In this document: one piece after another, positions 1 through 64,000 of the stretch
How the letters are laid out: each line of letters starts with the position of its first letter
How positions within the stretch are numbered: position 1 is the stretch's first letter
Origin: Pseudofrankia saprophytica
GTDB lineage: Bacteria > Actinomycetota > Actinomycetes > Frankiales > Frankiaceae
Length of the DNA stretch: 64,000 nucleotides
Direction: 5' to 3'
Assembly (NCBI RefSeq): GCF_000235425.2
Contig: NZ_KI912266.1
Coordinates: forward strand, 6,168,029 to 6,232,028
Notes under the pieces: generated by a model
The model's input: only the letters and a program-made list of their open reading frames with translations
Databases searched by the model: none
What the model was told of the DNA's origin: nothing
Program-made: the position numbers and the translations under genes

Positions 1-309
1 CAACAGCTCGTCGCCGACTTCAAGAAATACGCGCCCGACCAGGCCACCAGCCTGCCGGCCATGGCCGGCTACTGGGCCGCCGACATGTTCGTCACCGCGG
101 CCACCAAGGTGGGCCCGAACCTGACGGTCGACGCGCTGCTGAAACTGCTCAACAACAACTACTCGAACTCCGTCGAGGGAGCGCTGCCGGAGGCCCGCTA
201 CCCGCTGAACCACTTCATCGGCGTGCCGTGCGCCTCGATCGTCCAGCTGACGGGCAAGACCTACGCCGTCCCGACCAAGCTCTCCTGCGGTTCACTCCTC
301 AAGCAGTGA
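1..309 (+). CDS. ABC-type branched-chain amino-acid-like substrate-binding protein (C-terminal part)
   Basis: Only the last 102 residues are inside the window; the frame is open from base 1 and ends in TGA. The sequence is closely similar to the end of the complete lipoprotein at 23651-25006: both share QQLVADFKKYAP, MAGYWAADMFV and a RYPLNH motif followed by paired cysteines and a final LLKQ/VLKK. It is therefore the C-terminal lobe of a type 1 periplasmic binding protein, which would sit outside the membrane and deliver a small solute to an ABC importer. No permease or ATPase genes lie next to it here. It is followed by a strong terminator, so it closes a transcription unit that begins outside the window. 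The ligand cannot be read from the sequence. Confidence 0.88.
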   Translation, partial: QQLVADFKKYAPDQATSLPAMAGYWAADMFVTAATKVGPNLTVDALLKLLNNNYSNSVEGALPEARYPLNHFIGVPCASIVQLTGKTYAVPTKLSCGSLLKQ

Positions 310-324
310 CCTGACCCAATGCCA

Positions 325-365
325 GGCCGGGCGGCACGGGCTCCCCAGTCCCGTGCCGCCCGGCC
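325..365 (+). terminator. Intrinsic terminator-like hairpin after the binding protein
   Basis: Two perfect 16-bp arms (GGCCGGGCGGCACGGG and its complement) enclose a 9-nt loop, starting 15 bp after the stop codon. There is no T-run, as is common in actinobacteria. Confidence 0.8.
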
Positions 366-487
366 CAGCCGACCCTGCCCAGCCAAGCGAACCCAGGACA
401 GGCAGATGGGAAGGGAAGGGACCCTGCGCAGGCTCCTACCCACCCCCTCGACGAGTTTGCGACCCGCGGACCCGACATGCGACGATC

Positions 488-901
488 ATGGCCATGGCAC
501 GACGGCCCTTGCCGGCCTTGGCGACCACCCTCAGTTTCATCGACCGCGTCAACCAGATGGACCTCGCGGGGCTCGCCGATCTGATGCACCCAGATCACTG
601 CCTCGTGGTGCTCGACGAACCTCCGATCGTCGGCCGGGACGCCAATGTCGACGCCTGGCGGGGCTACTTCACCGCCTTTCCGCGGTACGTGATCTACCCG
701 CGCTTCCTGACTGCCAAGACGGACCGTGTCGCCGTTCTCGGGAACACGACCGGATCGCACCTCAACCTCGCGGACGATGACGAGCTCAACCTCAACGTCA
801 TCTGGATCGCCGAAGCCGACCAGGGTCTCCTGACCCGCTGGCAGGTATGCGATGACACGCCTGTTCTGCGGCGAGAGCTGAGCATCCCCGGCACCGTATG
901 A
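488..901 (+). CDS. SnoaL/NTF2-fold small protein
   Basis: Predicted 137-residue cytoplasmic protein. The pattern of an N-terminal helix ending in DRVNQMDLAGLADLMHPDH, a GRDANVDAWRGYF stretch and alternating beta strands (HLNLADDDELNLNVIWIAEAD) is that of the NTF2-like / SnoaL-like fold. This fold includes polyketide cyclases, isomerases and small ligand-binding proteins. ATG at 488 is chosen because the reading frame upstream runs through the terminator region; ATG at 494 is a close alternative. It has no operon partner: the gene downstream is on the other strand. Function is unassigned beyond the fold. Confidence 0.6.
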   Translation: MAMARRPLPALATTLSFIDRVNQMDLAGLADLMHPDHCLVVLDEPPIVGRDANVDAWRGYFTAFPRYVIYPRFLTAKTDRVAVLGNTTGSHLNLADDDELNLNVIWIAEADQGLLTRWQVCDDTPVLRRELSIPGTV

Positions 902-1062
902 GTCCTCGACCGAGGTGGCCGGGCCCGCCGACGCACCCCCACGCTCACCCGTCGACACAACCAGTGGTCACACGCACACGCCTGAAATGGCCGTAGCAGG
1001 ACAAGCGAAGACAGCCCCCAGGTCCCACGCCGCCACGCTTCGAAGCGCGCCTCGGGATTGAT

Positions 1063-1287
1063 TCAGCGGATCGCCGTGTGGCTGTCGGGCGGCCGACGAC
1101 GCAGTTGGGTGGCCCAGACAGTGGCCGGGGCCGAGGCCATGAGCGCAGCCATGGCTGTCATGGCACGTCGGCGTCGTCGGCGAGCGCGCCTGCGCACCTG
1201 TTCGGCGAAGTCCGCCTGCACGGATGGGGGAGGCATCTCGCTGAGCAGGGTGCCAAGTAGGCGTTGGAGATCCGAGGTCATGATCAC
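1063..1287 (-). CDS. Small membrane protein at the end of the P450 operon
   Basis: A 74-residue protein whose GTG start overlaps the P450 stop codon (GTGA), so it is very probably translated by coupling to the P450. Residues 1-30 are soluble, followed by a run of arginines (RRRARRRRRRAM) and one hydrophobic segment (AALMASAPATVWAT), suggesting a single-pass or membrane-anchored protein. I recognise no family. An electron-transfer partner would be expected beside a P450, but there are no cysteines for an Fe-S cluster, so it is not a ferredoxin. The gene is supported by the overlap and composition only. Confidence 0.5.
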   Translation of the reverse strand: MIMTSDLQRLLGTLLSEMPPPSVQADFAEQVRRRARRRRRRAMTAMAALMASAPATVWATQLRRRPPDSHTAIR

Positions 1288-2597
1288 CGCCGATCAGGGA
1301 GCGGGCGCGGTCTCGTCGAGGTTGCGGCGGTGAGGGTCTTGAGGGCGTTGACGGAGGTGGAGCGGAGGTACTCGGGCTCGCTGGTGATGGTCAGGTCTGG
1401 GAGGTGGTGGAAGATCTCGCGGAACATGGCGGTGATCTCGGCTCGGGCGAGGGGCGCTCCGAGGCAGTAGTGGGGGCCCGGTCCGCCGAGGCCGAGGTGG
1501 GGGTTGGGCGAGCGGGTGAGATCGAGCTGGTCGGGGTTGGTGAAGACGGCGGGGTCGTGGTTGGCGGCGGCGTAGTAGAGGACGACCTTGTCCCCGGTGG
1601 CGAGTGGGTGGCCGTTCAGGGTGGTGTCGCGGGTGACGGTGCGACGCATGAGGGCGACGGGGCTGGTGTAGCGGATGAGCTCTTCGACGGCGGTGGGGGC
1701 GAGCCGGTCGAAGTCGGCGGCCCAGGCGGCGCGGGCATCCGGGTGGGTGTGCAGGGCGTGGAGACCCAGGGCGATGGCGTTGCGGGTTGTCTCCTGGCCG
1801 GCGAAGGCAAGAAGGGTGAAGAACGCGGCGATGTCGTGGGTGGTCAGGCGTTCTCCGTCGACCTCGGCGTGGACCAGGGCGGTGAGCAGGTCGTCTGTGG
1901 GGTGGTGGTGGCGGTGTTCGGCGAGGTCGGTGGCGAGGGTGGCCAGGAAGGTGCCCGCGTCGAGGAAGGCACGGACGGGGTCCTGCTGGTCGGGGACCAG
2001 GTCGGGATCGCCGCCGGACACGATCACGTTGGAGGCGGCGAGCAGGGCGGCGCGGTGGCTTTCCGGGACGCCGAGCAGGTCGCAGATCACGGTCAGTGTG
2101 AACGGTGTGGCGAGGTCGGCGACGATGTCGATGTCCTGGCGGGTCGCGGCGGCGATGACGGTGTCGGCGGCGGCCCGGTCGATGTAATCGCGCAGGCCGC
2201 GCACGGCCCGTGGGGTGAAGGCGGCGGCGACGATGCGCCGCAGGCGGCTGTGGCGGGGGGCGTCCATGTTGATGATCGAGCCGAAGAACTCGTTGAAGTC
2301 CTGGCTCAGGTCGTTGATCCACAGGGCGCCGTGGCTGGAGCAGAAGTCGCCGGGGCGGCGGGAGACCTCGACGACGTCGGCGTGACGGGTCAGTGCCCAG
2401 TAGCCGTTGCCATGGGACAGGCCAGGGATCCGCGGCTCGTCGAAGCGCACAAGCTTCGGGTCATCGCGCAGCTTGGCCAGGTAGGCGAGCTTGTCCTGCG
2501 GGCTGGCGTCGCGGAAACGGCGGCTCGACGGCCACACCCAAGGCGACTGCGCCCCGGTGGTAAGCGCCGCCGAGAGGCCGGCCTCGACGAGGATCAT
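1284..2597 (-). CDS. Cytochrome P450
   Basis: A 437-residue soluble bacterial P450 of normal length. The oxygen-binding I-helix motif reads AGQETTRN, the K-helix ExxR reads EELIRYTSP, and the haem-ligand loop is GPGPHYCLGAPLAR with Cys378 as thiolate ligand. The usual Phe that opens the FxxGxxxCxG loop is replaced by Gly (LGLGGPG). It needs an external ferredoxin and reductase, and none is encoded nearby. It is the fourth gene of an operon with an ACP-GNAT protein and an acyl-AMP ligase, separated by 4 bp from the NTF2-fold gene. This makes an ACP-bound or released acyl chain the most likely substrate, which is inference from context. Confidence 0.93.
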   Translation of the reverse strand: MILVEAGLSAALTTGAQSPWVWPSSRRFRDASPQDKLAYLAKLRDDPKLVRFDEPRIPGLSHGNGYWALTRHADVVEVSRRPGDFCSSHGALWINDLSQDFNEFFGSIINMDAPRHSRLRRIVAAAFTPRAVRGLRDYIDRAAADTVIAAATRQDIDIVADLATPFTLTVICDLLGVPESHRAALLAASNVIVSGGDPDLVPDQQDPVRAFLDAGTFLATLATDLAEHRHHHPTDDLLTALVHAEVDGERLTTHDIAAFFTLLAFAGQETTRNAIALGLHALHTHPDARAAWAADFDRLAPTAVEELIRYTSPVALMRRTVTRDTTLNGHPLATGDKVVLYYAAANHDPAVFTNPDQLDLTRSPNPHLGLGGPGPHYCLGAPLARAEITAMFREIFHHLPDLTITSEPEYLRSTSVNALKTLTAATSTRPRPLPDRR

Positions 2598-2601
2598 GGC
2601 C

Positions 2602-3066
2602 TTACGCCTGGTAGGTGTAACGGATCGTCGGCGGCTGGCCGACGAACGAGACGATCGAGGTCAGCCGGGCCTCGGGGGTGAAACGGACGATCTCGAGGCC
2701 GCCGAGGACGGCCTGGCCAGCGCGGTCGCGTAGCGCCCACTCGTAGCGGGCGGCGTCGTGGTGGGCATCGACGCCGGAGGTGCGGACCGGCAGGTAGCCG
2801 GGGTAGGTGGCGGTCAGCTCGGAGATCAGCGCGGCGAGGGCCTGGACGCCGACGCAGCTCTTGACCGGGTTGGCGTAGGCGACATCCTCGGCGCAGGCCT
2901 CGGCGAGCAGGGCGACCCGGCGGTCGGTGTCACGGGCGGTCCAGGCCTCATGGACTCGGCCGGCGGCGGCGGCGACGGCTTGGGCCGTCTGCTGGGTGAT
3001 GTCGGCACCGAGAGCGGGGGCCTCCTGGCGGGTGACGGTTCCACCACTCGCTGTTTTCCCGGTCAC
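2602..3066 (-). CDS. SnoaL/NTF2-fold protein in the acyl-ligase operon
   Basis: 154 residues if translation begins at the GTG that overlaps the acyl-ligase stop codon (GTGA); a GTG five codons upstream is also possible. The middle shows the NTF2-like pattern: HEAWTARDTDRRVALLAEAC, then AEDVAYANPV, GVQALAALISELTATYPGY and a strand-rich C-terminus (RYEWALRDRAGQAVLGGLEIVRF, given here as two parts: RYEWALRDR and VLGGLEIVRF). Members of the fold act as small cyclases, isomerases or hydratases or simply bind ligand. Position between the acyl-AMP ligase and the P450 suggests it acts on the same intermediate. The exact reaction is unknown. Confidence 0.7.
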   Translation of the reverse strand: MTGKTASGGTVTRQEAPALGADITQQTAQAVAAAAGRVHEAWTARDTDRRVALLAEACAEDVAYANPVKSCVGVQALAALISELTATYPGYLPVRTSGVDAHHDAARYEWALRDRAGQAVLGGLEIVRFTPEARLTSIVSFVGQPPTIRYTYQA

Positions 3067-4715
3067 TGTTGTTCTCCCCACAGCCGCGCGGCTTCGGCGC
3101 GCCGCAGCTTCCCGGACGGTGTCTTCGGGACCGATCCCGGTGACAGCGCGTGGACAGCGGCCGGCCGGACGCCAACGGCGGCGAGCACGGCCGCGGTGAC
3201 CTGCTCCCGAACGACGGCCTCGTCGTGGCCGGGCCGGAGCTCGAACACAACCGTGACGCTGTCGGTTCCCGAGCCGTGACGGCGGGTCGCGAAGGCGACG
3301 ACGTTGCCCGGGCGGACACCTGGCACGGGTACGGCGGCCTGTTCGATTTCCTCGGGGTGGATGTTCCGCCCGCCACTGATGATCAGGTCCTTGGCACGTC
3401 CGCAGACGACCAGCTCGCCGCCGGCGAGGTAGCCCAGGTCCCCGGTCGCCAGCCAGCCGTCTCCGCCATGTCTGACCTGATGGCCCTCTTCGGCATCCTC
3501 GTCGTCGAGGTATCCGGCAACGGATGGACCCCAGACGTGGACCTCGCCGACGACCCGCTGCGGGCAGTCCGCGCTCGTGTCCGGGTCGACGATCCGGATC
3601 CGGGTGCCGGGGACGGGCCGTCCGAGGCGCACGAACCGGCGGGCCCGGCCGCCGTCGGCGACGGGAACCGCGTGTCCCTTGTTGGCGAGCGCGTCGGGGT
3701 CGATCTCATCCACGCGCAGACCCTGGTACGGGCCCGGCATGGCGACGGCAAGGGTCGCCTCGGCCAGGCCGTAGGCAGGCAGGAAAGCCTCCCGCCGGAA
3801 ACCATGCCGCGCGGCGGCATCCAGGAAGCCCTCGATCGCCGCCGGCTCGATCGGTTCGCCGCCACAAAGCGCCACCTTGACCGACGACAGGTCCAGCGTC
3901 GGCCCAACGGTCAGCAGCCTGCCAGCCAAGGCGTAGGCCGACGCCGGGCCCATCAGCACCGTCGCCTGGTAGCGGGCCGCGTTACGCATCCACGACGACG
4001 GCGCCGCCAGATAGTCCGTCGGCGAACCGACCAGCACATCGCAGTGCCCGCAGGTCAGCTGGACCGCCAACGCACCGATCAGGCCCATGTCGTGGGAAAG
4101 CGGCAGCCAGGTCAGCAGCCTGCCGTGCACCTCGTCGTGGCGGATCCGTTCCCGGATCGCCGCGATGTTCGCCGCGAGGTTCCCATGACTGACCCTGACG
4201 ATCTTCGGCGCGGAGGTCGTGCCGCTGGTGAACTGGAGGATCGCCGAGTCCTCGTCGGACAGGTCCGGTGTCTTCCACACACCGACTTCCTCCGCGGCCA
4301 GCACATCGGACAACATCTCGACTCGGGCACCGCCCTCGGCTACCACGCCGGCCAGCGCCTGATAGGGAGGGCCCAGGAGGACGAGCGGGTCACCCAGTGC
4401 CGCGATCCGGTCGCGGGTCTGCTCGAAATAGGTCGCCATGTCCGTCGACCGTGCCGGCGTCGGCAGGCACGTCACGCTCGCTCCGGCCATCCACGTCGCG
4501 ACCAGCGCGGAGACCACCGCAGGCGACGGCAACGCCACGACCGCGACCCGGCCGCCCGGTCCGACGCCACGGGCGTTCTGCAGCCAGGCCGCTACCCGCT
4601 CCGCCTTCTCGAAGAATTCCGACCAGCCGACGTCGATGTCTGCATCCGGCCCGAGAAACACCACTCGGCCCGGCCCGTACCTTGCCTTGGCGATTCCGTC
4701 CAACAGACCAACCAC
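3063..4715 (-). CDS. Fatty-acyl-AMP ligase-like acyl-activating enzyme
   Basis: A 550-residue member of the ANL superfamily. The P-loop-like motif is FTSGTTSAPKIVRVSHGN, followed by WLPLSHDMGLIG, an adenine-binding YGLAEATLAVAMP motif, a hinge region TGDLGYLAGGELVVCGR and a C-terminal catalytic lysine motif (PKTPSGKLRR). The WLPLSHDMGLIG and YGLAEATLAV motifs are typical of fatty-acyl-AMP ligases, which form acyl-adenylates and hand the acyl group to an acyl carrier protein rather than to CoA. The gene directly upstream encodes such a carrier protein, which supports this reading. GTG start at 4715. The 69-bp gap from the ACP gene carries no terminator, so both are one transcript. Acyl chain length and source are not visible. 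Confidence 0.88.
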   Translation of the reverse strand: MVGLLDGIAKARYGPGRVVFLGPDADIDVGWSEFFEKAERVAAWLQNARGVGPGGRVAVVALPSPAVVSALVATWMAGASVTCLPTPARSTDMATYFEQTRDRIAALGDPLVLLGPPYQALAGVVAEGGARVEMLSDVLAAEEVGVWKTPDLSDEDSAILQFTSGTTSAPKIVRVSHGNLAANIAAIRERIRHDEVHGRLLTWLPLSHDMGLIGALAVQLTCGHCDVLVGSPTDYLAAPSSWMRNAARYQATVLMGPASAYALAGRLLTVGPTLDLSSVKVALCGGEPIEPAAIEGFLDAAARHGFRREAFLPAYGLAEATLAVAMPGPYQGLRVDEIDPDALANKGHAVPVADGGRARRFVRLGRPVPGTRIRIVDPDTSADCPQRVVGEVHVWGPSVAGYLDDEDAEEGHQVRHGGDGWLATGDLGYLAGGELVVCGRAKDLIISGGRNIHPEEIEQAAVPVPGVRPGNVVAFATRRHGSGTDSVTVVFELRPGHDEAVVREQVTAAVLAAVGVRPAAVHALSPGSVPKTPSGKLRRAEAARLWGEQQ

Positions 4716-4784
4716 AGGCTTACCTCACCCCTTCTGACAGGAGAGCCGCGACAGGACGGCGCGCCAGCGAGACGACCTGGAGGT

Positions 4785-5618
4785 CTAGCGGGTGAACTCG
4801 TCGGTGGCTGCCGGTTCCTCGCCGGGTCGGTAGGCGGCGAGGGTCAGACGGTCCCAGCGGCGGCCTTGGTAGTAGTCGTGGTCGCGTAGCCGAGCCTCGA
4901 TGTGTAGCGCCCGGCCCGCCGCGCTGGCGAACTGGGTGAAGTTGAACTCCGGCAGTTCCAGGTAGAGCTTGCGAAGTGGCCAGACGTCGAACAGGTAGTT
5001 GATGAACAGCCGGACCGGCTCGGCGGCGAGGCCCGTGCCCAGATACTGGCCGGCCATCACGGCGCCGACGTAGGCGTGACCGAGGTTGAGGTCCGGGTTG
5101 TAGCAGATCACGTGCCCGGCCGGCTGGCTCGTCTCGATCGACTCGACCAGAAACTGCGCGAGCATGCCCTGCCAGAGTTCCTGCTCGAACTGCTGGTACG
5201 CCGGCACCGACCCGCGATAACGCCAGCGGAACCCGATATCCGGGCTGACCGACAGGCTGTAGAGAAACGGCGTCGCCTGCGGCAGTACCGGCGTCAACCG
5301 AAAGTACTTTCCTTCCAGGCGGACAGGCGACACATCATTGTCCGTCGCACCAAGATCCGCTACTGCCGCGGGCAGCGAACCGGTGACGGCCTTGGAACGA
5401 TCGAGATAGTGATCGTAAAGCTCGCCGACCGTGGTGGACGAAAGCCACTCCCGCTCGCCCAGATCCACCCCGAGCTCGGCGATTCCCCCGGCCAGTTCCA
5501 GCAGTCCGAACGAGTCCAGTCCCAGGTCGGCATCCAGCCTCGATCCACCGGTCAACCTGGCCCGCGGCACCCCAGTCCGTCTACTGACCAGATCCTCGAA
5601 GTCGTCCTTGGTAAGCAT
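4785..5618 (-). CDS. Acyl carrier protein fused to a GNAT acyltransferase
   Basis: 277 residues in two parts. Residues 1-75 are an acyl carrier protein with the phosphopantetheine motif LGLDSFGLLEL (Ser36). After a linker, residues about 100-270 match the GNAT fold of the RimJ/RimL type, with an acetyl-CoA-loop-like stretch (GAVMAGQYLGTGLAAEPVRL) and a C-terminal YYQGRRWDRLTLAAYR motif. It is the first gene of the operon, before the acyl-AMP ligase. A simple reading is that the ligase loads a fatty acid on Ser36 and the GNAT domain passes the acyl group to an amine, with P450 oxidation before or after. The fusion makes transfer in cis plausible. The acceptor is unknown, and the GNAT part could instead act as a loading or decarboxylating domain. 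Confidence 0.85.
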   Translation of the reverse strand: MLTKDDFEDLVSRRTGVPRARLTGGSRLDADLGLDSFGLLELAGGIAELGVDLGEREWLSSTTVGELYDHYLDRSKAVTGSLPAAVADLGATDNDVSPVRLEGKYFRLTPVLPQATPFLYSLSVSPDIGFRWRYRGSVPAYQQFEQELWQGMLAQFLVESIETSQPAGHVICYNPDLNLGHAYVGAVMAGQYLGTGLAAEPVRLFINYLFDVWPLRKLYLELPEFNFTQFASAAGRALHIEARLRDHDYYQGRRWDRLTLAAYRPGEEPAATDEFTR

Positions 5619-5646
5619 CGGTCCTCCGATACGGAAACTGGGCCCG

Positions 5647-5680
5647 CGAGGGCCGGGGGCAGCACTGTCCCCGGCCCTCG
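5647..5680 (-). terminator. Hairpin terminator between secreted-protein genes and the ACP operon
   Basis: Perfect 12-bp arms (CGAGGGCCGGGG and complement) with a 10-nt loop, placed about 65 bp after the stop of the secreted protein and just upstream of the ACP-GNAT gene. It would insulate the acyl operon from upstream minus-strand transcription. Confidence 0.7.
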
Positions 5681-5743
5681 ACCTCAGGATCGTCGGGCGC
5701 GTCGACTACCAGTCGCGCCGGTCACGCACAGTTAAGGATGTTA

Positions 5744-6241
5744 CTAGTGCAGGCCGCAGTAAATGGAGGCCACCGGGGAGACCGCGCCTCGGGTTATGGA
5801 CCCAGAAGTCGCGATCACCGAAGTTTGGAAGTTCCAGGGACCGACGTCCAACCCGGAGCAGTCATAGTTCTGGAACTCGTACCAGGAAAGATGATTGAGG
5901 GCTCCCGCGTGGCCGGTGTAGCTGCCCGATGAGAAGTCCACCCAGTCGCCGTTCACCGCCTGCTTCTTAACGACGATCGTCGCGCTGAAGGAGATCTCAC
6001 CCAGTGAGGCACAGACTACCCCAGCATACCCGTGGACGTGGAAGGTGCCCGCTGGTTCTTCGACAGGCTTGAATGACTTGAGATTGCAGGTATCCCTGAA
6101 AGCCACCTCGGTGGCCGGCGTGTTTGCCGGCGGCGGCCCCGATTCCGCCCAGGCTGGGCTGATCATGGCGGTGGAGCCGACGGCCAGCGCCACCGGCCCG
6201 GCGGCGCCGATCGTAATGCGTCGCAGCGTCTGTCCTCGCAT
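5744..6241 (-). CDS. Secreted small protein with four cysteines, unknown function
   Basis: 165 residues. A Sec signal peptide is clear: MRGQTLRR, a hydrophobic run to about residue 30 and an AWA-ES cleavage site. The mature part is about 133 residues, rich in aromatic and small residues, and has four cysteines (DTCN, VVCA, YDCS, IYCG) that could form two disulfides. Segments such as ISFSATIVVKKQ and WNFQTSVIATSG look like beta strands. No enzyme motif is seen. It sits 58 bp after another small secreted four-cysteine protein on the same strand, so the two are probably co-transcribed. I do not recognise a family. Confidence 0.65.
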   Translation of the reverse strand: MRGQTLRRITIGAAGPVALAVGSTAMISPAWAESGPPPANTPATEVAFRDTCNLKSFKPVEEPAGTFHVHGYAGVVCASLGEISFSATIVVKKQAVNGDWVDFSSGSYTGHAGALNHLSWYEFQNYDCSGLDVGPWNFQTSVIATSGSITRGAVSPVASIYCGLH

Positions 6242-6299
6242 GACACCTCAGTTCCTCAAGGATGTGATGGCCGTGAAGGATGTGACGGACGTGCTGGAT

Positions 6300-6626
6300 C
6301 TAGGTGTACTTCAGGAATTGGTAGATGGCCGCGGTCGCTCTGTCGCCCGTGTTGCAGTACACGGTCGAGGGGTTGGGAATGCCAGTCCACGGCCCGTAGC
6401 GCAGGTAGGTGGTCGTGGTACTCCCCAACCTGCAGGTCACCCTGACCCGATGGTTCCCGGTGCCCGTCTTGCAGATCGATGTGCCGTACCCGGTCGAGCC
6501 GCTGGTACCGATCCGGGCAGTGCAGTTCTGTGGGATCGCCTGCGCGGGTGCGGCCAGGGTCAACGAGACGATGGCGAGCATGATGAATCCGAACATGACA
6601 ACCGCGATCTTCTTAAATTCCCGCAA
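6300..6626 (-). CDS. Secreted small four-cysteine protein
   Basis: 108 residues if started at the TTG at 6626, which has a GAGG motif a few bases upstream and gives a clean signal peptide: REFKK, a hydrophobic core MFGFIMLAIVSLTLAA and an AQA-IP cleavage site. A longer start at 6695 would put arginine-rich residues in front of the signal peptide and looks less likely. The mature part of about 78 residues has four cysteines (NCTA, ICKT, TCRL, YCNT) and many Gly, Thr and Tyr. Size and disulfides are those of small secreted beta-rich proteins or bacteriocin-like peptides, but there is no specific match. Its neighbour at 5744 has the same design. Confidence 0.6.
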   Translation of the reverse strand: MREFKKIAVVMFGFIMLAIVSLTLAAPAQAIPQNCTARIGTSGSTGYGTSICKTGTGNHRVRVTCRLGSTTTTYLRYGPWTGIPNPSTVYCNTGDRATAAIYQFLKYT

Positions 6627-6716
6627 TTTACCTCGTCTCCGTCGGGGGCGCCTTAATACCCAGGATGACGATGCAAAGATACAGGAAATGAACATCTCGG
6701 ACTATTAGGGGAAACC

Positions 6717-8699
6717 CTAGATCATGGCCGCGCCGACCGAGTTCAGCGGCAGGGAGATGATGAGGCTGGTTCCACTCCCCGCCGCGCTACGCAGGGATAG
6801 CGAGCCACCGGCGGCCGTCACCCGCTCCTGAAGGCCGGCGAGTCCCCCGCCAGGGGGGATGTGAGCGCCGCCGCGGCCGTCGTCGGCGACCTCCCCGACC
6901 AGGCGACCTGTCGTCACGTGGACCCGCACCCGCACGGCGTCGGTCGCGGCGTGTTTGGCGGCGTTGGTCAGGCCTTCAAGCAGTGCGAAGTACATCAGCC
7001 GCTCGGTGGCGGGCGCGAGCGTCGGTTCGTCAGCGTCCATCCGCGGCCGAAGGCCCAGCCGGGTTCCCACGGCCAGCACCGCCGCCCGCAGGCCGACCTC
7101 ACTGAGTTCGACCGGATGCAGACCGCGGGCGACGTCCCGGGCCTCGTCCCCGACCGCGCGGATACCGTCGCGGATGTCGGCGACCAGGCGCCCAGCCGCC
7201 GGAGCGGACGATGATTCGGCCAACCGGACCGCCAGCGCGTCAAGGTCGGCGAGTCGGCTGGCCAGGCCGGTGGCAAGGTCTCGTTCGAGCCGGCGACGCT
7301 CGTCGGCTTCGGCGTCGGCCACCCGCTGGTTGGCCTGTGCCGTCTGCGCCAGTCTCGCCTGCAACCCGCTCTGCAATGCGATGTTGCGCAGCCAGGGGGT
7401 ACTGGTCGTCAGGATAGAAAGGACGGCGACCTCGTGGCCGCGCAGGCGTTGGTCGCAGTCGATCAGCGCGACCGGCTCTGGACCGGATACGGGGACTGCG
7501 ACTCGCCAGCGCCCGCCGGATGGCGTTCGCGCGCCGATGGTCGCGATCGACCTGGGCTTGTGACGGTGGCTGGATGCGGCACCGAGGCCGGTCGCTGGTG
7601 TTCGGGAACCGAGGACGACCTTGTCGGGAGCGGGCTCGCCGTCGACGTCGACGTACCGGTTCTCGTCCGTGAGCCAGAGGTAGACATCGAGCGACGGGTC
7701 GCGCAGGACGGCACGCAGCGTCGTCCTCGTGGTGGTCGCCGTCGGTGGGTGGGTCTGCCGCAGCAACCGTTGTGCCCGCGACGGGAGTGCGAGGCGCAGG
7801 TAGGCCGTGGCGACGAGCAGCGCGGCCGGTCCGACGGCCAGTGCCCCGCCTTGCAGCGCGAAGCCATGCGGCAGCCCGTCCAGCTGGGATGGGCGGATGG
7901 GATCCGTGACGACCAGTGCGGTACCGAATCCGGCGAGACCGGTCGCGAGCAGTACCGGAACGAACACGACTCGGTCGAGACCGTGAACGTGATCCAGGCG
8001 TCGACGGAGCGCCAGCATAGTGATCACGATGCAGAGCAGGACGCATCCTCCGGCGACGGCTACCAGCAGCGGGTGGAACAGCCGGAGCGAGATCAGCGCC
8101 GGTCTCGGCCAGTAGGTGTCAGGGTCGAAACCGTTCCACTCGGGGCGCGAGGTCACCACGATCAGGATGTGGCCGCCAACGAGAGCCGGCCCGCTGGCGG
8201 TGACGACCGCCGTGTCGAGCCGGCCGAGTATCCGCCCGTCGGGATAGGTCAGCACCAGCCAGGCCTGGAAGAACCAGCACAACGGCTGGATCAGGAACCC
8301 GGCCAGCGGAGCGGGTCCGGCGTCCCAGCTCATCAGCCACGACAGGGACCAGCAGACACCTGTGGCCAGGAGCAGGAAGCCCAGCACACGGGACCGGGCG
8401 GACAGACAGCGGGCTGAGAGGACGAGTGCCGCCATGTTCAGGGCGTTCACGACGGCGAGCGCCGGATGATCGGACCAGAACGGCCAACCCGCCAGGAGGC
8501 CAAGCACGGCGGCCACGGCGGCCACCGCCCCGCCGAACCGGTGTCGCTGGCCGGCTGGCGGCGCGACGGGATCCGACGGTCGCGCCCCCGCTGGCCATCC
8601 CTCTCGAACGGCCCGTCGTGCCTGCGCCTGCGCCTGCGCCCGCGCCGCCTCCGCCGGTGTCGCGGGTGGGGCCGCGGTCGCCCAATGCGCCTGCCTCAC
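6717..8699 (-). CDS. NarL-family sensor histidine kinase lacking the phospho-acceptor His
   Basis: About 660 residues. The N-terminal half has roughly eight membrane helices (for example VLGFLLLATGVCWSLSWLM), followed by a GAF-like sensor region. The dimerisation helix reads RRRLERDLATGLASRL where the family has RRxxERxLHDGxQQRL: the His is Ala476 and the following Asp is Thr. The ATPase part looks intact, with N-box LTNAAKHA (Asn579), G1 box VADDGRGG and G2 box GGGLAGLQERV. It could bind ATP but cannot phosphorylate itself on this site. GTG at 8699 overlaps the stop of the upstream paralogue (GTGA), and GTG at 8705 is an alternative, so the two are co-translated. An AQAQAQA repeat lies in the N-terminus. 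The upstream paralogue has the opposite defect. Confidence 0.85.
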   Translation of the reverse strand: MRQAHWATAAPPATPAEAARAQAQAQARRAVREGWPAGARPSDPVAPPAGQRHRFGGAVAAVAAVLGLLAGWPFWSDHPALAVVNALNMAALVLSARCLSARSRVLGFLLLATGVCWSLSWLMSWDAGPAPLAGFLIQPLCWFFQAWLVLTYPDGRILGRLDTAVVTASGPALVGGHILIVVTSRPEWNGFDPDTYWPRPALISLRLFHPLLVAVAGGCVLLCIVITMLALRRRLDHVHGLDRVVFVPVLLATGLAGFGTALVVTDPIRPSQLDGLPHGFALQGGALAVGPAALLVATAYLRLALPSRAQRLLRQTHPPTATTTRTTLRAVLRDPSLDVYLWLTDENRYVDVDGEPAPDKVVLGSRTPATGLGAASSHRHKPRSIATIGARTPSGGRWRVAVPVSGPEPVALIDCDQRLRGHEVAVLSILTTSTPWLRNIALQSGLQARLAQTAQANQRVADAEADERRRLERDLATGLASRLADLDALAVRLAESSSAPAAGRLVADIRDGIRAVGDEARDVARGLHPVELSEVGLRAAVLAVGTRLGLRPRMDADEPTLAPATERLMYFALLEGLTNAAKHAATDAVRVRVHVTTGRLVGEVADDGRGGAHIPPGGGLAGLQERVTAAGGSLSLRSAAGSGTSLIISLPLNSVGAAMI

Positions 8700-10648
8700 G
8701 CGCACGGAACACGCACCTGGACGCCGACGCCGCGCCGAGGTCGGGCGAAGCGCGTCACGCTGCCGCCGAGCGCGCGAATGCGGTCGGCCGCCACCCCCAG
8801 CTCACCCTCGTGGAAACCATTCGGACGCTCGCGGCTGGCGGGACGGTCCATCGCGGCGGGAGCCGCCCACACGATGTCGCCCACGAGCTCGGTGCCGGCG
8901 ACCCGGACGTCGATGCGCACGTACCCCGGTGGCCTGAGACCGAGGTCGTCGAAGCCGGCTCGGTCCAGATCGGGCTCGTCCTGTGGGGCCCGCAGGGCGA
9001 GATCGTCCAGTACCGCGGTCAGGGCCAGGTACATGGCGAGCTCGACGCCCGGGCGGTACCGCCGGTCACTGATGCGAAACACCACCGGGAGGGCCATTGA
9101 ACCGGCAGCCTGCTCGAGCGCGACGCGCAACCCGTCCCGGCCCAGTTCGACGGGGTGTAGCCCCTGGCCGATGGCACGCAACCAGCCGGTCGCCGCACGT
9201 AGCCGGTGACGCATCTCCCGCAGGATGTCCGCGTCCGCGGGATCGGTGACCATGCCCTCGAGAACACTGGTCGTCATGGTCAGAGCGATCAGCCGTTGCT
9301 GGAGCCCATCGTGGAGCTCCCGCTCGATCCGGGCCCGCTCCCGCGCCGCCGCGTCCGCGGTCCGCCGCCTCGCGTCCGCCAGGCGGGTGAGCTCCGTCTG
9401 GAGAGCGGACTGCAGCTGTGCATTCTCCAGCGCGAGCATGATCGTCGAGATCGCGGCGTCGACCAGCACGCCGTGGCGACGGAGCGCTGGATCCACGCTG
9501 ATCGTCGCGACGATCCCGTCCTGCGGGGAACGGACGTCGACGAGCCAGCGGACTTCGTCCCGTTTCGGCTCCGGCCTCTGGTGGGACCCGCTGGGCGGCT
9601 CGGACGGCCGAGCCGCGCTGTTCTGGTGCCAGCCCGCCTCGTCGGGTGCGCCCCGGCGGCTGGCGGCCCGACCCGCGACGAGCTGACCGGTGACTGGGTC
9701 GAGCCGCTCGTGCCGCGGGTCCCAGTAGTGGATCTCCAGGGTGTCGTCGCGCAGCACCGTCCGCAGGCCGGCCCGGACGGCGGCGACCGTCGGCGTTCGC
9801 ACCAGCTCTCCGAGGCGGTCCGCGGCGCTCGCCGCGGTGTAGTGCCGGTGGATCGTCACACTGACCAGGGCCAGCGGGGCGACGCTGGACGCGGCGCCCT
9901 GCACTGCCAGTGTGTCGAGGGTGTCGGCCAGGCTCACGTACGTGGCCTGGTATCCGCGCGTAATCATGGCGGCCATGGCGGCCATGGCGGCCGGACCCGC
10001 CGACAGCAGCACCGGACCGGCGAGGCGTCGTTCGAGTCCTCTCATCGCACGGAAGCTACGTACGGTGAGCACGACGAACATCGTTATGAGCGTGACGTCG
10101 CACGCGGCGACAACCTGGTACACCCGCTCGAACGCTTCCCGGTCGGCCAGTAGCGCCGGCCAGATGGCGGCGGGAGAGAACCCGTTCCAGCTTGGACGCG
10201 ACGTCACCGTGATCGCGATCTGACCACCAAAGAGGTCCGCCGCCAGCAGAGCGACGAAAATCCGATCCCATCGTGAAGGGAGCCGATCGGTGGGGTAGGT
10301 CAGCACGCCCCAGAGGAAAGTGAGCCAGTAAAGGCACCAGGCGAACGTCGCGAGCACCGGCAGAGCACCGACGTTCCAGGCCATGAGCCAGGACAGCGCC
10401 AATGACAGCCCCGCCGTGGTGAAAAGCAGACCGTGACGCCGCGTGGTGGCGCTGGTCAGGGCCACCACGCCGGCCACCGATATGGACGTACCGACGGTGA
10501 CGTTCACGGCCGCCATCAGCGGACGGGCCGACCAATAGGGCCAGCTGGCTTCGGTTGTCACCGCGACGGTAAGCACGGCGGTGGCGAGCACGGTGCCGGC
10601 TAGCCGGAGCCGACGCGACCGCATCTCCACGCCGGCCCCAGCTCGCAT
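8696..10648 (-). CDS. NarL-family sensor histidine kinase with degenerate ATP-binding domain
   Basis: 650 residues. The membrane half is clearly paralogous to the downstream kinase (both carry VTSRPxWNGF, LSWLMxW and VLTYP motifs in the same order). The phospho-acceptor motif is intact, ARIERELHDGLQQRLIAL with His446. The ATPase region is eroded: the N-box position reads TAVLDDLAL without Asn, the DxGxG position reads DIVWAAPAAM, and the glycine-rich lid is missing, although the closing ADRIRALGG is still recognisable. It should accept phosphate but is unlikely to bind ATP. A (GCCATGGCG)n microrepeat encodes MAAMAAMAA in the membrane part. It is divergent from the response regulator at 10867, with a shared promoter region of about 220 bp. 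Confidence 0.85.
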   Translation of the reverse strand: MRAGAGVEMRSRRLRLAGTVLATAVLTVAVTTEASWPYWSARPLMAAVNVTVGTSISVAGVVALTSATTRRHGLLFTTAGLSLALSWLMAWNVGALPVLATFAWCLYWLTFLWGVLTYPTDRLPSRWDRIFVALLAADLFGGQIAITVTSRPSWNGFSPAAIWPALLADREAFERVYQVVAACDVTLITMFVVLTVRSFRAMRGLERRLAGPVLLSAGPAAMAAMAAMITRGYQATYVSLADTLDTLAVQGAASSVAPLALVSVTIHRHYTAASAADRLGELVRTPTVAAVRAGLRTVLRDDTLEIHYWDPRHERLDPVTGQLVAGRAASRRGAPDEAGWHQNSAARPSEPPSGSHQRPEPKRDEVRWLVDVRSPQDGIVATISVDPALRRHGVLVDAAISTIMLALENAQLQSALQTELTRLADARRRTADAAARERARIERELHDGLQQRLIALTMTTSVLEGMVTDPADADILREMRHRLRAATGWLRAIGQGLHPVELGRDGLRVALEQAAGSMALPVVFRISDRRYRPGVELAMYLALTAVLDDLALRAPQDEPDLDRAGFDDLGLRPPGYVRIDVRVAGTELVGDIVWAAPAAMDRPASRERPNGFHEGELGVAADRIRALGGSVTRFARPRRGVGVQVRVPCA

Positions 10649-10866
10649 GATTCAGATCTACCGTTTGGCCGGCGTTCTGACCACTTTTGTCGGGTTCGCG
10701 CTTGTCGCGGCGGCGTTCCCCGCGGGCGATCTGGTCCGAGGGCCCGGATCGCCGCGTGTGCCGGATCCGGATGCGAGACTGGACCGCGCGACGGCCCTGG
10801 GCGGCGACGGCCGCGACCGCCCGCACCGCTCAGCCCGTCCCACACGTCGAAAGCGAGAAACCACCT

Positions 10867-11592
10867 GTGCCTCCGAAGCCGATGCGGGTGGCGATCGCCG
10901 AGGACAGTGGTGTCATCCGGGAGGCACTCGGTCTGCTCCTGACCAGCATCGGTGTCGACGTCACCGGCTCTACTGCCACCGGTGAGGAACTGCTGGCCGC
11001 CGCCCTGACGGACCCGCCCGACGTGGCGATCGTGGACATGCGCATGCCGCCGACACGCACCAACGAAGGCGTCGTCACCGCGCTCGCGCTGAAGGCGTCC
11101 CAGCCGCGAATGGGGGTGCTCGTCGTAACAGCGCACGACGACGATCCCTTTACTTCGGGCCTGTTCGCGAATGGAGCCGCCGGTCTCGGATACATGCGAA
11201 AGGACAACATCGCCGACCGGACCGCGCTGCAGCAGGTGCTCCTCCGACTGGCGAACGGCGAAGCCGTGATCGACGCCGGCGTCACGACACGAGCACTGCA
11301 CCGTACCCGCGATATCGATCGAACCCATACGCTGTCCGACCGTGAACGCCTCATCCTCGACCTGATGGCGCAGGGCCGTTCCAATGCCGGCATTGCCAAG
11401 CAGACGCACGTCAGCCTGAAGACCGTCGAGGCTCACATCGCGAAAATCTTCCTGAAGCTGGGCCTGCGTTCCGGAGATGCCGACAACCGCCGGGTGCTGG
11501 CGGTACTGACCTGGTTGCAGGCGGCCGCTGGCCCACCGGCGGGGCCGCTCACGACCGGCTCGGTCGCCGGGGAGGCCCGCCTACCGCCGTGA
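10867..11592 (+). CDS. LuxR/NarL-family response regulator
   Basis: About 241 residues. The receiver domain has the acidic pair in VAIAEDSG, the phospho-acceptor Asp in VAIVDMRMP, the Thr in VVTAHDDD and the Lys in YMRKDNI. The C-terminal output domain is a LuxR helix-turn-helix: LSDRERLILDLMAQGRSN, then AGIAKQTHVSLKTVEAHIAK. The reading frame extends upstream to 10687, but that part has poor coding character and overlaps the divergent promoter. GTG at 10867 or ATG at 10882 puts the start directly before the receiver domain. It is the obvious partner of the two divergent kinases. Targets are unknown; autoregulation through the shared intergenic region is likely. Confidence 0.9.
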   Translation: MPPKPMRVAIAEDSGVIREALGLLLTSIGVDVTGSTATGEELLAAALTDPPDVAIVDMRMPPTRTNEGVVTALALKASQPRMGVLVVTAHDDDPFTSGLFANGAAGLGYMRKDNIADRTALQQVLLRLANGEAVIDAGVTTRALHRTRDIDRTHTLSDRERLILDLMAQGRSNAGIAKQTHVSLKTVEAHIAKIFLKLGLRSGDADNRRVLAVLTWLQAAAGPPAGPLTTGSVAGEARLPP

Positions 11593-12106
11593 GGGAGGCT
11601 CGGCTACCGCCGCGAGCAGGGTGGGCACGGAGGTGCGTCGACGTCCTCCAGCGCCGGGACACTCACGTCCACGATGACGATCCCGGCCTTCTCGCGCCCC
11701 CATGCTTCCCCGTGGGCACCATCGTCGGGGTCGCCGCCGCGCTCACCGACGTCAGACCCAGCGTGATTACGATCCGTCGTCAATCATGCACGGCTCAACC
11801 GGCCTCTGATGGCCGATCGCGAGGACCCTGGACTAGTCCCCTGGGGTCCTGACCGCCACCCGCGAGGTGCGGCCTCCCCCCAGAAAGCTGATCCGTGGTA
11901 GATGAGTCAGCCCATAGACGCGGCTATCCGACACACTCACCCACTGCCTTGGTCGATCGTGTCAGCTCAGCCGGTCCATGGGCACCGTCATCTGCCACAG
12001 AACACGGTGGAGGAGTGTTCGGTTGGACGGGTGGCCCGCCTTGTCAGCCGTCTGCCGCGCGGCTTCCGGTCCGGTCCGGTCCCGCCCGCTTTCAGCGGCG
12101 CGAGGG
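11593..12106. other. 514-bp gap with a nested palindrome and no convincing gene
   Basis: No frame here has convincing coding character. At 11822-11850 a nested palindrome has outer arms AGGACCC/GGGTCCT and an inner GGACTAGTCC. It may end the response-regulator transcript or bind a regulator. A short minus-strand stretch near 11660-11690 reads GIVIVDVSVP, reminiscent of a receiver domain, but too short to call. Confidence 0.5.
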
Positions 12107-12850
12107 TCAGTGAGTATCGAGGAGCGTCGGGTCGGCGCGGAGCTCGGCGCGGACGGCGGACTCCCAGAAGCCGATGAAGCCGTTGCCGTCAGAGTTCTTC
12201 ATGTGGTTCAGGAAGCCGGTCGGTAGCACCGGCGCCGGGGCGGCGCCGAGGGCACGGACGTGCCAGGCACGCTGGCAGCGCTGTTCGAGCGCGACGGCGC
12301 GCTGGAACAGCGCCCGTGCCGAGGTGCCGAGGACGAAGACGCCGTGGCCGGCGAGCAGCGCGAGGTGGCCGCCGTGCAGGGCGTCGACCGCGCCGCGGGC
12401 GGTGGCGAGATCGTTGACGGGGCCCTCGTACTCGTTCACCAGCACCAGGTCGCCACCGCCGCCGAGCGCGGAGCTCTGGTCGTAGATCGGTGGGATCTCG
12501 CCCAGGTCCGCCCAGACCGTGCCGTACAGCGGGTGGTTGTGGACGGCCCAGGTGACGTCGGTGCGGGCGGCGTGCAGGGCGAGGTGCAGCGGGATGCCGA
12601 GCGGGACCGGCCAGTCGCCCTCGAGCAGCTTGCCGTCCAGGTCGATCCGGATGATCTGCTCGGGGCGCAGCTCGTCCCAGCGGACCAGCCACGGGTTGCA
12701 CAGCAGGGTGCCGTCGGGCTGTAACGCGGTGATGTGGCCGGCCAGGTGGTCGTTGTAGCCCTCCCGCCACAGGGCGCGGGCGAGCAGGACGATCTCCTCG
12801 CGGGTGGTGAGCTCCGGCATCAGCTTCTCGGCCGTCGGGATGAACGTCAC
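12107..12850 (-). CDS. Class II aldolase/adducin family protein
   Basis: 247 residues from the GTG at 12850, which has a GGAGG ribosome site eight bases upstream. Starts further upstream would overlap the preceding amidohydrolase. The family core is visible: LARALWREGYNDHLAGHIT, a zinc-ligand region VHNHPLYGTVWA and LAGHGVFVLG, which give the metal-binding histidines of fuculose-phosphate-aldolase-type enzymes. These cleave or epimerise hydroxy-acid and sugar-phosphate substrates through a metal-stabilised enolate; many actinobacterial members of this type lie in catabolic clusters. It is the last gene of the seven-gene minus-strand operon and presumably cleaves a late intermediate. The substrate is not predictable. 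Confidence 0.85.
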   Translation of the reverse strand: MTFIPTAEKLMPELTTREEIVLLARALWREGYNDHLAGHITALQPDGTLLCNPWLVRWDELRPEQIIRIDLDGKLLEGDWPVPLGIPLHLALHAARTDVTWAVHNHPLYGTVWADLGEIPPIYDQSSALGGGGDLVLVNEYEGPVNDLATARGAVDALHGGHLALLAGHGVFVLGTSARALFQRAVALEQRCQRAWHVRALGAAPAPVLPTGFLNHMKNSDGNGFIGFWESAVRAELRADPTLLDTH

Positions 12851-12888
12851 GGGTTTGCCCTCCAGGCGGTCCAGGGGGATCAGGGGGT

Positions 12889-14112
12889 TCAGCCGGCCGG
12901 CAGGACGGTCGGCGGGAGGGGGTGGCGGAACAGGGCCGCGGCGTTCTCGCTGCACATCGCCCGGATCTCGGCGGGCGGGATGTGGCCCCAGGCGTCGGCG
13001 AGGACCTGCTGGGTGTCAGGCCAGGTGCCGTCACCGTGCGGGTAGTCGGTCTCGACCATGATGTTCTCGACGCCGATGTGGTGGCGGGTGTCGATCGTCG
13101 ACGGGTCGTCGATGGTGCAGAACCAGAAGTTGCGGCGCAGCACCTCGGCGGGGCGAAGGTCCCAGCCGAGGCCGTAGCCGGACCGGTCGACGATGTTGTC
13201 GAGCCGGTCGAGCAGCATCGCGACCCAGCCGATCCCGCCCTCGCTCATCGCGATCTTCAGGGTCGGGAACCGGGCCGGGTACTCCGACCACAGCCACTCG
13301 GCGCAGGCGGTGAGCGACGCCTGGCCGAACAGCGTCGAGCCGAGCTGCAGGCCGGGCGCACCCGGCGGCTTCTCGGACAGGCCGGCGCTGCCGACGTGCA
13401 GGGTGACGACGGTGTCGGTCTCGACGCAGGCCTGGATGATCGGGTCCCAGTGGTCGCGGTCCCACAGCGACGGCAGGCCGATGACGTGTGGGCGTTCCGG
13501 GAAGGTGACGGCGGTGAACCCGCGGGCGGAGTTCCGCCGGATCTCGGCGACGGCCAGTGCCGGGTCGGACAGGTGGGTGATGCCCATCGGGACGACCCGC
13601 TCGGGGTACGCCTGGAACCACTCCTCGTACAGCCAGTCGTTCCAGGCCCGCACGCAGGCGAGGCCCAGCTCCTGGTCGCGGGCGCCGAAGAACACCCGGC
13701 CGCAGAACCCGGTGATCTGCGAGGGGAAGTTCACCGACGCCCAGACCCCGCTCACGTCCATGTCCCGCACCCGGGCGTCGATGTCGTAGCAGCCGGGACG
13801 CATGTGCTCGAACCGGAACGGCTCGAGCTTCACCGAGTCGGGCCGCCGGCCGGCCACGGCGTTCATGCCGACCTGGGTGAACGTCTGTTCCTCGAACCGC
13901 CACACCTGGTGACCGCGTTCCGTCTCGACGATCCGCGGCGCCGCGTCGGCGAACCGGGCCGGGACCCGCCCGGCGAACAGGTGCGGCGGTTCCACGACGT
14001 GGTCGTCGACCGAGATGATCGTGTAGCGGACCTCGCGGGGCTCAGGCTCGGGCAGGAACAGGCTCGGGTCGAGGGCGGCCTCGCTGACGGTGGGGACGGG
14101 GGTGGTGGCCAC
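12889..14112 (-). CDS. Amidohydrolase family 2 (ACMSD-type) metal-dependent hydrolase
   Basis: 407 residues. The TIM-barrel amidohydrolase-2 family is recognised by the N-terminal metal motif SVDDHVVEPPHL, the conserved MRPGCYDIDARVRDMD segment, NFPSQITGF, the barrel histidine in VVTLHVGS and the C-terminal ETDYPHGDGTWPD motif holding the catalytic Asp. Members include decarboxylases acting on aromatic or semialdehyde carboxylates and hydrolases. ATG start. The protein is a paralogue of those at 18889 and 35150. It lies between the thiolase-like gene and the aldolase gene with short gaps, so it belongs to the catabolic operon. Decarboxylation or ring hydrolysis of a cyclic acid would fit; this is inference. 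Confidence 0.88.
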   Translation of the reverse strand: MATTPVPTVSEAALDPSLFLPEPEPREVRYTIISVDDHVVEPPHLFAGRVPARFADAAPRIVETERGHQVWRFEEQTFTQVGMNAVAGRRPDSVKLEPFRFEHMRPGCYDIDARVRDMDVSGVWASVNFPSQITGFCGRVFFGARDQELGLACVRAWNDWLYEEWFQAYPERVVPMGITHLSDPALAVAEIRRNSARGFTAVTFPERPHVIGLPSLWDRDHWDPIIQACVETDTVVTLHVGSAGLSEKPPGAPGLQLGSTLFGQASLTACAEWLWSEYPARFPTLKIAMSEGGIGWVAMLLDRLDNIVDRSGYGLGWDLRPAEVLRRNFWFCTIDDPSTIDTRHHIGVENIMVETDYPHGDGTWPDTQQVLADAWGHIPPAEIRAMCSENAAALFRHPLPPTVLPAG

Positions 14113-14202
14113 GGCTGCCTCCGGGCGGGTGCGTAGGGGTCGGGCTGCCGGTCAAGGCCGAGGGACGCACGATGGTGGCGGAGCCTCGCGTCCGGGGGCC
14201 CT

Positions 14203-15414
14203 TCAGGGATACGGGCGGGCGCGGCCGAGCAGGACGAGGTGGAGGAACAGTGCGCCGGCTCCGCCGGCCGTGCACAGGGCGACGTGGGCGTCGGGAACCT
14301 GCAGGTCGGGGCCGCAGTCGCCGCGCAGCTGCTCGGCGCCGCGGATGACGCGTTGCAACATCTGGACGGACGAGCCGGCGTGGCTGAACGACATCGTGCC
14401 GCCGTCGGTGGTGACCGGGTGGCTGCCGGTGACGGCGATGTGGCCGTCCTCGACGAACGGGCCGCCCTCCCCCGGCCCGCAGAAGCCGAACGCCTCCAGC
14501 TGACGGATGATCTCGAACGAGAACGGGTCGTAGAGCTCCAGCACGTCGACGTCGTCGCGGCGCAGCCCGGCGGTCGCGAGTGCCCGTTCGAACGCGCGCC
14601 GCCCGACCTGGCCGTTGACCGGCACGTCCGCGCCACCCGCCCCGGACGCGGCGACTCGGCCGGCGCGGCGGGCGTGGCCGGTGTGGTCCCAGGCCGGCGG
14701 GAAGCGATAGCTGGGCCCGTAGTGGTCGGCGCCGCCGGCGAGGACGTGCACGGGTGGGCGGGGCAGGTCGGCCGCGCGCTCGGCGGTGGTGAGCAGCAGG
14801 GCGCAGCCGCCCTCGGAGGTCGTCGAGCAGTCGAGCAGGTGGAACGGGTCGGCGACCATCCGGGAGGCGAGCACGTCGGCGGCGCTGAAGGGGCCGCGGC
14901 CCGCGTAGACCGCGGCGGGGTTCGCGTGGCCGTTGTTGCGGATGGTCGCCGCGACCGTGGCGAGCTGCTCCGGCGTGGTGCCGTAGGTGGTCATGTGCCG
15001 GCGGGCGATGAGGGCGAACTCGGCGGCGGTGAACATGCCCCAGGGGATGACGAACTCGTTCTCCGGGCGGGTCCATGGGGCGGTGGAGGCACGCTCGGTG
15101 TAGGTACCGGCGGCGGCGGAGGCGACCAGGACCGTGTCCGCCTCGCCGGAGGCGATCGCCGCGGCCGCCTCGAGCACCGCGGCGACGCCGTGCTGGGCGC
15201 CCTGCCAGGCGGGGCCGAGGCCGAGGTCGTAGACGAACCCGCCGGACATGCCGGGGGTGGACAGGCCGTCGACGTCGGCGAGGCCCAGCCCGGCGTCGGC
15301 GAGGACACCGGCGACCGCGTCGACCAGCAGGGCCGTCGACGTCTGGTCCGGCAGCCGCCGGGCCTGCGCGGTGTTGTGGATGCCGACGATCGCGGCGGAT
15401 CTCGGGCGGGCCAC
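14203..15414 (-). CDS. Thiolase-superfamily protein without the catalytic Cys (lipid-transfer/Ltp type)
   Basis: 403 residues. The N-terminus (AAIVGIHNTAQA, LLVDAVAGVLADAGL, DVDGLST) and the C-terminal GSHPVTTDGGTMSFSHAG motif place it with SCP2/Ltp-type thiolases. At the site where true thiolases carry the nucleophile (NxxCSSG), this protein has AWQGAQHGVAAV, with no cysteine. Such Cys-less Ltp proteins are known to pair with a DUF35 protein and act as retro-aldolases, as in Ltp2-ChsH2 of steroid side-chain degradation. A DUF35 gene is the first gene of this same operon (20255-20776), which supports that role. GTG start two bases after the PadR stop codon. Confidence 0.85.
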   Translation of the reverse strand: MARPRSAAIVGIHNTAQARRLPDQTSTALLVDAVAGVLADAGLGLADVDGLSTPGMSGGFVYDLGLGPAWQGAQHGVAAVLEAAAAIASGEADTVLVASAAAGTYTERASTAPWTRPENEFVIPWGMFTAAEFALIARRHMTTYGTTPEQLATVAATIRNNGHANPAAVYAGRGPFSAADVLASRMVADPFHLLDCSTTSEGGCALLLTTAERAADLPRPPVHVLAGGADHYGPSYRFPPAWDHTGHARRAGRVAASGAGGADVPVNGQVGRRAFERALATAGLRRDDVDVLELYDPFSFEIIRQLEAFGFCGPGEGGPFVEDGHIAVTGSHPVTTDGGTMSFSHAGSSVQMLQRVIRGAEQLRGDCGPDLQVPDAHVALCTAGGAGALFLHLVLLGRARPYP

Positions 15415-15416
15415 GC

Positions 15417-16166
15417 TCAGCTCCTCTCCCCCGGCGACCCGGTGCCGTCCGCCCCGGCACCGCGCTCGCGCCCGCGCGCGTCGTCAGGGTGTTCGTCGTC
15501 AGGGTGTTCGTAGTCGTGCAGCGGGGGCGGGCCGGCGAACGGCGGCCGCGGGGTGGTGGGCAGGTCGGCGAGCTCGTCGCGCAGCTGGGCGACGTTCGCC
15601 AGCTCCGCGTACATCCGGCGCAGCACGTAGTCGCCGACGGCGCGGGAGTAGCGCAGCTCGGGCCGGCTGTCCAACCGCACCTCCTGGGCACGGCGCCGGC
15701 CCCAGCGCAGCTCGTCGACGGCCGCCCGGGTCTGCTCCACGTAGCGGTCGAGGATCTCCACGACCCGCTCCGGCTCGGTCTCGGCGCCCAGCCACACCCG
15801 CAGCAGCACCGGATGCTTGATGACCACCGGCTCCTCGTCGGCCGTCTGGTGCAGCCAGTCGCGCAGCACCGTCCGGCCGGCCGGGGTGATCTCGTGCACG
15901 AGGGTGCGCCGGATCCGGCGGCCGGGCGCCGGGCTCGCGGTGACGAGGCCGAGCGCCTCCAGCCGCGCCAGTTCCTTGCGGATGTGGCTGATCGCCGGCG
16001 CCCAGTAGAAGAAGCGCAGGCTGAAGTCGGCCCTGGTCTTGAGCTCCACCGGCGACAGCGGCACGTCGGCGACCGCCAGCATCCCCAGCACGGCGTACGC
16101 GGTCGTCGGCAGGCCGTCCGCCGCACCGGCTCCCGCACCGGTGGTCGGTGATGGTGGACCGGTCAT
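15417..16166 (-). CDS. PadR-family transcriptional regulator
   Basis: 249 residues from the ATG at 16166, which overlaps the CoA-transferase stop (ATGA). The N-terminal winged helix is clear: TTAYAVLGMLAVADVPLSP, FYWAPAISHIRKELARLEAL, GLVTASPAPG, LVHEITPAGRTVLRDWL. A coiled C-terminal part (EILDRYVEQTRAAVDELRW) serves dimerisation, then there is a disordered acidic/Pro tail with a repeated HPDDEHPDD. PadR regulators sense phenolic or hydrophobic compounds and repress detoxification or catabolic genes. Its place inside the operon suggests local regulation, possibly at the palindrome upstream of the DUF35 gene. Confidence 0.85.
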   Translation of the reverse strand: MTGPPSPTTGAGAGAADGLPTTAYAVLGMLAVADVPLSPVELKTRADFSLRFFYWAPAISHIRKELARLEALGLVTASPAPGRRIRRTLVHEITPAGRTVLRDWLHQTADEEPVVIKHPVLLRVWLGAETEPERVVEILDRYVEQTRAAVDELRWGRRRAQEVRLDSRPELRYSRAVGDYVLRRMYAELANVAQLRDELADLPTTPRPPFAGPPPLHDYEHPDDEHPDDARGRERGAGADGTGSPGERS

Positions 16167-18877
16167 GCGCCGGCCGGCCGGTCGCCGAGGACGCGGCGGG
16201 CGCGCAGGCCGTCGAGCTCGGCCGGGGTCAGGCCGAGCAGGCCGCCGTACACCTCGTCGTCGTGCTGACCGAAGACGGGCGCCGGGCGGCGCAGCAGCGG
16301 CCCGGGGTGGCTGGCGAGGCGGAACGCGACGCCCGGCATCGGGTGCTCGCCGACCACCGGGTGGGCCAGCCTCTCGAAGAAGCCTCGGGCCGCGAGCTGC
16401 GGGTTGGCCAGCAGGTCGGCGGCCGGGATGACCGGCGCGGCCGGGACGCCACCGGCGGCGAGGGCGGCGAGCGCCGTGGCCCGGTCGGGCGCCGCCGCCG
16501 TCCAGGCGGCGATCGCCTCGTCGACCCGGTCGTGCGCGGCGGTGACCCGGCGGCCGGCCAGGGTCGCGAGGCCCGCGTCCGCGGCGAGGTCGGGGCGGCC
16601 GAGCACAGCGCACAGGTCCCGCCACTGCACGTCGTCGGTGATGGCGAGCGCGAGCCAGACGTCGGGGCCTGCCGGGTCGCGGGCACAGCGGTAGACACCC
16701 TGCGGCGCCGCCAGCGGGCCGAGCGGGCCGCGGTTGCCGTCACGGCGCAGCGACGCCCCGCTCTCGGTGTACTCGACGGTCAGCTCGGCCGCGACGTTGA
16801 GCACCGACTCGATCATCGTCGCCTCGACCAGCGCGCCGGAGCCGTCGCCGTCCGGGCGGTCCCGGGCGGCCAGCGCCACCAGGGTGGCGAACGCGGCGTG
16901 CAGGCCGGCGATCGGGTCGCAGGCGCCGCGCGGGATCACCGGCGGGCCGTCGGCGGTGCCGGTCAGCCAGGCCATGCCGCTGGCCTGCTCCATCGTCTGG
17001 GCGAAGCCGGTGCGGTCGCGCCACGGGCCGTCCAGCCCGAAGGCCGGCATGCGGGTGAGCACGGCCGACGGGTTCGCGGCGTGCACCGCCTCCCAGTCGA
17101 GGCCGAGGTTGGGCAGCACCCGGGGGGTGAAGTTCTCGATGACGACGTCGCAGGCGCCGACGAGCCGGCGGGCCAGGCCGAGCCCCTCCGCGGTGGAAAG
17201 CTCGAGGCTGACCGCCCGCTTGTTGGCGTTCGTGGCGAGGAACATCGTTCCCCATTCCCACCAGCTCGGCTCGGTCGGTGGCTTGCCGCCCGCGAACCGC
17301 ATGCCGTCGGGGCGGGACACCCCCTCGACCTTGACGACGTCGGCGCCCAGCGAGCCGAGCAGCATCGTCGCCGACGGCCCGGCCCAGAAGGCGGTCAGGT
17401 CGAGGACCCTCAGCCCGTCCAGCGGCAGCGGCCGGACCGCCGGGCGGGCGGTCCTGGCCAGGCCGTCGTCGTCGGTGGCGGCGGCGGCATCGGCGGCCGC
17501 GGTGGCGGGCCAGCGCGCGGTGGCGGTGTGCTCGCCGAGGGCGGGGGCCGGGGCGAGCGGCCGGCCGCGGAAGTCGCCGACGCGGTAGGGGGTGCGGGGC
17601 TGGTGGAAGCCGCCGCGGGGGTTGGGGACGAACACGCCGCGGGCCGTGAACTGGTCGATCGTCGTCACCGTCTCCGGGGTGCCGACGGGGGTGGCCGGGA
17701 TGCGCAGGGCGGCGGCGAGCTCGACGACCTCCTCGGTGGTGTGCCGGGTGGTCCAGGCGTGCACGGCGGCCTGGAACTCGGCCCTCCGGGCATGCCGGCG
17801 CGGCAGCAGGGCCAGGTCGCGGTCGCCGAGCAGGTCGGGCCGTTCGATGAGGACCAGGAAGTCCTGGAACTGCTGCGCGGTGATGGTGCAGAAACCGACC
17901 AGGCCGTCCTTCGTCGGCTCGATCGACGGCGTCTCGGGGATGCGGCCGGGTGAGCCCGGGGTGCCGCCGGGCCTGGTGCCGCCCATGATGGTCGGCCCGA
18001 CGACGGACAGCCCGCCCATCATGATCGCCATGCATTCGAGCATCGAGACGTCGACGAGGTCACCGACGCCGTCGCGCCGGGAACCGCGCAGCGCGGCGAG
18101 CCCGACGACGGCGGCGTAGACGCCGGACGCCCACTCGCCGATCCGCCCGCCGGCCTGCAGCGGGGCGGCGTCCGGCTCGCCCCGGCCGGCGGTGGATCCG
18201 CAGAGCGCCTGCAGGAGGAACTCGGTGACCGCCCCTCGGTTCGGCGCCACCGCGCTGGCCGGGAAGCCCGGTCGCCAGCCGTCGTCCGCCCAGGGCCCGG
18301 TAAGGCCGAACGGGCTGATCGACAGGATCACGGCGCGCGGGTTGTCGGCGTGCAGGCGCCGGACGGCCGCCGGGCCCGCATCGGCATCGGCGTCAGCGGC
18401 GGCTCCCGCTCCAGCCCCCGCGCCCGCGAAGATCCCGTTGCCCGCGAGGGCGCCGTCCACGGTCGCCCCGTCGCCACCGTGATTACCGCTACCGGGAGTT
18501 CCGCCGCCGGCGAGGGCGCCGCCGACGATGACGAGGTCGGCGGCGGCGGCCAGGGCGCGAACCCGCGAGCTGTCCGGGTCGGCCGCGACGGACCGCTTGG
18601 AGGTGTTGAGGAACCGGAACAGCGCGCCGTCCCCGTCGGGGCGGGAGCCCGAGGCGGACCAGGCGCGCATCGGGTCGCCGGAGCCGGGCGGCTCCACCTT
18701 CACGACGTCGGCGCCGGCGTCGGCGAACAGCTTCCCGCAGTATGGCCCGGCGATCTGCGTCGCCAGTTCCAGGACGCGGACGCCGGCGAGCGGCCCGAGA
18801 GCCGACGGCCCCGACGCGCCGGCGGATGCCCCGGCGGCCGGGTCGGCCGATGGGTCGGCGGATGCGGCATGTGACAC
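16163..18877 (-). CDS. Tandem two-domain class III (CaiB/BaiF) CoA-transferase
   Basis: 904 residues, about twice the normal 400. Domain 1 (about 25-460) begins LAGVRVLELATQIAGPYCGK and has ADVVKVEPPGSGDPMR; domain 2 (about 485-890) begins LDGLRVLDLTAFWAGP and has ADVVKVEGVSRPDGMR. Each carries its own VDVSMLE or VEATMIE helix. Class III transferases move CoA between organic acids without free energy cost. Native enzymes are interlocked dimers, so the fusion could fold as an internal pseudo-dimer. Domain 1 has a long Gly/Ala/Asp-rich insertion (about 120-165). GTG start, 11 bp after the amidohydrolase stop. It would activate the acid substrate for the thiolase-like enzyme. Confidence 0.9.
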   Translation of the reverse strand: MSHAASADPSADPAAGASAGASGPSALGPLAGVRVLELATQIAGPYCGKLFADAGADVVKVEPPGSGDPMRAWSASGSRPDGDGALFRFLNTSKRSVAADPDSSRVRALAAAADLVIVGGALAGGGTPGSGNHGGDGATVDGALAGNGIFAGAGAGAGAAADADADAGPAAVRRLHADNPRAVILSISPFGLTGPWADDGWRPGFPASAVAPNRGAVTEFLLQALCGSTAGRGEPDAAPLQAGGRIGEWASGVYAAVVGLAALRGSRRDGVGDLVDVSMLECMAIMMGGLSVVGPTIMGGTRPGGTPGSPGRIPETPSIEPTKDGLVGFCTITAQQFQDFLVLIERPDLLGDRDLALLPRRHARRAEFQAAVHAWTTRHTTEEVVELAAALRIPATPVGTPETVTTIDQFTARGVFVPNPRGGFHQPRTPYRVGDFRGRPLAPAPALGEHTATARWPATAAADAAAATDDDGLARTARPAVRPLPLDGLRVLDLTAFWAGPSATMLLGSLGADVVKVEGVSRPDGMRFAGGKPPTEPSWWEWGTMFLATNANKRAVSLELSTAEGLGLARRLVGACDVVIENFTPRVLPNLGLDWEAVHAANPSAVLTRMPAFGLDGPWRDRTGFAQTMEQASGMAWLTGTADGPPVIPRGACDPIAGLHAAFATLVALAARDRPDGDGSGALVEATMIESVLNVAAELTVEYTESGASLRRDGNRGPLGPLAAPQGVYRCARDPAGPDVWLALAITDDVQWRDLCAVLGRPDLAADAGLATLAGRRVTAAHDRVDEAIAAWTAAAPDRATALAALAAGGVPAAPVIPAADLLANPQLAARGFFERLAHPVVGEHPMPGVAFRLASHPGPLLRRPAPVFGQHDDEVYGGLLGLTPAELDGLRARRVLGDRPAGA

Positions 18878-18888
18878 CTTGACCGCCC

Positions 18889-20238
18889 CTAGGCCCGCGG
18901 GGCGCCGGGAACCGCCGGCGCGGCCGGCGCGGCGGGCGCGGCCGGCGCGGCGGGGAACGACGGCGCGGTGCGGGTGGTGAGGCGCTTCCAGGACTGGAGG
19001 TCACGCTCGCTGGCGAGGCGGCCGACCCGGGTGACGACGTCGACGTCGGTCGCCTCGGCGCGCAGCGCGCCGGCGGTGGCGCGCTCGCGCGGGCGGGTCG
19101 CGAACGGGTCGAACTGGAAGTGCCGCAGGGCGTTCTCGTGGGTGATCCGGTTGATGGTGTCGTCGGGCAGGTGGCCGAGGTTGGCGATGACGTCCTCGGG
19201 GGCGTTCGGCCAGTTGGAGTCGGAGTGCGGGAAGTCGGACTCCCAGCAGACGTTGTCGACGTCGAACCAGTCGAGCAGCCGCGGGCCGACCGTGTCGCTG
19301 ATGAAGCAGGTCAGGATGTGCTTGCGGAAGATGTCCGACGGCCCGTCGATCCCGGCGGGGAAGGACGGCCGGGTCCAGGCGGAGTGGCGGCGCTGGACGT
19401 GCTCGCTGCGCCACAGGAAGTACGGGATCCAGCCGATGTCGCCCTCGGTCAGCGAGAACCGCAGGTCCGGGAAGTCGGCCCAGAACTCGGCCCAGATCAA
19501 TTCGAGGAGCGAGTAGATCGAGGCGATCGACGAGCCGGACATGTTGACGCTGGCCGGGGCGTCGGAGGAGAACATCGGGGAGCGCGACGCCGAGCCGAGG
19601 TGCAGGCACAGCACGGTGCCGGCGTCGCTGGCGGCGCGGAACAGCGGGCTCCAGTAGCCGCTGTGGATGCTCGGCATCTTCAGCGCCTCGGGGTTCTCGG
19701 AGAACGTGACGGCGTGGCAGCCCTTGCCCGCCAGCCGCCGCAGCTCCCTGGCCGCCTCCTCGACGTCGAACAGGGGCAGGATGCCGCACGGAATGAACCG
19801 GTCGGGGTAGGCGCCGCACCACTCGTCGACGTGCCAGTCGTTGTACGCCTTGATCATGACGAGGTTGACGTCGCGGTCCGGGCCCTGGTTGAGCACCTGG
19901 CCGGAGAAGCCGGTCCAGTTCGGGAAGTTCAGCCCGGCGAGCTGCCCGCCGGCGTTCATGTCCCGGACCCGTTCGTGCACGTCGTAGCAGCCGGGCCGCA
20001 TCTCGTCGTAGCGGCTGGCGTCGACGTTGAACATCTCCGGCGGCTTGCCGGCGACCGCGTTCAGGCCGAGGTTGCGGCCGCGCTGGGTGCCGTAGTACCA
20101 CTGCTGGACGCCGTCGGGCTCGTCGACGACGCGCGGGGCTAAGTCCCTGTACTTCGCCGGGACGTGCGCGTCGAACATGCCGGCCGGCTCGGCGATGTGG
20201 TCGTCGACGCTGACCAGGATCAGGTCTTCTGGCTTCAT
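18889..20238 (-). CDS. Amidohydrolase family 2 (ACMSD-type) protein with Ala/Pro tail
   Basis: 449 residues. Same family and architecture as the protein at 12889: SVDDHIAEPAGMF metal motif, MRPGCYDVHERVRDMN, NFPNWTGF, histidine in VLCLHLGS and SDFPHSDSNWPN. It differs by SEN in VTFSENPEALKMPS and by a C-terminal extension of about 60 residues that ends in an (AAP)n repeat encoded by GGCGCG-type microrepeats. ATG start, 16 bp after the DUF35 stop. Two members of the family in one operon suggest two successive steps or two substrates, for example hydrolysis and decarboxylation. Neither step can be assigned from sequence. Confidence 0.88.
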   Translation of the reverse strand: MKPEDLILVSVDDHIAEPAGMFDAHVPAKYRDLAPRVVDEPDGVQQWYYGTQRGRNLGLNAVAGKPPEMFNVDASRYDEMRPGCYDVHERVRDMNAGGQLAGLNFPNWTGFSGQVLNQGPDRDVNLVMIKAYNDWHVDEWCGAYPDRFIPCGILPLFDVEEAARELRRLAGKGCHAVTFSENPEALKMPSIHSGYWSPLFRAASDAGTVLCLHLGSASRSPMFSSDAPASVNMSGSSIASIYSLLELIWAEFWADFPDLRFSLTEGDIGWIPYFLWRSEHVQRRHSAWTRPSFPAGIDGPSDIFRKHILTCFISDTVGPRLLDWFDVDNVCWESDFPHSDSNWPNAPEDVIANLGHLPDDTINRITHENALRHFQFDPFATRPRERATAGALRAEATDVDVVTRVGRLASERDLQSWKRLTTRTAPSFPAAPAAPAAPAAPAVPGAPRA

Positions 20239-20254
20239 GCGGCTGGTCTCCCGT

Positions 20255-20776
20255 TCAGGCTCGGCCGGCGGGTTCGAAGTAGGGCAGTGTCGTCGCCGCC
20301 GGCTGGCCGGCCGCCTCCACGGTGACGGCGGGGGCCGCGGGTATGGCTGGGGCCGCGGGTACGACGGAGTGGAACGCGACGCGCAGCCGCAGCTCCGGGC
20401 GGATCTCGGCGATCGTCAGGCCGACCAGGCAGGTCATCAGCTGGTAGCCCTCGTCCAGGGTCACGATGGCCGGCGCGTACGGGGTGCGGAACGCGGGGCT
20501 CACCGGGCGGTGCACGACCGTCCAGCTGTAGAGGGTGCCGAAGCCCGCGGACCGTTCCCAGCGCAGGTCGCGCGACAGGCAGGCCCGGCAGGCCTCGGTC
20601 GGCGGGAAGCCGGGGGTGGCGCAGGCGGCACAGCGCTGGAACAGCAGCTCACCGCGGGCGCAGCCCGCCCAGAACGGCTCGGTGACCGGCGTCCGCGGCG
20701 CGAACGGCACCCCGTCGACCTGCGGGCGAAGAAGGGTGTCCGCGTCGCCGCCGACGACGACGCCCCGGCCATTCAC
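20255..20776 (-). CDS. DUF35 OB-fold protein with zinc ribbon (acyl-CoA binding, ChsH2-like)
   Basis: 173 residues. The rubredoxin-like zinc ribbon is CAACATPGFPPTEACRAC, preceded by PFWAGCARGELLFQ and followed by an OB-fold segment FGTLYSWTVVHRP. Such proteins bind acyl-CoA and complete the active site of partner thiolases or Ltp aldolases; the partner is probably the Cys-less protein at 14203. The frame is open up to 20854, but the extra 26 codons have only 14 of 24 counted third positions G/C, and contain a 19-bp palindrome. GTG at 20776 has GAGG five bases upstream. I therefore place the start there. It is the first gene of the catabolic operon. Confidence 0.82.
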   Translation of the reverse strand: MNGRGVVVGGDADTLLRPQVDGVPFAPRTPVTEPFWAGCARGELLFQRCAACATPGFPPTEACRACLSRDLRWERSAGFGTLYSWTVVHRPVSPAFRTPYAPAIVTLDEGYQLMTCLVGLTIAEIRPELRLRVAFHSVVPAAPAIPAAPAVTVEAAGQPAATTLPYFEPAGRA

Positions 20777-20786
20777 GACCACCTCA

Positions 20787-20805
20787 CTCGGACTAATAGT
20801 CCGAG
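20787..20805. promoter_or_regulatory. 19-bp palindromic operator upstream of the catabolic operon
   Basis: CTCGGACT-AAT-AGTCCGAG is a perfect inverted repeat lying just before the preferred start of the DUF35 gene. A related half-site (AATAGTCCGG) occurs at about 20980. Likely binding site for a TetR- or PadR-type regulator of the operon. Confidence 0.65.
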
Positions 20806-21154
20806 ATAGAGGCCGGATGCCCGCCACGATCTCATCACCCATGGTGAAATTCACCGCCCTTCCCCTGACGGATGGACCCCACCGGCCCGCCCGACCAACC
20901 CATCAGATGGGCAACTGAGACCCGCGGCGCCGACAGTGTGCCCGGCATCACCTGCTCCAGGTCAGGAAGATTAGCTCAATAGTCCGGCCGCGCACACCCC
21001 TGCCACGCCTCGACCACCCTCGTGGATCTTTGCCGGCCACGCGCGGGCGTCGATCCGCTCGCCAGAATGATCTCCGGGTCGCGGCGGGCGGGGACTTCTT
21101 GCCCGGTCAGGGTGACGGTGGTAGACGTACCGCTGAGCAGTGGTTCTCTGTACT

Positions 21155-21166
21155 GAACGATCGTTC
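21155..21166. promoter_or_regulatory. GAACGATCGTTC palindrome before the cytosolic-type binding protein
   Basis: A perfect 12-bp palindrome 50 bp upstream of the ATG at 21216. Its spacing and sequence are typical of TetR-family operators. It lies in the divergent region shared with the catabolic operon. Confidence 0.55.
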
Positions 21167-21215
21167 GCCAGCCGCCGGGCAGGCGGCGACGGCGAGTGAG
21201 CGGCGAGGAGTCTGG

Positions 21216-22631
21216 ATGAGCGAGCAGGTCTCAACCGGCCAGGACCAGCCTGGGCAGGAGAACGCCGGACGGTATGCCGAGCGCCTCTTCCCGGCGCCAG
21301 TGGATCACGGGATCGCCCAGCCGGACCGGGCCGTCTCGACGGTCGAGCGCGGGACGGACACCGTCGCCTACAACGACCCGGCGGGCCGCTGGTACGAGGG
21401 CGGCGGCCGGGTGGGCGAGAAGGCGGTCGAGTCGATCGTCGTGTATCCGCCGACGCGGGGCCTCGTCACCCAGGGGGATCCGTTCGAGCCGGTGAAGATC
21501 GGCATCCTGGTCGACATGGACCTCGGCCAGCTGCTGTCCGACTGGGTCGACTCCACGATTCTCGCGGTCGAGGACGCGCTGAACGAGGGCGTCTACGACC
21601 GGCCGGTCGAGATCCGCACCGTCGACGCGCGCGGGCTGCCCAGGGAGAACTACCTCAAGGTCCGCCGGGGATACCAGCAGCTCGTCGACGACGGCTGCGT
21701 CGTCGTGCTCGGCCCGATGATCTCCGACAACTCGCTGAACCTGCAGGACACCGCCAACCGCACCGGCGTCTCCTGCATCGGCTGGACCGGCAGCGTGAAG
21801 TTCGCCGGTGACTACTGCTTCACCGTCGCGAACGGCGACATCCCGACGGAGTCGGTGATGGGCGCGAACTGGTGCGCCCAGCAGGGTCACACCAAGGTCG
21901 GCTTCTTCTGGGAGAAGGGCTCGTCCGGCGACCACTACTCGGACTTCTTCCGGACGGCGGCGCAGCAGGTCGGCGTCGAGATCGTCAAGGAGGTCAGCCT
22001 GGGGCCGAATCCGAAGGGCCTCCAGCAGCACCTCGAGACGATGCGCGCCCAGGGTGCCGAGGCCATCGTCTACATGGGCTACGGCTACTCCACCTTCCAT
22101 TTCGCCGCGGCGTTCAAGGCCCTCGACTGGGATCCGCCGCGGTTCATGGGCACGGCGTTCATGTTCTACTCGAACTCGAACGCCTGGGCGGAGGGCCTGG
22201 AGGGCTGGCACGGCGTCGACCAGCTCGGCGAGGACGGCGCGAACCCGAACTACGAGGCGATGGTCCGCCGGTTCGAGGCGCGGTTCGGCCGGGTCACCCG
22301 CAACGTCGTCGTGGCCCTCGGCTACGACACGGCGCGGGCCGCGATCCACGGCATCGCGAACGCGGCGATCCCCACGCCCGAGCAGGTCCGGCTCGGGCTG
22401 GAGAAGATCAAGTGGATGCCGTGCACCAACGGCGGCCCCGGCGCGTACATCACGTTCGCGCCCTACGACCACCGCGGCTACAAGGGTGACTTCCTGACGA
22501 TCCGCGAGCTGCGCGGCGGTGAGCTGCACTTCCGCGGCTACTACCGTCCCCAGTGGCCCTCCAACACCACGTCCCCGCTGCTCGCCCCCCAGCCCAAGCC
22601 GATCGACGCCGGGGGTGTCACCCAGGGCTGA
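21216..22631 (+). CDS. Type 1 periplasmic-binding-fold protein (amide/branched-chain type) without signal peptide
   Basis: 471 residues. The two-lobe fold of amide/leucine-type binding proteins is seen from about residue 88: VKIGILVDMDLGQLLSDWV, NEGVYDRPVEIRTVD, VVVLGPMISDNSLNLQD, SCIGWTGSVKFAGDYCF, KVGFFWEKGSSG. The N-terminus (MSEQVSTGQDQPGQEN...) is hydrophilic and has no signal peptide or lipobox. ATG at 21216 has an AGGAG site six bases upstream, so the missing export signal is not a start-site error. It may therefore act in the cytoplasm as a ligand sensor. It is divergent from the catabolic operon and may report on its substrate. The last bases overlap the convergent nitroreductase gene by 14 bp. 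Confidence 0.82.
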   Translation: MSEQVSTGQDQPGQENAGRYAERLFPAPVDHGIAQPDRAVSTVERGTDTVAYNDPAGRWYEGGGRVGEKAVESIVVYPPTRGLVTQGDPFEPVKIGILVDMDLGQLLSDWVDSTILAVEDALNEGVYDRPVEIRTVDARGLPRENYLKVRRGYQQLVDDGCVVVLGPMISDNSLNLQDTANRTGVSCIGWTGSVKFAGDYCFTVANGDIPTESVMGANWCAQQGHTKVGFFWEKGSSGDHYSDFFRTAAQQVGVEIVKEVSLGPNPKGLQQHLETMRAQGAEAIVYMGYGYSTFHFAAAFKALDWDPPRFMGTAFMFYSNSNAWAEGLEGWHGVDQLGEDGANPNYEAMVRRFEARFGRVTRNVVVALGYDTARAAIHGIANAAIPTPEQVRLGLEKIKWMPCTNGGPGAYITFAPYDHRGYKGDFLTIRELRGGELHFRGYYRPQWPSNTTSPLLAPQPKPIDAGGVTQG

Positions 22632-23331
22632 TGCCGAAGCCGGCCGGCGCGGGGCCGGGGAAGGCCTCGCCGTCGAAGGTGTCGAGCCGGGCGAACTCCT
22701 CGACCGGGCGGCGGGTGAGCTTCGTGGCCCGCCGCTCGGGGTGGCCGAGGGCGACGACTGCCGCGATCGCGTGGTCCGGCGGGATGGCGAGCAGCTTGGC
22801 GGCCTCCGGCTCCCGGCGGACGAGGAACGTCGTCAGCACGCCGCCCAGGCCCTCGGCCCGGGCCGCGAGCAGGAGGTTCTGGGCGAACGGGTAGACCGAG
22901 GCGCCGCCGACGATGCTCTGCCGCTCCAGGTCCACGTCCATGACGGCGAGCGCCGTGAGCCGCGCACACAGGACCAGCAGCACCGGCACCTCGTCGAGGT
23001 TGTCGGCGAACGACGACGGCGCGGGGGTGGCCGCCGCCTCGGCGAGGTCGATCGCCGGCCCGTGCCAGCGGCCGTCCGGGCCCGGCGCGAACGGGCGCAC
23101 CCCGGCCTGGACCTGCGCCCGGTACTCGCGCCAGCCGAGCACCACCAGGTCGCGGATGGCCCGGCGGATCCCCGGGTCGCGCAGGACGAGCACCGTCCAC
23201 GGCTGGGTGTTGCCGCCGCTGGGCGCGAACCTGGCCTCGTCGAGCACCCGCGCGAGCACCTCGTCCGACACCGGCTCGTCGGTGAACTTACGCACGGCCC
23301 CCGACGTGCGCATCGCCTCGCGCAGCTCCAT
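22618..23331 (-). CDS. Nitroreductase-family FMN oxidoreductase
   Basis: 237 residues. FMN-binding features of the family are present: ELREAMRTSGAVRKF near the N-terminus, RFAPSGGNTQPW, and near the end EGLGGVLTTF and ALGHPERRATKLTRR. Members use NAD(P)H and FMN to reduce nitro groups, quinones or enones. ATG at 23331 has a GGAGG site seven bases upstream. The stop codon lies 14 bp inside the end of the convergent binding-protein gene, so the two mRNAs overlap at their 3' ends. Proximity to the catabolic operon suggests a role in the same pathway, but there is no shared transcript. Confidence 0.87.
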   Translation of the reverse strand: MELREAMRTSGAVRKFTDEPVSDEVLARVLDEARFAPSGGNTQPWTVLVLRDPGIRRAIRDLVVLGWREYRAQVQAGVRPFAPGPDGRWHGPAIDLAEAAATPAPSSFADNLDEVPVLLVLCARLTALAVMDVDLERQSIVGGASVYPFAQNLLLAARAEGLGGVLTTFLVRREPEAAKLLAIPPDHAIAAVVALGHPERRATKLTRRPVEEFARLDTFDGEAFPGPAPAGFGISPG

Positions 23332-23389
23332 CCCGTCCGCCTCCCGCCCGTCCCGGCCGCGGCCTGTCCCGCGGCCCGGGCATGACGGT

Positions 23390-23423
23390 AGTCCTGGTGG
23401 ATCGGCAGTCCTGGTGGATCGGC
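23390..23423. repeat. 17-bp direct repeat, two copies
   Basis: AGTCCTGGTGGATCGGC occurs twice head to tail, directly upstream of the nitroreductase start. It could be a paired binding site or a replication slip. Confidence 0.7.
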
Positions 23424-23456
23424 GGATGGGAGCGTCAACGCGGCGGGCCACCCATG

Positions 23457-23505
23457 GTAATCTTCGGCCAAATAAAGTATCCAATATTAAGTCTGCAATG
23501 CTTTG
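23457..23505 (+). promoter_or_regulatory. AT-rich probable promoter region for the lipoprotein gene
   Basis: This stretch (with AAATAAAGTATCC and AATATTAAG) is sharply poorer in G/C than its surroundings and lies 145-195 bp upstream of the lipoprotein ATG. No exact -10/-35 pair is assigned. Confidence 0.35.
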
Positions 23506-23650
23506 CCACCGCGCGGCCAGGCCGTCCAGGTGGCGCATGCCGCGGGGGCCCGCCTGTCCGGGCCGTGCGCGGCCAGCCGGTTCACGTATCCCGTTCACCT
23601 ATCCCGCGCTCGCCGCTGGCGGGCGCGTCGGTCATACGAGGGAGTTCCCG

Positions 23651-25006
23651 ATGCGAGCCCTGCGGCTCATGACCGTCCTCGCCGCCGCGACGGCCCTGAC
23701 CACGGGCCTCGCCGCCTGCGGTGGCGACGGCGGTTCCACGACGACGAGCAGCGGCCCGACCGTCGCCGCCGGCGCCATCAAGGCCGTCCCGCCGTCCGAC
23801 TGGAGTGACGGCGGCATCACGGTAGACGCGAGCTCGCTGAAGTGCGGCCAGACCGCCGCCGACCCAGCCCGCGGCGTCACCGACACCTCCATCAAGGTCG
23901 GCGGCCTCGCCTACCTGACCAGCCCCAGCGGCAGCACCATGGCCGGCACCGAGATCGGCGCCAAGGTCCGCTTCGACCGGGCCAACGACGCCGGCGGCAT
24001 CAACGGCCGCAAGATCGACTACATCGGCACGCTCGACGACGGCAACGACTCGAGCCGCAACGCCAGCCAGGCCAAGGTCCTCGCCGACCAGGAGAAGGTC
24101 TTCGCCGTCGTCCCCGAGATGACCAGCTCCGCCAGCTACCTCGACACCTTCTGCTCCGAGGCCGTGCCGTTCTTCGGCTGGGGCTTCAACGGCGGCTACT
24201 GCGGCAACACGGTCGGCTTCGGCATCACCGGCTGCCTCACCAACCTGACCGTGAGCACGTCCTCGCTGTACGGCGTGATGATCCAGAACCTCTTCGACGG
24301 CGACGCCCAGGGCCGCACGGTCGCGCTCATCGGCAACGACGACGACTCGGCCCGCACCGGCCTGTCCGACATCAAACTCCAGGTCCAGTCCGTAGGCGCG
24401 AAGGTCGTCTACGCCGAGAACCCGATCCCCGACTCCGGCCTCACCGACGCCACCCCGATCGTCAGCAAGATCATGACGGCCGCCAGCGGCGCGCCCCCGC
24501 AGGTGGTCCTCTACGTCACCGACTTCACCTCGACCACCAAGCTGATCCAGGCACTGGGCGCGGCCGGCTTCCCCGGCAAGCACATCTCCGCCGTCGGCTA
24601 CGACCCACGACTGGCCGCCGCCAACTTCGCCGGGCTGCAGAAGTCCTACGCCCTGCTGCAGTGGTCACCGACCGAGGACACCTCGTCGGCCGGCGTCCAG
24701 CAGCTCGTCGCCGACTTCAAGAAGTACGCCCCCGACGCCACGCTCAGCCTGCCCACCATGGCCGGCTACTGGGCCGCCGACATGTTCGTCGACGCCGCCA
24801 CCAAGACCGGCAAGGACCTCACCGTCGACAGCTTCCTGAAGACCCTGAACAGCGACTACAGCTACTACGTCGACGGCGCGGTACCGCAGACCCGGTACCC
24901 CCTCAACCACGTCGTCAACGCGCCCTGCGGGTCGCTCGTGCAGCTGAACGGAACGAAGTACGACGTCACGAGCAAACTCGCCTGCGGCCAGGTCCTCAAG
25001 AAGTAA
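23651..25006 (+). CDS. Substrate-binding lipoprotein, branched-chain amino-acid ABC type
   Basis: 451 residues. A lipoprotein signal peptide ends in the lipobox LAAC (Cys23) followed by a Gly/Ser/Thr linker. The mature part is a type 1 periplasmic binding fold: IKVGGLAYLTSPSGSTMAG, RFDRANDAGGINGRKIDY, VFAVVPEMTSSASYLDTF, VVLYVTDFTSTTKLIQALG. Six or more cysteines occur, several in pairs (GGYCGN, ITGCLT). ATG has a GGAG site at suitable spacing. It would be anchored outside the cell. No permease or ATPase gene is adjacent. The last 102 residues are closely related to the partial protein at 1-309, showing two paralogues within 25 kb. A hairpin terminator follows. Confidence 0.9.
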   Translation: MRALRLMTVLAAATALTTGLAACGGDGGSTTTSSGPTVAAGAIKAVPPSDWSDGGITVDASSLKCGQTAADPARGVTDTSIKVGGLAYLTSPSGSTMAGTEIGAKVRFDRANDAGGINGRKIDYIGTLDDGNDSSRNASQAKVLADQEKVFAVVPEMTSSASYLDTFCSEAVPFFGWGFNGGYCGNTVGFGITGCLTNLTVSTSSLYGVMIQNLFDGDAQGRTVALIGNDDDSARTGLSDIKLQVQSVGAKVVYAENPIPDSGLTDATPIVSKIMTAASGAPPQVVLYVTDFTSTTKLIQALGAAGFPGKHISAVGYDPRLAAANFAGLQKSYALLQWSPTEDTSSAGVQQLVADFKKYAPDATLSLPTMAGYWAADMFVDAATKTGKDLTVDSFLKTLNSDYSYYVDGAVPQTRYPLNHVVNAPCGSLVQLNGTKYDVTSKLACGQVLKK

Positions 25007-25042
25007 CCGGTCCCTGAGAAGCGGTCAGCGAAGAGCCATCCA

Positions 25043-25077
25043 GTGCCGGCGGGCGGTCCACGGTCGCCCGCCGGCAC
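25043..25077 (+). terminator. Terminator hairpin after the substrate-binding lipoprotein
   Basis: Perfect 13-bp arms (GTGCCGGCGGGCG and complement) with a 9-nt loop, 36 bp after the stop codon. Confidence 0.75.
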
Positions 25078-25211
25078 CCGTTTCCCTGAGCATCCCCTCG
25101 ACCGCCTGTCGATGGATCAGACAAGCGACCGTCCAGGGCCCGGACCGGTCTCGGGCTGCCGCGCGTGGCCAGTCCCATCGAGCTCCATGGGCGCGGCGGT
25201 CATCACGGGTG

Positions 25212-25241
25212 GGTCGGTCTGGTGATGGTCGGTCTGGTGAT
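25212..25241. repeat. 15-bp tandem repeat, two copies
   Basis: GGTCGGTCTGGTGAT is repeated head to tail in the 407-bp gap between the lipoprotein and the CHAT gene. The rest of that gap holds the terminator at 25043 and presumably the CHAT promoter; I see no gene in it. Confidence 0.7.
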
Positions 25242-25413
25242 GGGGGCATCGGCTTGATCACGACGGTCCCGTTCAAGCCGCTTCCGCTCCAGTAGTGCTG
25301 CCACGCCGCCAACGTCACCGATAACGTGAACGCAACTGTTCATGACGGCTTCGGCATCGGAGCGCGGATGTCGCGAAGATGCGGCCCGACGGGCAACACG
25401 GGGGCGACGAGGA

Positions 25414-28400
25414 ATGCGGGAGCGTTTAATCGCGCGGCTGTGGGCACGACTGGACCAGTTTGAGATCGACCAGAATCCGGCGACTGTCTTGGACCCTGAG
25501 GCGTTGGCCGAAGTAGCGGCGTTGCTGGAGACGGTCTCCGACCCGGCCGCGGACCTGGAGATCGCGCGGGCAGTCGGATGGCTGCACTTCGCGCGTTACT
25601 GGGCCCCCGACACCGGCGAGGACCAGCAGGACCTCGAGACCGCACTGGCATTTCTCGAACCGGTGTACGAGGCCCACCCGGACGCCGTCCCCGACGAGGT
25701 GCGCGCCTACTTCGACGAGCAGCGACACGGCGCCACCGATACTCCCCAGCTCCTGTCCGACCGCGCTGTCGACCTGATGGAGGCGACGATGCGGACAGGC
25801 GACCCGTCCGCGCTTGACGGGGCCATCGACCTGTTCCGACAGGCACTGGACGCCGTCCCCGGCGACCACCCCGACCGCGCCGCGATGCTGTCCAACGTCA
25901 CCAATGCCCTGCTGACCCGGTTCGAGCGGACCGGGGAGCTGGCGGACCTGGATGCCGCGATCGAGGCCGGCCAGACCGCGGCGGACGCCGTCTCACCCGA
26001 CGACCTCAACCGCGCCGTGCTGCAGTCCACCTTTGGGGGCGCCCTCTGGACCCGGTTCCGCCAAGGCGGGGTGTTGGCGGACCTGGACAACGCGATCGAG
26101 GCCTTTCGGGTCGCCGTGGAGGCCACCCCGTCCGACCACCCCAACCTCGCCGCGATACTGGCCAACCTTGGTACCGCGCTTCACACCAGGTTCCAATGGA
26201 CCGGGGAGTTGGCGGACCTGGAGGCCGCGATCGAGGCCGGCCAGATCACAGTGGATGCCACCCATATCGATCATCCCAGTCGCGGCCAGCGGCTGGACCA
26301 TTTCAGTGTCGTCCTACAAACGCGGTTCGGGCACCATGGCGACCTAGCGGACCTGGACGCCGCGATCGAGGCCGGACAAGCGGCCGTGGAGACCACCCCA
26401 CCCGACCACCCCCGTCGCGCCGCGATGCTGTCCAATCTCGGCATCGCCCTTCGCACCAGGTTCGAGCGAGGTGGACAGCCAGCCGACCTGGATGGCGCGA
26501 TCGAGGCCGGACAGGGAGCGGTGGATACCACCCCACCCGACCACCCCGACCGCGCCGCGATGCTGTCCAATCTCGGCGTCGCCCTTCGCACCAGGTTCGA
26601 GCAGGGCGGACGGCAGGCAGACCTGGACGACGCGATCCAGGCCGCCCAGGCAGCCGTCGCCGCCACCCCACCCGACCACCCCGACCGCGCGGGGCGCCTG
26701 TCCAACCTCGCCGACTCGTTGCAGACCCGGTTCGAGCGGGGCGGACGTCCGGCGGACCTCGACGCCGCGATCGACGCCTACCAGGCGGCCGCCGAGACGT
26801 TGGGGGCGCCGCCACGGATTCGAGCGGGTGCGGCGCGCGGCTGGGGCCTCGCGGCGGCGGGCGGCGGGCGATGGTCGGAGGCGATGACGGGGTTCACGAC
26901 GGCGATCGAGCTGCTGGGACAGGTGGCGCCGCGCCGCCTGGCACGCCGCGATCAGGAGCATCTGCTGGCGGAGCTCGCGGGCTTGGGCGCGGACGCGGCG
27001 GCCTGCTGCCTGCGAGTCGGTCTGGTCGAACGGGCGGTGGAGCTGTTCGAGCAGGGCCGAGGGGTGCTGCTGGGCCAGGCGCTGGACACCCGCACCGACC
27101 TGACCGCCCTGGCGGAGCGGCATCCGGAGCTGGCGGCGTCGTTCACCAACCTGCGCGACGTTCTGGACCGGGCCGACGACCAGGCAGGACCGGGGCGGAC
27201 CGAGCCTGGTGAGGGTCCGTCCGCGCCGACCGGCACCGAACGGCGGGCGGCGGGCGTGGCGTTCGACGACCTGATCGCGAACATCCGCGGCCTCGATGGG
27301 TTCGAACGGTTCCTTCGACCGCCACCGGCCGCCGAACTGCTGGTGACCGCCTCCAACGGCCCGGTGGTAATCGTGGCGGTCTCGGAGTTCGGTTCGTACG
27401 CGCTGCTCCTGACCGGCGGCGGGGTGGACGCGGTGCGGCTGGCCGGGCTGACCCCGCAGACCGTGTACGACCAGGTCGTCGCCCTCCTCGCGGCGCTGGA
27501 CGGCCAGGCCTCTTCCCGCGTCGCGGCGCAGGAGCGGATAGGTGAGATCCTCGGCTGGCTGTGGGACGTCCTCGCCGGTCCGGTCCTAGACCGGCTGGGC
27601 ATCGTCGGCCCGCCGGGTGACGGTGGCCGGTGGCCGCGGCTGTGGTGGTGTACCTCAGATCTGTTGTCGTTCTTGCCGGTGCACGCCGCCGGGTATCACC
27701 GCGCCCCGTCCGGGTTGGCCGCGGCCACGGTCCTGGACAGGGTGATCTCGTCCTACACCCCGACTGTCCGCGCCCTGGCGCACGCCCGCGCTGCCAGCCC
27801 CGTGGACGCTGGCGGCCGTGTCGAACTCGGCCGTGGGCGGATGGTGGCGGTGGCCATGCCACACACCCCCGGCGCCTCCGACCTGCCCGGCGCCGAGGTC
27901 GAGACCGCCGCCCTGCGGGCCCGGTTCCCCGGCCAGGTCGACCTGCTGACCGGCACGCGGGCCACCCGGCAGGCGGTCCTCAGCCGACTGCCGACCGCCA
28001 GATGGGCGCATTTCGCCTGCCACGCCACCGCCGATCTGGACGCCCCCTCGGCCGGCCGGCTCCTGCTGGCCGACCACCGGGTCCGGCCACTCTCCGTGCT
28101 CGACGTCGCCCGGCTACGCCTGCACGACGTCGAACTGGCATTCCTGTCGGCCTGTTCCACCGCCCGGCCCGGGGGCCCGCTGGCCGACGAGGCGATCCAT
28201 CTGGCCTCCGCGTTCCAGCTCGCCGGTTACCGGCATGTGATCGCCACGCTGTGGCCGATCGGCGACCAGCACGCCGCCTACATCGCCGAGGACATCTACG
28301 GTGCCCTCGCCGAGGGTGGAGACGTCTCCACCGCCGTCCACGCCGCCGCCCGCGCGTCCCGCGGGAGGTGGGCTCGCATGCCCCTGGTATGGGCGTCTCA

Positions 28401-28419
28401 CATCCACGTCGGTGCCTGA
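25414..28419 (+). CDS. CHAT (caspase-like) protease domain protein with TPR-like repeats
   Basis: 1001 residues. After a helical N-terminus come seven exact 45-residue helical repeats (about 134-448) of the form LDxAIEAGQxAVxxTPxDHP, RAAMLSNLGxALxTRFE. A helical middle follows, then a C-terminal CHAT domain (about 630-1000) with the catalytic His in WAHFACHATAD (His870) and Cys in AFLSACSTARP (Cys914), followed by HLASAFQLAGYRHVIATLWP. CHAT domains are caspase/separase-like cysteine proteases; in bacteria they often work in defence or regulated proteolysis with the repeats as sensor. ATG at 25414 is preferred over 25342 because the 24 codons between have low G/C third positions. No obvious substrate or effector gene is adjacent. 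Confidence 0.92.
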   Translation: MRERLIARLWARLDQFEIDQNPATVLDPEALAEVAALLETVSDPAADLEIARAVGWLHFARYWAPDTGEDQQDLETALAFLEPVYEAHPDAVPDEVRAYFDEQRHGATDTPQLLSDRAVDLMEATMRTGDPSALDGAIDLFRQALDAVPGDHPDRAAMLSNVTNALLTRFERTGELADLDAAIEAGQTAADAVSPDDLNRAVLQSTFGGALWTRFRQGGVLADLDNAIEAFRVAVEATPSDHPNLAAILANLGTALHTRFQWTGELADLEAAIEAGQITVDATHIDHPSRGQRLDHFSVVLQTRFGHHGDLADLDAAIEAGQAAVETTPPDHPRRAAMLSNLGIALRTRFERGGQPADLDGAIEAGQGAVDTTPPDHPDRAAMLSNLGVALRTRFEQGGRQADLDDAIQAAQAAVAATPPDHPDRAGRLSNLADSLQTRFERGGRPADLDAAIDAYQAAAETLGAPPRIRAGAARGWGLAAAGGGRWSEAMTGFTTAIELLGQVAPRRLARRDQEHLLAELAGLGADAAACCLRVGLVERAVELFEQGRGVLLGQALDTRTDLTALAERHPELAASFTNLRDVLDRADDQAGPGRTEPGEGPSAPTGTERRAAGVAFDDLIANIRGLDGFERFLRPPPAAELLVTASNGPVVIVAVSEFGSYALLLTGGGVDAVRLAGLTPQTVYDQVVALLAALDGQASSRVAAQERIGEILGWLWDVLAGPVLDRLGIVGPPGDGGRWPRLWWCTSDLLSFLPVHAAGYHRAPSGLAAATVLDRVISSYTPTVRALAHARAASPVDAGGRVELGRGRMVAVAMPHTPGASDLPGAEVETAALRARFPGQVDLLTGTRATRQAVLSRLPTARWAHFACHATADLDAPSAGRLLLADHRVRPLSVLDVARLRLHDVELAFLSACSTARPGGPLADEAIHLASAFQLAGYRHVIATLWPIGDQHAAYIAEDIYGALAEGGDVSTAVHAAARASRGRWARMPLVWASHIHVGA
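25813..26757 (+). repeat. Seven in-frame 135-bp tandem repeats coding the TPR-like array
   Basis: Units begin at 25813 and every 135 bp with no insertion or deletion; an eighth partial unit starts at 26758. The fifth to seventh units (about 26353-26757) share long identical stretches, such as the codons for DHPDRAAMLSNLG, which suggests recent unit duplication. Confidence 0.9.
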
Positions 28420-28584
28420 CAACCACGTTCCGCGCCAACACCCGGCGCTCCTCGCCGCCGGAGATCCCATGACGACGCCGTGCCGGACCACGCGTCTGGC
28501 CGCCACGCGTCACGAGACGGTCTGCCGGACCCGTCGGGGCCGGATCGGTCAGGAATCGAGAAGCACGGACTGTCGTGCTCTCGC

Positions 28585-28590
28585 TAGCGT
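28585..28590 (+). promoter_or_regulatory. -10 element TAGCGT for the UvrA-like gene
   Basis: TAGCGT matches the actinobacterial -10 consensus TAnnnT. It would start the mRNA about 12 bases before the ATG at 28609, leaving room for the GGAG ribosome site. Confidence 0.45.
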
Positions 28591-28608
28591 GACTTTCATG
28601 GAGACACG

Positions 28609-31005
<2,397 letters not shown>

Positions 31006-31190
31006 GCGCCCGGCCCGGGCGGCGGTGGCCTTCGTCGAGGCAGGTGGGGTTGGGGCCGACGGGCGGGGCGGAGCCCCGATGTGGCCTGCCGGGATGGGGC
31101 GGGCGCTCCGGGTGACGGGCGCCGCGAGGCCCGCGGCGAGTGGCGGCGCGATCAACGGGGCGTCACGCTCGCGTTGTTACGCTGGGGTTC

Positions 31191-31631
31191 GTGACGCCGG
31201 AGGAGCTCGCCAACCTCGCGCACCTGCGTCGCGCCCGCGATCTGATGGACCGCGAGTACGCGAGCCCGCTCGACGTCGCCGCGCTCGCTCGCGCCGCGCT
31301 GATGTCGAACGCGCACTTCTCCCGGCAGTTCCGCGCGACGTACGGGGAGACGCCCTACTCCTATCTGATGACGCGGCGCATCGAGCGGGCGAAGGCGCTG
31401 CTGCGCCGCGGCGACATGTCGGTCACCGACGTCTGCATGGCGGTCGGGTGTACGTCGCTCGGCTCGTTCAGCGCGCGTTTCACCGAGCTGGTGGGCGAGA
31501 CGCCGACGGCCTACCGGGCCCGGGACCACAGCGCGCTCGCGAACGTGCCGGGCTGCGTCGCGAAGGACCTCACCCGCCCCAGCCGTGGTCCGAGCAGGAT
31601 CGGAGAAGCACTCCCGACGCCGGCGCCCTAG
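31191..31631 (+). CDS. AraC-family regulator (HTH domain only)
   Basis: 146 residues, consisting of the two helix-turn-helix motifs of AraC regulators: LDVAALARAALMSNAHFSRQ, FRATYGETPYSYLMTRR, then ALLRRGDMSVTDVCMAVGC, SFSARFTELVGETPTAYR. There is no separate ligand-binding domain, so it may respond through expression level or a bound partner. GTG at 31191 is seven bases after a TACGCT -10-like element, so the mRNA is probably leaderless. The gene precedes a glyoxalase-fold gene by 10 bp; such AraC/glyoxalase pairs are common in actinobacteria and the regulator probably controls its neighbour. Confidence 0.88.
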   Translation: MTPEELANLAHLRRARDLMDREYASPLDVAALARAALMSNAHFSRQFRATYGETPYSYLMTRRIERAKALLRRGDMSVTDVCMAVGCTSLGSFSARFTELVGETPTAYRARDHSALANVPGCVAKDLTRPSRGPSRIGEALPTPAP

Positions 31632-31634
31632 CGT
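31629..31634 (+). promoter_or_regulatory. -10 element TAGCGT overlapping the AraC stop codon
   Basis: TAGCGT ends seven bases before the ATG at 31642, so the glyoxalase-like gene can have its own leaderless mRNA in addition to read-through from the AraC gene. Confidence 0.5.
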
Positions 31635-31641
31635 TGCGGAC

Positions 31642-32052
31642 ATGGATCTCACACTTGCTCGCTGCTTCGTCCAGGTGCAGGACCCGGACCTCTCGCTGGC
31701 CTTCTACCGCGACGCGCTCGGCCTCGAGCTGCGCAACGACGTCGCCCGCGAGGGCTTCCGCTGGATCACCGTCGGCTCGGCCGCCCAGCCCGGCGTCGAG
31801 ATCGTCCTCACGAACTACCTGGCCGGTAGCCCCGCCGACGGCGACGCGATCACCGCTCTCGTCGCCAAGGGCGCCATGAACGGCGTCCACTTCCACAGCG
31901 ACGATCTCGACGCCATTTTCGAGAAGATCCGCGCCTCGGGTGCCGAGATCGTGCAGGAGCCGACCGACCAGCCATGGGGCACCCGGGACTGCGCCGTCCG
32001 CGACCCTTCCGGAAACCTGGTCCGCATCGACCAGCCGCCCGCCGCGAAGTAG
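31642..32052 (+). CDS. Glyoxalase/VOC-family protein
   Basis: 136 residues with the beta-alpha-beta-beta-beta pattern of the vicinal oxygen chelate fold: CFVQVQDPDLSLAFYRDALG, VEIVLTNYL, VHFHSDDLDAIFEKIRASGA, DCAVRDPSGNLVRID. The second-module motif ends in RDPSGNLVRID where metalloenzymes of the family have a Glu; here the residue is Asp, so metal binding is uncertain. Members include glyoxalase I, dioxygenases and antibiotic-binding proteins. ATG at 31642 is leaderless by the promoter above. It is paired with the AraC gene and converges with the SDR gene 16 bp further on. Confidence 0.82.
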   Translation: MDLTLARCFVQVQDPDLSLAFYRDALGLELRNDVAREGFRWITVGSAAQPGVEIVLTNYLAGSPADGDAITALVAKGAMNGVHFHSDDLDAIFEKIRASGAEIVQEPTDQPWGTRDCAVRDPSGNLVRIDQPPAAK

Positions 32053-32068
32053 CCGCCGGACGCCCCGG

Positions 32069-32863
32069 CTAGCCGTCGGCGCGGAAAGGGTTGGGTCCCG
32101 CGATGACGGTGACCCCGGTGCGGCCGCCGTCGACGTCCATGACCGTTCCGTGCACGAAGGCCGCGTCCTCGGACGCGAGGTAGACGGCCGCCGCGCCGAT
32201 GGCGTCGGGGTGCCCGGGTGACCCGGCGGGCGTGCCGAGCATGAGCGCGTCGGCGGGATGCTCGACGGCGGGATCCCGGTCGGGATCGGCGATGACCCCC
32301 GGGGAGATGGCGTTGACCCGCACGCCCTGGGGCCCGAACTCGGCGGACCAGGCGCGGGTGAGCGTCTCCAGCGCACCCTTGGTCGACGCGTAGAGGGCGC
32401 CGACAGGAAGGCCGAGCCGGGCACCCCAGGAACCGAGGTTGATGATGACCCCGCCGCCCGCGGCGACCATCCGCGGCGCGACAGCCTGGGTGAGGAAGAA
32501 CGGCGCCTTGACGTTGACGGCGTATACCCGGTCGAACATCGCGTCGTCCGCGGTCAGGGTGGTCGCCGGCGGATAGATGCCCGCGTTGTTGACCAGGATT
32601 TCGATGCGCCCGCCCAGCAGGTCGCTCGCCGCGTCGGCGAGTGACCTGCTGGCGCTCGCCGTGCCGTCGAGGTCGGCGTGGAGGTAGTCGGCGGTGCCGC
32701 CCGCGGCGCGGATCTGGGCGACCACCGCCTTGCCGCGAGTGTCGTCGCGCCCGGAGACGATGACGTGGGCGCCTTCGGCACCGAAGGCGACCGCGATGGA
32801 CCGGCCGATGTTGCTGGTGGATCCGGTGACGAGTGCCGTCCTGTGTTCGAGTCGCTGTGACAT
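32069..32863 (-). CDS. Short-chain dehydrogenase/reductase
   Basis: 264 residues, classical SDR. NAD(P)-binding motif ALVTGSTSNIGRSIA, NNAG motif ILVNNAGIYPP, catalytic Ser in INLGSWGARLG and YASTK (Tyr and Lys), C-terminal VHGTVMDVDGG. Reactions are oxidation of alcohols or reduction of ketones; the substrate is unknown. ATG at 32863 is chosen because the region upstream in frame is occupied by a perfect palindromic operator. The same operator core is found at the promoter of the TetR gene just upstream, so the TetR protein probably controls this gene. Confidence 0.92.
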   Translation of the reverse strand: MSQRLEHRTALVTGSTSNIGRSIAVAFGAEGAHVIVSGRDDTRGKAVVAQIRAAGGTADYLHADLDGTASASRSLADAASDLLGGRIEILVNNAGIYPPATTLTADDAMFDRVYAVNVKAPFFLTQAVAPRMVAAGGGVIINLGSWGARLGLPVGALYASTKGALETLTRAWSAEFGPQGVRVNAISPGVIADPDRDPAVEHPADALMLGTPAGSPGHPDAIGAAAVYLASEDAAFVHGTVMDVDGGRTGVTVIAGPNPFRADG

Positions 32864-32883
32864 GCGGGCGAAGCTACGGAGAT

Positions 32884-32909
32884 ATTTTTGGACCCGCAAG
32901 TCCAAAAAT
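32884..32909. promoter_or_regulatory. TetR operator upstream of the SDR gene
   Basis: ATTTTTGGAC-N6-GTCCAAAAAT, perfect 10-bp arms, 20 bp upstream of the SDR start. It shares the core TGGAC-N6-GTCCA with the site at 33578, next to the TetR gene. Confidence 0.8.
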
Positions 32910-32972
32910 CTTGCCCGGCCCGCCTGGCCCGCCCGGCGCTGACGCCAGCGGCTGTCGGCCGCGGCGCGGAGC

Positions 32973-33557
32973 TCAGACGCCGCGCAGGTGGTCGATCAGC
33001 GCGTCCAGTGTCGCCTCCAGGTGCCAGGTGCTCCCGGACGACCTGAGCACCTGGACCCCACCCTGGATGCCGGCGACGAAGGCAGCGGCGACCCGGTCGG
33101 CGTCGAGGCGCGGGCGGATCTCGCCGGCAGCCTGCATCTGCTCGATACCGCGCCGGATGTGGGCCCGCCAGTTCGCCAGCAGGGTGCCGGTGACCTCGGC
33201 CGCGCCCGGTGTGCCGCCGACCTGGCTCATCAGCGACCCCAGGGGACAGTTGCGTCCCTGTGCCCGGTAGCGGGCCAGGACCGCGTCCCGCCAGCGCTCC
33301 CAGGCCGCCCATGAGGTCAGCGCGCCGAGGTGCGGCTGCTGGTCGGCGAGGACCCGCTCCGACTCGTACCGCGCCACCGCGAGCAGCAGCTCCTCCTTGC
33401 CGCCCGGGAAGTAGTGGAAGATCTGGCCCTTGCTCGTGCCCGTGATGGCGCGGATGTCGTCGAGGGTCGCCTCGCCGGGGTCGTCGCCGCGCAGGTACAC
33501 AGCCGCGCCCTCGATGATCCGTTGCCGGGTCGCCTGCCCCTTCGTGGTGAGCGCCAT
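32973..33557 (-). CDS. TetR-family regulator of the SDR gene and itself
   Basis: 194 residues. The N-terminal helix-turn-helix reads RQRIIEGAAVYLRGD, EATLDDIRAITGTSKGQIFHYF, GGKEELLLAV. The ligand-binding part contains NCPLGSLMSQVGG and a helical C-terminus typical of TetR proteins acting on lipophilic or aldehyde-type ligands. ATG at 33557 lies six bases after a TAGCGT -10 box, so the mRNA is leaderless. A palindrome with core TGGAC-N6-GTCCA covers the promoter spacer, and the same core precedes the SDR gene 110 bp downstream of this gene. Autorepression and repression of the SDR gene follow naturally. Confidence 0.92.
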   Translation of the reverse strand: MALTTKGQATRQRIIEGAAVYLRGDDPGEATLDDIRAITGTSKGQIFHYFPGGKEELLLAVARYESERVLADQQPHLGALTSWAAWERWRDAVLARYRAQGRNCPLGSLMSQVGGTPGAAEVTGTLLANWRAHIRRGIEQMQAAGEIRPRLDADRVAAAFVAGIQGGVQVLRSSGSTWHLEATLDALIDHLRGV

Positions 33558-33563
33558 CCGCTG

Positions 33564-33569
33564 ACGCTA
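33564..33569 (-). promoter_or_regulatory. -10 element TAGCGT for the TetR gene
   Basis: Reads TAGCGT on the minus strand, six bases before the ATG. The operator at 33578-33593 occupies the spacer and -35 position. Confidence 0.6.
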
Positions 33570-33577
33570 GCTCTTTA

Positions 33578-33593
33578 TGGACCAGATAGTCCA
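33578..33593. promoter_or_regulatory. TetR operator at its own promoter
   Basis: TGGAC-CAGATA-GTCCA, perfect 5-bp arms with a 6-bp spacer, in the divergent region between the TetR gene and the DUF427 gene. It could regulate both directions. Confidence 0.7.
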
Positions 33594-33709
33594 CTTCTTG
33601 ATCCCTGGCCCACGGTCACCCACCCGCGGGAGGCCTGTGGCGGCGTTCCGTGGAAGGTTGCTCTTGGGGGTGCCGTTACCTAGGTAGCGGATCGACGGAG
33701 GAGTAACGC

Positions 33710-34546
33710 ATGACGACCACTGAACCGACGACCACTACGACCGAGACGACAGCCAACCCGGCCACAGCACAACCGTCGGCGGACGCCGGCGCACCCGCGA
33801 CAGGCAAGGGATCAGCGGCAGCGTCGGGCGCGCGCGGGCGGGTTCGGGTCGAGCAGGCGCACAAGCGGGTACGGCCACTGCTGGGCGGTGTGGTCGTCGT
33901 CGACACGGTCCGGCCGCTGCTGGTCTGGGAAGGCCCGCACTACCCCGTCTACTACCTGCCGCTGGCCGATCTGAAGGCCACGCTGGAGCCCACCGGGGAG
34001 ATCGTGCGCTCCCCCAGCCGCGGCGACGCGCACCGCCACGACGTGGTCGCGGGTGAGCACCGCGCGGCCGGGGCCGCCCTGACCTACCCGGACTCGCCGT
34101 TCCCGGAGCTGCGCGACATGGTCCGGCTCGACTGGGACTCTTTTGACACCTGGCTGGAGGAGGACGAGCCGGTCTACGTCCACGCCCGCAACCCCTTCCA
34201 CCGGGTCGACATCCTCTCCAGCTCCCGGCACGTCCGGGTCGAGATCGACGGGGTGACGGTCGCCGAGTCGACCCGCCCGACCGTGCTGTTCGAGACCAAC
34301 ATCCGCCCCCGCTACTACCTCCCGCTGAGCGACGTCCGCACCGAGCTGCTCCGCGGGTCGTCCACCAGCACCGGCTGCCCGTACAAGGGCACGGCCAGCT
34401 ACTACGGGGTCGAGGTCAACGGCAAGGTCCACGAGGACGTCGTCTGGTACTACCCGGCCCCGCTGCTGGAGAGCATCCGCGTCGCGGGCCTGGTCTGCTT
34501 CTACGACGAGAAGGTCGACGTCTACGTCGACGGCGTCCACACCTGA
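33710..34546 (+). CDS. Tandem DUF427 domain protein
   Basis: 278 residues. After a Thr/Ala/Pro-rich disordered N-terminus (about 1-40) there are two copies of the DUF427 fold: VRVEQAHKRVRPLLGGVVVV with YPVYYLPLADL and VRLDWDSFDTWLEED, then VRVEIDGVTVAESTRPTVLF, RYYLPLSDV, CPYKGTASYYGVEVNG and DVVWYYPAPLLES. DUF427 is a small beta barrel of unknown biochemical role, common in actinobacteria and cyanobacteria. Single-domain members carry one CPYKG motif; here only the second domain has it, and the first has lost it. GGAG lies seven bases before the ATG. It is divergent from the TetR gene and shares its operator region. Confidence 0.85.
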   Translation: MTTTEPTTTTTETTANPATAQPSADAGAPATGKGSAAASGARGRVRVEQAHKRVRPLLGGVVVVDTVRPLLVWEGPHYPVYYLPLADLKATLEPTGEIVRSPSRGDAHRHDVVAGEHRAAGAALTYPDSPFPELRDMVRLDWDSFDTWLEEDEPVYVHARNPFHRVDILSSSRHVRVEIDGVTVAESTRPTVLFETNIRPRYYLPLSDVRTELLRGSSTSTGCPYKGTASYYGVEVNGKVHEDVVWYYPAPLLESIRVAGLVCFYDEKVDVYVDGVHT

Positions 34547-34594
34547 GCGAACGCCGGCCGCGCTCGCACCGCGCGGGTATGGACGCCGGACAGC

Positions 34595-35122
34595 TCAGCG
34601 CGGTCGGTCGGGAGTCACCGCGTCGATGAGGGTGTCGAGGGTGTGGTCGAGCTCGGCGCGCAGGCCCGCGGGCAGCGACAAGGCGTCCTCCCACTCGTGG
34701 AGCCGGTCGTTGACGCCGCGGCTCAGGGCGTCGCCGACGTCGGTGAGCCGGACGACGACGCGGCGGCGGTCCGTCGGGTCGGGGGCCCGGTGGACCAGGC
34801 CCGCGGCGGCGAGCCGGTCGAGGGTGAGCGTCATGCCGCCGCTCGTGCGGCCGAGCACCCGGCACAGGCGGCTCGGCGCGCCTCGTCCACCGGGCGAGTG
34901 CCGGATGGTGCCGAGAACCAGGTAGTCGGCCACCGTCAGGCCGAACGGTTCAACCAGACCCTCGAGCGCGGTCGAGACGAGCATGTTGAGCCGAACCAGC
35001 CTGGCGAGCAGGCCGGCTCCCCCGGTCAGGCCGACCTCGTCCACCCACCTGGGCTCGCCCGCCGGCCCCGCCGCCTGGGTTGGCCCCGCCAGGTCCGTTC
35101 TGGTCACCGCGCTCTCAGCCAT
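34595..35122 (-). CDS. MarR-family transcriptional regulator
   Basis: 175 residues. Winged helix of MarR type: LVRLNMLVSTALEGLVEPF, GLTVADYLVLGTIRHSP, CRVLGRTSGGMTLTLDRLAA, AGLVHRAPDPTDRRRVVVRL with the DxRxxxxxLT wing. MarR proteins are usually ligand-released repressors of catabolic or efflux genes. ATG at 35122 lies 27 bp after the stop of the amidohydrolase gene, so both are probably in one transcript and the regulator likely controls it. The gene converges with the DUF427 gene. Confidence 0.9.
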   Translation of the reverse strand: MAESAVTRTDLAGPTQAAGPAGEPRWVDEVGLTGGAGLLARLVRLNMLVSTALEGLVEPFGLTVADYLVLGTIRHSPGGRGAPSRLCRVLGRTSGGMTLTLDRLAAAGLVHRAPDPTDRRRVVVRLTDVGDALSRGVNDRLHEWEDALSLPAGLRAELDHTLDTLIDAVTPDRPR

Positions 35123-35149
35123 CCCGGCCGACTGTAGCGCCCGTCGGCG

Positions 35150-36412
35150 TCATTCCTTGATCCCAAAGCGTTCGAGGCCGAAGGCGCGGATGGCGTTGCC
35201 GCGGACGAACTTGCGGACCTCGCCCGCGTCCATGCCGGCGCCCGCGCACAGGCGGTGGGCGACGGCGCGGGAGTTCGGCCAGGTGCCGTCGGTGTGCGGG
35301 TAGTCGGTCTCGAAGACGATCTGGTCGAGTCCGACCTCGTTCCGCGAGATCAGCCCGTGCTGGTCGTCGAACAGGCAGCCGTAGACGCGGCCCTTGATGT
35401 AGCTGCTCGGCGGGTTCGGCAGGGTGGCTCCGCCACCGACGCCACCCTTCCAGACGAGGTCCATCCGCTCCAGCAGGTATGGCATCCAGCCGACCTGACT
35501 CTCGGCGTAGACGATCGTCAGGCTCGGGAATCGGTCGAGCGTGCCGGAGAAGATCCAGTCGCACAGCGACCCCTCGGCGTTCTGCGAGGAAAGCGACATG
35601 CTGACCGCCAGCGGCGCGTCCGGGGACGTCGACGGCAGCGTCGACGACGAGCCGATGTGCATCGTCACGACGGTTCCGGTCTCCTCGCAGGCCTGGAACA
35701 GCGGGTCCCACGCGCCGGAGTGGATGGAGTCGAACCCGAGCTTGCTCGGGTTCTCGGAGAACGACACCGCGTAGGAGCCCTTCGCCGCGCACCGGCGCAC
35801 CTCGGCGGCGGCGAGCTCGGGATCCCACAACGGGATGAGCGACAGCGGGATCAACCGGCCCCGCCCGGCGCCGCCCGCCCATTCGTCGATCATCCAGTCG
35901 TTGTAGATCTGGATGCAGGCGAGCGCCACGTCCTTGTCCGGCCGCTCGGAGAAGCCCTGGCCGCAGAACCGCGGGAACGTGTTCGGGAAGTTGATGGCCG
36001 CCTCGACATGGTTGGCGTCCATGTCGGCGAGGCGGGCGTCGCGCTCGTAGGTGCCCGGCCGGAAGTCCTCGTAGATGGCGGGGAGGTTCTTGACCTCGGC
36101 CGGCGGTACCCCGGCCGAGGCGTGCAGCAGGCCGGTCGGGTAGACGAGGTCGCCGTAGAGCCACAGGTCGCACCAGTGGCCGTCGGGCGCGTCGCGCTCG
36201 AAGCCGTAGTGGCCGCCGGCGAAGTGCAGCTTGAGCTTCTCCCGCACCACCTTCGGCCCACGGTCACGCATCGCCGCCGGCAGCTCCCGCTGCCACAGGT
36301 CGCGCGGCTCCAGGATGTGGTCGTCCACGGAAATGATCTTCGGCAGTTCCTCCGGGGCCGGGGTGACCGGTCCGGTGACGGTCGTGGGCGCGGTGGTGTC
36401 GATGACGGCCAT
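35150..36412 (-). CDS. Amidohydrolase family 2 (ACMSD-type) protein, third copy
   Basis: 420 residues from the ATG at 36412, which has a GGGGGA site at seven bases; an ATG two codons upstream is too close to that site. The family motifs are SVDDHILEPRDLW, RPGTYERDARLADMDAN, NFPNTFPRFCGQGF, VTMHIGSSSTLP and ETDYPHTDGTWPNS. It is more distant from the two copies in the catabolic operon than they are from each other in the middle region. Metal-dependent hydrolase or decarboxylase acting on a carboxylated ring is the general expectation. It is divergent from a cupin gene and followed by a MarR gene, so it forms a separate regulated unit. Confidence 0.88.
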   Translation of the reverse strand: MAVIDTTAPTTVTGPVTPAPEELPKIISVDDHILEPRDLWQRELPAAMRDRGPKVVREKLKLHFAGGHYGFERDAPDGHWCDLWLYGDLVYPTGLLHASAGVPPAEVKNLPAIYEDFRPGTYERDARLADMDANHVEAAINFPNTFPRFCGQGFSERPDKDVALACIQIYNDWMIDEWAGGAGRGRLIPLSLIPLWDPELAAAEVRRCAAKGSYAVSFSENPSKLGFDSIHSGAWDPLFQACEETGTVVTMHIGSSSTLPSTSPDAPLAVSMSLSSQNAEGSLCDWIFSGTLDRFPSLTIVYAESQVGWMPYLLERMDLVWKGGVGGGATLPNPPSSYIKGRVYGCLFDDQHGLISRNEVGLDQIVFETDYPHTDGTWPNSRAVAHRLCAGAGMDAGEVRKFVRGNAIRAFGLERFGIKE

Positions 36413-36581
36413 GGCCATTCCCCCTTGCGCTGTGCGGCGTGCTCCGTGCGAGGCGAGGATTGCGAATCGCTTTTCGGAAAGTTACTTTTCGCCGAGCGAC
36501 CTGTCGAGACCCACGCCACACCCATCGCCGCGACGGCGGGATGGCCTGGCGTCAAAGCCCTGGGATCAGGAAGGGGGAACG

Positions 36582-37088
36582 GTGCCGGAAGCGAAGCCGG
36601 AGGTAAAGATCGTCTCAGTGGGGGACGTGCCGTGGAACGAGGTGAAGGCGCAGACGCACGCCGACGGGCGGCGGGTGTCGGTCTGGGAGAAGTTCCTCGA
36701 GTGGTCAGGGGAACGGATGGTCATCTACGCCCGCTACGACCCGGGGATGATCGTCGAGCGACACGGCCACCTGTCGGACCACTTCGTCTTCGTCGTCGCC
36801 GGCGAGGTCCTCATCGGCGACCGCCCCTGCCCCGCGGGCACGCACATCACCCTGGAGCACGGCGCGGTCTTCGGACCACTGGTGGCCGGGCCCGAAGGCG
36901 CCACCCTCTACGAGATCATGACCGGGGACCCACGGGCCGTGCCCGCTGACCCCACGGGATTTACCGAGCTCCTGACCAGGCAGGGCGTCCAACCGCTACC
37001 CAACCCACCCGTACCGTGGCCCGACTGGCTGGCGCCGCGTACCGATTCGGAGGCCGCCCCAGAATCCGCTTCAGATCGGCCAGGCTGA
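36582..37088 (+). CDS. Cupin-fold protein
   Basis: 168 residues from the GTG at 36582 with AAGGGGG six bases upstream. Core cupin motifs: MIVERHGHLSDHFVFVVAGE (two His of motif 1), GDRPCPAGTHITLEHGAVFG (motif 2 with His). The fold may bind a metal and act as a small dioxygenase, isomerase or sensor. Tail of about 45 residues is Pro/Asp/Ser rich. It is divergent from the third amidohydrolase, and the 170-bp gap holds both promoters. Co-regulation with that gene through the MarR protein is plausible but not shown. Confidence 0.78.
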   Translation: MPEAKPEVKIVSVGDVPWNEVKAQTHADGRRVSVWEKFLEWSGERMVIYARYDPGMIVERHGHLSDHFVFVVAGEVLIGDRPCPAGTHITLEHGAVFGPLVAGPEGATLYEIMTGDPRAVPADPTGFTELLTRQGVQPLPNPPVPWPDWLAPRTDSEAAPESASDRPG

Positions 37089-37100
37089 TCCGGCGGGCCC

Positions 37101-37126
37101 GGTCGCCGGGTCCGGTCGCCGGGTCC
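37101..37126. repeat. 13-bp tandem repeat, two copies
   Basis: GGTCGCCGGGTCC twice, directly after the cupin stop codon. Preceded by GGGCCC, it can fold into short hairpins and may help end the transcript. Confidence 0.55.
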
Positions 37127-37335
37127 GCCATAGTCGCGGCCGATTTGTGTCGACGAATCATCCTTGGGAGGCACGGCACTTGTCCCGGTGCTGGCAGGTA
37201 GCGTCGGCACGTCCACGGGAACCGTGGACCAGGCCGACCATCGGTTCTCGCCCCGACACGGCCAGGAAGACCGGCGAAAAGTGTCGGTAGCGACCGCGAC
37301 AATCACCCGGCAGCGCCGAACACAAGGAGACCGCT

Positions 37336-37770
37336 GTGGGTGCGTGGGGACCGGGACACTTCGACAACGACGGCGCGCTCGACTTTGTCGATGACCTCCT
37401 CGACGCGCCGGCCGAGAACCGGGTCGATCTGGTCGAACGGTTGCTGGCGCGGGTCGTCGACGGCGAGCACCACCCCGCCATCGACGACGGCTCGCACGTC
37501 GTCGTCGCGGCGGCGCTGATCGCCGCGCAGTGTCCGGGTGGCGAGCCGGTCAGCGACGCCCGCTGGCCGCTGGAGCCGCTGCCCGCGTTCCCCGCCGACC
37601 TTCGCTCGCTCGCGGTCGAGGCGCTGGACAGGGTGCTCTCCGACGGCTCCGAACTGGCCGAGCTGTGGTCGGAGGCCGCGGGCGCCGAGGACTGGCGGCG
37701 GGCGGTCCTGCGGCTTCGCCGCGTTCTGGACCAGCCGATGCCGGGCGAGGTCCCGTTGTTCGAGGTGTAG
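37336..37770 (+). CDS. DUF4259 family protein
   Basis: 144 residues. The N-terminus MGAWGPGHFDNDGALDFVDD is the hallmark of DUF4259, an uncharacterised family widespread in actinobacteria and proteobacteria. The rest is helical and acidic (VDLVERLLARVVDGE, VVVAAALIAAQCPGGEPVS, SELAELWSEA, WRRAVLRLRRVLD). GTG start at 37336 with a GGAG site. No signal peptide or catalytic motif. It stands alone between the cupin and the peroxidase. Function is unknown. Confidence 0.8.
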   Translation: MGAWGPGHFDNDGALDFVDDLLDAPAENRVDLVERLLARVVDGEHHPAIDDGSHVVVAAALIAAQCPGGEPVSDARWPLEPLPAFPADLRSLAVEALDRVLSDGSELAELWSEAAGAEDWRRAVLRLRRVLDQPMPGEVPLFEV

Positions 37771-37941
37771 CGACGGCCACCCGCCGCCGTGCCCACGGCC
37801 TTCGGTCACCGTTCCGGGCGAGCCCGACCCAGCTCCGCGCCACCGCGAGAAGTCGCCTGGTCCGTGCACGGTAACGTCGCAGGGTCAGCCATACCGGGGA
37901 CAAGCCGGACGGCACGTGACGTCGATGGGAAGGGCGGATCA

Positions 37942-38850
37942 GTGACGCAGCCGGGGATCTTCGGGCTTGGGGCGCCGGAGCACAGCTACCTGGAGTTCGA
38001 CCTCCGGGACGGCATTTCCGCGGTGGACCTGGCGAAGGCGGTCGCGGGGCTGGTCGGGCCGCTGTCGACCGGGGGTGGCGTCAACCTGGTGGTCGGGTTC
38101 CGGCCGGAACTGTGGGCGCAGGTCGCGCCCGATGGCCTGCCCGCCGGCGTCACCGGCTTCAACGAGCCGATCGTCGGTGCCGACGGCTTCGAGATGCCCG
38201 CCACCCAGCACGACGCCCTGCTGTGGATCGCCGGGGCCAACCGGACCGCCGTCTACACCAACGGCCTCGACGTGATCAGCGCGCTCGACGGCGTCGCCAC
38301 GGTCGCCACCGAGGTCGGTGGCTGGGTGTACGCCCACGACCGCGACCTCACCGGCTTCATCGACGGCACCGAGAACCCGTCGATGCTGGCGGCGCCCGGC
38401 GTCGCGATCGTCCCCGACGGGCCGGGTGCCGGCGGCAGCGTGCTGCTGTTCCAGAAGTGGACGCACGACACGGCGAGCTTCGCGGCGATCGGTGTCACCG
38501 AGCAGGAGAAGGTCATCGGCCGCACCAAGGCCGACAGCGTCGAGCTCGACGAGTCCGTCATGCCGGCGACCTCGCACGTCTCGCGCACCGTCGTCGAGGA
38601 GGACGGCGAGGAGCTGAAGATCTTCCGCCGCAACACCGCCTACGGCACGGTCACCGACCACGGCACGATGTTCGTCGGCTTCGCCGCCGAGCAACGCATC
38701 CTCGACCTCATGCTGCGCCGCATGGCGGGCGCCACCGAGGACGGCCTGCGCGACGCGCTGACCCGGTTCACCACCCCGGTCAGCGGCGCCTACTACTTCA
38801 TCCCGGCCGTCCCGGCCCTCTCCGGCTTCGCCCCCGAAGACGCCGGCTAA
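37942..38850 (+). CDS. Dyp-type haem peroxidase
   Basis: 302 residues, class B/P length. The family signature GFIDGTENP carries the distal Asp of the GxxDG motif. The proximal haem His is in SHVSRTVVEEDGEE, and FRRNTAYGTV with the conserved Arg follows. C-terminal region GAYYFIPAVPAL is normal. These enzymes use hydrogen peroxide to oxidise dyes, phenols or Mn(II), and some are encapsulin cargo. There is no Tat signal, so it acts in the cytoplasm, and no encapsulin gene is nearby. GTG at 37942 has a GGGCGG-type site. The gene stands alone and converges with the SnoaL-like gene. Confidence 0.93.
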   Translation: MTQPGIFGLGAPEHSYLEFDLRDGISAVDLAKAVAGLVGPLSTGGGVNLVVGFRPELWAQVAPDGLPAGVTGFNEPIVGADGFEMPATQHDALLWIAGANRTAVYTNGLDVISALDGVATVATEVGGWVYAHDRDLTGFIDGTENPSMLAAPGVAIVPDGPGAGGSVLLFQKWTHDTASFAAIGVTEQEKVIGRTKADSVELDESVMPATSHVSRTVVEEDGEELKIFRRNTAYGTVTDHGTMFVGFAAEQRILDLMLRRMAGATEDGLRDALTRFTTPVSGAYYFIPAVPALSGFAPEDAG

Positions 38851-38870
38851 GGCTGGCGGGGACGCACACC

Positions 38871-39428
38871 TCAGCGGGCGGCCGGCTCGTCGGGAGCGCG
38901 GAAGGGCGAGCCAGGGGTGTAGGCATCGGTGCGGACGAGACGGTGGGCGAACAGCCACCGCCCCTCGGCCGGGACCAGGATGTCGCGATAACGGCCCCAG
39001 TGGTCCGGGCCGGTGGCCGTCAGCACGGCGAAGTAGGCCGACGTGGTGATCCGCTCGGGCGTCACTGAGTCGAACCGCAGATTCGCGACGAAGTGTCGAA
39101 TGAACGCCCTACCCGCCGCCGGACCGCTGCCCGCCGGCGCGGCGCCGTTGCCTGCCGGCGCACCGACCTCGGCCCCGAGGCCACCGACGCCGCCAAGACC
39201 GGAGCCCGGCCTTGGCGCCGTGGTGGCGGCGGTCAGGGCCTGCACCCCGGAAAGCCGGGCGATGATCTCCGCTCGGCCGCGGGCCGTCCAGCCGCCCTTG
39301 GTCTCCAGCACGCCGTCGGCGGTGAAACAGGCCGCGAGATCGTCGAGCAGAAGCCGGTCGCCGCTGTGGCTGTACGTCGCCACCGTGTCCCGTACCTGCT
39401 CGCGCGCGACCAGCTCCCACAGTTCCAT
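38871..39428 (-). CDS. SnoaL-like protein with a Gly/Ala-rich insertion
   Basis: 185 residues. The SnoaL-4/NTF2-like pattern is present: MELWELVAREQVRDTVATYS, LAACFTADGVLETKGGWTA, GRAEIIARLSG, then RHFVANLRFDSVTPERITTS, GRYRDILVPAEGRWLFAHR. Between them a low-complexity Gly/Ala/Pro insertion of about 45 residues (roughly 70-110) breaks the usual 130-residue domain. Proteins of this type include small hydrolases, isomerases and dehydratases. The gene converges with the peroxidase gene. No operon partner; function unassigned. Confidence 0.75.
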   Translation of the reverse strand: MELWELVAREQVRDTVATYSHSGDRLLLDDLAACFTADGVLETKGGWTARGRAEIIARLSGVQALTAATTAPRPGSGLGGVGGLGAEVGAPAGNGAAPAGSGPAAGRAFIRHFVANLRFDSVTPERITTSAYFAVLTATGPDHWGRYRDILVPAEGRWLFAHRLVRTDAYTPGSPFRAPDEPAAR

Positions 39429-39715
39429 GGCGCGTCAGCCTATGGCGCCCGATCCCGGCGAGTCGCCCGGTTCGACCCTCGCGGTGCCGGTCAGCGGCGG
39501 CGCGGGCCGGGTCAATGATCATTTGGGAACGCCGACGGGCGCCTGTCAACAGCGTGGACAACGCCGCCTCGCCTCGCGGTCCGGCGTGCCCCGGCAGAGG
39601 AGAGCCGCCGTCGGCGTTACGTTTCCCGGGTAGCGGACCCTCGTCCGCCGCCCGGCCTCACCACCGCGATCGAGGCCTCCTGGGATCCCCCGACGGACGA
39701 AGGAAGCGAACTGCG

Positions 39716-40135
39716 TTGAGCTGGAACGACACCGTCATCGCGGAATTCCGCGCGAACAACGGGACCGTCACCACTGGCGGCTTCGGCCGCAGCCTGATCC
39801 TGCTGCACAGCATCGGCGTGCGCACCGGCGTCGAACGCGTCAACCCGGTGCTGGGCCGCCGATCCGGCGACGACTGGGTCGTCGCCGCGTCGTTCGCCGG
39901 AGCCCCCACGCATCCGGCCTGGTATCACAACCTGATCGCCCACCCCGACACGACGATCGAGACCAGCGACGGCGCCGTCGAGGTCACCGCGACCGAGATC
40001 ACCGGCGCCGATTACGACGACGAGTGGTCCGGGTTCGTCGCCCAGTCGGACGCCTTCGCCGAGTACCAGAAGAAGGCCGGCGACCGCCGCATCCCCCTCC
40101 TCCGCCTCCGCCGCCGCGTCCCCGCGGCAGCCTGA
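39716..40135 (+). CDS. Deazaflavin (F420)-dependent nitroreductase-family (Ddn-like) protein
   Basis: 139 residues. Motifs of the split beta-barrel Ddn family: NDTVIAEFRANNG, LILLHSIGVRTGVERVNPV, DDWVVAASFAGAPTHPAWYHNL, AHPDTTIETSDGAVEVTATE. These proteins bind F420H2 and reduce quinones or nitro compounds; F420 is made by actinobacteria. TTG at 39716 is used because the frame lacks a credible ATG/GTG near the conserved start (family members begin near this residue). The site GGAAG is about ten bases upstream. A bidirectional terminator follows. Confidence 0.85.
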   Translation: MSWNDTVIAEFRANNGTVTTGGFGRSLILLHSIGVRTGVERVNPVLGRRSGDDWVVAASFAGAPTHPAWYHNLIAHPDTTIETSDGAVEVTATEITGADYDDEWSGFVAQSDAFAEYQKKAGDRRIPLLRLRRRVPAAA

Positions 40136-40225
40136 CGGCCGTCGCCGGCCGGCGGCCGGCGGCCCACCGCGAACACCAGGAAATTCGGCGTCGAAACCGG
40201 TGCCGGAAGAGCCCGCGGACGACGA

Positions 40226-40255
40226 CGAGGCCTCCCCGAACTCGGGGAGGCCTCG
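40226..40255. terminator. Bidirectional terminator between convergent genes
   Basis: CGAGGCCTCCCCG and its complement form perfect 13-bp arms with a 4-nt loop, between the F420-type gene (plus) and the transglycosylase-like gene (minus). Confidence 0.8.
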
Positions 40256-40260
40256 CGTCA

Positions 40261-40297
40261 TTCGGTCCTTCGGTCGTTCGGTCCTTCGGTCGTTCGG
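40261..40297. repeat. Octamer tandem repeat TTCGGTCS
   Basis: Four full copies and a partial fifth of TTCGGTC(C/G), alternating C and G in the last base, so the true unit is 16 bp. It lies just after the terminator and before the transglycosylase-like stop codon. Confidence 0.8.
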
Positions 40298-40318
40298 CCC
40301 GAGCTGGTCGGGCTCCGC

Positions 40319-40777
40319 TCAGACCTTTGCGGCGGCCGCGTGGCCCCGGGCCAGGAAGTGCTTGTAGGCGCCGTTGGTGTAGGTCGACCAGGCGGTCGGG
40401 CCCTGGCGGTGGCAGACGCGCTTGGCGGCCCAGGCGTTGTTGGAGATGTCGTAGAGGTTGCGCCCGCCGACGAGGTCGCTGTTGGCCCACAGGTTGACCT
40501 GCCACAGGCCACGCGAGTCCTCGATCCCGGTCGCGTGGGCGTGCGTGTTGCCACGCGACTCGGCCAGGGCGATGGCCACCCAGGTGCCCGTCGACACGCC
40601 ACGGCAGCCGGCAAGGCCTGCCCGCTTCGCGGCGGCGGCGATGGTGGTGTCGGAGACGGTCGCGGCGCTGGCCGGAGAGGCAGCCATCAGCCCGCCGGTA
40701 GTGACGACGGCCCCCGCCGCGACGATGGCGGCGAGGCGGTTGCGCAGGCTGCTCTTGCGGTTGCGTCGGATCGACAA
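40319..40777 (-). CDS. Secreted lytic transglycosylase-like protein
   Basis: 152 residues. A signal peptide with basic start (SIRRNRKSSLRNR), hydrophobic core and ASA-AT cleavage site is clear. The mature part of about 113 residues is a lysozyme-like SLT domain: ALAESRGNTHAHATG with the catalytic Glu, DSRGLWQVN, YDISNNAWAAKRVCHRQG, WSTYTNGAYKHFLARG. Such enzymes cut peptidoglycan and help growth or resuscitation. Translation starts at TTG 40777. The gene has a long untranslated region upstream that may be a structured leader. Two cysteines could form a disulfide. Confidence 0.85.
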   Translation of the reverse strand: MSIRRNRKSSLRNRLAAIVAAGAVVTTGGLMAASPASAATVSDTTIAAAAKRAGLAGCRGVSTGTWVAIALAESRGNTHAHATGIEDSRGLWQVNLWANSDLVGGRNLYDISNNAWAAKRVCHRQGPTAWSTYTNGAYKHFLARGHAAAAKV

Positions 40778-41554
40778 GAAATGGCTTTCCCGCTACACCA
40801 ACGGAACACGCGCACACCAACAGCGAGAACGATGCTGGAATGGCGCGGTGGCGCCCTGGCCATCCTGAGGCCGGGACGCGCCTGGAGAACGCAGCTTCCC
40901 TGCTGGCATCCTTCCGGCTGAGCCCGGTTCCGGGCTCCTCCGTTTCTGCCCCGCGATAAAGAGACGACATGCACCGGGACCGTGGGCAGACGCGGCGTCG
41001 GTCCGGTGTTTCGCACGGCCCGGGAAAGGTGCGCCCCGGGCCGGACGAGAGCAAACATAAGCGGGTGCGGGCCCCGAAGGCAAACACGAATCGTGGCCTC
41101 CTACGGTCCCGATCGTTGACCCTCCGTGTCTCTCGCTCTCCTTCAGCGCTTTCCATTACACCATCGTGACCGGCGCCACAATCAGCCTCGAATTCCACCT
41201 GTCCACAACGCGACCGATCGGCCACCTTCCGCGATACACATTCACGTATTGAACAGAGTCTGATGCACAACGTCTTCACCCGAAGATTTCGATCTCATCA
41301 TGAACGCCACCCGCTCTCGCTTCATCTCGCTCCGCTATCGGAAGAGGGTGGCGCCGGTCTGGACCGGTCGGGGACGACGAGCCTCCCGCGAGGCGTTCGG
41401 GATCAATGCCGGGAATGCGCGCGGCACGGGCTGAGGCGGCGCCGCGGGATGCCGGGGAAAGTGCCGCACGGGGGCGAGGATGGACGCCTGCCCACTGGCT
41501 CGCGTCATCCACTCCCGGCCGAGAACCGTCGGCATGCGCGAAACGAGGTATTTC
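40778..41554. other. 777-bp divergent intergenic region, possible structured leader
   Basis: No coding region is convincing here. The part near the transglycosylase start contains a perfect hairpin AGCCCGG-TT-CCGGGCT (40921-40936), with more inverted G/C segments at 40861-40920. Many secreted lytic enzymes of actinobacteria have a c-di-AMP riboswitch leader of this length, but I could not match the consensus. The metK-proximal half (41100-41300) is lower in G/C and probably holds the promoters. Confidence 0.35.
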
Positions 41555-42820
41555 ATGTCCCGACGCCTTTTCACCTCGGAATCGGTCACCGAGGGCCATC
41601 CCGACAAAGCGGCCGACCAGATCAGCGACGCACTACTCGACGCCTACCTCGGCGGTGACCGGCGTTCCCGGGTCGCGGTGGAGACGCTGCTCGCCGCCGG
41701 CCGGGTCCACGTCGCCGGCGAGGTGACGACCAGCGCGGACGTCGACGTCGTCGCCACCGTGCGCCGCACGCTCGCCGGCATCGGCTACGACGCGGCCACC
41801 GGTTTCGACGCCGCCACGGTCGACGTGCTGGTCTCCATCGGCGCCCAGTCGCCCGACATCGCCCAGGGCGTCGACAACGCCTACGAGGCCCGCACCGGGC
41901 TCGGCCCCGCTGGCCGCCAGGGCTCGCGAGCCGGCGAGGACAGCGGTGACGTCGACGAGCTGTCCCGTCAGGGTGCCGGCGACCAGGGCATCATGTTCGG
42001 CTACGCCACCGACGAGACGCCGGACCTGATGCCGCTGCCGATCACGCTCGCGCACCGGCTGGCCAGCCGCCTCGCCGCCGCCCGGCATGACGGCGCGCTC
42101 CCCTACCTGCGTCCCGACGGCAAGACCCAGGTCACGATCGAGTACGACGGCGACCGGCCGATCCGCCTCGACACGGTCGTCCTCTCCGCCCACCACGCCC
42201 CCGGCGTCGACCTGGACGGACAGCTGGCACCCGACGTCCGCTCCCAGGTCGTCGAGCCTGAGCTCAAGCGGCTGGTCGAGGAGATCAGCGGCCTGGGCGG
42301 CCGGCTCGGCGAGCTGGAGGTGGACGGATACCGCCTGCTGGTGAACCCGACCGGCCGGTTCGAGGTCGGCGGCCCGGTCGGCGACGCGGGCCTCACCGGC
42401 CGCAAGATCATCATTGACACCTATGGCGGCTCGGCCCGGCACGGCGGCGGCGCGTTCTCCGGCAAGGACCCGTCGAAGGTCGACCGGTCGGCGGCGTACG
42501 CGCTGCGCTGGGTCGCGAAGAACGTGGTGGCGGCGGGCCTGGCCCACCGGGTGGAGCTGCAGGTCGCCTATGCCATCGGCAAGGCCGAGCCGGTCGGGCT
42601 GTTCGTCGAGACGTTCGGCACCGAGCAGGTGCCGCCGGCCGCGATCGCCCGGGCCGTCGCCGAGGTGTTCGACCTGCGCCCGGCGGCGATCATCCGCGAC
42701 CTCGACCTGCTGCGCCCGATCTACCGGCAGACCGCCGCCTACGGCCACTTCGGCCGTTCGCTGCCCGACCTCACCTGGGAGCGCACCGACCGCGCCGCCG
42801 CCCTGCGGGCCGCCACCTAA
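41555..42820 (+). CDS. metK: S-adenosylmethionine synthetase
   Basis: 421 residues. It makes S-adenosylmethionine from ATP and methionine in the cytoplasm. Conserved parts: [37 protein letters not shown], the [19 protein letters not shown] signature, and [19 protein letters not shown]. The SAM synthetase active-site loop between residues about 105 and 140 holds a short Gly/Asp insertion compared with E. coli, as seen in other actinobacteria. ATG at 41555 has a GAGG site seven bases upstream. It is not in the usual context with the primosome gene priA or a methionine pathway gene, so it may be one of two copies in the genome. It is followed by a long palindrome. Confidence 0.96.
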
Positions 42821-42832
42821 GACCAAGTCCGA

Positions 42833-42942
42833 ACCGTGGCGGATGGCCGTCCCTATAGGCGTCCTGAGGTGACACGGTCCACACCCGGTCGTCCGAAGTG
42901 TGTCAGTTCGACGTGCCTATGGGCACGTCCATCCGCCACGGT
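42833..42942. repeat. 110-bp long imperfect palindrome between convergent genes
   Basis: Left arm from 42833 and right arm ending at 42942 begin with a perfect 12-bp match (ACCGTGGCGGAT) and stay complementary with few mismatches over about 42 bases, down to TGACAC/GTGTCA. The loop is about 24 nt. It may be a bidirectional terminator, but the length and mismatches look more like a mobile palindromic element. Confidence 0.75.
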
Positions 42943-43097
42943 CGGCGCTCGGCCGGCCGGGATGTCGTCGTGAGGCCAAGGGATGACCTCGGCCCAACCT
43001 CGACCGGCCGGCCAGCGGCCACTCAGCCGTGTCGACCCGGATACTCAGTGTGAGAATGCGGGAAGGCGGCGAGCTCTTTCACAACGGACAGGCCGGG

Positions 43098-43523
43098 TCA
43101 GTGGCCGCCGGCGGCCTCGACCAGCTCGGTGAGGACGCCTCCGAGGCCCTTCGGGTGGATGAAGGCGATGCGGCTGCCCGAGGTGCCGTGCACCGGGGTC
43201 TTGTTCACCAGGTCGAAGCCGGTGACGGTGAGCGACGCGAGCGCCGCGTCGATGTCGTCGACGCCGTAGGCGATGTGGTGGATGCCCGGGCCACGCTTGG
43301 CCAGGAACTTGCCCACCGGGGTGTCGTCCCGGATCGGCTCCAGCAGCTGGACGTAGGAGCCACCGGTGTCACCCGCGTGCACCAGCAGCATCGCCTCGCG
43401 CACGCCCTGGCGCTCGTTGGTCTCCTGATGCACGCACTTCAGGTTGAACGCCTGCTCGTAGATCGGGATGGTCTCGGTCAGCGACGCCACCGCGATCCCA
43501 ACGTGATCAATCCTGGTCAGCAC
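43098..43523 (-). CDS. mce: Methylmalonyl-CoA epimerase (VOC fold)
   Basis: 141 residues. It interconverts the 2R and 2S forms of methylmalonyl-CoA. The metal ligands fit the family: His in RIDHVGIAV, Gln in SYVQLLEP, His in GIHHIAYGVDD and Glu at the end of GGVLTELVE. The segment EPIRDDTPVGKFLAKRGPG is the usual substrate loop. GTG start at 43523. No mutase gene is adjacent. It faces metK across the 110-bp palindrome. Propionyl-CoA metabolism would connect to several CoA-dependent genes in this window, but no operon link exists. Confidence 0.93.
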   Translation of the reverse strand: MLTRIDHVGIAVASLTETIPIYEQAFNLKCVHQETNERQGVREAMLLVHAGDTGGSYVQLLEPIRDDTPVGKFLAKRGPGIHHIAYGVDDIDAALASLTVTGFDLVNKTPVHGTSGSRIAFIHPKGLGGVLTELVEAAGGH

Positions 43524-43831
43524 GCCAGCCAGCGTCCCGCGCTACCGCCCGCCGCGTCCACCGATACACGAGGTGACCTAGCGGACGTCGCCCCCAATCC
43601 CACGCTTTCCCACCAGCGAATCCCCGCTCCCGCTGCCGGTCACGGGCACCGTCCGGGCCCGGTCGGTCGTTCGGGAGCCCTTCGGACTCGTTCACCGATC
43701 GCTGTCGGAGAGCCGACCACCGCGTTGCCGGCGCCAAATGCCGCCGATAGTCATAGTGTTCGCGAGGCCATCGACCCGGGTGAGAACACCACAGGCCCAC
43801 CGTTTCCCGCCCGTACCGCCTTCCGCACGCT

Positions 43832-43876
43832 CCAGGACCTCCAGGAACTTCAGGAACTTCAGGAACTCCAGGACCT
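43832..43876. repeat. Five tandem copies of a 9-bp repeat
   Basis: YCAGGAMCT repeated five times without gaps in the 431-bp space between the epimerase and the RyR-domain gene. No gene is convincing in this space; open frames across it read as Leu-Gln-Glu or Phe-Leu-Lys repeats, which is a result of the repeat. Confidence 0.8.
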
Positions 43877-43954
43877 TCCAGAACTCCACGAACCCGTCGA
43901 GACTCCGAACGGACCCACCGACTCCGTTCGGAGACACGAGGAGAGCTGACGAGC

Positions 43955-45790
43955 GTGGCGAGCGACGCCGGGGAACGGCAACGCCGATCGCGTCGGACAC
44001 GCCGTGACACGGTCACGGACGGATTACGCACGCTGCTCGTCGACCCGCGCGGGTGGCGGGTGCTGTGCGGGGCCGCGGCCGTCGCCGCGATGTGCCTGGG
44101 GATTGCCGGCCAGTGGCTGATGTACACGGCGGCCGGCGGCGGCGGGCCGTTCGGCGGCCATTTCCTCGACCTGCTCTACGGCTCCCTCGGCCTGTTCGTC
44201 TTCCAGCCGCCCGACCTGCCCGACACGGCACTGTCGGCGCCCCTGCAGGTGGCACGGTTCCTCGCCCCGGCGGCGACGCTGTACGCGCTCGCCGACGCGC
44301 TCGTGCTGCCGGTCGCCCGGCTGCGGGCCCGGCTCGCCCATGGCCACGCGGTCGTCTGCGGCGACGGGCCAGGCGCGCTCGCGCTCATCGCGAAGCTGCG
44401 CGCCGAGCGCGCCCAGGTGGTGCTCGTGGCTCCCGGCGCCCACGCGGAGCTCGCCGGCCTGGTCGGCGACCAGCGGGTCACCGTGCTCGCCGGTGACCCG
44501 ACCGTCGCGGCGGTGCTGCGCCGCGCCGGCGTCGCCCGCGCCGACCGGCTCTACGTGACCGGGCCCGCGACCGGCCGCAACGCGGCCGTGTTGATCACCG
44601 CCGCCACCATCGCCACCACCGCCGGGCGCCACCGGTCCACCCCGTTGCGCTGCTACGCCGAGGAGTCCGACCCGGACGTACTCGACGCGCTGTGGATCCT
44701 GCTGCTACGCCAGCCGGCGAGTGACGCGGTCACCGTCGGCTTCTTCAACACGGCGCGCCTCGGCGCCCGGCTGCTGCTCGACGACCTCGCGCCGGCCTGG
44801 ACGCCGGCGGGCGGCGGGCCTGTCGTCGTCGCGGGCCTGTCGCCGTTCGGCCAGGAGCTGCTGCTCCAGATCGCCCGGCGACGCAGGCAGATCCTCGGCG
44901 AGAACGCCTCCCGGCTGCCCGTCGTCGTCGTCGACGAGCGCGCGAGCGCGGCCGTGCACGCGCTGCGCGCCCGCTACGAGGTCCTCGACGCGCTGCTCGA
45001 CCTGGACTGCCACGACGTCCGCGCCGACGAGGCGGACCTTGACCGGCGCGCGCATGCCCGCGCGACCGGCGCCGGCTTCGTCGAGCAGATCTTCGTCTGC
45101 TACGGCGACGAGGAGTTGGCGTTGCGCAAGGCACTCGCGACGGCCCGGCCGCCGACCCGCCGGTCGGTCGTGGTCCGGGTGGACAGGGGAAGCCCGCTCG
45201 GGGACGCGCTGCGCCCGGGCAGGCAGGAGGGGCAGGGCCCGATGGACGCGCTCTACGACGACATGGTCATCTTTCCGCAGCTCGATGCCGCCTGCGATCC
45301 TGATGACGTGTCCGACGACCGGCTGGAGGCCTGGGCCGAGGCGATCCACGCCGACTACTGCCGCCAGCGGCTGGAGTCCGGCGAGGCCAGCGACGACAAC
45401 GAGGCGCTGGTCGCGTGGGAGAACCTGCCGGAGAAGTACCGCTCCAACAACTACGACCAGGCCCGGGACATCGAGACCAAGCTGAACCTGATCGGCTGCG
45501 CCAGCGCCCGGATGACGTCGGACGCGCCGTCGTTCACGTTCACCCCGGAGGAGGTGGAGCTGCTGGCCCGCCACGAGCACGAGCGCTGGATGCGCAACCG
45601 GCTCGCGCACGGCTGGCGCGGCGGCGACGCCCGGGACAACGAACGGCTGATCCACCCCGACATCCGGCCGTATGACGAACTGTCCACGGAGACGAAGGAC
45701 AAGGACGCCCAGATGGTGCGCCTGATCCCCCGGCTGCTCGCCAGCGCCGGTTACCGCGTCGTCCGGTCCGCCGACGCGCCCTCCTCCTAG
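43955..45790 (+). CDS. Membrane protein with NAD-binding (TrkA-N-like) and RyR domains
   Basis: 611 residues. One or two membrane segments (about 38-55 and 90-130), then a Rossmann-type domain (HAVVCGDGPGALALIAKL, VTVLAGDPTVAAVLRRAGV, RADRLYVTG) like the TrkA-N domain of potassium channels. A second Rossmann-like stretch is VVVAGLSPFGQELLLQIA. The C-terminus (about 530-605) is a RyR domain: EVELLARHEHERWMRNRL, AHGWRGGDARDNERLIHPDI, KDAQMVRLIPRLLASAGYRV. Bacterial RyR domains are thought to sense nucleotide-derived ligands. The layout resembles a ligand-gated regulator of ion flow. GTG start with GGAG some 13 bases upstream. It has no clear operon partner; def follows after 59 bp. Confidence 0.85.
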   Translation: MASDAGERQRRSRRTRRDTVTDGLRTLLVDPRGWRVLCGAAAVAAMCLGIAGQWLMYTAAGGGGPFGGHFLDLLYGSLGLFVFQPPDLPDTALSAPLQVARFLAPAATLYALADALVLPVARLRARLAHGHAVVCGDGPGALALIAKLRAERAQVVLVAPGAHAELAGLVGDQRVTVLAGDPTVAAVLRRAGVARADRLYVTGPATGRNAAVLITAATIATTAGRHRSTPLRCYAEESDPDVLDALWILLLRQPASDAVTVGFFNTARLGARLLLDDLAPAWTPAGGGPVVVAGLSPFGQELLLQIARRRRQILGENASRLPVVVVDERASAAVHALRARYEVLDALLDLDCHDVRADEADLDRRAHARATGAGFVEQIFVCYGDEELALRKALATARPPTRRSVVVRVDRGSPLGDALRPGRQEGQGPMDALYDDMVIFPQLDAACDPDDVSDDRLEAWAEAIHADYCRQRLESGEASDDNEALVAWENLPEKYRSNNYDQARDIETKLNLIGCASARMTSDAPSFTFTPEEVELLARHEHERWMRNRLAHGWRGGDARDNERLIHPDIRPYDELSTETKDKDAQMVRLIPRLLASAGYRVVRSADAPSS

Positions 45791-45849
45791 GAGGTTGCGA
45801 CCCGGACCTGAGCCAGCCCCGACGGGTGGACGGCTGGGATCCTGGAGGA

Positions 45850-46503
45850 GTGACCATCCTGCCGATCCGGGTCCTGGGTGACCCCATCCTTCGCACCCCC
45901 GCCGACCCTGTCACGGACTTCGACGACCGGCTGCGCCGCCTCGTCGACGACCTGATCGAGACGATGTACGCGGCGCCGGGGGTGGGGCTGGCCGCGCCGC
46001 AGGTCGGCGTCGGCCTGCGGCTGTTCGTGTTCGACACCGACTGGCAACCGAACCGGCCGGACCGGCACGAGGACGACGACGCCGCCGACGATGCAGACCG
46101 GCCACGGCGGCGGCGACCGCGGGTCGTCGCGAACCCGGTCCTCGAGCTCGGCCCCGGTGAGCAGACCGACCAGGAGGGCTGCCTGTCGGTGCCCGGCCAC
46201 CACTACGCGACGACCCGGGCGGCAAGCGCCACGGTGCGCGGCGTGGACGCGCGCGGCGAGCCGGTCGAGTACTCCGGCACCGGCCTGCTCGCCCGCTGCC
46301 TGCAGCACGAGTCCGACCACCTGGCCGGCTCGCTCTACCTCGACCGGCTCACCGGCCTCGCCCGCCGTTCCGCGGCCCGCGCCCTGCGCGACCCGGCGTT
46401 CCCCGCGCCGGGCCAGCCGGGCGCGCAGCTACAGCCGGACCCCGGCCAGCCAGGCGACGACGACGGGGGTGGCTTCCTCGCGGCCCTGCGGCGCCGTCGC
46501 TGA
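45850..46503 (+). CDS. def: Peptide deformylase
   Basis: 217 residues. It removes the formyl group from new proteins. Motif 1 is GVGLAAPQ, motif 2 EGCLSVPG (metal Cys) and motif 3 LQHESDHLAGSLY (two metal His and catalytic Glu). An Asp-rich then Arg-rich insertion (about 65-95, HEDDDAADDADRPRRRR) lies between motifs 1 and 2, and the C-terminal tail is Pro/Gln/Asp rich, ending in RRRR. GTG at 45850 fits the family start (TILPIRVLGDPILR) but the GGAGGA sequence touches it, so initiation may use a GTG eight codons upstream (45826). It follows the RyR protein by 59 bp and may be co-transcribed. Confidence 0.95.
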   Translation: MTILPIRVLGDPILRTPADPVTDFDDRLRRLVDDLIETMYAAPGVGLAAPQVGVGLRLFVFDTDWQPNRPDRHEDDDAADDADRPRRRRPRVVANPVLELGPGEQTDQEGCLSVPGHHYATTRAASATVRGVDARGEPVEYSGTGLLARCLQHESDHLAGSLYLDRLTGLARRSAARALRDPAFPAPGQPGAQLQPDPGQPGDDDGGGFLAALRRRR

Positions 46504-46535
46504 CGTCGGCCACCGGCGCGGCGCAGGGTGGGTCG

Positions 46536-46541
46536 TATCGT
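46536..46541 (+). promoter_or_regulatory. -10 element TATCGT of the threonine aldolase gene
   Basis: TATCGT ends seven bases before the ATG at 46549, giving a leaderless mRNA and supporting that start. Confidence 0.55.
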
Positions 46542-46548
46542 GCGAGAC

Positions 46549-47580
46549 ATGGCGATCGACCTGCGCAGCGACACGGTGACCCGGCCGACGGCGGACATGC
46601 GCCGAGCGATGGCCGAGGCCGAGGTCGGCGACGACGTCTACGGCGAGGACCCGTCGGTGCGCGCGCTGGAGGAGCACACGGCCGACCTGCTCGGCCACGA
46701 GGCCGCGGTGTTCGTCCCGAGCGGGACGATGGGCAACTTCTGCGCGCTGCGAGCGAGCGCCGAGATCGGCACGGAGATCATCGCCGACGCCGAGGCGCAC
46801 ATCGTCACCTACGAGCTCGGCGGCCTCGCCGCGCTCGGCGGGGTGCAGACCCGGACGCTGCCAGGGCTCGCCGGCCCGTTGGACCTCGCCGAGCTCGCCG
46901 CGCAGATCCGGCCGCGCACCGCGCCGAAGACCTACAACATGGTCCCGACCAGCGTCGTCGCCGTGGAGAACACCCAGGCCCGCGCCGGCGGGCGGATCTG
47001 GCCGCTCGACCGGCTGGAGCGGCTGCGGGAGATCACCGACGACGCCGGCGTGGTGCTGCACTGCGACGGCGCCCGGATCTGGAACGCGGCGGTCGGCCTC
47101 GGGGTGGAGCCGCGCCGCCTCGGCGAGTTGTTCGGCACGCTGTCGGTCTGCCTGTCGAAGGGGCTGGGTGCCCCGGTCGGCTCGCTCGTCGTCGGCGACG
47201 CCGAGCACATCGACCGGGCCCGGGTGTGGCGCAAGCGGCTTGGCGGCGGGATGCGCCAGGCCGGTGTGCTCGCCGCGGCCGGCCTGTACGCGCTGCGTCA
47301 CCACCTGGATCGGCTCGCCGACGACCACCGGCGCGCCGCCGAGCTCGCCGCGACGCTCGCGGACGCGGCTCCCGGCCGCGTCGAGCCGAAGCTGGTCGAG
47401 ACGAACATGATCTTCGTCTCGGTCCCGGACGCGGAGGACTTCGCCGCGCGGGCGGCCGCGGCGGGGGTGCTCGTCGGCACCTCCGGGCCGACGTCGCTGC
47501 GGCTGCTCACCCATCTCGACGTGGACGATGACGATATCCGCGCGGCGGGCGCCGTTCTGGCCCGGCTGCTGACCGCTTAG
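46549..47580 (+). CDS. ltaE: Low-specificity L-threonine aldolase
   Basis: 343 residues. PLP-dependent cleavage of threonine to glycine and acetaldehyde. N-terminal IDLRSDTVTRPTADMRRAM is diagnostic. Further motifs are DDVYGEDPSVRALEE, VFVPSGTMGNFCAL, VVLHCDGARIWNAAV (Asp that holds the PLP nitrogen) and the Schiff-base Lys in SVCLSKGLGAPVGS. Tail LRLLTHLDVDDDDI is normal. ATG at 46549 is preferred over a start seven codons upstream because of the leaderless promoter. It stands between def and a beta-lactamase-like hydrolase on the same strand with no operon evidence. Confidence 0.95.
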   Translation: MAIDLRSDTVTRPTADMRRAMAEAEVGDDVYGEDPSVRALEEHTADLLGHEAAVFVPSGTMGNFCALRASAEIGTEIIADAEAHIVTYELGGLAALGGVQTRTLPGLAGPLDLAELAAQIRPRTAPKTYNMVPTSVVAVENTQARAGGRIWPLDRLERLREITDDAGVVLHCDGARIWNAAVGLGVEPRRLGELFGTLSVCLSKGLGAPVGSLVVGDAEHIDRARVWRKRLGGGMRQAGVLAAAGLYALRHHLDRLADDHRRAAELAATLADAAPGRVEPKLVETNMIFVSVPDAEDFAARAAAAGVLVGTSGPTSLRLLTHLDVDDDDIRAAGAVLARLLTA

Positions 47581-47650
47581 GCCACCCACCCGACAGTCAG
47601 TAACGATCGGTGACGACACCGCCGGCCCGAACGGGCCAACGTGTCGGCTG

Positions 47651-47662
47651 GGTTACGTAACC
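47651..47662. promoter_or_regulatory. GGTTACGTAACC palindrome before the hydrolase gene
   Basis: A perfect 12-bp palindrome about 60 bp upstream of the ATG at 47724. It resembles operators of GntR- or TetR-type regulators. Confidence 0.5.
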
Positions 47663-47723
47663 GGGACGCGCCCTAGACGCGGAAACGACACCCCCGCGCG
47701 GTTTCGGACGGACAATCGCCGCC

Positions 47724-48941
47724 ATGACCCTTCCCGCGCCCGCAGCCGCGGGCGGCGCCATCGCCACCGACCCGACCGCGGCCGACGTCACGACGGCCCA
47801 GACCGCGGCCTGCCTCACCGCGGAGGCACCCGGTGACGGCGGCTCGGGCACCTCCGGGGCGCGAGGCATGGTGACGCCGGGCTTCGAGCCGGTGCGAGTG
47901 GCGTTCGAACGGGTCCTGGCCGAGGCGGCGGGCACCGGCGCGGCCGTGGCGGCCTGGCACGAGGGCGCCTGGGTCGTCGACCTGTGGGGCGGAACCGTGG
48001 ACGCGGCCGGCACGGCGCCGTGGGACCGCGACAGCATCGTCATGCCGTACTCGGTGACGAAGCCGTTCGCCGCCGTGTGCGCGCTGCTGCTGGTGGAACG
48101 CGGCCAGCTCGACCTCGACAGCCGCGTCGACCGGTACTGGCCGGGCTTCGCCTCGCCAGCGACCGTCCGGCATGTGCTGGCCCACCAGGCAGGTCTCGTC
48201 ACGCTGGACCGGCCGCTGCCGACGGCGGCGCTGTTCGACTGGGACCTGGTCTGCGCCGCGCTCGCGGCCCAACAGCCCCTGTGGACGCCTGGGACGGCGC
48301 ACGGCGAGTCGGCGTTGTTCTACGGCCACCTCGTCGGCGAGCTGGTCCGGCGCGTCGACGGCCGTCGGCTCGGCACGTTCCTGCGCGAGGAGGTGTGCGA
48401 GCCGCTCGGGCTCGATTTCGCGGTCGGTCTCACGCCCGCGGAGCAGGCCAGGGCCGTCGAGCTCACCGGGCTGGACGCGGCGTTCCGCCTACGGACCGCC
48501 GACGGGCGTCCCGAGCTCTACCGGCGGGCGATCGGCAACCCGCCCGGCATCCAGGACGGTGCCGTGGTCAACAGCGCCGCGCTGCGGGTCGCCGAGATCC
48601 CGGCGGTCAACGGGCACGGCACCGCCCGCGCCGTCGCCGGGCTGTACGCCGCGCTGCTGTCCGGCCAGTTGCTCGGCCCCGACCTGCTCGCCGAGGCCAC
48701 GACGGCGCAGTGCAGCGGTCCCGACCGGGTCATGGGCGGCATGAACGCCTGGGGGCTGGGTTTCGGCGTCGACGGCGACGGTTTCGGCATGGGCGGCCTT
48801 GGCGGCAGCCTCGGCTGGGCCAGCCGGTCCGGCCACTACGCCTATGCCTTCGTCACCGGATCCCTGGGCGATCACGCTCGTTCCGACGCCGTCGAGAACG
48901 TGCTGCGCGGCTGCCTCGGCCTCCCGCCGCTCGCCGAGTAA
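47724..48941 (+). CDS. Serine beta-lactamase-family hydrolase/esterase
   Basis: 405 residues. Class C beta-lactamase / EstB-like fold: the SxxK motif is in PYSVTKPFAAVCALLLVERG, the Tyr motif region is ESALFYGHLVGELV and the third motif is near GMGGLGGSLGWAS. Family members hydrolyse esters or carry broad peptidase activity. The first 50 residues are Ala/Thr-rich without a clear signal peptide, so it is likely cytoplasmic. ATG at 47724. A 12-bp palindrome upstream suggests specific regulation. The substrate is unknown. Confidence 0.9.
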   Translation: MTLPAPAAAGGAIATDPTAADVTTAQTAACLTAEAPGDGGSGTSGARGMVTPGFEPVRVAFERVLAEAAGTGAAVAAWHEGAWVVDLWGGTVDAAGTAPWDRDSIVMPYSVTKPFAAVCALLLVERGQLDLDSRVDRYWPGFASPATVRHVLAHQAGLVTLDRPLPTAALFDWDLVCAALAAQQPLWTPGTAHGESALFYGHLVGELVRRVDGRRLGTFLREEVCEPLGLDFAVGLTPAEQARAVELTGLDAAFRLRTADGRPELYRRAIGNPPGIQDGAVVNSAALRVAEIPAVNGHGTARAVAGLYAALLSGQLLGPDLLAEATTAQCSGPDRVMGGMNAWGLGFGVDGDGFGMGGLGGSLGWASRSGHYAYAFVTGSLGDHARSDAVENVLRGCLGLPPLAE

Positions 48942-49071
48942 CCGTCAGCCGGGTAACCGTCAGTCGCCGCGGCCCGCCCACCTGGACGGCTTGCCTGGCC
49001 GCAAGTCACGCTGGCAGGAAGCTGCCGGGCGATCGTCGGGGCTCCTGGGCCCGTGCGCCATCGGGCCCCGT

Positions 49072-49077
49072 TAGCGT
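49072..49077 (+). promoter_or_regulatory. -10 element TAGCGT before the DUF1772 gene
   Basis: TAGCGT about 60 bp upstream of the start at 49138, in the gap that follows the hydrolase gene. Confidence 0.4.
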
Positions 49078-49137
49078 GCGCGGTGAGGAATCCGGCTCAT
49101 GGCCATGGCCGGGCCCACGCGCACAGGGAGGTACCCG

Positions 49138-49599
49138 GTGATGACCGCGCTCGCGGTGGTAGCCCTGGTGCTGGCCGGACTGGTCGCCGGCACGATGACG
49201 GTCGGGCTGGTGGCGATCCGGCCGGCGATGCACTCGTTGCCGGTGGCGTCGTACATCACCGTCAAGCAGGCGTTCGACGCCAGCTACCCACGGTTCATGG
49301 TGCCGCTGCAGCTCGCGGCGCTGGTCACGTCGCTCGCGCTGACGGTCACCGCCGCCGTCGACGACTCCACCACCTCGGCGGCGCTCGCGGGCGTCGGGTT
49401 CGTCCTGCTGCTGGTCAACGTCGTCGTCACGGTCCGCGGCGACCTGCCGATCAACATCGCGATGGCGTCCTGGCGCCCGGAGGAGCCGCCGGCGGACTGG
49501 GAGCGGCACCGGGTGCGCTGGGACCGGTTCAACGCGATCCGCACCGCCGCCGCCGTGACGGGCCTCGTCCTGCTCGCCGCCGCGGCCACCGGCGTCTGA
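49138..49599 (+). CDS. DUF1772 membrane protein
   Basis: 153 residues with four membrane helices (ALAVVALVLAGLVAGTMTVG, MVPLQLAALVTSLALTVTA, ALAGVGFVLLLVNVVVTV, and AAAVTGLVLLAAAATGV). DUF1772 (anthrone-oxygenase-like) features are visible in GDLPINIAMASWRPEEPPAD followed by WERHRVRWDRFNAIRT. Some family members have been described as anthrone oxygenases, but most are uncharacterised. GTG at 49138 has a GGAGG site six bases upstream; ATG at 49141 is equally possible. No operon partner is evident. Confidence 0.85.
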   Translation: MMTALAVVALVLAGLVAGTMTVGLVAIRPAMHSLPVASYITVKQAFDASYPRFMVPLQLAALVTSLALTVTAAVDDSTTSAALAGVGFVLLLVNVVVTVRGDLPINIAMASWRPEEPPADWERHRVRWDRFNAIRTAAAVTGLVLLAAAATGV

Positions 49600-49728
49600 C
49601 ACTCGTCGGCTGCCGCCGCGTCGCGGATGTCACTCCCAGTGGGATGGCCCGCGCGCGACCGATACCATCACGGCGGGGCGGTGTTCCGTCCCACCGGCCG
49701 CGCGCGACGCATGCACGAAGGGTCCACG

Positions 49729-49992
49729 GTGAGCGACATCGACTCGGCACACCACTCCAAGCCCATGTCCTGGGTCATGGTGCTGGTCATCACCATCGGT
49801 ACCGTCATCGGCACCGTCGGAGTCTGCATGGCCTCCTGGCCGGTCTCGATCATCGGGGCCGCCATCGTCGTCCTCGGTGGCATCGCCGCCCTGGTCACCG
49901 GGATCATGGAAGACGTGGACGAGCACCCCAGCCGCGACCTCTGGCCGATCGGCGGGCGCGACGCCTCGTACCGGCGCCAGATCTCTGCCTGA
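49729..49992 (+). CDS. Small two-helix membrane protein (HGxxPAAW-like), copy 1
   Basis: 87 residues from the GTG at 49729 with AAGG upstream. The motif HHSKPMSW precedes two membrane helices (VMVLVITIGTVIGTVGVCMA and VSIIGAAIVVLGGIAALVTG), and a charged tail EDVDEHPSRDLWPIGGRD. The arrangement resembles the small HGxxPAAW family of actinobacterial membrane proteins, whose role is unknown. A second copy lies 250 bp downstream at 50239; their tails are almost identical at DNA level (ATGGARGACGTSGACGAGCA and the following 35 bases), so they arose by recent tandem duplication. Confidence 0.8.
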   Translation: MSDIDSAHHSKPMSWVMVLVITIGTVIGTVGVCMASWPVSIIGAAIVVLGGIAALVTGIMEDVDEHPSRDLWPIGGRDASYRRQISA

Positions 49993-50086
49993 AGCCGGCC
50001 TGACCGCCGAGGTCGAGCACCGATCGACGACCGACATCGATCGACGACCGAACCGGCCACCGCGAGACCCGGCCGATGCCCGGCAA

Positions 50087-50128
50087 ACGAAGCGGCCTAG
50101 TTCCCTGACGGGGAGCGGGCCGCTTCGT
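50087..50128 (+). terminator. Hairpin terminator between the two small membrane protein genes
   Basis: ACGAAGCGGCC and its complement form perfect 11-bp arms with a 20-nt loop that itself can pair (CCC/GGG). It lies about 95 bp after copy 1 and before copy 2, so the copies are transcribed separately. Confidence 0.65.
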
Positions 50129-50238
50129 CGTCTTCGGTAACCTGGCCCGATTCCGGCTCCGGAGCCGCCGGGCCGTGCGATCATCGCCGGTAACCGCGCC
50201 GCGCCCGGCGGGGCGGACGGACCCGTGAAGGGCCGCCG

Positions 50239-50508
50239 GTGAGCGACTTACCCACGCCACACCACTCCAAGCCGCTGTCCTGGGCCATGGTGCTGATCAT
50301 CAGCATCGGCTTCGCCGTCGGGACCGTCGGCGTCTGCATGGCCTCCTGGACGATCTCGATCGTCGGCGCGGCGGTCGCCCTCGTCGGCGCCATTGCCGCC
50401 CTGGCCACCGGGATCATGGAGGACGTCGACGAGCACCCCAGCCGCGACCTCTGGCCGATCGGCGGGCGTGACCCGTCCCGCCGCCGGCCGCGCCAGCTCT
50501 CCCCCTAG
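50239..50508 (+). CDS. Small two-helix membrane protein (HGxxPAAW-like), copy 2
   Basis: 89 residues with the same layout as copy 1: HHSKPLSW, helices AMVLIISIGFAVGTVGVCMA and ISIVGAAVALVGAIAALATG, tail EDVDEHPSRDLWPIGGRD and then a basic end RRRPRQLSP. GTG start with GAAGG upstream as in copy 1. The stop codon TAG shares two bases with the stop codon of the convergent old-yellow-enzyme gene (CTAG at 50505-50508), so the two coding regions touch at their ends. Confidence 0.8.
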   Translation: MSDLPTPHHSKPLSWAMVLIISIGFAVGTVGVCMASWTISIVGAAVALVGAIAALATGIMEDVDEHPSRDLWPIGGRDPSRRRPRQLSP

Positions 50509-51875
50509 ACGGGGTCGGTGAGGACGCAGCGCGACCGCGAGTAGATCGTCGGCATGCACTTGTTGCAGTGCACGCACAGCGACCTCGTGCTCGCGTTCGC
50601 GCGCAGCCGGTTGACGAGGTCCGGCTCGCGCAGCAGCGCCCGCGCCATGGCGACGAACTGGAAGCCCTCGGCCATCGCCGTGTCCATCCCGGCCTTGTCG
50701 GTCACGCCGCCAAGCAGCACCAGCGGCATCGTCAGCGCGGCCCGGAACTGGCGGGCGTGGTCGAGCATGTACAGCGGCTGGTACGGATAGGCCTTCAGGA
50801 ACCTCGGGCCGACCAGCCGCAGCCCCGCCCTCGTCACGCCGTGGAACGCGCCCGCGAACTCGCGCACCGGCGCGTCCCCCCGGAACAGGTACATCGGGTT
50901 GAGCAGCGAGCTGCCGCAGGTGAGGACCAGCGCGTCCAGCGACCCGTCGTCCTGTAACAGGCGGGCCACCTCGACCGACTCGTCCAGCCACAGGCCGCCG
51001 TCGACCCCGTCGTCCATGTTCAGCTTCGCCAGGATCGCGAGCTGACCGCCGACCTCGGCCCGCACCGCGGCGGCGATCTCGCGGGCGAACCGCGCCCGGC
51101 CCTCGAGGTTCCCGCCGTAGCCGTCGGTGCGGTGGTTCAGCTTGGGCGAGAGGAAGGCGCTGGCCAGGTAGTTGTGGCCGAAGTGCAGCTCGACGGCGTC
51201 GAAGCCGGCGTCGGCGGCGAACCGGGCGGCCTCGGCGTGCGCCTTGACGATCCGCTCGATGTCGTCGGTGCTGGTCGCCCTGGTCATCGAGCCGAACGGG
51301 CTGAACCGCCGGGTCGGGGCGAGCGACGGCAGCCGGTTCGAGGCGCCGTTGGCGACCGGGCCGGCGTGGCCGAGCTGCGCGGACACGGCGGCCCCGGTGG
51401 CGTGCACCGCGTCCGTGAGCCGGCGCAGGCCAGGCACGGCCTCCGGGCGCATCCAGATCTGGTGGCGGTCGGTGCGGCCCTCGGGCGCGACGGCGCAGTA
51501 CGCCACCGTCGTCATGCCGACGCCGCCCGAGGCGGGCGCGACGTGATAGGCAATCAGATCGTCGGTCACCAGCGCCTTGGGCGTCCGGCCCTCGAAGGTC
51601 GCCGACTTGATCACCCGGTTGCGCAGGGTGATGGGTCCGAGCCGCGCGGGCGCGAACACGTCCGGCGCGGCCGACGGCGACACCAGGGCGCCCCCGGTGG
51701 GCAGGTCCTTCGGAGTCGTTCCGTTCGAGGTCGTGCCGGAGGCGTTCGCGCTGCTCGCGGCCTGGCCGGGCGGCGGCGCCGGATCCGCCGCGGCGGGGCC
51801 GGCGTCCCAGGCGGCGGCCTCGCCGCCGGTCCAGCCGGCCGGCGCGGAACCAGTGGCGTGGATCATAGGGGTCAC
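50505..51875 (-). CDS. Old-yellow-enzyme-family FMN oxidoreductase
   Basis: 456 residues. The N-terminal 65 residues are disordered and Ala/Gly/Thr rich. The OYE barrel follows: FAPARLGPITLRNRVIKSAT, FAADAGFDAVELHFGHNYLA, SPKLNHRTDGYGGNLEGRA, PLVLLGGVTDKAG and FVAMARALLREPDLVNRL. The C-terminus has a cysteine cluster CVHCNKCMP with a further Cys in SRSRC, as in Fe-S containing 2,4-dienoyl-CoA-reductase-type enzymes, but without the C-terminal NAD domain. Reduction of activated double bonds with NAD(P)H is expected. ATG at 51875; an ATG three codons in is an alternative. A palindrome at 51930 may be its operator. Confidence 0.9.
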   Translation of the reverse strand: MTPMIHATGSAPAGWTGGEAAAWDAGPAAADPAPPPGQAASSANASGTTSNGTTPKDLPTGGALVSPSAAPDVFAPARLGPITLRNRVIKSATFEGRTPKALVTDDLIAYHVAPASGGVGMTTVAYCAVAPEGRTDRHQIWMRPEAVPGLRRLTDAVHATGAAVSAQLGHAGPVANGASNRLPSLAPTRRFSPFGSMTRATSTDDIERIVKAHAEAARFAADAGFDAVELHFGHNYLASAFLSPKLNHRTDGYGGNLEGRARFAREIAAAVRAEVGGQLAILAKLNMDDGVDGGLWLDESVEVARLLQDDGSLDALVLTCGSSLLNPMYLFRGDAPVREFAGAFHGVTRAGLRLVGPRFLKAYPYQPLYMLDHARQFRAALTMPLVLLGGVTDKAGMDTAMAEGFQFVAMARALLREPDLVNRLRANASTRSLCVHCNKCMPTIYSRSRCVLTDPV

Positions 51876-51929
51876 TATCCTCCGCGCACGCCGCGCGCGG
51901 CACCGTTCGCGCGCATTCGGGCCACCGAA

Positions 51930-51946
51930 TCTGATGGACCGTCAGA
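51930..51946. promoter_or_regulatory. Near-perfect 17-bp palindrome upstream of the OYE gene
   Basis: TCTGATGG-A-CCGTCAGA, seven of eight base pairs match, 55 bp before the ATG at 51875. Typical TetR-type operator between the divergent OYE and dabA genes. Confidence 0.6.
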
Positions 51947-52111
51947 AACGATGGTCGAGGGGTTCATGGTGCGGACGACCCCGCTTCCGCGCGCGTCGCC
52001 GTGGCCGCCACCGCCAGTCGCGGGTCAGCGCCGACTACTCTCGACGGAGGAGCAAGAGTCGGTGCGGCCACCGTTGCGGACGATTCGTCGGCGCCCGGCG
52101 AGTGCTTCGCG

Positions 52112-52136
52112 TTTGGGCGCGCTCGTCGCGCCCAAA
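52112..52136 (+). promoter_or_regulatory. Hairpin just upstream of the dabA start
   Basis: TTTGGGCGCG-CTCGT-CGCGCCCAAA, perfect 10-bp arms with a 5-nt loop, ending eight bases before the GTG at 52145. In RNA it would sit on the ribosome-binding region and could limit translation; in DNA it could be an operator. Confidence 0.6.
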
Positions 52137-52144
52137 GTCAGGCT

Positions 52145-55100
52145 GTGGCAGGAACGGAGACGACGACGGAGACAACAGCGACGCCGGCGACCGCAGCCGG
52201 TCCGGCAGTACCAATCCCCGCCCAGCCGGAGGCCGAATCGCAGACCGATCCGGAGTCCCTGGTCGCCAGCATCCTGGACGACGTCGCGCATCTTCTGCCC
52301 GAGCAAGCACCGCTGAGCTTCTTCGTGCATCACAACACGCTGCACGCATTCGAGGATCTCCCCTTCCAGGACGGCGTCGTGCACGCCTCCGAGTTGTTGG
52401 GCACGCAGCCCTTCCAGACCGAGCGGGCGTTCTCCGAGCACCTGCGCAGCGGCCGGATCCGTGAGGACGACGTACGCGCCGTACTTGCCCCCCATGACGA
52501 GGTTGACGGCGACGTCGAGGTGGTACCCGGCGGGCCGACTCTGGCCGAGTTTCGGCGTCGGCGTCTCACCACCCTGTTTGAGATCCCGCACGGCGCCGGG
52601 CTGCGCTGGCTGCTGGAGGACGACGACGCCCGTCATCGCTGCCACCCCTTGGTGGACGACGCCCGCCGGGCCGCGCTCCGGCGCCAGGCCGGACGGATCT
52701 TTGAGGCGCGCGGCGGCGGTGGCCAGGACACCCCCGGATTCCCCGACACCGCCGGCTCCCCTGCGTCCGGCCGTCCGGATGGTCAGCGTCAGGCCCAGGT
52801 CCGCCGCCCCGCGACGGGCAGTCGTGGACCGCGCCACAACAGCCCGGGCCGCCACGAAGCAGCGCGGAGCGCGTCCCGGCGAGGCGCTGCCCGGACCGCC
52901 GGGCGATGGGGACGCCCCAGGTGGACAGGACACGGTCAGGCCCTGCCCGGTCAGCCGATGCCCAAGGCTCGGCTCCTGGCCGAGGTATGGGAGACCCTGG
53001 AACGCCAGCGCCCGCCAGCACCCGCCGTTGCCGCGCCGGTTCGGCGCCGCGACCAGATTCTGCGCCTGCTGGGTGTGGACACGGATGAGTTCGTGCATCC
53101 GGTGCTGATTCGGTTGTGCTCCGCTTTTCTTGATCAAGGTATCGCGTACTGGCAGATGCCGCAGCGCGAGGACGGTCTGCTGGGCGTTTTCCGGCGGCTG
53201 TTCAGCCTGCCCGGCGGTCGGCCGGACCCGGTCTGGCGTGGGCTCGATGTAGTTCTTCGCGAGCAGGCGGCGCAGGGATGGACGGCGACACGGACCGTGT
53301 TGTGGGCGCTTCGTGCGTTGCAGCTACCCGAGTCGGTCTGGCCGGCGACGATCCGGGCGAACCTGCTGTCGCTGCGCGGCTGGGCGGGCATGGTGCGCCA
53401 GTTCGAGATTCGGCCCGACCGGGTTCCGGTGCAGCCGTCCCCCGCACGGCTCGTCGACTTCCTCGCCGTGCAACTCCTGCTCAAGGTGTTCGCCACCCGG
53501 TACGTGCTGACCGAACGCGTCGGCCCCGGGGCGGAGCCGGCCGATCTCGGCCCCCTCGGCCCGGTCCCATCGTCCGCGTCGCTCGACTCGCCCGCACCGT
53601 CAGACCACGCCATCGACACGGCGTTGGTGTACGAGGCGTTCGTGCTGGCCCAGCTGGTGGACGTCGATCTCGGTCTGCTCACCGAGGACCGGTGGGCCAG
53701 CGCCTGGCTGCGGGCGGTCGCTGATTTCGACGAGCGGCGCCGACGCTGGCTCCTGCACCAGGCATATGAACGCCGGTACCGGATGATCGTCCTGGATGCG
53801 CTGTGCGCGCACGGCCGGAATTCCGCTCCGGCCACCGATCCTGAAGCCCCGCCCACGGACTTCCACGCGGTCTTCTGTATGGACGAGCGGGAGGAATCAC
53901 TGCGTCGGCATCTCGAGGAGCACTGCCCGGCGGTGCGCACCTACGGTGCCGCCGGATTCTTCGGCGTGACCATGGCCTACCAGGGCCTGGACGACGTCCG
54001 GCCGCGTGCGCTGTGCCCAGTCACGACGACCCCTCGACATCTCGTCGTGGAGCGGGCCGTCGACGAGACCGAGCACGCGGCCTACCGCCTTGCCATGCGC
54101 CGCTATGGACACGTCGGCCACGCCATGTCGACGGCCCGCGGAACCCTCGGCCGCGGTGCGGCCCTGACCGCGGTCGCCGGCCTGGCATCGGCCGTGCCGC
54201 TCGTCGGCCGGTGCCTGTTTCCACGGACGGCCGAACACTGGGCACGTCACGTCCACCACCGGGTGGCGCCGCGACCGCGCACCAGACTCGTCCTCGAATG
54301 CCCGGACGACATCGAGCATCTCGAGGACGACCCGACCTCGGCGACGATGCCCGCGACACCGGGCACGGCATCCGGTGCGCTGGTGCCCGGGGTCGGGTCG
54401 GCGCCGCTGCGGTTGGGTTACACGGTCGCGGAGATGACCGACATCGTCGACGCGATGCTGACCAACATCGGCCTGACCGGCACCGCCACGACAACCGTCA
54501 CAGCGGAGCAGCTCGTTCTGATCGTCGGTCACGGATCGTCCAGCCTGAACAATCCGCACGAAGCGGCCCACGACTGCGGTGCCACCGGTGGCGGCCAGGG
54601 TGGACCGAACGCCCGGGTGTTCGCCGCGATGGCGAACCACCCCCGAGTTCGCGACAGTCTCGCCGAGCGGGGCATCCGCCTGGATCCGAGCATCTGGTTC
54701 ATCGGCGCCTACCACAACACGTGCGACGAGTCGATCGACTACCTCGACACCGATCTCGTGCCAGGCCGGTTCCGCCCCGCGCTGGACCGGGTCCAGGCGG
54801 CCATGGACGCGGCCCGCCGGTTGGACGCGCAGGAACGGTGCCGGCGATTCGAGTCCGCGCCCATCGACCTCGACGCCGAACAGGCGTTGGCCCATGTCCA
54901 GGAGCACGCCCGGGACATCGGCCAGCCACGGCCGGAGTACGGGCACGCCACGAACGCCGTCTGTGTGATCGGACGGCGATCCCGCACCCGCGGGTTGTAT
55001 CTGGACCGCCGCGCCTTCCTCGTCTCCTACGATCCGAGGACGGACCCGGACGGCGAGGTGCTCACCCGGTTGCTGCTGTCGGCCGGCCCGGTCGGCGCGG

Positions 55101-55555
55101 GGATCAACCTGGAGTACTACTTCAGTTTCGTCGATCCGGTGGGTTACGGCAGCGGCACGAAGCTGCCGCACAACATCACCGCGCTGGTCGGCGTCATGGA
55201 CGGGCATGCCTCCGACCTACGCACCGGGTTGCCCTGGCAGATGGTCGAGATCCACGAGCCGATGCGCCTGCTGGTGATCGCCGAGGCCGAGCCAGAACTC
55301 CTCTCCCGCCTGCTGCGCGACAATCCGGGACTCGATCGGCTCGCCTCGGGAGGGTGGATTCAGCTCGCCGCCTGGGATCCGCGGGGACCCGACATCCATC
55401 TGTATGTCGACGGCACGTTCCGCCGGCACCACCCGGACGATCTCACGTTGCCGGTGGTGACCCGTTCGGCGGAGTTCTACGCCGGCCGTCGTGAACATCT
55501 CGGATGCGCCGCGGTTCTCGGCACACCGCCGGTCAACCCCCGCCCCGCGGGATGA
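52145..55555 (+). CDS. dabA: DabA-family inorganic carbon transporter subunit (DUF2309)
   Basis: 1136 residues, longer than the usual 800-1000. The beta-carbonic-anhydrase-like zinc site is complete: Cys578 and Asp580 in VFCMDERE, His796 in IVGHGSSSLNNPHEAAHDCG and Cys811 in that same motif. Start region SFFVHHNTLHAFEDLPFQ and the end ITALVGVMDGHASDLRTGLP also match the family. Two disordered insertions (about 190-275 and 455-485) account for the extra length. DabA with DabB concentrates CO2 or bicarbonate using the proton gradient. GTG at 52145 is chosen; the 48 codons upstream contain a hairpin. The stop overlaps the dabB start (ATGA). Confidence 0.93.
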   Translation: MAGTETTTETTATPATAAGPAVPIPAQPEAESQTDPESLVASILDDVAHLLPEQAPLSFFVHHNTLHAFEDLPFQDGVVHASELLGTQPFQTERAFSEHLRSGRIREDDVRAVLAPHDEVDGDVEVVPGGPTLAEFRRRRLTTLFEIPHGAGLRWLLEDDDARHRCHPLVDDARRAALRRQAGRIFEARGGGGQDTPGFPDTAGSPASGRPDGQRQAQVRRPATGSRGPRHNSPGRHEAARSASRRGAARTAGRWGRPRWTGHGQALPGQPMPKARLLAEVWETLERQRPPAPAVAAPVRRRDQILRLLGVDTDEFVHPVLIRLCSAFLDQGIAYWQMPQREDGLLGVFRRLFSLPGGRPDPVWRGLDVVLREQAAQGWTATRTVLWALRALQLPESVWPATIRANLLSLRGWAGMVRQFEIRPDRVPVQPSPARLVDFLAVQLLLKVFATRYVLTERVGPGAEPADLGPLGPVPSSASLDSPAPSDHAIDTALVYEAFVLAQLVDVDLGLLTEDRWASAWLRAVADFDERRRRWLLHQAYERRYRMIVLDALCAHGRNSAPATDPEAPPTDFHAVFCMDEREESLRRHLEEHCPAVRTYGAAGFFGVTMAYQGLDDVRPRALCPVTTTPRHLVVERAVDETEHAAYRLAMRRYGHVGHAMSTARGTLGRGAALTAVAGLASAVPLVGRCLFPRTAEHWARHVHHRVAPRPRTRLVLECPDDIEHLEDDPTSATMPATPGTASGALVPGVGSAPLRLGYTVAEMTDIVDAMLTNIGLTGTATTTVTAEQLVLIVGHGSSSLNNPHEAAHDCGATGGGQGGPNARVFAAMANHPRVRDSLAERGIRLDPSIWFIGAYHNTCDESIDYLDTDLVPGRFRPALDRVQAAMDAARRLDAQERCRRFESAPIDLDAEQALAHVQEHARDIGQPRPEYGHATNAVCVIGRRSRTRGLYLDRRAFLVSYDPRTDPDGEVLTRLLLSAGPVGAGINLEYYFSFVDPVGYGSGTKLPHNITALVGVMDGHASDLRTGLPWQMVEIHEPMRLLVIAEAEPELLSRLLRDNPGLDRLASGGWIQLAAWDPRGPDIHLYVDGTFRRHHPDDLTLPVVTRSAEFYAGRREHLGCAAVLGTPPVNPRPAG

Positions 55556-57123
55556 GGCACGCCCTCACGACCAACCTGTCCGGGGGCGCGCATGGCGGGG
55601 TGATGACCGCGTTGCTGTTGGCCGCGGTCGTGCTGCCGGCCGCCGGGGTCGCCGTACAGGCCGTCGCCCTGTGGTTTGGTCACCGCCGGTCGGAACGGGC
55701 CGCGGTGACGGTCGTGGCCATCGTGTTCGGTGCCGTCGTCCTCGCGACGGCCGCTCTCGGTGTCGATCTCCTGCTGACCGGGCGCGACCTGATCGACGTT
55801 CAGGTCGGAACCTGGTTCGCCGCTCCCGGCCATGCCTGGCGCTGGCACCTGGTGGCCGATCGGCTGTCCGTCCCGTTTGCGCTGTCCGCGGCGACGCTGA
55901 TCGGGCTGATCGGCGCGTTGTCGAGCCGGTACCTGCACCGGGAGCCCGGGTTCTTCCGCTTCTACCTGCTGCTCACGCTGTTCGGCACCGGCGTCGAACT
56001 GGTCGTGCTCGCCGGCAGTCTGGCCGTCGTGTTCGTCGGCTGGGAGCTGGTCGGGATGTCCTCAGCCCTGCTGATCGCCTTCTTCCACGAACGGCGTGGA
56101 CCGGTGCGGCACGGGCTGCGCGCGTTCCTGACCTACCGGGCCTGCGACGTCGGGCTGCTGGCCGGGACCGCGCTGCTGGCCGGCACGGCCGGATCGGTGG
56201 ACCTGGCCAGCCCGCCCGCGCCGGCGACCGGCTGGCCGGGCCAGGCCGGCTGGACGGACTGGGCGCAGGTCCCCGTGCCGGCCTCCGCGGTAAGCGCGAC
56301 GATCGTGGCGCTGCTCCTGGTGCTGGCCGTGGTCGGCAAGTCGGCACTGGTGCCGGCGAGTGGCTGGCTGCCTCGGGCGATGGAGGGCCCCACCCCGTCC
56401 AGCGCGATCTTCTACGGCGCGATCTCGGTGCACCTCGGACCGTACCTGCTGCTACGCACCCACGCCCTGCTCGACGGCGCGCCCGCGGCCCGGGTGGTCG
56501 TCGTCCTGCTCGGTCTCGCGACGGCCCTGCACGCCACCGTGGTCGGCCGCGTGCAGTCAGACATCAAAAGCGCCCTGGCCTACGCCTCCATGACGCAGGT
56601 CGGGCTGATCGTCGCCGAGATCGGTCTGGGCCTGTACCTGCTGGCCATCCCGCACATCCTGGGACATGCGGCGGTGCGCAGCGCGCAGATCCTGCGCTCA
56701 CCGAGCCTGCTGCACGACCGGCACCATCTCGAACAGGCGATGGGGCGGACGCTGCCGCACGCCGGCCGGCATCTCGAACGGCTCGTCCCGGCCCGCTGGC
56801 AGCCACGGCTGTACCGGTACGCGCTCGAACGCGGCTATCTGGACGTCTGGCTGCGCCGCCTGTGCGCCCCGATCGCGCGGCTGCTGCGGGCCGTCGACGA
56901 GGGCCAGCGGCGCGCGGCCGACCGAATCGGCGGTGCGCGCGGTGGCACGACCCCCGGCGTGGCCACCCTCAGCCTGACCCTCGGCAACCGCACCATCACC
57001 GTCCCTGGTGCAACGGCGGCGCGTGGCACGGCGGCCGGCGGCCCGGTCAGCAGGAGTGCGCCGGTCCGCGAAGGGGCCGGCCGGGATGCGCCAGCGGACG
57101 GCGTCGCTCCCAGGGGGCAATGA
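55552..57123 (+). CDS. dabB: DabB-family NuoL-like membrane subunit
   Basis: 523 residues. Membrane protein related to NuoL/MrpA, with about 12 helices. Key proton-channel residues are present: Glu in VFVGWELVGMSSALLI and Lys in VVGKSALVPASGWLP, AMEGPTPSSAIFYGA. The C-terminal third (LRSPSLLHDRHHLEQAMGRT onwards) is soluble and disordered, ending with Gly/Arg/Ala-rich repeats. Normal partner of DabA in the energy-coupled inorganic carbon pump. ATG at 55552 overlaps dabA's stop (ATGA) and an ATG 17 codons later is possible. The next gene starts with an ATGA overlap too, so the three genes form one coupled operon. Confidence 0.9.
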   Translation: MRHALTTNLSGGAHGGVMTALLLAAVVLPAAGVAVQAVALWFGHRRSERAAVTVVAIVFGAVVLATAALGVDLLLTGRDLIDVQVGTWFAAPGHAWRWHLVADRLSVPFALSAATLIGLIGALSSRYLHREPGFFRFYLLLTLFGTGVELVVLAGSLAVVFVGWELVGMSSALLIAFFHERRGPVRHGLRAFLTYRACDVGLLAGTALLAGTAGSVDLASPPAPATGWPGQAGWTDWAQVPVPASAVSATIVALLLVLAVVGKSALVPASGWLPRAMEGPTPSSAIFYGAISVHLGPYLLLRTHALLDGAPAARVVVVLLGLATALHATVVGRVQSDIKSALAYASMTQVGLIVAEIGLGLYLLAIPHILGHAAVRSAQILRSPSLLHDRHHLEQAMGRTLPHAGRHLERLVPARWQPRLYRYALERGYLDVWLRRLCAPIARLLRAVDEGQRRAADRIGGARGGTTPGVATLSLTLGNRTITVPGATAARGTAAGGPVSRSAPVREGAGRDAPADGVAPRGQ

Positions 57124-58514
57124 TGACGGTGTCGCTCGGCCCGCTGCTGGCCGCCGTCCTGCTCCTGCTCGGCGCGGGCGATCTGGCCCACCGACGCCTC
57201 GACGCCCGGCGGGCACGGGCGGCGGCGACAGGCTGGGCAGGCACCGCGCTCGCGGCGATCGTCATCTGCGTCCCGCTGGCCGGACTCGTCGACGACGCGC
57301 TCGCCGGCGTCGGCTGGGGCACGTTGACCACCCTGACGACGGGATGGGCCCGTTGGACACCGGTGGCCACGGGGCTGGCCGGCCTGGTCGCGGTCGCGCT
57401 GGCGCCGGTACGCACGCACACCCCGCGCACGTTCATCCACGTCCTGATGGTGCTCGCCACCGGGCTGGCGGCCACCGCGACCGGCGAACCGGCCGTGATC
57501 GTGGCATTGTGGGCGCTGGCGTCCGCCGCGATGTGGCGTGACCTGCGCCATCGCCTCGGTTCGCGAGGACCGGCCCGGCTGTTCGCCCTGCACCAGGCGT
57601 TCGGTGTCACGCTGGCCGCCCTCGGCGTGACCGTCCTGGCCATCGGCGACGGGTCGGGACGGGCGGGCACGATCGGCACCGCGGCGATCATCGCCGCCGC
57701 CACGGCCCGACTGGGCCTGCTGCCACTGCACCTGTGGGTCTCCGGGCTGGTGGAATCAGCGCCGATGGGTCTGGTCGTCGTGTTCCTCACGGGTCCGACC
57801 GCGCCGATGCTGCTCCTCGCCGACAGCATGCCGGCGACCGGGACCGGACTCCTCGTGATCGCAGCGGTGTCCGCCCTGCTCAGCGCCCTGCTCGGGCTCG
57901 TCCAGCCCGACGCCCGGCGCGGGCTGAGCGCCGTCACGGTCAGCGTGTCCGGAATCGTCGCGTGCGGCATCGCGAATGCGTCACCGACGACCGTGGCCGG
58001 GGCGGTACTGGCCTGGCAGGCCTACGCCATTGGGATGGCCGGCGCCCTGATGGTGCTGTCGGCCACCGAGGCACGCCGGGGGCCCATCACCCTCACCGGA
58101 GCCGGTGGCAGTTTCGCCCGCACCCCGAAACTCGCCGTCGCCTTCCTGCTACTCGGGCTCGCCGTCGTCGGATTCCCGGCCACCCTGGGATTCGTCGGCG
58201 AGGACCTCCTGATCGAAGGAACCCGGGAATCGTCCTCGCTGCTGATGGTGGCGCTCGCCGTCGCGACAGCGGCCAACGGGGCGACGGTCGTACGCTGGTT
58301 CTTCACCGGATTCACCGGACGACGCGATCACATCGGCGAGCCCGACCTCACCACACGCGAACAGTGGGCGGTCACCGCCGCCCTCGCGGTCCTCCTGATC
58401 GGCGGCCTTACGCCGGGTGGACTGGTACCGGACGGGCCGAACCCGGCCTTTGGGCTGAGATCAGCCGGCAGCTCGGCCCACACGGACACGGCCACCGGTG
58501 GACACGCCCCGTAG
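57120..58514 (+). CDS. Third antiporter-like (NuoM/NuoN-type) membrane subunit of the dab operon
   Basis: 464 residues with about 12-14 membrane helices and the proton-antiporter family fold, related to NuoL/M/N rather than to DabB alone. Compared with DabB the conserved Glu is missing (ALWALASAAMW) and the helix-7 Lys is Arg (ATARLGLLPLHLWVSGLVES). ATG at 57120 or 57123 directly follows AGGGGG and overlaps the dabB stop. Two-gene dabAB is the described arrangement, so this third subunit is an addition that may help the channel or replace part of it. The C-terminus is Gly/Thr/His rich. The operon ends here; a TetR gene faces it. Confidence 0.85.
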   Translation: MMTVSLGPLLAAVLLLLGAGDLAHRRLDARRARAAATGWAGTALAAIVICVPLAGLVDDALAGVGWGTLTTLTTGWARWTPVATGLAGLVAVALAPVRTHTPRTFIHVLMVLATGLAATATGEPAVIVALWALASAAMWRDLRHRLGSRGPARLFALHQAFGVTLAALGVTVLAIGDGSGRAGTIGTAAIIAAATARLGLLPLHLWVSGLVESAPMGLVVVFLTGPTAPMLLLADSMPATGTGLLVIAAVSALLSALLGLVQPDARRGLSAVTVSVSGIVACGIANASPTTVAGAVLAWQAYAIGMAGALMVLSATEARRGPITLTGAGGSFARTPKLAVAFLLLGLAVVGFPATLGFVGEDLLIEGTRESSSLLMVALAVATAANGATVVRWFFTGFTGRRDHIGEPDLTTREQWAVTAALAVLLIGGLTPGGLVPDGPNPAFGLRSAGSSAHTDTATGGHAP

Positions 58515-58675
58515 ACAGCCGGCACGTTCCATGCCACCGGCCCCGACGACCTACCGCCCGCCGCCACCGGCCCGAAGGACTGGAGCCGATCGCCTGCGGA
58601 ACCGCGGGAAGTGTCACCCTCGAACCTGTGCGGGCGTGTCCGGCGCGCGTGCAGGCTGACGGGACGGGATGACCG

Positions 58676-59419
58676 TCAGCGGCGGCCGAGGACCGTGTCG
58701 AGCAGGGCCTGGGCGTACCCGCCGAGCTCCTCGGGATCGGCGGCGGCCAGCGCGGGCAGCGTGCCGGCGGTCCGCGCGACGCCGATCCCGAGCAGAACGA
58801 CGGTGGCGAGCTCGGCGCGCAGCTCGCTGCCGGGGCCGCCCGGCGGCTCGGCGGCGGCACGCAGCAGGGGGAGCACCCGCTCCCGCACCCGCTGGGCGGT
58901 CGCGGCCCTGGCCGCGTCGTCCAGGTCGCAGCGGAACACGTTCTGGCCCGCCGTGGTCGCCGGACCCCCCGCCCACCGCTCCACCATCCGGGCGAGCAGC
59001 CCGGCCAGCTCGTCGGCCGCCCGCCGGCGGGCCTCGGCGTCGTCCTCGTTGTCGTTCTCGTCGACGACCGGGTCGGCGGCGGCGACCGGGTCGGCGGCGA
59101 GGACCGGGTCGGCGGCGAGGACGGCGCGGTAGAGGCCGTCCTTTCCGCCGTAGTAGCGCGCGACCAGCGCCGCGTCGAGGCCGGCCCGCTCGGCGACGGC
59201 CCGCAGCGAGGTGCCGGCGTAGCCGCGCTCGGCGAACAGCTCCGCGGCGGCGGCGAGCAGCCGCTCCCGGCTTCGCCGGGCATCCCGCCGCCGGATCGTC
59301 CCCGTCGCCGCGGCCTCGCCACCGCCCCTGGCCGCCCGCTCGGCGCGGTCCACGTGCTCCGCGCGGTCCATGCGGTCCGCCCGGTCCGAGTGGCCCACGA
59401 CGGGGCCGCCGGGAGTCAC
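58676..59419 (-). CDS. TetR-family regulator of the hydrolase-MFS operon
   Basis: 247 residues from the GTG at 59419, which overlaps the MFS stop codon (GTGA). The helix-turn-helix is SRERLLAAAAELFAERGYAG, TSLRAVAERAGLDAALVARY, YGGKDGLYRAVL. Before it is a disordered segment with DRADRMDRAEHVDRAERA repeats, and after it an ADPVLAADPVAAADPV repeat and an acidic stretch, both encoded by direct DNA repeats. The C-terminal ligand domain is helical. It is third gene of an operon with an alpha/beta hydrolase and an efflux pump, so it probably represses that operon through the palindrome at 61985. Confidence 0.88.
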   Translation of the reverse strand: MTPGGPVVGHSDRADRMDRAEHVDRAERAARGGGEAAATGTIRRRDARRSRERLLAAAAELFAERGYAGTSLRAVAERAGLDAALVARYYGGKDGLYRAVLAADPVLAADPVAAADPVVDENDNEDDAEARRRAADELAGLLARMVERWAGGPATTAGQNVFRCDLDDAARAATAQRVRERVLPLLRAAAEPPGGPGSELRAELATVVLLGIGVARTAGTLPALAAADPEELGGYAQALLDTVLGRR

Positions 59420-60873
59420 GGGGCCGTCCCCGCCCCGCCCCCGGCGGCGAGCACCGGAGCAACCCCGCTGCGCTGCAGACCGCCGGCGCGCAGCACCAGC
59501 CCGAGCAGGGCGCCGAGCAGGCTGACCAGGCCGAGCATGAGGAACGCCGCCGTGTAGCCCGCGTCGCGGGGCAGCAGGGCACCGGCCGGCGTGAAGCCGG
59601 CCAGCAACGAGGCGGCCAGCGCGCTGCCCATCGAGCCTCCCACCACCCGCATGGCCTGGTTGACGCTGGTGGCGCTGCCGGTCTCGGCCAGCGGCACGTG
59701 CGTGATGATAAGCGTCGGCATGGCGGCGAAGGCGGTACCGATGCCGACGCCGAGCAGGCCCGTGGCGACCGCGACCTCGGCGAGGTGCCCACGCCAGCCG
59801 GCCAACCCCAGGCTCGCGGCCGCGACCACCAGGCCGCCGAGCACCAGCACGGCGGCAGTGCCGAAGCGGCGTTCGACGACCCGCGCCGCCCTGGTCGCGA
59901 TCAGCGTCCCCACCGACACCGGCATGATCATCAGGCCGGCCAGCAGGACCCCACCGCCGAAGCCGTACCCGGCGGACAGCGGCGTCTCGACCAGCCGGAT
60001 CACCAGCGACACCGCGCCGAACATCCCGAAGCCCATGAACACGGCGGCGCCGTTGCTGACCATCACCGGCAGTGGGCGCAGGTAACGCAGGTCGACGAGC
60101 GGCGCGCGGCTGGTCCGCTCGACGGCCAGCCAGCCAGCCGCGAGCACCACCCCGCCGGCGAACAGGCCCAGCACCGGCGCCGACCCCCAGCCCCAGCGCG
60201 GTGCCTGGCTGAACCCCAGCAGCACCGCGCCGAGCGCCAGCCCGATCAGTGCCGCGCCGGGGACGTCGAACGGCCGGGGCCGCTCGTCGCCCGGCGCGGA
60301 CAGCCGGGTGGCGGCGCCGGCGCGCGGCACCGCGACGGCGATCAGGGTGATCGCGGCGGCGGTCAGCAGGGCGGCGAACCAGAACGCGTAGCGGTAGTCG
60401 ACCCGGTCGGCGATCGCCCCCGTGAGCGGGTAGCCCAGGCCCGTGCCGCTGGCGACGCTCACCGACAGCACGGCGACCACCCGCACGCCGCTCGCCTTCG
60501 GCAGGAATTCGCGCGCCGTCGCGAACGTCAGCGGCATGAGGCCCAGGCCGAATCCCATCAGCGCCCGGCCGACGACCAGCTGCGGGAAGTTCCACGCCGT
60601 CGCCGCGACGACCGCCCCGGCGAGCACCGAGCCGAGGCCGCCCATCAGGACGCCCTTGCGGCGCGGCCCGTCACCGAGCCGGCCGAGCGTCGGGCCCGCG
60701 ACCGCGCCGACGAGCAGGGTGACGGTGAGGATCCACTGCGCGGCGACGAACGAGACGTGGTGCTCGTGCACGATCAGCGGGATGAGCGGTGTGCCCAGCG
60801 TCCCGATCAGCGAGACGACCAGGCCGGTGTAGACCAGCGTCCCCACCAGGAGCCGCGGTCGGGCAGCCGCCAC
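59416..60873 (-). CDS. MFS drug-efflux transporter (DHA2-like)
   Basis: 485 residues, about 14 membrane helices. MFS motif A is LGRLGDGPRRKGVLMGG, the first helix is VYTGLVVSLIGTLGTPLIPL and the DHA2 features include VGRALMGFGLGLMPL and TGLGYPLTGAIADRVDYRYAF. These proton antiporters export drugs or metabolites. GTG start at 60873, six bases after the hydrolase stop codon, and its stop overlaps the TetR start, so the three genes form one operon. The substrate is probably linked to what the hydrolase acts on. Confidence 0.92.
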   Translation of the reverse strand: MAAARPRLLVGTLVYTGLVVSLIGTLGTPLIPLIVHEHHVSFVAAQWILTVTLLVGAVAGPTLGRLGDGPRRKGVLMGGLGSVLAGAVVAATAWNFPQLVVGRALMGFGLGLMPLTFATAREFLPKASGVRVVAVLSVSVASGTGLGYPLTGAIADRVDYRYAFWFAALLTAAAITLIAVAVPRAGAATRLSAPGDERPRPFDVPGAALIGLALGAVLLGFSQAPRWGWGSAPVLGLFAGGVVLAAGWLAVERTSRAPLVDLRYLRPLPVMVSNGAAVFMGFGMFGAVSLVIRLVETPLSAGYGFGGGVLLAGLMIMPVSVGTLIATRAARVVERRFGTAAVLVLGGLVVAAASLGLAGWRGHLAEVAVATGLLGVGIGTAFAAMPTLIITHVPLAETGSATSVNQAMRVVGGSMGSALAASLLAGFTPAGALLPRDAGYTAAFLMLGLVSLLGALLGLVLRAGGLQRSGVAPVLAAGGGAGTAP

Positions 60874-60879
60874 GGCCGG

Positions 60880-61887
60880 TCAGCGCTGCGGCAGCGCGGG
60901 CAGGCGGTCGAGGAAGGCGCCGAGGCGGCCGGCGAAGACGTCGTTGTCGTCGCCCGCGACCATGTGGCCGGCGCCGGTGACGTCGACGTACTCGGCGTGC
61001 GGGATGAGCGTGAGCAGCTCGGCGACGCCCTCCTCGCTGACGATGTCCGACTGCTTGCCGCGCACCAGCAGGACCGGGACCCGGATCGAGCGGGCCGCGT
61101 CGCGCAGCCGGTCGCTCTGGATCGCCCGCTCCGCCTCGGCGAGGAAGTCCTGCGAGGTCGCCTCGGCGCCCCCAGCGGCGCTCGAAGCGCCAGAAGCGCC
61201 CGAGTCGCCGGGGTCGCCCGCGTCGAGGACGTCGTGGCCGAGCTCGCGGCGAGCCTCCTCACGGATCTTCATGAAGGCCGGGTCCCAGTGCCAGTGCCAG
61301 CGGCCGTCACGCAGCCGCAGGTTCTTCTTCAGGCCCTCCTGGCTCGGCGGCCGCTTGCGGTTCGGGTTGTACGCGGCGATCGCCTCGGCGGCCTCCTCCA
61401 GGCTCGCGAACCCGTTCGGCGCCGACGTCATGAACTCGAAGATGTGCTTGATGCCCGCCGGCTCGATGCGCGGGGTGATGTCGACGAGGACCAGCGCCCG
61501 GCCGAGCTCCGGGTCGCGCGCCTGCGCGACCAGCGCGGTGATCCCGCCCATCGAAGCGCCGACCAGCACCGGCGGCTCGCCGAGCTGGCGGACGATCTCA
61601 CCGAGGTCGTCGGCCATGGCGACGTGGCTGTAGTCCTGCGCCGGGTCCCAGTCGCTGTCGCCGTGGCCGCGGGCGTCCAGCGCGATGGCGGTCCAGCCGA
61701 GCTCGGCCATCCGCTCGCCGGTGCGCCGCCACGAGTGCCGGGTCTGCCCGCCGCCGTGCAGCAGCAGCACGACCCCGCGGCTGGTGCCCGCCGGCGGCTC
61801 CCACCGGTCCCCCGCGAGCCGCAGCCCGGCCACGCCGAAGGTGCACGTGTTCGCCGAAGGCCGCCTTCCTTGCTCCTGGACGCTCAC
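60880..61887 (-). CDS. Alpha/beta-hydrolase fold protein
   Basis: 335 residues from the GTG at 61887, which has GGGG five bases upstream; a GTG two codons earlier is too close to it. Oxyanion-hole motif LLHGGGQTRHSW, nucleophile elbow VLVGASMGGITAL, acid in RGKQSDIVSE and His in VTGAGHMVAGDDNDVF make up a full Ser-Asp-His triad. An Ala/Gly/Ser insertion (about 225-245) lies before the acid. Members hydrolyse esters, epoxides or C-C bonds. It is first gene of the hydrolase-MFS-TetR operon and shares the divergent control region with the LLM oxidoreductase gene. Confidence 0.9.
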   Translation of the reverse strand: MSVQEQGRRPSANTCTFGVAGLRLAGDRWEPPAGTSRGVVLLLHGGGQTRHSWRRTGERMAELGWTAIALDARGHGDSDWDPAQDYSHVAMADDLGEIVRQLGEPPVLVGASMGGITALVAQARDPELGRALVLVDITPRIEPAGIKHIFEFMTSAPNGFASLEEAAEAIAAYNPNRKRPPSQEGLKKNLRLRDGRWHWHWDPAFMKIREEARRELGHDVLDAGDPGDSGASGASSAAGGAEATSQDFLAEAERAIQSDRLRDAARSIRVPVLLVRGKQSDIVSEEGVAELLTLIPHAEYVDVTGAGHMVAGDDNDVFAGRLGAFLDRLPALPQR

Positions 61888-61984
61888 AGCCACCCCTTTT
61901 TCGCCCCCGCGCCGCCGCGGGGCGCGTCATGCCCCGGGCGGGCGGCAGTGCCGCCCGACATCTCAGCAAACCACGTCATCCCTC

Positions 61985-62006
61985 GGTGACATCCGCCGAT
62001 GTCACC
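61985..62006. promoter_or_regulatory. 22-bp perfect palindrome between the hydrolase and LLM genes
   Basis: GGTGACATC-CGCC-GATGTCACC, perfect 9-bp arms, in the divergent region. Likely operator of the TetR protein encoded at 58676, controlling one or both directions. Confidence 0.7.
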
Positions 62007-62104
62007 CGGGGACGACGTGTGGGCAGGCTCACGGCCCGCTCTATACGGTCAACGCGACCGGTCGGGTATCTCGCCCTGACCACACCCGAGGAGGCGCGGC
62101 CACG

Positions 62105-62968
62105 ATGGATCTTGGTGGAGTCGGCATCTGGAATGCCCAGCTGCGCTACGGCGCCCCCGGCCCGGCCGCCGAGGCCGCGGCCGAGCTCGACGAGCTCGGC
62201 TACCGGGCGATCTGGATCCCGGACACCGGCGGGCCGGTGTTCGACGCGCTGGAGAACCTGCTCGCGGCGACGCACCGCACCACCATCGCCACCGGGATCC
62301 TCAATCTCTGGATGCACGAACCCGCCGACGTCGCCGCCTCGCGGGCGGCGCTCACCGACAAGTTCGGCGGCCGGCTGCTGCTCGGGATCGGAGTGAGCCA
62401 CGCGCCGCTCATCGACCAGATCAAGGAGCCCGGCCGCTACCGGGCGCCACTGCGGGCGATGACGAGCTTCCTCGACGGCCTCGACGCCGCCACGCCGCCG
62501 GTGCCGGTGGCCGACCGGGTGCTCGCCGCCCTCGGCCCGAAGATGCTCGAGCTCGCCCGCACCCGGGCCGGCGGCGCGCACCCATACCTGGTCAGCCCGG
62601 AGCACACCGCGATCGCGCGCGAGGCGCTGGGGACCGGGCCGCTGCTGGCGCCGGAGCAGACCGTCGTCCTGACCGACGACCGGGTCGTCGGCCTGGGGAT
62701 CGCCCGCCAGTTCCTGGCCGGCTACCTGCAGCTTCCGAACTACGCGAACAACCTGCGCAGGCTCGGGTTCACCAACGAAGACCTGTTCTCCATCACCGAC
62801 CGCCTCGTGGACGCCACGGTCGTCATCGGGGACGAAGCCGCCATCGCGCGGCGGGTGGCGGAGCACCGCGCCGCCGGCGCCGACCACGTCTGCGTCCAGG
62901 TCCTCACCGCCGACAGCTCCCTCCCCCGCGAGGAATGGCGCCGGCTGGCGCCCGCCCTGCTCAGCTGA
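62105..62968 (+). CDS. LLM-class F420-dependent oxidoreductase
   Basis: 287 residues. Luciferase-like barrel: AAAELDELGYRAIWIPDTGG, ATGILNLWMHEPADVAAS, FGGRLLLGIGVSHAPLIDQ, ALGPKMLELARTRAGGAHPY and DHVCVQVLT. The family uses F420 (or FMN) for hydride transfer; the actinobacterial setting makes F420 likely. ATG at 62105 follows a GAGGAGG stretch about 11 bases upstream. It is divergent from the hydrolase-MFS-TetR operon and shares the 22-bp palindrome, so it may act on the same compound. Confidence 0.9.
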   Translation: MDLGGVGIWNAQLRYGAPGPAAEAAAELDELGYRAIWIPDTGGPVFDALENLLAATHRTTIATGILNLWMHEPADVAASRAALTDKFGGRLLLGIGVSHAPLIDQIKEPGRYRAPLRAMTSFLDGLDAATPPVPVADRVLAALGPKMLELARTRAGGAHPYLVSPEHTAIAREALGTGPLLAPEQTVVLTDDRVVGLGIARQFLAGYLQLPNYANNLRRLGFTNEDLFSITDRLVDATVVIGDEAAIARRVAEHRAAGADHVCVQVLTADSSLPREEWRRLAPALLS

Positions 62969-63085
62969 CCAACCCGCCGGCGGGTGCCGTCGCCCTCGAA
63001 CCGGTTCGGTCACCGGCTGTCCGGGATTGGCCAGTTCCGGGACGAGGGGGCGGCGCGCTACCGTTGCGGCGGGAGGTGGCCTCTG

Positions 63086-63568
63086 GTGACCGGGCAGACC
63101 ACTGAGGGTGCACGGGACCGGCCCAGTTGGGACGTGCCGGTGGAGCTGCTGGTCGTCCTCGGCCCGGGCATCGACGGCCCCGCCGCCCCCGCGCCGCCCC
63201 GGCGCTCGACGCCGGGCACCGCGACCCCACCGCCGCCCACCCGGCCGCTGACGGCGCTCGAGGCGCTGCGCCAGCTCGTGCCGGTGACGCTGGACTACCC
63301 ACCGCGGCTGGCGCTGGTCCCGCTGCCGCCCCGGGCCGCCGGCCGGATCGCCGAGCAGCCCTACATCGTCGGCGTCTACACGGAGGCCCCGCCGCCGGCA
63401 GTCCTGGCGACGCTGCGCCCGGCCGAACGGCTCTTCGTCGACGCGTGGCTGCTGCGCGTCGAGGATCGCGTCTACCGTCGCAAGCGCCATCGCCACGGCG
63501 AGGGTCTCCCCTGGGACGCCCCCGGCCACGAGCCCCCCGACGCACCGGGCTCGGCCGTCCCAGCGTAG
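63086..63568 (+). CDS. Hypothetical protein
   Basis: 160 residues from the GTG at 63086, with a GGAGG site ten bases upstream. Recognisable pieces are VPVELLVVLGPGIDG, a Pro-rich linker (PAPPRRSTPG, TPPPPTRP), ALEALRQLVPVTLDYPPRLA, IVGVYTEAPPPAVLATLRPA and FVDAWLLRVEDRVYRRKRHR. I know no family. It lies 118 bp after the LLM gene and converges with the phosphatase gene, which it almost touches. Coding is supported by codon bias only. Confidence 0.5.
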   Translation: MTGQTTEGARDRPSWDVPVELLVVLGPGIDGPAAPAPPRRSTPGTATPPPPTRPLTALEALRQLVPVTLDYPPRLALVPLPPRAAGRIAEQPYIVGVYTEAPPPAVLATLRPAERLFVDAWLLRVEDRVYRRKRHRHGEGLPWDAPGHEPPDAPGSAVPA

Positions 63569-63580
63569 CGGGGAGACCCC

Positions 63581-64000
63581 TTACTCTCCGGCCAGGGACC
63601 CGTCGGCGAGGTGGCTGACGTCGTTGAAGGCGTGCAGGACGGCGGGGCCGTCGGCATACCAGGCGATCGTCGTCAGCGACGCCAGGTCCAGGTGCAGCCG
63701 GTAGAAGACGGCGGGCCCGGCGGCGAGTGCCAGCGACGCGGCCGACTTGATCGGCCCCATGTGGGTGACGACGAGCAGCCGCCCGCCGGGGAAGGCGGCG
63801 CGATGCGCCGCGAGCGCGGCGTCGACGCGCTCGATCGTGGCCGCGAGGCTCTCTCCGCCGGGCGGCGGCACGGCCGGGTCCGCGAGCCAGGCGGACAGCT
63901 CGTCGGGGTGACGCTCGCGGGCCTCGGCGAAGGTCAGTCCCTCCCAAATACCGAAGTCCGTCTCCCGCAGCTGTTCGTCGACGACGAACGCGACCTCGTC
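63581..64000 (-). CDS. Histidine-phosphatase-superfamily protein (C-terminal part)
   Basis: The frame is open to the window end, giving the last 139 residues and a TAA stop. The visible part is the second half of the phosphoglycerate-mutase/CobC fold: RETDFGIWEGLTFAEARERH, GGESLAATIERVDAALAAH and the second catalytic His in LLVVTHMGPIKSA. In many actinobacteria this domain is fused to an RNase H domain or acts in cobalamin synthesis as CobC; the missing N-terminus would decide between them. Nearby genes do not help. Confidence 0.85.
   Translation of the reverse strand, partial: DEVAFVVDEQLRETDFGIWEGLTFAEARERHPDELSAWLADPAVPPPGGESLAATIERVDAALAAHRAAFPGGRLLVVTHMGPIKSAASLALAAGPAVFYRLHLDLASLTTIAWYADGPAVLHAFNDVSHLADGSLAGE

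Follow-up and report, generated by a model that had tools for sequence, protein, structure and literature searches.

The question raised by this locus is whether two neighbouring membrane proteins that both resemble histidine kinases, HK1 and HK2, together make up a single kinase. They are encoded beside a response regulator gene, RR (Table 1), in the window, i.e. the whole stretch of 64,000 nucleotides that was analysed, taken from the 9.98 Mb genome of Pseudofrankia saprophytica (G000). As each has lost the half of the kinase that the other has kept, HK1 and HK2 probably work only as a pair, and we consider it likely that HK1, HK2 and RR form one signalling system with the kinase shared over two membrane proteins, in which HK1 would phosphorylate His446 of HK2 within a heterodimer and HK2 would pass the phosphate to RR.

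Table 1. Features of the trio, with positions counted from the first letter of the window
Feature	Position	Strand	Description
HK1	6717..8705	minus	GTG start, 662 aa; membrane domain, linker, DHp without the phospho-accepting His, intact CA
HK2	8696..10648	minus	ATG start, 650 aa; membrane domain as in HK1, DHp with HDxxxQ, CA remnant
HK2 end/HK1 start overlap	8696..8705	minus	10 nt; length and GTGCGCGT also in G030
RR, REC-LuxR response regulator	10867..11592	plus	Divergent from HK2 and HK1; Pfam REC plus GerE/LuxR

Motifs kept and lost in the window

The only Pfam match of HK1 above the cut-off is to HATPase_c (E 1.5e-7), with none to HisKA_3, and that of HK2 is to HisKA_3 (E 8.1e-11), with no HATPase_c match even with the limit set at E 10; the CheA domain set (P1 Hpt, P4, P5) is absent from both. 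When the two proteins are aligned, Ala478 of HK1 (codon 7272-7274) shares a column with His446 of HK2 (codon 9311-9313). The HDxxxQ site reads HDGLQQ in HK2 (H446, D447, Q451) and ATGLAS in HK1 (A478, T479, S483), and all three of its His, Asp and Gln are thus gone from HK1. The CA boxes are intact in HK1, with N581 (codon 6963-6965), Asp608 of the G1 box (DDGRGG) and a G2 box reading GGGLAGL, and are lost from HK2, where DD replaces TN in the N box and the G1 and G2 boxes read WAAPAA and GELGVAA. Pfam and the alignment therefore agree with the sequence-only reading, which had HK1 keeping its ATP-binding motifs with Ala in place of the phospho-acceptor His, and HK2 keeping the His after losing the Asn, DxGxG and lid motifs. 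Neither protein is a complete HisKA_3 (NarL/DesK-type) kinase, HK1 being without the His and HK2 without the N, G1 and G2 boxes. At the level of sequence they have what defines a split kinase, a CA without an acceptor His on one chain and an acceptor His without a working CA on its partner, as do the pairs in G030 and G015 described below. The DxxxQ phosphatase motif of HisKA_3 kinases is, by motif, present in HK2, where Asp447 adjoins His446 and is followed by Gln451.

The AF2 models have a mean pLDDT of 82.8 (HK1) and 81.9 (HK2), and the C-terminal part of the HK2 model still shows ATPase-like strands and helices. The best 50 Foldseek matches listed for HK2 are histidine kinases, including DesK, CheA/chemotaxis units and phytochromes, with low whole-chain TM-scores. 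A membrane domain common to HK1 and HK2 had also been proposed, and 80 of 244 positions are indeed identical.

On the minus strand HK2 precedes HK1, and both lie divergent from a LuxR regulator, as had been read from the letters. The overlap between them, described earlier as GTGA, is real; however, it is 10 nt if HK1 begins at the GTG at 8705 and is exactly GTGA only if HK1 begins at its third codon, which is also GTG. RR could also start at the Met at 10882. Its acceptor Asp, which a split kinase needs to find intact in its regulator, is kept within VDMRMPP (D57 counted from 10867, codon 11035-11037), as are the acidic pair and the Lys. Third-position GC of 0.82, 0.84 and 0.80 fits coding sequence. 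Two small ORFs (P0004 and P0005; 5744-6241 and 6300-6695, minus strand) lie downstream of HK1 and have starts that look, by eye, like signal peptides; they were rejected as members of the system, as tblastn at E 1e-3 matched, among the loci searched, only L009, which represents the window itself. No RNA family was found at gathering score within 5000-14000 of the window.

The same trio in a second genome

Thirty-five genomes of the window's family, which were also the 35 returned by an order-level query, were searched with HK1, HK2 and a membrane-domain profile, and all counts given here are among the matches listed. The exact trio was found in only one other of the 35, G030, which belongs to the genus of G000. 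The check that the sequence-only reading had proposed, a search for pairs of orthologues that share the reciprocal loss, thus came out in its favour, with HK2 in state H+/CA- and HK1 in state H-/CA+ in G030, where the His column of HK1 holds Leu. In local alignments with their counterparts in the window, RR of G030 is 63% identical, HK2 37% and HK1 38%. The genes RR, HK2 and HK1 all lie on one strand in G030 (L046), whereas RR is divergent in the window. HK1 of G030 begins in a 10-nt overlap with the same letters as in the window, GTGCGCGT. At 393 aa (L046 8611-9792) it has an intact CA, its membrane domain is gone, and its frame is closed by a stop 30 codons upstream of the start; it is predicted to be a soluble ATPase subunit. 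The contig ends 65 bases past it.

Between G000 and G030, the two HK1 proteins are identical at 22 of 80 positions in the DHp and 61 of 117 in the CA (Fisher p 0.0007), and the two HK2 proteins at 42 of 80 in the DHp and 43 of 123 in the CA (Fisher p 0.020). At 52%, the DHp is the best-conserved domain of HK2, other parts reaching 34% to 38%, and the H-box reads ERELHDGLQQ in both genomes. The log-odds difference between HK1 and HK2 has a z of 4.15 with columns treated as independent. In all four comparisons of complete relatives the DHp is more conserved than the CA (65 to 90% versus 54 to 76%). Conservation is hence crossed, with the CA favoured in HK1 and the DHp in HK2, as a division of labour predicts.

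The most economical reading would take phosphate from the ATPase of HK1 to His446 of HK2 and from there to the Asp of RR. HK1 and HK2 would pair via their DHp helices, the CA of HK1 would bind ATP and phosphorylate His446 across the dimer, and HK2 would then transfer the phosphate to RR, which would act on DNA by way of its LuxR domain. As the sole bearer of HDxxxQ of the two, HK2 would also be the phosphatase. We infer the heterodimer, the trans phosphorylation, the phosphotransfer to RR, the phosphatase role, the order of losses and the signal alike.

Relatives, descent and competing explanations

The membrane profile gave 37 matches inside the family at E 3.6e-117 or better (15 of these rows built the profile) and was weakly met outside it (best E 1.9e-32 across 197 genomes of the class, among the matches listed); in a scan of genome contigs, HK2 matched nothing beyond two distant loci from Pseudomonas. 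The state of the His, N and G1 columns was used to sort 43 kinase ORFs from the fetched loci, leaving out L100, which a contig end cuts, and two fragments of L058; weaker relatives (E 1e-15 to 1e-36) entered this set only if they fell inside fetched loci. The 43 comprise 26 H+/CA+, 5 H+/CA-, 4 H-/CA+ and 8 H-/CA- kinases. The 24 unpaired kinases, every one of which has a nearby regulator like P0003, include 20 that are H+/CA+ (outgroup rows L051 and L056 among them) and four with neither part.

Nine adjacent pairs in the fetched loci are fully readable. None consists of two complete kinases, and all nine have at least one His and at least one CA. Three are reciprocal, namely those of the window, G030 and G015 (L054). 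Five, from genus g6 (L041, L042, L043, L047 and L048), combine a complete kinase with a CA-less half that retains its His only in L047 (G017), and one, L055 in G000, combines a complete kinase with a His-less one. Outside the nine, the pair in L058 (G020) has a complete partner that is fragmented in the assembly and a half with His. In L058 and the five g6 loci the complete kinase is followed by a half without any ATPase domain, at whose His position different genomes have H, E, G or N, and no P0003-like regulator was found in the fetched stretches (BLASTP E 1e-5). The two kinases of L055 (4284-8300) are convergent, and the match of a 120-aa ORF between them to the regulator is confined to the LuxR part.

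A tree was built on membrane and linker columns only, excluding the His and ATPase parts. HK1 of G000 and G030 join (99/94), as do HK2 of G000, G030 and four g6 rows (99/96; the HK2 clade). The HK1 and HK2 groups are sisters (95/88), and the complete and half genes of g6 form another clade (100/99). The HK1 join is one of long branches (program warning), and omitting either HK1 leaves the other placed no more precisely than within an 18-row clade; long branches hence account for part of the support for the join, gene order and the junction for the rest, and the tree by itself does not firmly establish that the two HK1 genes are orthologous. The case named beforehand as one that would speak against a divided kinase, an orthologue in which both parts are intact, was seen in neither of the two HK1 genes and in none of the six members of the HK2 clade (the window's own counted). 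HK1 and HK2 would go back to a complete kinase of this membrane-sensor family that was duplicated, with HK1 losing the His that HK2 retained. The loss of the ATPase from HK2 looks older, being common to all six HK2-clade members. Duplication had been part of the sequence-only reading and stands, though not as a recent event within the species, since HK1 and HK2 of the window as an exclusive pair were rejected (AU p 0.0029).

In G015 (L054 3968-9044) the regulator gene sits between the kinases on one strand, in the order HK2' (H+, CA-), RR, HK1' (H-, CA+), and the G1 box of HK2' is less worn (HNGRAA). Descent of this pair from the same event was rejected, with AU p values of 0.0019 for placing the H-/CA+ gene with HK1 and 1.9e-5 for placing the H+/CA- gene with the HK2 clade, both on long branches; grouping the two G015 genes together with HK1 and HK2 was rejected as well (p 0.00034). 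These rejections suggest that the duplication predates the divergence of G000 and G030 and that a reciprocal split took place a second time, independently, in G015; a single bacterial family thus seems to have made this trade-off two or more times.

The HK2 clade is itself not uniform. The His is lost too in four of its six members, all from g6 and forming one clade (L044, L045, L049 and L050, the four unpaired kinases with neither part), and no HK1 lies beside these, so it is possible for an HK2 to be retained without any phosphotransfer role. A regulator 63-65% identical to RR is kept alongside all four, and such regulators stand beside HK2-clade genes in five other genomes in total. The dN/dS of the g6 HK2 clade is 0.35 to 0.66 by domain (two pairs), compared with 0.05 to 0.19 for the DHp and CA of complete singletons (two pairs) and 0.21 and 0.40 for the complete g6 partner, and together with the retained regulator this indicates that an HK2 can persist as a scaffold. 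In the same four loci a second regulator-like gene follows, with its REC Asp intact and its DNA-binding part shortened or missing. These g6 genes, in which His and CA are both lost in four of four, are an argument for HK2 being a pseudokinase adaptor or allosteric regulator, with a leftover His and with the phosphate of RR coming from elsewhere, and adaptor or regulator roles are shown by DivL and by evolved ChrS in the available portion of PMC9491836. For the HK2 of the window we regard this as unlikely, given that the H-box is retained in both G000 and G030 and lies in the best-conserved domain.

It is also quite improbable that HK1 and HK2 each work with a different complete kinase elsewhere in the genome, HK1 serving one and HK2 receiving phosphate from another, and that they are neighbours through duplication only. 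Other partners are at hand, there being 50 HisKA_3 matches in G000, and native paralogous kinases can mix, ChrS and HrrS dimerizing in a two-hybrid assay according to what is available of PMC9491836. However, the reciprocal loss was kept jointly with the same overlap in two diverged genomes and is seen again in G015, which fits mutual dependence better. Kinases without a CA are not a common background in G000 either: 47 of its 50 HisKA_3 matches have an HATPase_c match at most 700 bp downstream (HATPase_c E up to 1), and the three exceptions are L105, whose ATPase domain is readable and was missed by Pfam, L106 and HK2, whose HisKA_3 match lies about 2.3 kb from the HATPase_c match of HK1. L106 (5147-7285, minus strand), an open frame of 712 aa that looks PAS/GAF-like by eye, terminates directly after HisKA_3 and has no HATPase_c match within 8 kb. 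Fast evolution and long branches might suggest that the two proteins are decaying copies with no function in common, but this is very unlikely given the conservation of opposite domains across G000 and G030, the open frames, the coding GC and the preserved overlap.

A divided kinase made up of HK1 and HK2 may be one case of a wider tendency, for and against which we see about even chances, of duplicated kinases of this sensor family repeatedly becoming obligate mixed dimers. Once two paralogues had paired, each pair would need no more than a single His and a single ATPase, and the surplus would be lost differently by lineage, reciprocally in G000 and G030 and independently in G015, as a complete kinase plus a half in g6, and as a complete plus a His-less kinase elsewhere in G000. 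Both membrane proteins would be needed, as a two-sensor gate, up to the soluble ATPase subunit of G030. Reciprocity does not hold throughout the wider group, the g6 HK2 clade being His-less and the separate g6 paralogous pair consisting of a complete kinase and a half without an ATPase domain.

Comparison with known split kinases

Trans complementation had been described as known for engineered kinases and natural pairs as uncommon, which needs correction since natural split kinases (CheA3/CheA4, FasB/FasC and Hik36/Hik43) are already established. Here the reciprocal trade-off seems to have evolved two or more times within one family, and a search of mostly freely accessible papers found no reciprocal pair of this sensor family. 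Split kinases were defined and characterized in Rhodobacter sphaeroides, and 1556 of 42417 HisKA proteins in SMART (3.66%) are without an HATPase domain, as stated in the accessible text of PMC3591291. In CheA3/CheA4, according to the same text, the kinase domain comes from CheA4 and the phosphorylatable His from CheA3, and neither autophosphorylates alone (PMC3591291). The ATPase and the His are on separate proteins there as in HK1/HK2, but CheA3/CheA4 belong to the CheA family and lack whole domains, unlike full-length duplicates with reciprocally decayed sites.

The nearest in design is FasB/FasC with FasA of group A Streptococcus. The available extract of PMC12675982 has FasB and FasC pairing in two-hybrid assays with each other and not with themselves, a FasC reduced to TM and DHp sufficing with His246 needed and its ATPase domain dispensable, and DHp plus CA of FasB sufficing without the membrane part. 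From that extract, the likeness lies in two membrane kinase-like proteins with one regulator, and the G030 trio naturally has much this anatomy. The differences seen there are that FasB retains DHp histidines (H241 and H284), that both proteins are drawn with all domains, and that the regulator is ComE-like, not LuxR. FasB and FasC also belong to kinase family HPK10, unlike HK1 and HK2. In Mycobacterium tuberculosis, Rv0600c and Rv0601c are adjacent genes for an ATPase half and a His half, with one regulator, TcrA, and phosphorylation in trans. The partial source describes two kinases that cooperate with TcrA in a three-component sensor. Rv0600c and Rv0601c are two parts of one kinase, unlike the two full-length membrane sensors HK1 and HK2. 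Hik36/Hik43 with Rre6 of Synechocystis is termed a split histidine kinase in the accessible part of PMC7656254; as described there it resembles HK1/HK2 in acting with one regulator and differs in being a split CheA homologue with the two kinase genes far apart.

The closest solved kinase by sequence is DesK, matched by HK1 at E 1.8e-10 and weakly by the DHp of HK2 at E 0.028, though DesK of the Bacillus subtilis DesK/DesR system is a single complete kinase working as a homodimer. Gln193 of DesK places the dephosphorylation water, and Asp189 makes contact with the regulator when the two form the phosphatase complex, according to the available part of PMC5231405. By spacing, His188, Asp189 and Gln193 of DesK match His446, Asp447 and Gln451 of HK2, and HK1 is without matching residues. 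Natural pairs with the halves of the kinase chemistry on two sensors can be compared in this family with their complete relatives, with a membrane-less version and across losses that appear to be independent. This makes it testable whether mixed pairing came first and loss followed, and what fixes mixed over like-with-like pairing. The phosphatase motif carried by HK2 only also raises the question of whether the response is switch-like, as modelled for CheA3/CheA4 in the accessible text of PMC3591291.
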